Assembly: GCA_019313025.1 (NCBI GenBank)
Contig: JAFDCA010000056.1
Span: 1-14,617 of the forward strand
Origin: Deltaproteobacteria bacterium
Lineage (GTDB): Bacteria > Desulfobacterota > Desulfobacteria > Desulfobacterales > UBA11574
Length of the DNA: 14,617 nt
Direction of reading: 5' to 3'
Shown here one piece after another: positions 1 to 14,617 of the stretch. Positions within the stretch are counted from its first letter, which is position 1. The number at the start of each line of letters is the position of its first letter. The notes under the pieces are model-generated. The model ran no database searches. It saw only the letters and a program-made list of their open reading frames with translations, and had not been told where the DNA came from. The position numbers and the translations under genes were made by a program.

Positions 1-129
1 ATGGATGTCCAGAAGAAGCATCCGGAGATGCAGATTACCGGACCGGCCAAGGAAAAATTTATGCGGCGCAGCGAATACGGCGTTGGGATGCTTTATGATC
101 AGCGATTGGCCGATATCTGCCAGGGTTAG
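1..129 (+). CDS. C-terminal end of an unidentified protein (partial)
   Basis: Frame 1 is open from the first base to a TAG at 127-129, giving 42 codons that end in GVGMLYDQRLADICQG. The window starts on an ATG, but no upstream sequence is available to judge a ribosome-binding site, so this is most likely the tail of a longer gene cut by the window edge. I do not recognise the family. It converges with murJ on the opposite strand across about 100 bp in which I see no convincing terminator. Confidence 0.4.
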   Translation: MDVQKKHPEMQITGPAKEKFMRRSEYGVGMLYDQRLADICQG

Positions 130-232
130 ACGAATACCGATGATTTAATGTGGGGTTCTTTTCCTGATTTGTCACGAAAAACAGTTGACCTTTTCAACCC
201 TCGAATCCTTGAATCCTTAGAAATAATACCGG

Positions 233-1807
233 TCATTTGCCGGCCAATTTTTTGATCTTCTCAAAGATGCGGTGCCTTAACGCCTTGATCTCCGTTACGC
301 CCAACATATTTCCGACCAATAAAAGGATAACGACAAACACCAGTGCCGTCAACATCGAAACCGTAAGGCTTCCACCCAGAGTGGTCGAATCGAAGCCCGA
401 TAGGACGGTTTTTTTGAACAATTCGAGAAACAACCCCAATGGGATACTCAACAGGATCGTTCGCAGATAAAACCGATACACCCTAAGGCTATCCTTATTT
501 TCACTCTTTTTGTTCCAGAGAACATATAACACGGCAACTTGAAAAATGGCTGAAAGTGAAATCGCCAGCGCAACCCCCCCGGCCTTCATCTTGAGCATTC
601 CCACCATGTATAGGGGAATACTCAATAAAACCGCCACGGTTCCGTATAATGCTGGAAAGAGCGTGTTCTGTATGGCATAATATCCTCGAACCACAATGGT
701 CTGTGCGGCAAAGGCGAAGGCTCCGATCATCAAAAAAACCAGCACCTGGGACGTTAAGGCCGTTGCGGCGGCATCAAATTGTCCCCGCTGAAACAAGATG
801 ACCACCGTTTCCTGCCTGAGAACAATAATCAAAACGGAAAACGGGACCACCAGGGCCAGATATCGGAGGGCATCATTGAGCAGTCGGTTCATATCATTTA
901 TTTTATTCTCGGCAGCCAGACGGGCCATAAATGGAAATGAAGCCATTCCCACCGCCTGTCCGAAAAAGCCTACGAGCATAAACATCGTCCTCAGGCCGTA
1001 ATTAAGAGCGGCAATGCTGCCTCGCGGCAGGTATGAACCGAAAAATCGGAATAAAAATTCCGTTGAAAAGCTCATGGTCAAACCGACCATCAAGGGAAGT
1101 GTCACCCGCAGATAGAGCCACAGATCCGGGTGCCTGACATCGAAATTTGTTGTAAACCGCATCCCGACCTTTTTTGCTCCCCAGACCTGGACCATGAAAT
1201 TTCCCATAAAGGCCCCGCCCAGAACTCCCCAGGAAAAACCTTCCATTCCGATCCGAGTGCCCAGCAGTACGCCTCCGCAAATAATTCCCAAATTATATAT
1301 CAGGGGAGACAGGGCCGGTATGAAAAATTTTTCCTTGGCGAACTGAACGGCCATCAGCATACCGCCGGAAAAAAAGAAAAACTGGGCCGGTATGATAATC
1401 CTTGTCATCCTGACGGCACGTTCGATGAGTATGGGATCATCAAGCCCGGGAGCGAGAATTTCCACGAACCCACGAGCAAAAATGCAGGCAATTAAAATCA
1501 ACAACAGCAGTACGCTGCCGAAGCCGGTGAGGATGAGTGAAAAAACCCGCCACCCCTCCTCTTCTTTATTTTGTACCAGATAGTGAGAAAAAATAGGAAT
1601 GAACGTCACCGAAAGAAACCCGCTGGCAACGATATGATTTAAAATTTCGGGGATGATAAAGGCGACTTGATAGGCATCGACGCCCCCGCTGATTCCCCCA
1701 ATATAGGCAATGACCTGCTCCCGGATAAGACCGGCAAGACGGCTTAAAAAAACCGACGTCATCATAATCAGCGAGGCCAACCCGACTTTTTTATACATGG
1801 ATGACAT
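233..1807 (-). CDS. murJ: Lipid II flippase MurJ (MviN family)
   Basis: This 524-residue, strongly hydrophobic protein matches the MurJ/MviN branch of the MOP exporter superfamily in length and in its N-terminal signature. MurJ flips lipid-linked peptidoglycan precursors (lipid II) across the inner membrane. The first transmembrane segment carries SRLAGLIRE, with Arg23 and Arg29 in the positions of the essential cavity arginines, followed by DAYQVAF with Asp44. The family usually has about 14 membrane helices, and hydrophobic segments recur to residue 510, ending in a basic tail. The start at 1807 has no clear Shine-Dalgarno sequence. A second ATG three codons in, at 1798, is an equally plausible start. 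It lies 181 bp downstream of the TPR gene on the same strand and may be co-transcribed with it. Nothing suggests damage or transfer. Confidence 0.93.
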   Translation of the reverse strand: MSSMYKKVGLASLIMMTSVFLSRLAGLIREQVIAYIGGISGGVDAYQVAFIIPEILNHIVASGFLSVTFIPIFSHYLVQNKEEEGWRVFSLILTGFGSVLLLLILIACIFARGFVEILAPGLDDPILIERAVRMTRIIIPAQFFFFSGGMLMAVQFAKEKFFIPALSPLIYNLGIICGGVLLGTRIGMEGFSWGVLGGAFMGNFMVQVWGAKKVGMRFTTNFDVRHPDLWLYLRVTLPLMVGLTMSFSTEFLFRFFGSYLPRGSIAALNYGLRTMFMLVGFFGQAVGMASFPFMARLAAENKINDMNRLLNDALRYLALVVPFSVLIIVLRQETVVILFQRGQFDAAATALTSQVLVFLMIGAFAFAAQTIVVRGYYAIQNTLFPALYGTVAVLLSIPLYMVGMLKMKAGGVALAISLSAIFQVAVLYVLWNKKSENKDSLRVYRFYLRTILLSIPLGLFLELFKKTVLSGFDSTTLGGSLTVSMLTALVFVVILLLVGNMLGVTEIKALRHRIFEKIKKLAGK

Positions 1808-1988
1808 AGCTTCGGGGATTGAAAAACTGAACGTTTCGTGCCCGGGATTTCACCGGGCCTTAGACCAATTTCGGTGTATATTTCGTTAGCAAAGCGTAAA
1901 TATGTTGCGGCCTGCTGCAGTTCTTTTGGTAACTCGTGTAACGGGAGATCATCAGAACATTTAGAAACATAATGCTTATATATCCATA

Positions 1989-2702
1989 TCAATCGTCTTT
2001 TTTGGGTGGTTTAAGCGTTAACCCAAAGATTAACACCATTCCGATGATAAGAATGAGAAATGGGGCGACATTTCTCATCTCTTGCGGGTTTAAACTTTTG
2101 AGAAAGTATCGCCGCCAGAGGGGAACTCTTGGGTCTATATCCCAGGCAGCATTGACATCGGCAATGGCGAGATCGTTCCGTCCAGTCTCCCTGAAGGCTT
2201 TTGCCCGGGTTCGATAGGCATCCGACTTGGTTCGCCCGTCTCCGATCAGAGCGATGGCGATGGTGGCATCATGTATTGTCTCCTCATATTTGCCACTTAA
2301 ACGATACGCTTCCGCCCGGTAGGCATATGCACTCATCATATCGGGTTCCATCTCAATAGCATGGTTGAATTTATCTATGGCCCTTTCATAAAACCCGCTT
2401 TTCAGGTAACCCATACCCAGCATTCTGTAGTCCTCGGCTTTTGGGGATGTAAGGCCGATATATGTCTGGAAATCCTGAATGAAATGGTCAAATTTCTCCT
2501 GAAAAAAATAAAGCGTTCCGCGTTTTTCGTATGCTTCTGCCAGCATTGGATTTATCTCCAAAGCCTTGGAAAAGTACTTGATCTTTGTGCTCGTTAGGGT
2601 GCTTTTAAGTCCAAGGTTAAAGTACTCCATGGCATTTTCGCCATGGACTGGAAGCGCCAACAGCATCAGTGACAACAGAAAACAGACACCTTTTATTTTC
2701 AT
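1989..2702 (-). CDS. Secreted, membrane-anchored TPR-repeat protein
   Basis: This 237-residue protein begins with a typical signal peptide (MKIK, hydrophobic stretch, cleavage near residues 21-24 around VHGENA). Tetratricopeptide repeats cover roughly residues 25-195. The clearest units are KYFSKALEINPMLAEAYEKR, YLKSGFYERAIDKFNHAIEM and the repeat after it with AYAYRAEAYRLSGKYEE. A single hydrophobic segment near the C-terminus (FLILIIGMVLIFGLTL) is followed by a lysine-rich end, so the repeats should face the periplasm and the tail the cytoplasm. TPR domains bind partner proteins; the partner is unknown. The start is supported by AAAGGT six bases upstream. It lies upstream of murJ on the same strand, so a link to envelope assembly is possible but only suggested by position. 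Confidence 0.75.
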   Translation of the reverse strand: MKIKGVCFLLSLMLLALPVHGENAMEYFNLGLKSTLTSTKIKYFSKALEINPMLAEAYEKRGTLYFFQEKFDHFIQDFQTYIGLTSPKAEDYRMLGMGYLKSGFYERAIDKFNHAIEMEPDMMSAYAYRAEAYRLSGKYEETIHDATIAIALIGDGRTKSDAYRTRAKAFRETGRNDLAIADVNAAWDIDPRVPLWRRYFLKSLNPQEMRNVAPFLILIIGMVLIFGLTLKPPKKDD

Positions 2703-3223
2703 GCGCTGACCTTTTTGTTCGTGTTATTTTTGAATCATAGCATATTTTGTTTAATAATCGTATACATTTTGATCGTCTATTTTTTATATTTTTTCCATTG
2801 CTGAAATATTCCATCCAACCGTCATTAGATCAAACGAAGGAGATCAGGGTGAAACGAAAGCGATTGGGTCCTTAAAAAAATGATTCAATGCGACACGATC
2901 CGAGGCTGGTTTATCTCAAGTACTGACGGTTGGAAAAGGACATCTTCGGGGACAGTGTTCATATTCAAATGAACGGCTCCGCGGCAAGCCGCGGAGCCGT
3001 TCATCAATTGGCGGGATTTTTGTTGACCATCTGACTCAGACCGGTGAAAAAAGGCGCCAAAAACCCGTTTCAGCCGAAAACCTATTCCCAAACTTCGGCT
3101 AACAAATCAGGCTATATATGCTCTCAAAGATCGGATATAATCCTATTTTTTAACAATATCAGCCACAATCATGTGTCAGAATCGTCTCAAAACGATCTAA
3201 AAACAATCTACCAGTTGAAATTA
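2703..3223. other. Non-coding interval of about 520 bp
   Basis: Both flanking genes are on the minus strand, so this interval holds the 3' region of the small secreted-protein gene and the 5' region of the TPR gene. The half next to the TPR gene (2720-2800) is AT-rich, with a TATGAT-like -10 on the minus strand at 2734-2739 but no good -35 partner. The only striking element is the perfect hairpin at 2969-3004. Short open frames here are not convincing as genes. Confidence 0.6.
2969..3004. repeat. Perfect 16-bp inverted repeat with 4-nt loop (REP-like hairpin)
   Basis: The arms ATGAACGGCTCCGCGG (2969-2984) and CCGCGGAGCCGTTCAT (2989-3004) are exact reverse complements around the loop CAAG. 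The element is much more GC-rich than the AT-rich DNA around it. No T-run follows directly on either strand, so it is not a canonical intrinsic terminator. It resembles a repetitive extragenic palindrome, but could still act as a transcript-end stabiliser for the gene at 3224-3517. Confidence 0.75.
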
Positions 3224-3517
3224 TCATTCTGCCTTGGGTTTGAAGGATTTTACATCAATAACTTTCACACCATCTTCTTCTTCTACGTCACCCGTTACTT
3301 CAACAACCTCTCCCATAAGTTTTAACACTTCGTCGCCCATCTCTGTATCGGCTATTTCATAGATAGTGCCGTCTTTGGTGACGATTTGATATTGGTCGTT
3401 GATCTCGCCCACAATGGTTACTGTTTTGGGTTCAGCGATTACCGGAGCTGAAAGAAACATTGAAAAAACAAATACCACTAAAAATACAATGGAAATCTTG
3501 GAAAAAAATTTTTTCAT
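3224..3517 (-). CDS. Small secreted protein of unknown function, possibly OB-fold
   Basis: This 97-residue protein has a clear signal peptide (MKKFFSK, hydrophobic core, cleavage after PVIA near residue 28), leaving a mature domain of about 69 residues that is predicted to be periplasmic. The mature part is acidic and rich in alternating valine and isoleucine (TVTIVGEINDQYQIV, then VVEVTGDVEEEDGVKVIDV), which looks like a small beta-barrel of the bacterial OB-fold kind. That assignment comes from pattern only, and I do not recognise a named family. The start has an excellent Shine-Dalgarno sequence, AAGGAG, eight bases upstream. A sigma-54 promoter sits about 55-70 bp upstream of the start codon, so expression is probably conditional and activator-dependent. 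A 25-codon frame overlaps the start codon as ATGA. Confidence 0.75.
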   Translation of the reverse strand: MKKFFSKISIVFLVVFVFSMFLSAPVIAEPKTVTIVGEINDQYQIVTKDGTIYEIADTEMGDEVLKLMGEVVEVTGDVEEEDGVKVIDVKSFKPKAE

Positions 3518-3591
3518 ACACCTATCTCCTTATGTTGGGGTTCATCTGCTGAAATACGATCACAGGGAAAAGCAAACTTTATGCCAAACAT
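3514..3591 (-). CDS. Possible 25-aa upstream ORF overlapping the secreted-protein gene
   Basis: On the minus strand an ATG at 3591 is preceded by a perfect AGGAGG (plus-strand 3596-3601) with four-base spacing. The frame runs 25 codons (starting MFGIKFAFPCDRIS) and stops in a TGA that overlaps the next gene's ATG as ATGA. This arrangement is typical of translational coupling. Against it, the sigma-54 promoter core (3571-3586) lies inside this frame, so a transcript from that promoter would lack its start. Both can be true only if another promoter lies further upstream. Confidence 0.25.
   Translation of the reverse strand: MFGIKFAFPCDRISADEPQHKEIGV
3571..3586 (-). promoter_or_regulatory. Sigma-54 (RpoN) -24/-12 promoter for the small secreted protein
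   Basis: The minus strand reads TGGCATAAAGTTTGCT. This matches the consensus TGGCAC-N5-TTGCW at all but one base and has the required GG-N10-GC spacing (GG at 3585-3584, GC at 3573-3572). The predicted transcript start is near 3560, giving a leader of about 43 nt before the ATG at 3517. Sigma-54 promoters need an enhancer-binding activator, whose site would lie in the interval up to about 4100. Confidence 0.7.
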
Positions 3592-4105
3592 ATAACCTCC
3601 TGAATTTACAATTTATATCCATAACGCGCCCCATTAACTGTAACAACAAATTCTGCTCGACAGGCAGAAGGAAAACGCATCAAAACCTTTTAAAGAAGAA
3701 AATAGCATGAATTTCGGTGTGTTAGCGGTTTCGTTTAATAAATTGATTATGGAGAATTACCATGTCCGATATGGCTGAAATCGGACGTCGTAATTCCTGT
3801 CTGTGACATTATAAACCAAGGAATTAATATGTCGCTCTGAATAAAGACGATGAGCAAAAACCGCAAGAAGCCTAAAGCCTTAATTTCGAAATCTATTAAC
3901 AATATAAAATCGAATCCAATTTGACATCCCGCCACTTAGTGTGGTTCAATGAAGATTCTCTTAATCGGGGTACCGGGGTGCTTCATTGCCGGTTGACCGT
4001 TAATTTCAAATGAAAACAAAATGTTTGTTTTTAGATAGGAACCTTAAGTTCCGAAATCAAATGGACAAAAGACCGATATTACATAATATTAAGCACTTAA
4101 TTGTT
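3592..4105. promoter_or_regulatory. Shared upstream region between two outward-facing sigma-54 promoters
   Basis: No gene of normal size lies here. Several inverted repeats could be activator or integration-host-factor sites: GTCCGAT/ATCGGAC (3764-3770, 3780-3786), TAATTCCT/AGGAATTA (3791-3798, 3819-3826), TTCAATGAA (3946-3954), TTTCAAATGAAA (4004-4015), AAAACAAA/TTTGTTTT (4013-4020, 4024-4031) and GGAAC/GTTCC (4038-4042, 4048-4052). A TTGACA at 3921 has no good -10 partner. Two tiny plus-strand frames are also present: 14 codons at 3762-3806 with a GGAG seven bases upstream, and a lysine-rich 24 codons at 3850-3924. Neither is convincing alone. Confidence 0.4.
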
Positions 4106-4121
4106 TGGCACGACAGTTGCT
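4106..4121 (+). promoter_or_regulatory. Sigma-54 (RpoN) -24/-12 promoter for the methyltransferase/ATP-grasp operon
   Basis: The sequence TGGCACGACAGTTGCT is an exact match to the consensus TGGCAC-N5-TTGCW, with GG at 4107-4108 and GC at 4119-4120 separated by ten bases. The predicted transcript start is near 4132, leaving a leader of about 208 nt. It faces the operon that starts at 4340 and points away from the matching promoter at 3571-3586. Confidence 0.85.
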
Positions 4122-4131
4122 AAAGGTTAAT

Positions 4132-4339
4132 ATCATTTAGCTTGTCGGAATGAGGCGGCGATCCAACGCAAGCGGGGTTGGCCCTTAAATCAATGAAAAC
4201 CGGCGAACTAAACAACAGGCTGGTCCCCAAAAAACAGGACAGGCAAGGTAAACCCTTATAGAAAGGCAATAGCCTGTGCGTTTGTTATGTTTTGTTCAAT
4301 TAGAAAAAATTTTGAAAAACGCTATATGAAAGGAGCGTC
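4132..4339 (+). promoter_or_regulatory. Long 5' leader with hairpin potential
   Basis: The stretch between the predicted sigma-54 start and the ATG at 4340 is unusually long. It can form CCAAC/GTTGG (4163-4167 with 4177-4181) and a longer-range ACAGGCT/AGCCTGT (4215-4221 with 4271-4277) enclosing GTCC/GGAC (4223-4226 with 4237-4240). It does not match any riboswitch consensus I know. It also contains short frames of 12 codons (4150-4188) and 22 codons (4193-4261) without good Shine-Dalgarno sequences. The last 50 bases are AT-rich and end in AAAGGAG, five bases before the start codon. Confidence 0.3.
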
Positions 4340-6343
4340 ATGAGACAATTAAAAAATGTGTCCGACAAAGCTGTAACGCGGGTAAAAAAATCGACGCATC
4401 AGGCAGTGGTATTAGGACCTGTAGATTCTCTTGAAGACTATGTTCAGGCGGATTGGTGGAGCAACATCTTCAACTCCCTTTACCTTAAAACCGATGCGGA
4501 TGTTGTTGAAGATCTAAACATTACGCGCAAAGAAGTCGATTTGTTTTCAAAAATTCTAAATTTAACAACGGATGATACGATCCTTGACTTATGTTGCGGT
4601 CAGGGTCGACACGCATTGGAAATCACCAAAAGAGGATTCAAGGTCGAAGGCTTGGATCGGTCACGCTTTCTGATTCAAAAAGCCAAGGCTTCGGCAAAAA
4701 AAGAGAATCTTAACGTTAAGTTCAAAGAAGGTGATGCCAGAAAACTTCCTTTTCCTCCTGACAGTTTCGAGGTTGTCATGATGCTTGGTAACAGTTTCGG
4801 GTATTTTGAAACCGTTCAGGACGACCTGAGGGTCATGAAAGAAATATTCAGGGTTTTGAAGCCATGGGGACGACTGCTTTTGGACGTAACGGATGGTGAG
4901 TACCTTAAAGAAAAGTTTAAAGCTCGTTCGTGGGAATGGATTAATAAAAAACTTTTCGTCTGCCGAGAGCGTTCTCTTTCCGCAGACCGGCAGCGTCTTA
5001 TTTCCCGGGAAGTAATAACAGACGTAACCAAAGGCGTCATCGCCGACCAGTTTTATGCCGAAAGACTTTACACCAAAGACGACCTATTAACACTTCTTAA
5101 AGAGGCAGGCTTTTCCGATGTGGCCATTCATGCTGAAATTGAGACGGATTCGGTGAGAAACCAGGATCTTGGAATGATGGAAAAACGGATTGTGATTACC
5201 GGAAAAGTCAAAAAGGAATGGACGCCGATCAAAAGAAGACTTCAAAAAGCAGCGAAGAAAAAAATCGCAGTGCTTTTCGGTGATCCCAACAAACCAGATC
5301 CGCTCAAACCTTGTGCGGTTTTCGACGACGATGATCTTTACACCATCGATCAATTGAAATCGGCACTGCATACCTTACAAGAGTACGATTTTATGTACCT
5401 CTCGAATCACAACACGATTATTCCGGATCTGAACAAACTTTCCGGAAAAGTCGATCTGGTCCTCAACCTATGCGACGAAGGATACAACAACGATCCCCGA
5501 AAGGAACTGCACATTCCGGCATTGTTGGAAATACTCGATCTCTCCTATACCGGCTCTTCTTCCCAGTGCCTTGCCTTTTGCTATGATAAATCGCTGGTAC
5601 GCGGTATCGCCAAAGAAATGGAAATCCCGGTTCCAGAGGCGTTTTTTATTGAACCGGATGACACTGCGTTCAATCTGCCGTTTTCTTTTCCCGTCATCGT
5701 CAAGCCCAATTTCGGGGACTCCAGCTTCGGCATCACCCAACAAAGCGTTGCTAACAACCACGAGCAATTGATCAATTCCATTTCTTTTATCCGAGAAAGA
5801 CTGGGATATGATAAGCCGATTCTGGTTGAAGAGCTTTTAACGGGAAAAGACCTTAGCGTGGGAATCATCGGAAATCCCCTGACATCGTATACGGTGTTGC
5901 CGGTAACCGAAGAGGATTACTCGGATGTCCCTGATGATCTGCCGCGTATTTGCGGATATGAGGCCAAATGGCTCCCGGACTCACCGTATTATAAAATAAA
6001 ATCTATTCCAGCGAAATTGGAGGAAACAACGGAAAAATTTATTGTAGAATGCTGTATGAAGTTGTTCGACCGACTGGAATGTCGGGATTACAGCCGATTT
6101 GACTGGAGGCTTGATGCCAATGGGACACCCAAACTCTTGGAAGTAAATCCCAATCCGGGCTGGTGTTGGGACGGACATTTGGCCAAAATGGCCAAATTCG
6201 GAGGGATGTCATATGCCGAAATGTTACAGGCGATTCTCCAGGCAGCTGAACAAAGGTTAGAATTTTCACGCGTATCCAGCACCGCGGCTTGTATTCAAAA
6301 CGGTGTGGCTGCTCAGCCCGTAGTATATATGCAAAAATCATAA
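4340..6343 (+). CDS. SAM methyltransferase / D-Ala-D-Ala-ligase-like ATP-grasp fusion
   Basis: This 667-residue protein joins two enzymes. Residues about 60-295 are a class I SAM-dependent methyltransferase: motif I is DLCCGQGR (83-90), a later acidic loop is GDARKLPF (131-138), and RVLKPWGRLLLDV (171-183) fits motif III. Residues about 305-645 are an ATP-grasp ligase of the D-alanine-D-alanine ligase type: VDLVLNLCDEGYNND (371-385), YTGSS (403-407), VIVKPNFGDSSFGI (452-465), VEELLTGKDLSVGII (496-510), and the Mg-ATP residues in RFDWR (Asp588) and EVNPNPG (Glu601, Asn603). The chain should ligate a carboxylate to an amine using ATP and methylate a substrate or product; neither substrate can be read from sequence. 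The start is fixed by AAAGGAG five bases upstream. It is the first gene after a sigma-54 promoter and precedes two peptide or amide hydrolases. No signal peptide, so cytoplasmic. The catalytic motifs look intact. Confidence 0.85.
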   Translation: MRQLKNVSDKAVTRVKKSTHQAVVLGPVDSLEDYVQADWWSNIFNSLYLKTDADVVEDLNITRKEVDLFSKILNLTTDDTILDLCCGQGRHALEITKRGFKVEGLDRSRFLIQKAKASAKKENLNVKFKEGDARKLPFPPDSFEVVMMLGNSFGYFETVQDDLRVMKEIFRVLKPWGRLLLDVTDGEYLKEKFKARSWEWINKKLFVCRERSLSADRQRLISREVITDVTKGVIADQFYAERLYTKDDLLTLLKEAGFSDVAIHAEIETDSVRNQDLGMMEKRIVITGKVKKEWTPIKRRLQKAAKKKIAVLFGDPNKPDPLKPCAVFDDDDLYTIDQLKSALHTLQEYDFMYLSNHNTIIPDLNKLSGKVDLVLNLCDEGYNNDPRKELHIPALLEILDLSYTGSSSQCLAFCYDKSLVRGIAKEMEIPVPEAFFIEPDDTAFNLPFSFPVIVKPNFGDSSFGITQQSVANNHEQLINSISFIRERLGYDKPILVEELLTGKDLSVGIIGNPLTSYTVLPVTEEDYSDVPDDLPRICGYEAKWLPDSPYYKIKSIPAKLEETTEKFIVECCMKLFDRLECRDYSRFDWRLDANGTPKLLEVNPNPGWCWDGHLAKMAKFGGMSYAEMLQAILQAAEQRLEFSRVSSTAACIQNGVAAQPVVYMQKS

Positions 6344-6364
6344 CTTCTCAACCAATTAAGGGCT

Positions 6365-7786
6365 ATGCTGCAGCGAAAAATGTCTGCCCGGTTAAAGATA
6401 AAATCAGCTTCTCTTGAAAAGATCCACACAGCCATAGACCAAGATTTTGAGCGACACCTGGACAAATGTCGGGCCTTTTTGAAATTGAAGAGTATTTCAG
6501 CAACCGGAGAGGGTATTCGCGAAACCGCAGAGAGGATCAAAGAGATCATCACAAATCTCGGCGCTGAGGTTTCCTTATGGGGCAATCCGTCGTTTCCTAT
6601 TGTCTATGGCCGCTTGAATGCCGATGCAGAAAAGACGTTGATCATTTACGGTATGTACGATGTTCAGCCGGCAGAAGAGCGAAACTGGATATCCTCTCCG
6701 TTTGAAGCTGAAATTCATAACGTCAAAGGCGTAGGGCCGTGTGTGATTGCAAGAGGCGCTTGTAATTCCAAAGGAGTACTGAGCGGATTTTTTAATGTTC
6801 TGGAGACGATTAAGACCAACGATACCTTTCCTGTAAATCTTGTTTTCACCATAGAAGGAGAAGAAGAAGTCGGAAGTCCCCAATTTGAAGCTTTCATCCG
6901 CGCCCACCGGAAGGAGCTTCAGGGTTTTGGCGTGGTCGATTTTGATTTCCTGCAAGATATGAAAGGAAAAGTTGCCATGCTACTGGGGCATAAGGGCATC
7001 GTGTGCATGGATCTCGTCTGCCGGGGGGGCAAAAGCGGAGGACCCATAGGCACGTCCCTTCATGGCGCGGACATTGCCTGGATAGCCTCACCGGTGTGGC
7101 GCCTGATCCATGCCTTGGGTTCGCTGACAGACCGGAAAGAGAATATCAGGATTCCCGGTCTACATGAAGCCGTGGCACCTCCGAGCAAAACAGACCTGCA
7201 ACTGCTTAAAAATCTGGCACAAACCTTTGACGAAACGGCGTTTCTCAAAGAGATGAAAAGCCGGCGTTTTAAATACGATCGTTCCGGAATTGAACTGCTC
7301 AAGAAAGGACTCTATTCGCCGACAATCAACATCAACGGATTTAAGTCCGGCTACACAGGATCCGGCACCAAGACGGTTCTTCCAAGAAAGGCAACCGCCA
7401 AAATCGACATCCGCTTCGGACCGGATCTGGAGCCTGAACAAGTCGTGGAACATTTTAAAGCCCATTTGGCAGACCAGGGTTACGCCGATATCGAAATTAT
7501 TGTCAGAGACGCGTATACCTAAGCCAAGACAGATTTTTCAGAACGTGTTGTTCAGAAAATGCTTCAGGCCTTCCGTTTGCATGGTATCGAACCCGAGGTA
7601 TGGCCCATGTCCACATCCGCCGCCCCGTATTTTGCTTTCCAGAGAATTCTGGACATGCCGGTGGTTAGCGGCGGTCTCGGCCATGGCGGTAGACCGCATG
7701 TCTCCAATGAATACATGTCCGTGACAGGCTTAAAGGATTTTGAGAAATTCGCCGCCTCTCTCCTTTACACAGTGGCCACAGAATAA
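6365..7786 (+). pseudogene. M20-family dipeptidase-like metallohydrolase interrupted by an in-frame TAA
   Basis: The open frame from 6365 codes 385 residues and stops at TAA 7520-7522. The same frame then continues without a shift for 87 more codons to a TAA at 7784-7786. The joined length of about 473 fits M20 dipeptidases. YGMYDVQP (95-102), RGACNSKG (130-137) and EGEEEVGS (164-171) mark the first half. GLGHGGRPHVSNEY, carrying the last conserved metal-binding His, lies after the stop. The 385-residue product would therefore lack a metal ligand. The usual first ligand His is Met97 and the usual bridging Asp is Asn134, so even the intact form is atypical. M20 enzymes cleave dipeptides or N-acyl groups. 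It starts 21 bp after the fusion gene with only a poor Shine-Dalgarno sequence; Met6 at 6380 is an alternative start. The lesion may be a nonsense mutation, an assembly error or a readthrough site. Confidence 0.8.
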
Positions 7787-7859
7787 AACCTATTTTGTAA
7801 GATCTCAGTTCGTGAGGTTGGATATTGACTCGACTCACGGATACAGATAAGAGATACGT

Positions 7860-8744
7860 ATGAAACCCAAAATAATTGTACATGGCGGTGCAAGCAACTC
7901 CAACATAAACGAACCCGAACGCCAAAAAGATGTCATCAACGCCTGCAAACTAGGTTATGAAGTTTTGTTGAAGAAAGACGCGGTTGAAGCGGTTGAAACT
8001 GCCATACGCAAATTGGAAGCTTCCGCGTATTTTAATGCCGGCGTTGGCAGTTATCTTCAATTAGATGGAAGGGTTCGGATGGATGCCTCGATTATGAAGG
8101 ATGACTTGTCTGCCGGTGCCGTTATCGGTATTGAAAATGTGGAACATCCCATATCCGTCGCCCGAAGAGTCATGGAAACCACCCAGCATGTCATACTGTC
8201 AGGACCGCTTGCCACGGAGTTTGCACATTCTGAAGGTTTTCCAAGGTATGATCCCCGCACGAGATCCAAGATTAACCTGTGGATGGAAATTATGGATGAA
8301 TTCCGCAAAAAAACGACGTACGAACAGATATTCCATGTCGATAAATATTTAATTGCCGGAAGATATCACCTTGGAACGGTGGGTTGTGTCGCCATGGATG
8401 CAAGTGGCAATATTGCCGCAGGCACATCCACTGGAGGTTTAAAAATGAATGTCCCCGGAAGGGTCGGAGATTCAGGAATCATCGGTGCCGGAACCTACTG
8501 TTCAAAATACGGAGGTGTTTCCTGTACAGGTCATGGTGAAAAAATTCTGATTCTGGTTTTGGGAAAGCAGGTCGTAAATTACCTGAAACATAAAAAGTCG
8601 GCCAATGCAATGGATGCTGCAAACTACGGCATTGAAGAATTAAATTCGTTACCTGCTGAAGGCGGTTTAATCTGCATCGACAAGAACGGAAATATAGGAT
8701 ATGCCTACAATACCCGGGTTATGACAATGCATTATATCGAGTGA
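7860..8744 (+). CDS. Isoaspartyl peptidase / L-asparaginase (Ntn hydrolase, T2 family)
   Basis: This 294-residue protein is a plant-type (EcAIII/IaaA-like) asparaginase. Such enzymes are made as an inactive precursor that cleaves itself before a threonine, which becomes the N-terminal nucleophile, and they hydrolyse beta-aspartyl dipeptides and asparagine. Visible marks are IIVHGGA (5-11), FNAGVGS (58-64), MDASIM (74-79), the cleavage site GTVG with Thr173 as predicted nucleophile, TSTGG (189-193), NVPGRVGDSGIIGAGTY (207-223) and TGHGE (233-237). Length and layout are normal. The third position of GRVGDSxIIG is Gly, where many relatives have Pro. AAGAG seven bases upstream supports the start. 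It lies 73 bp after the broken M20 gene in the same direction, so it probably belongs to the sigma-54 operon and acts on the same kind of compound, which is inference. No signal peptide, so cytoplasmic. Confidence 0.88.
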   Translation: MKPKIIVHGGASNSNINEPERQKDVINACKLGYEVLLKKDAVEAVETAIRKLEASAYFNAGVGSYLQLDGRVRMDASIMKDDLSAGAVIGIENVEHPISVARRVMETTQHVILSGPLATEFAHSEGFPRYDPRTRSKINLWMEIMDEFRKKTTYEQIFHVDKYLIAGRYHLGTVGCVAMDASGNIAAGTSTGGLKMNVPGRVGDSGIIGAGTYCSKYGGVSCTGHGEKILILVLGKQVVNYLKHKKSANAMDAANYGIEELNSLPAEGGLICIDKNGNIGYAYNTRVMTMHYIE

Positions 8745-8765
8745 AGATTTCCGCATTAAAAGGCT

Positions 8766-8784
8766 GGGCTTTTTGAAAAAGCTC
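8766..8784 (+). terminator. Short hairpin after the asparaginase gene (weak terminator candidate)
   Basis: GCTTTTT (8768-8774) and AAAAAGC (8776-8782) pair around one base, about 22 bp after the stop codon, with one wobble and one G-C pair extending it. The stem is mostly A-T and no T-run follows on the plus strand, so termination would be weak. It marks the likely end of the operon's main part. Confidence 0.25.
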
Positions 8785-8869
8785 CAGGGGGATACCATCT
8801 TCCCTCTGCCTCGCATCATATTCATCCTCACCATAAAAGACTGGGGAGCCTGGTGTATTTTCATAAATT

Positions 8870-8903
8870 TATTTCGAATCGAGTTCTGACCCGATTCGAA
8901 ATA
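8870..8903. repeat. 12-bp perfect inverted repeat upstream of the 134-aa gene
   Basis: TATTTCGAATCG (8870-8881) and CGATTCGAAATA (8892-8903) pair exactly around a 10-nt spacer. The dyad is about 68 bp upstream of the ATG at 8971, a position that would suit an operator or a leader hairpin. It sits inside a wider pair of 9-bp arms, AGCTCCAGG (8780-8788) and CCTGGAGCT (8933-8941), which could close a larger RNA structure. Confidence 0.55.
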
Positions 8904-8970
8904 TAATTCATAGAAAAATAGAATCCCGGGTTCCTGGAGCTAAAAAACAATCAAAAACGACGAATGCAAT

Positions 8971-9375
8971 ATGGAACAAACACTGATAAAAACCATGGAG
9001 CTCCGTAATGGTTTGAAATTAGATCTTTATGACATTTCCCGCAAACTGGCCGGCGACCGGTGGTACGTCGGGATGATTGCACAGATCGATATTCCACTGA
9101 CGGATTCGCTACTAACAAATCAACTGCTTTCAAATTACAGGTTAGAAGAAATTAGAAACGCACTCGGAGAAGTTGTCAGTTTCCAAAAGAAAATGGACCG
9201 CCATTTTATCGCCGAAGGGGAAAAAGACGCGTTGCTGCATGGCTTGATGGATTCTTTTATCAAAAGTTCGTTAAGCTATCTTTCCCATCCAGATTTTTCA
9301 ATCAAGTATGTTCATAAAGAAATTAAAGCGTATCTGAAACAACAGGCTTGGTACAAAGGTGATCATCGCGGATAA
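8971..9375 (+). CDS. Conserved-looking cytoplasmic protein of unknown function, 134 aa
   Basis: I cannot name this family. The N-terminal part (MELRNGLKLDLYDISRKLAG, then DRWYVGMIAQIDIPL) looks like beta-strands with a conserved-seeming Asn-Gly and Asp-Arg-Trp. The middle (residues 60-110) is helical and charged, and the end (YVHKEIKAYLKQQAWY) is basic. There is no signal peptide or membrane segment. Residues look codon-constrained and the frame is open end to end, but no good Shine-Dalgarno sequence precedes 8971; Met9 is an alternative start. It is separated from the asparaginase gene by 226 bp containing inverted repeats, so it may have its own control. It converges with the histidine kinase gene across about 40 bp. 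Confidence 0.6.
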   Translation: MEQTLIKTMELRNGLKLDLYDISRKLAGDRWYVGMIAQIDIPLTDSLLTNQLLSNYRLEEIRNALGEVVSFQKKMDRHFIAEGEKDALLHGLMDSFIKSSLSYLSHPDFSIKYVHKEIKAYLKQQAWYKGDHRG

Positions 9376-9416
9376 GCAGATATACAGTTTGCCGGACATC
9401 TTGTTAATCAGGCATC

Positions 9417-10661
9417 TTAAGACCTTTCGTCCAATTTTCGACTTTCAGCCGCCGGCAGATAGATTTTCACCAGAGTTCCTTTCTTGGGCTGTGATTCGAC
9501 TTCAATCCAACCACCATGGTTCTGGACAATACCATGGGCGGCTGCCATGCCCAGCCCGCGTCCCTGAAACTTGGTGGTAAAGAAAGGATCAAACATCCTT
9601 TTCCTGATGGCTTCATCCATTCCCTTGCCGGTATCCTCAACCGAAATGCAAATATACGAATCCGTAAAATGGCTGTCGTGCGCATTATCGGATTCTCCGG
9701 TAATTTTGAAATCATGTGTCCGAATTGTAATTTTCCCCGAACCTTCGATGGCTTCCACGGCGTTTAGCACCACCGAAGATATCACCATTTTTAACTGGAC
9801 GGGATCGACGTCAATTTCATACATCGCATTTTTAAATGCCGACACAATTTGAATGTCAGGTGTAATGGCATGCCGGATCAGTTCCAAGGTCTCTGAAACG
9901 AGATTGTTTACCGCCATTTGTGTTGTTCGATATTTACCGCCTTTCGAAAAAGCCATCAACTGCTTGGTTAGCTTTACCAGGCGATGCGTTTGGGCTTCCA
10001 TGTTTTTAGCGTATTCTTTGATGCCAATATTGTCATCAAAGTTCTTCTTCAGCATTTCCAGATTTCCCATAATTCCTTGCAGGGCATTGTTAAATTCATG
10101 TGCAATGCCGCCGGCTAACGTGGCAATGGCCTCCAGACGCTGGGTTTCTAAGAGTCGGACTTCTAGTTTTCTTTTATCTTTTTCGGCCTGTTTTCGTTTG
10201 GAAATATCAAAAAACGATGCCATGCGGCCGACCACGTTCCCTTCACTATCGGTAACATATGAGGCGGAGACCTCTACTGGAAAGGAAGTTCCGTTCCGGC
10301 GAAGTACTTCAAATTCTTCGGCCTCTCCACTGGCACGGTCAATAATGGCCTTTACATCGGCAAACGTTCTAACCTTGTCTGAAGCAAACAAGTCGGCTGC
10401 ATTTTTACCGTAAACATCGACCTTGCCGTCATATTCAAACAGTCTTAAAAAGGTGTTGTTGACGTAGCGAATGTTGCCTTCTAAATCGGCGATGATCACG
10501 CCGCTTACCGAAGAATTCAGTGCATCGCGAACCACACTGAGTTCCGCTGCGTATTGTTTCCGTATCGATCTGATCCTGTCAAATTCGGAAAGCTTGCGCT
10601 GCTGGCGAATGCTTCCCAGACTTTTTTTAATCGGATGATTGGAATTTTTATCGTTTAGCAT
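9417..10661 (-). CDS. PAS-domain sensor histidine kinase, NtrB-like
   Basis: This 414-residue cytoplasmic kinase has a PAS domain at about residues 42-155 (ALNSSVSGVIIADLEGNIRY to FFDISKRKQAE). A phospho-acceptor helix pair follows, with the H-box GGIAHEFNN (His188), then an ATPase domain with N-box VVLNAVEAI (297-305), G1 DTGKGM (343-348), F-box FDPFFTTK (357-364) and G2 GRGLGM (367-372). All catalytic motifs are present. HEFNN H-boxes are common in kinases that drive sigma-54 activators, but no response regulator is encoded in this window, so the partner is elsewhere. No transmembrane segment is visible, so the signal is probably sensed inside the cell. The start has AAAGG about six bases upstream. 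It is the last gene of a probable run with the phosphofructokinase and universal stress protein genes. Confidence 0.9.
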   Translation of the reverse strand: MLNDKNSNHPIKKSLGSIRQQRKLSEFDRIRSIRKQYAAELSVVRDALNSSVSGVIIADLEGNIRYVNNTFLRLFEYDGKVDVYGKNAADLFASDKVRTFADVKAIIDRASGEAEEFEVLRRNGTSFPVEVSASYVTDSEGNVVGRMASFFDISKRKQAEKDKRKLEVRLLETQRLEAIATLAGGIAHEFNNALQGIMGNLEMLKKNFDDNIGIKEYAKNMEAQTHRLVKLTKQLMAFSKGGKYRTTQMAVNNLVSETLELIRHAITPDIQIVSAFKNAMYEIDVDPVQLKMVISSVVLNAVEAIEGSGKITIRTHDFKITGESDNAHDSHFTDSYICISVEDTGKGMDEAIRKRMFDPFFTTKFQGRGLGMAAAHGIVQNHGGWIEVESQPKKGTLVKIYLPAAESRKLDERS

Positions 10662-10674
10662 GTCAACCTTTCTG

Positions 10675-10706
10675 ACTCACACAAGCTTCGGGTCAGAGGT
10701 GTGAGT
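10675..10706. promoter_or_regulatory. Inverted repeat upstream of the histidine kinase gene
   Basis: ACTCACAC (10675-10682) and GTGTGAGT (10699-10706) pair exactly around 16 nt, and CTGAC/GTCAG (10672-10676 with 10692-10696) offers an alternative pairing. It lies 14 bp upstream of the kinase start and about 50 bp after the stress-protein stop, so it could be an operator or an intercistronic hairpin. No T-run follows. Confidence 0.4.
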
Positions 10707-10754
10707 AAAACCGCCATGCGATTGTATCGAGCGTCTAAATCGTCAAAGGATGGG

Positions 10755-11239
10755 CTACGATTTCTGGGGTCGAATACTCAGAAGCGGCACCGGACAATGG
10801 TGAAACATTTTTTCGGCGGTTGAACCCAGAAGAACACTGGCAAGGTTGCTACGACCTTTTGTGCCCATCACCAACATATCGACGTCCTCTTTTTTTACGG
10901 CCTCAATCAGTTGTTCAAAAGGCACGCCGTACGAAACATAATCCTTACCACCAGGTGTTCGCACCCGGCCTCTTCAATCGTTTTCTTGATTTCCTCGGAG
11001 CGATCTTCTTTCATCCCCTCGATGTATTCTTCGCTGGATAGGATGAAAACATTGTCTCCCGCCATCGCTCCTATTCTGGTCATGGCTTCGTTCACAGCCA
11101 AATAGTCCCTCTGGTTAATAACATTGATGATAATCAGTTGGGCCTTTAGGCTTTCAGCAAGTTCAGCGGCATGTTTGATGGCATAAAACGAGTATTTTGA
11201 CAGGTCACAGGCCACCATGATTTTTTTATAGACTTTCAT
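10755..11239 (-). pseudogene. Universal stress protein (UspA family), frameshifted
   Basis: The N-terminal part starts at 11239 (MKVYKKIMVACDLSKYSFYA) with AGGGGGG a few bases upstream and runs in one frame to about FRTA. The C-terminal part ([20 protein letters not shown] onward) is in another frame and holds the UspA ATP-binding signature [20 protein letters not shown] plus CPVPLLSIR. Together they make about 161 residues, the normal size for one Usp domain. The frame changes around 10924-10931. Loss of one G from a run coding Thr-Gly-Val-Pro would explain it, since the present minus-strand bases are ACGGCGTGCC. Usp proteins bind ATP and help cells survive stress or starvation. It lies 40 bp downstream of the phosphofructokinase gene. 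The break could be real or a sequencing error. As written, the protein ends early without its nucleotide-binding motif. Confidence 0.8.
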
Positions 11240-11279
11240 GTTCCCCCCTTCGAATTCCGAATTTAAAGATATATCCTTT

Positions 11280-12365
11280 TCAATCGCCGAAAGAAACACC
11301 CAGATCGCGGGCCGCGGCGATGGTATCGCAGTCAAGGGGCACAAATTTCATCCGTTGGATCGCATCTTTAATGGGAACAGCCTTGATCTCCGGCGGGTCA
11401 AGGGCAACCATATAGCCGAACATTTCTTTTTCTACAAACCTCACGGCGGCTGTTCCGAAACGAAGCGAGAGCAATCGATCGAAGGTCGTGGGTGAACCGC
11501 CACGCTGCAAATGCCCCAAAACAATAGACCGAGTATCTTTTCCGGTGATTGCACGAATTTGATCGGCCACTTTAGCAGCGATGCCCCCTAAATGGACTTC
11601 CTGGCGACCCGTTTCCAGTTTGTCGGTGGCTGTGGTCAAATTTCCGCCAATGGGTATGGCACCTTCGGCAACCACAACGATGCTGAAACGTCTGCCGTGC
11701 AATTCCCGTTCCATGATTTTCCGGCAGACCTTCTCAATGTCAAAGGGAATTTCCGGAATAAGGATGACGTCCGCCGTTGCCGATACGCCCGAATTCAAGG
11801 CGATCCAACCGGCATAACGGCCCATGACCTCGACCACCATCACCCGCTCGTGAGCCTCTGCTGTGGAATGAAGCTTATCCAGGGCTTCAGTGGCGGTGGT
11901 TACGGCGGTATCGAATCCGAAGGTAATATCGGTGTTGCATAGGTCATTATCAATGGTTTTTGGCACGGCAACCATGGGAAGGCCCAAATCGACGAAGCGT
12001 TGAGCGATCCGGAGCGACCCGTCACCGCCGATCACGATAAAGGCACCGAATCCGTACCTGTAAAACTTTTCAACCACTTGCCCGGAAAGGTCCTCCAATG
12101 TCACACCATTCTGCGTTTTCACCGGGTAGTTGAAGGGATCCCCTTTATTGGTGGTGCCCAAAATGGTGCCTCCCAGGTGAGTGATCCCCCGCACCGCATC
12201 GCGGTCAAGTCGAACAAGATAATCATTCTCCAGCAAACCTCGATAGCCAAAGCGACTGCCGTAAACCTCCCAGCCTCTGTTGATGGCAGACAATACAATG
12301 GCTCGAATGACCGCATTCAACCCCGGTGCATCTCCTCCGCCTGTGTTAATGACGATTTTTTTCAT
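11280..12365 (-). CDS. 6-phosphofructokinase (probably ATP-dependent, group III type)
   Basis: This 361-residue enzyme phosphorylates fructose 6-phosphate to fructose 1,6-bisphosphate in glycolysis. Visible motifs are NTGGGDAPGLNAVIRAI (7-23), VIGGDGS (111-117), VPKTIDNDL (134-142) with catalytic Asp139, MGRYAGW (181-187), IPEIPFD (203-209) and HLQRGGSP. Gly116 and Lys136 correspond to E. coli positions 104 and 124. In the literature on this family Gly/Gly marks ATP enzymes, Asp/Lys marks pyrophosphate enzymes, and Gly/Lys is the mixed pattern of group III, usually ATP-dependent. The start at 12365 is preferred over an in-frame ATG at 12419 because AAAGG lies five bases upstream and the protein then begins directly with MKKIVINTGGG. 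It lies 40 bp upstream of the stress-protein gene on the same strand, so the two are likely co-transcribed. I leave out a symbol because pfkA and pfp cannot be separated with certainty. Confidence 0.9.
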   Translation of the reverse strand: MKKIVINTGGGDAPGLNAVIRAIVLSAINRGWEVYGSRFGYRGLLENDYLVRLDRDAVRGITHLGGTILGTTNKGDPFNYPVKTQNGVTLEDLSGQVVEKFYRYGFGAFIVIGGDGSLRIAQRFVDLGLPMVAVPKTIDNDLCNTDITFGFDTAVTTATEALDKLHSTAEAHERVMVVEVMGRYAGWIALNSGVSATADVILIPEIPFDIEKVCRKIMERELHGRRFSIVVVAEGAIPIGGNLTTATDKLETGRQEVHLGGIAAKVADQIRAITGKDTRSIVLGHLQRGGSPTTFDRLLSLRFGTAAVRFVEKEMFGYMVALDPPEIKAVPIKDAIQRMKFVPLDCDTIAAARDLGVSFGD

Positions 12366-12676
12366 AATGCCTTTGTTTCCGGCTATAAAAGATATGACTC
12401 GATTGTTGTTAATATTCAACTCAACGGAAACTATTTAAACACATTCCTTATCCCATAGCTTTCCAATTCGTTAACAGACAGGCAACGGTGCCCCACTTTG
12501 ATCTGTTTTAACCGCCAATACATCTTCGAACAAGGCTTTTTGAGTGCCGTCAAAGATATTTTCCCCCAGCCTTTTGCCGCTGGCGACCTCCACGGGATAG
12601 ACCGAAAAAGCAACCCGTGAAAAGACTGTAAGTAAACCTTTTATATTGTGACTTTAATATGTGTGACAAGCAAATA
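12366..12676. other. Interval of about 310 bp between mgtE and phosphofructokinase
   Basis: Apart from the possible gene remnant at 12471-12653, this stretch holds the AT-rich upstream region of the phosphofructokinase gene. I see no convincing -35/-10 pair, sigma-54 site or terminator here. Confidence 0.5.
12471..12653 (-). pseudogene. Possible gene remnant (C-terminal fragment, no start codon)
   Basis: On the minus strand a frame of about 60 codons is open between stops at 12654-12656 and 12471-12473. It contains no ATG, GTG or TTG at its beginning. The translation reads like real protein: FSVYPVEVASGKRLGENIF, then DGTQKALFEDVLAVKTDQSG, ending APLPVC. The family is not recognised. The most economical reading is the tail of a gene whose front has been lost next to mgtE. 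A chance open frame cannot be excluded. Confidence 0.3.
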
Positions 12677-13987
12677 TTATACCAAATAATTTTGAAATAT
12701 GACCGCAAACCCCAAAAATGCCAAAAATCCCATCACATCGGTAACTGTTGTTAAAATGATGTTCGAACTTTGAGCCGGGTCTAAGCCGATTCTTTTCATC
12801 ACGATGGGAATTGACGCGCCTGAGAGACCGGCAAACACGAGATTCAAGAGCATACCCAGACCGATCACCAAACCAAGGTAAGGGTTGCCTTGCCAAATCC
12901 AAGCAATCAGGGCCGTTACGGCACCGATGATGGCGCCATTGACGGCACCGAGTTTTGCTTCCTTTGAGATCAGACTAAACACTTTATCTTTGGGTATTTC
13001 TCGCATCACAATTCCTCGCATGACCACAGCCAGCGACTGTGCCCCCGCATTACCTCCTTGACCGGCCACAACAGGAAGAAAAACGGCGAGGACGGTCAGC
13101 TTGGCGATAATACCCTCAAAAAGAGCCACAACGGCAGCCGCTAAAAATGCGGTGGCCAAATTGACATGAAGCCACGGCAGCCGTTTTTTTAATGAAAATA
13201 AAATGGTGGAAGAAACGCGTTCATCACCTCCGGCACCAAATATTTTCTGAATGTCTTTTGTCATATCCTCCTGAATTCCCTGAATCAATCTTTCTGCTTT
13301 GATAATGCCGAGAATATGATTTTCACTGTCTACCACAGGTGCTGCAAAAAATTTTCTTTTCGCCAGTTCATTGGTAGCCTCTTGTTTATCAATGAAGCAA
13401 TGAAGTGAAAAAATATCCTTTCGGGCAATGGATTCAAGGGATCTATCCGGTGATGCCAACAATAGATCACGCATGTTTAACACACCGATTAGACAATTAT
13501 CGTCATCGACCACATATGCGTAAGATTGCGGGAAACGTTTTTTGGCCAATAAACGAATTTCTTGACCCGCTTCCTCCACCGATACATCTTTTTTAAATTT
13601 TAAGAAATCTGTGGTCATAATTCGGCCGACACTCTCCTCCGGATATTCTAAAACCTCCCTGATCTGACGTTTCAGCTCGCCTGAGATGTATTTTGTCATG
13701 CGTTCACGGTCATCTTGAGGGAGATGCATCAGAATTGAAGCCGCAAAGTGGGGTTCGATCAAGGACAAGGTTTCTCCGAGGAAAATTTCTCCGGAGTCTT
13801 TCAACAGCGCAGCGGCAAAACTTATTTGCAAATGTTTAATGATGCGAACAGCCAGTGACGGAGGCAATGATTCAAGTACTGCAGCGGCATCTTTTTCGGT
13901 CATACTTTCTAAACTTTGTACCGCAGCTGCCATATCAAGTTCAAAAAATTTCTGAACAATGGGTATAAAAGAATTTGTATGTGTCAT
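12677..13987 (-). CDS. mgtE: Magnesium channel/transporter MgtE
   Basis: The protein is complete and about 436 residues long (441 if begun at 14002). MgtE forms a dimeric inner-membrane channel for Mg2+ gated by cytoplasmic magnesium sensing. Numbered from the 14002 start, the helical N domain is about residues 15-115, two CBS domains span about 126-245 (with YAYVVDDDNCLIGVLNMRDL and AAPVVDSENHILGIIKAERL), and five membrane helices occupy about 280-440. The pore signature VVAGQGGNAGAQS (311-323) and the end motif GLDPAQSSNIILTTVTDVMG, with Asp422 in the position of the channel's Mg2+-binding Asp, are intact. I prefer the start at 13987 because GGGAAG lies seven bases before it and nothing resembling a ribosome-binding site precedes 14002. 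It follows the YbbR gene at about 57-72 bp on the same strand and may share its transcript. Confidence 0.93.
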   Translation of the reverse strand: MTHTNSFIPIVQKFFELDMAAAVQSLESMTEKDAAAVLESLPPSLAVRIIKHLQISFAAALLKDSGEIFLGETLSLIEPHFAASILMHLPQDDRERMTKYISGELKRQIREVLEYPEESVGRIMTTDFLKFKKDVSVEEAGQEIRLLAKKRFPQSYAYVVDDDNCLIGVLNMRDLLLASPDRSLESIARKDIFSLHCFIDKQEATNELAKRKFFAAPVVDSENHILGIIKAERLIQGIQEDMTKDIQKIFGAGGDERVSSTILFSLKKRLPWLHVNLATAFLAAAVVALFEGIIAKLTVLAVFLPVVAGQGGNAGAQSLAVVMRGIVMREIPKDKVFSLISKEAKLGAVNGAIIGAVTALIAWIWQGNPYLGLVIGLGMLLNLVFAGLSGASIPIVMKRIGLDPAQSSNIILTTVTDVMGFLAFLGFAVIFQNYLV

Positions 13988-14059
13988 TGATATGCTTCCC
14001 ATAATTCGTTTAAGATTTTAGATCTTCAAACCAAACACCCTTTTAATAGATGATAACCT

Positions 14060-14617
14060 TCATTTTTTATTTAACGAACGCTCAACGGTGATGGCCACCA
14101 TAACATCCGGCCAGCGTTTTTCCTTTGACTGAACGGCCGGAAGTGCAATAATTTTACAAAAGATGGTGGTATTTTCGTAAATGTTGTTCAGGTAAATGGG
14201 GGTTGTCGTCAGGCTGATTAATTTATCCATTTCATCACTGGCTGGAGATAAAACTTTTACCTTCTCAGGCTTTACCTCCAGAGACCGGATCTTCAGGCCA
14301 TCCGGAAGCTTTCCGACCAATTGCGGTTTTATAATAAGCTCCTTTTCTATGATTTCTGCAAGTGTGAGTTCAAAGCTGGACGGAACAACATCCAATAAGT
14401 GTATCTCTTTCGGCAAATTGATATTTTCACGAGTAATAATAAACGATTGTTTTCCCGGCAGGGCCTTTGAAAGGTCTATTTTTACGCTTGTATGAGACGG
14501 ATTGACCGTATCAAGCGCTGATTTTGGGCCTGACAGATACAGCCGAACCTCCTCGGCCTTATCTCCCACCAAAGTGAGGTTGGGTAATGAGGCGGTATAT
14601 TCCACCGGAATGGTTAC
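14060..14617 (-). CDS. YbbR-domain protein (CdaR-like), partial, runs off the window
   Basis: The frame is open to the window's last base, so the N-terminus is missing. The first visible residues are VTIPVEYTASLPNLTLVG. The pattern of YbbR repeats is clear: EVRLYLSGPKSALDTV, then VKIDLSKALPGKQSF, INLPKEIHLLDVVPSSFELT, a second unit LIIKPQLVGKLPDGLKIRSL, and KPEKVKVLSPASDEMDKL. YbbR proteins are membrane-anchored with the repeats outside the cytoplasm, and in Firmicutes the member CdaR regulates the diadenylate cyclase CdaA encoded next to it. In Desulfobacterota a cyclase gene commonly lies upstream, which would be outside this window. The missing part should hold an N-terminal membrane helix and further repeats. 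An internal GTG at 14605 is not the start, since the coding pattern continues beyond it. Confidence 0.8.
   Translation of the reverse strand, partial: VTIPVEYTASLPNLTLVGDKAEEVRLYLSGPKSALDTVNPSHTSVKIDLSKALPGKQSFIITRENINLPKEIHLLDVVPSSFELTLAEIIEKELIIKPQLVGKLPDGLKIRSLEVKPEKVKVLSPASDEMDKLISLTTTPIYLNNIYENTTIFCKIIALPAVQSKEKRWPDVMVAITVERSLNKK

Follow-up and report, generated by a model that had tools for sequence, protein, structure and literature searches.

The window, a stretch of 14,617 nucleotides from a Desulfobacterales bacterium (contig JAFDCA010000056.1), carries three co-directional genes: a methyltransferase–ATP-grasp fusion, an M20-fold gene and a T2 gene (Table 1). The first two are separated by 21 bp, and the end of the M20 homology lies 73 bp from the T2 gene. 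A promoter and terminator scan of positions 3500-9500 gave 10 and 8 sites, compared with shuffle means of 9.2 and 6.9. Since these sites are no more numerous than in shuffled sequence, the operon structure is read from spacing and strand only.

Table 1. Features of the fusion locus (positions in the window)
Feature	Position	Strand	Description
Fusion gene	4340..6343	+	667 aa; class I SAM methyltransferase in the N-terminal half, amide ligase with an ATP-grasp domain of the D-Ala-D-Ala ligase type in the C-terminal half
Methyltransferase core	4580..4870	+	Residues 81-177; Pfam Methyltransf_25, E=4.6e-21; motif I LDLCCGQG, acidic D106
ATP-grasp catalytic domain	5678..6241	+	Residues 447-634; Pfam Dala_Dala_lig_C, E=1.8e-26
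ATP-grasp domain motifs	5678..6241	+	K455, R586, D588, E601, N603; omega loop EAKW; EVNPNPGWCWDGHL
M20-fold protein	6365..7522	+	Cut off by in-frame TAA 7520-7522; homology in frame to 7786; variant metal site with GMYD and ARGACNSKG
T2 (Ntn-hydrolase) plant-type asparaginase / isoaspartyl aminopeptidase	7860..8744	+	Intact; Pfam Asparaginase_2, E=4.1e-83

The N-terminal half of the fusion has the motif I glycine loop and the SAM-ribose acidic residue of class I SAM methyltransferases, and the C-terminal half combines the ATP-grasp fold with the catalytic lysine and arginine and the Asp/Glu/Asn metal triad of the ligases. In an alignment of 81 rows (the window protein and 80 genome relatives), residues D83, C86, G87, G89, D106 and N151 of the methyltransferase half were identical in 81/81 rows, as were K455, K543, W544, R586, D588, E601, N603, W610, D611 and H613 of the ligase half. 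Across these 81 rows the inspected active-site positions of both halves show no or almost no variation, and this excludes chance as the origin of the fusion. Foldseek matched the ligase half to the D-Ala-D-Ala ligase (Ddl) structures 3r5x and 1iow (target TM about 0.8) and the methyltransferase half to the SAM methyltransferase 3d2l. The Pfam matches and the alignment thus bear out the preliminary description of this locus, which had proposed a single chain with a SAM methyltransferase and an ATP-grasp domain, both with complete motifs.

The fusion family comprises 537 related stretches in species-representative genomes, and the locus counts given here rest on the best 80 of these 537. The best 80 come from bacteria and archaea, share 63-84% identity with the window protein and preserve the methyltransferase-then-ligase order. 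Carriers include 9 of 241 genomes of one class, 3 of 132 Zixibacteria genomes, several archaeal lineages, Asgard archaea among them, and Desulfonema magnum (locus L003). Identity at this level across 80 loci, yet in a minority of genomes per group, is usually the mark of a biochemical trick that is both useful and portable. It might be argued that the two halves act on unrelated substrates and were fused for co-expression or stability only, since the predicted structure is moderately confident (pLDDT 73) and gives no confident overall arrangement (pTM 0.52). The domain order preserved in the 80 best relatives speaks against this, as does locus L150, where a separate methyltransferase and two ATP-grasps are also neighbours, and we regard such an arrangement as improbable. 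Spread on plasmids was rejected: no plasmid record spans 80% of the gene, 584 records match at <60% identity, and the 20 of these 584 that were listed align with the ligase half. Our literature search found no description of a methyltransferase–ATP-grasp fusion or of the M20 metal-site variant described below, and the available part of an article on archaeal fusions (PMC11237513) makes no mention of the former.

Databases name the fusion 'D-alanine-D-alanine ligase' or 'methyltransferase domain-containing protein', and its best curated model is that of Ddl (TIGR01205), as would be expected of a plain D-Ala-D-Ala (or D-Ala-D-Lac) ligase. However, the window fusion scores 117.6 bits against a cut-off of 245.65, the fusions of 20 carrier genomes score 113-132 bits against the same cut-off, and a separate Ddl above it is present in 15 of these 20 genomes. 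The fusion shares with Ddl the fold, the ATP-binding lysine, the metal residues D588/E601/N603, R586 and the omega-loop Glu-Ala-Lys; the roles of these residues are those known from Ddl. It differs in having EAKW where the solved Ddl 5d8d has EAKY, in carrying EVNPNPGWCWDGHL where 5d8d has the acceptor loop EVNTVPGMTSHSL, and in the attached methyltransferase. The omega-loop Lys-Tyr of Ddl is accordingly missing from the fusion, and so is EVNT.PGMT.HSL, the Ddl acceptor loop motif. The fusion is also found in archaea that are not known to have peptidoglycan. Plain Ddl activity was therefore rejected as extremely improbable, and the outcome that the preliminary description had named as damaging to its own proposal, a ligase half that is a plain Ddl, was not observed.

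The second gene of the window is interrupted. Its frame stops early, whereas the relative P0121, with 99% identity, measures 473 aa; the window copy therefore ends short of the C-terminal metal-ligand His. Stop recoding was rejected as an explanation, the aligned segments of relatives containing no internal stop; single stops flagged for four matches did not turn up within these segments. With full-length P0121 in place of the truncated copy, Foldseek returned the M20 structures 4mmo, 2pok and 2zof. The clade resembles CNDP2, DUG1 and Sso-CP2 in fold (target TM 0.79-0.90; 4mmo_A, 2zof_A, 4g1p) and in retaining the EGEEE motif and the C-terminal His. Unlike these enzymes, it has Met in place of the metal-binding His and Asn in place of the bridging Asp, both in 120/120 relatives listed (alignment count) and in 18/18 rows reaching down to 35% identity; the substitutions were also compared by structure alignment. 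Glu168, Asp194 and His445 are retained where present in the relatives listed, so that the di-metal set (His, bridging Asp, Glu, Asp, His) is incomplete; the ligand roles are those of characterised M20 enzymes. Given the altered metal ligands, 'dipeptidase' is a fold assignment for this subfamily and not a demonstrated activity. Of the M20 dipeptidase-like gene described earlier, the M20 fold and the position next to the fusion stand, whereas the early stop and the replacement of two canonical metal ligands depart from that description. Its conserved Met/Asn metal site makes the M20 clade a further biochemical puzzle, distinct from that of the fusion.

The third gene was correctly described as an isoaspartyl peptidase/asparaginase: the frame is intact, and its translation has the Asparaginase_2 domain together with HLGTVGC, which contains the Gly-Thr cleavage/nucleophile site of T2 enzymes. 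Its score with the NCBIfam beta-aspartyl-peptidase model is 161 bits, below the 567-bit cut-off. The preliminary description suggested that the fusion, M20 and T2 genes constitute one dedicated pathway in which a dipeptide-like compound is made, methylated and broken down. Besides the close spacing and common direction of the window genes, evidence for this comes from the nearest relative, L001, in which T2 also adjoins the fusion in a different order, and on loci L119 and L126, in which M20 members of the same clade adjoin other Ddl-type ATP-grasp pairs. In addition, the M20 cluster P0122 and the fusion cluster P0011 share a longest contig size of 34,506 bases, a match that suggests linkage in another population. 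Against it, an M20 gene adjoins the fusion in 0/80 and T2 in 1/80 of the best relatives, the fusion is present in 2 of the 12 M20-clade genomes searched, with the M20 gene on other contigs there, and two genomes that lack the fusion have close T2 orthologues. The truncation of the M20 gene and the two canonical metal ligands that its clade is short of count in the same direction. The co-occurrence that had been predicted across genomes thus failed to appear, the fusion being mostly found without M20 and T2. Both genes look like lineage-specific neighbours rather than regular partners of the fusion, and a dedicated cycle of the three is, in our judgement, quite unlikely. Carnosine metabolism consists of a synthase, a methyltransferase and an M20 carnosinase; it resembles the window in its ligase, methyltransferase and M20 fold, but the M20 gene is cut short in the window, does not recur beside the fusion in other genomes and codes for a metal site with replaced ligands.

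A hydrolase of another family, with no member in the window, adjoins the fusion in 7 of the 80 loci. These neighbours are M14 AstE/aspartoacylase-like deacylases: the one in L003 matches AstE_AspA_cat (E=5.2e-24), and those in L002, L004, L007, L011, L012 and L038 share 57-65% identity with it. Nine Desulfobacterota-type loci (L001-L007, L011 and L012) form one clade with the window, and six of them have an adjacent M14 gene. Within the class, M14 occurs in 4 of 241 genomes, 4/4 among the nine fusion carriers (hypergeometric 9e-7, a value that treats both genome draws as the same 241 genomes and ignores shared ancestry). The sole M14 genome among 390 in the phylum draw, G556, has the fusion on another contig, unlinked. 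A strong adjacent M14 is absent from 73 of the 80 loci, some of these cut by contig ends, and M14 is missing in five of the nine fusion genomes of the class. Because M14 is missing from most fusion loci and from these class carriers, it would not serve as a general route of breakdown. The make-methylate-break-down idea is supported in part: a ligase would be paired with an amide hydrolase, M14 taking the place of M20 and T2.

We consider it probable, with some reserve, that the fusion is a bifunctional ADP-forming amide ligase/methyltransferase yielding a small methylated amide that is turned over by M14 in some lineages. The C-terminal half would phosphorylate a small carboxylate with ATP and then join an amine, releasing ADP and phosphate. 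The N-terminal half would transfer the SAM methyl group to a building block or to the amide product, and we infer that both halves serve one shared product, a small methylated amide or pseudo-dipeptide. The fusion may work as a portable, self-contained module, with the M14 deacylase probably splitting the amide again in Desulfobacterota and some other lineages. The T2 enzyme of the window may hydrolyse a related beta-aspartyl amide. At least 1.5 kb is present downstream in 72 and upstream in 67 of the 80 loci. The surroundings are very varied, usually with no recurrent partner, which argues for ubiquitous substrates.

Instead of making a metabolic amide, the ligase half could tag peptide or protein ends or make a secreted natural-product dipeptide, roles in which ATP-grasp ligases are known. 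The acceptor loop residues, unlike those of Ddl in 81/81 rows, are consistent with this, and so is locus L052, with a sugar-transfer-associated ATP-grasp (Pfam) directly upstream of the fusion and, directly downstream, a gene without a Pfam match that is ATP-grasp-like by eye. However, ORF clustering around the 80 loci found no recurrent transporter or biosynthetic cluster adjoining the fusion, short peptides lying outside that search. We hold such a role to be possible but rather unlikely.

As to the substrate, a polyamine is hinted at by two gene contexts. In L032, a pyruvoyl arginine decarboxylase, a deoxyhypusine-synthase-like gene, an agmatinase and the fusion stand in a row; in L150, where the ATP-grasps and the methyltransferase are separate genes, an agmatinase is followed by an arginine decarboxylase, then by two Ddl-type ATP-grasps and lastly by the methyltransferase. 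The polyamine gene names are readings of the sequences. A polyamine gene lies within 10 kb in 3 of the 80 fusion loci, near chance by hand estimate, the agmatinase match in this search resting on the L150 protein as query, and no polyamine neighbours were seen by eye in the Zixibacteria loci L168 and L169. That the acceptor amine is a diamine or polyamine is a guess, and a tentative one. A link to lysine 2,3-aminomutase (beta-lysine) was dropped: KamA-like genes adjoin other Ddl-type ATP-grasps in L126, L144, L146-L149 and L152, but such a gene was found in 0/80 fusion loci. According to the available part of its description, Cp1B is the ATP-grasp of the fungal E-64 pathway, is partnered with an amide bond synthetase, and leads to a product that contains agmatine (PMC12568646). 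As far as that part goes, Cp1B resembles the fusion in activating a carboxylate for a small-molecule amide, with polyamine-type amines in its product, but its structure is compared with glutathione synthetase rather than Ddl, it belongs to a fungal cluster, and it comes with no mention of a methyltransferase.

A bolder reading is that one bifunctional enzyme makes the same methylated amide in many bacteria and in several archaeal lineages, Asgard archaea among them. A single mobile gene would have carried it from one domain to the other, and breakdown would fall to interchangeable hydrolases; these would be M14, T2 and the M20 clade, the last with a rebuilt metal site and its own non-canonical chemistry. 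The product might then serve as osmolyte, thermoprotectant or signal, one example being a methylated amino acid-polyamine conjugate. We think this doubtful. Knowing the product of the fusion would give many uncultured lineages, including Asgard archaea, an assigned metabolite. Desulfonema magnum is a cultured organism and, since it carries the fusion, is at hand for the study of the product and its role.

Both domains ascribed to the fusion in the preliminary description, a methyltransferase and an ATP-grasp domain, were found by Pfam (see table), and their motif residues are near-invariant in an alignment of 81 rows, comprising 80 fusion loci and the window. Methyltransferase residues D83, C86, G87, G89, D106 and N151 are identical in 81/81 rows, as are ligase residues D331, D332, D379, K417, K455, S462, K543, W544, R586, D588, E601, N603, W610, D611 and H613. 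Near-invariant positions are C85 (C in 77/81), D132 (D in 79/81) and A133 (A in 80/81) and, in the ligase, E380 (E in 80/81) and S461 (S in 76/81). In a predicted model (pLDDT 73, pTM 0.52), the ligase half matches D-Ala-D-Ala ligase (Ddl) structures and the other half matches methyltransferase 3d2l. A protein search in which 7997 candidates were scored gave at least 5580 fusion relatives at E≤0.001; methyltransferase and Dala_Dala_lig_C domains are both present in 120/120 matches listed, whose source names include Desulfobacterales, Spirochaetota, WOR-3 and Poribacteria. We conclude that the fusion is a real, conserved bifunctional enzyme, of which no characterisation was found in the literature searched.

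Features in the window and in related loci
Feature	Location	Strand or direction	Pfam domains or remarks
Fusion	Window 4340-6343	+	Methyltransf_25 (residues 81-177), Dala_Dala_lig_C (residues 447-634)
M20-fold ORF	Window 6365-7522	Same as fusion	M20_dimer, Peptidase_M20
T2 ORF	Window 7860-8744	Same as fusion	Asparaginase_2
134-aa ORF	Window 8971-9375		No Pfam match
M14 downstream of fusion	L002, L003, L004, L007, L011, L012
M14 upstream of fusion	L038
M20 with tandem Ddl-type ATP-grasps	L126:556-5257; L119:9341-13134
Putative polyamine genes with ATP-grasps	L150:4180-8618

A scan of species-representative genomes yielded 537 fusion-encoding stretches, the best 80 of which form the loci set. Because the two peptide patterns of the scan favour conserved members, the identity to the window fusion of 63–84% (median 68%) is valid only for the 80 kept; more divergent fusions occur in genome G556 (60%) and in one genome of the Zixibacteria phylum (49%). 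Record titles among the loci include bacteria (Planctomycetes, Atribacteria, Aminicenantes, Thermotogota, Spirochaetes) and archaea (Methanophagales, Altiarchaeota, Jordarchaeia, Lokiarchaeota). In a quick tree, the window fusion pairs with that of Candidatus Desulfatibia vada (L001, support 98), and bacterial and archaeal rows are interleaved: Methanophagales L010 groups with Thermodesulfobacterium L033 (support 95) and Lokiarchaeota L070 with Thermotogota L075 (support 93). Since most fusion sources are MAGs, binning errors may contribute to this interleaving. The fusion of L035, titled Nitrosotalea, is nearly identical to that of Methanophagales L031, and one of the two is probably mis-binned. 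In several Phycisphaerae-type genomes (L028, L034, L064, L071), the fusion lies near genes that we take, from their sequence, to be trmD or to encode ribosomal proteins S16/L19, a proximity probably without functional meaning.

The solved Ddl 5d8d has EAKY and EVNTVPGMTSHSL, whereas the fusion has EAKW and EVNPNPGWCWDGHL; this sequence comparison indicates that catalysis is kept and the acceptor pocket changed. The curated Ddl model TIGR01205 found matches in 20/20 fusion-carrying genomes searched. The 20 fusions score 113–132 bits against a cut-off of 245.65, and 15/20 carriers have a separate over-cut-off match elsewhere in the genome, the others being G004, G009, G012 (a Jordarchaeon), G013 (an archaeon) and G019. 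On these grounds, the fusion is not the cell-wall ligase.

The proposed run of three co-directional genes, with M20 and T2 hydrolase genes downstream of the fusion, holds for order and domains but not for an intact M20 gene: TAA at 7520–7522 interrupts the frame, and homologous reading extends to 7786. The full length of the nearest relative, P0121 (473 aa, 99% identity over the window piece), shows that intact copies occur and that either a mutation or a sequence error has shortened the one in the window. Among the residues lost is the C-terminal ligand histidine (H445 in P0121). Between the T2 gene and a histidine kinase gene lies a 134-aa ORF.

The three genes had been read as a cycle making, methylating and degrading a peptide-like compound. 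When the window M20 (P0121 as query) and T2 were compared with the 80 loci by tblastn, M20 was found at 0/80 and T2 at 1/80, namely L001 (85% identity), where T2 is upstream of the fusion and a 72% homologue of the window histidine kinase downstream. Contig ends leave at least 1.5 kb downstream in 72/80 loci, upstream in 67/80 and on both sides in 62/80, and 3 kb on both sides in 44/80, so that absence of neighbours is uncertain at the remainder. We conclude that the three-gene cycle is not the fusion's general context. An M14 gene (AstE/aspartoacylase-like) adjoins the fusion in 7/80 loci, excluding a weak partial match in L068 (35% over 144 aa); the L003 neighbour is Pfam AstE_AspA_cat, and L038, titled TA06, lies outside the Desulfobacterota clade in the tree.

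Across 241 genomes of the class of G001, the fusion occurs in nine and M14 in four, all of them fusion carriers, while one of three T2 genomes carries the fusion (hypergeometric p 9e-7 and 0.11, respectively, without phylogenetic correction and with the draws taken as the same 241 genomes). M14 and the fusion share a contig in G004, G010 and G011; in G006 they are on separate contigs, M14 at the beginning of its contig and the fusion close to the end of its own. M14 is missing from 5/9 fusion genomes. A second search of T2 carriers G124 and G240 also found no fusion. M20 at E≤1e-30 was detected in nine class genomes, none above 36% identity. In a phylum draw of 390 genomes, M14 was found once, in G556, whose 10.2-kb M14 contig holds no fusion; the fusion is on another contig. 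M14, a different amide hydrolase, is thus a better-supported fusion partner than M20 or T2.

Canonical M20 enzymes have a metal His and a bridging Asp, whereas the window's clade has Met and Asn in 120/120 matches listed; Glu167, Glu168, Asp194 and His233 are kept in all 120, and His445 in 117, the remaining three being gaps. An alignment of 18 rows that extends to an archaeon, a Cytobacillus plasmid and G135 (35–39% identity) shows no variation at M97, N134, E167, E168, H233 or H445; the two variant sites are occupied by His and Asp in the M20 structures aligned. By eye, a more distant protein from a plasmid (L131, 31%) retains the His, with Ala at the other site. The Met/Asn clade (P0121–P0240, L127, L128, L130) is found from Desulfobacterota to as far afield as an archaeon and a plasmid of the Bacillus group. 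In the phylum draw, 10/395 genomes have clade members (61–84% identity to P0155, one gene partial), with six further matches at 30–32%. Among these ten genomes plus G135 and G012, the fusion occurs in 2/12 (G302, G012), on a contig different from that of M20; relatives of either fusion half (ligase or methyltransferase), distinct from the fusion itself, occur in another eight, and none in G340 or G135. The expected co-occurrence of M20 and T2 with the fusion was not borne out. In 2/10 Desulfobacterota M20 loci, some of which are short contigs, the gene follows a tandem Ddl-type ATP-grasp pair (L119, L126); ligase–M20 pairing therefore recurs, but with ligases other than the fusion. L126 also holds a GNAT gene and a lysine 2,3-aminomutase-like gene, the latter assigned by similarity to a Pfam-scanned L144 protein. 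In L128 and L130, M20-clade genes lie beside M14 carboxypeptidase-/aspartoacylase-like genes and oligopeptide-type ABC transporters.

Some loci hint at the substrate through genes whose names we presume from sequence, checked by similarity among loci. In L032 (Zixibacteria), a single row runs from pyruvoyl arginine decarboxylase through a deoxyhypusine-synthase-like gene and agmatinase to the fusion. A deoxyhypusine-synthase-like gene lies upstream in L005, and the opposite strand of L004 carries arginine decarboxylase and carboxynorspermidine-dehydrogenase-like genes. By hand estimate, polyamine genes at 3/80 loci are near chance. In L150, from a genome (G470) in which a search found no fusion, a row begins with agmatinase and pyruvoyl arginine decarboxylase and continues with two Ddl-type ATP-grasps and a methyltransferase (this last confirmed by Pfam); it resembles a split version of the fusion, placed among polyamine genes. 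Of this evidence, only the gene contiguity seen in L032 and L150 is suggestive. As far as the E-64 biosynthesis account goes, ATP-grasp chemistry with products carrying agmatine or putrescine provides a precedent (PMC12568646). A KamA-like lysine 2,3-aminomutase adjoins Ddl-type ATP-grasp genes in L144, L146, L147, L148, L149 and L152, possibly a beta-lysine amide pathway distinct from the fusion finding.
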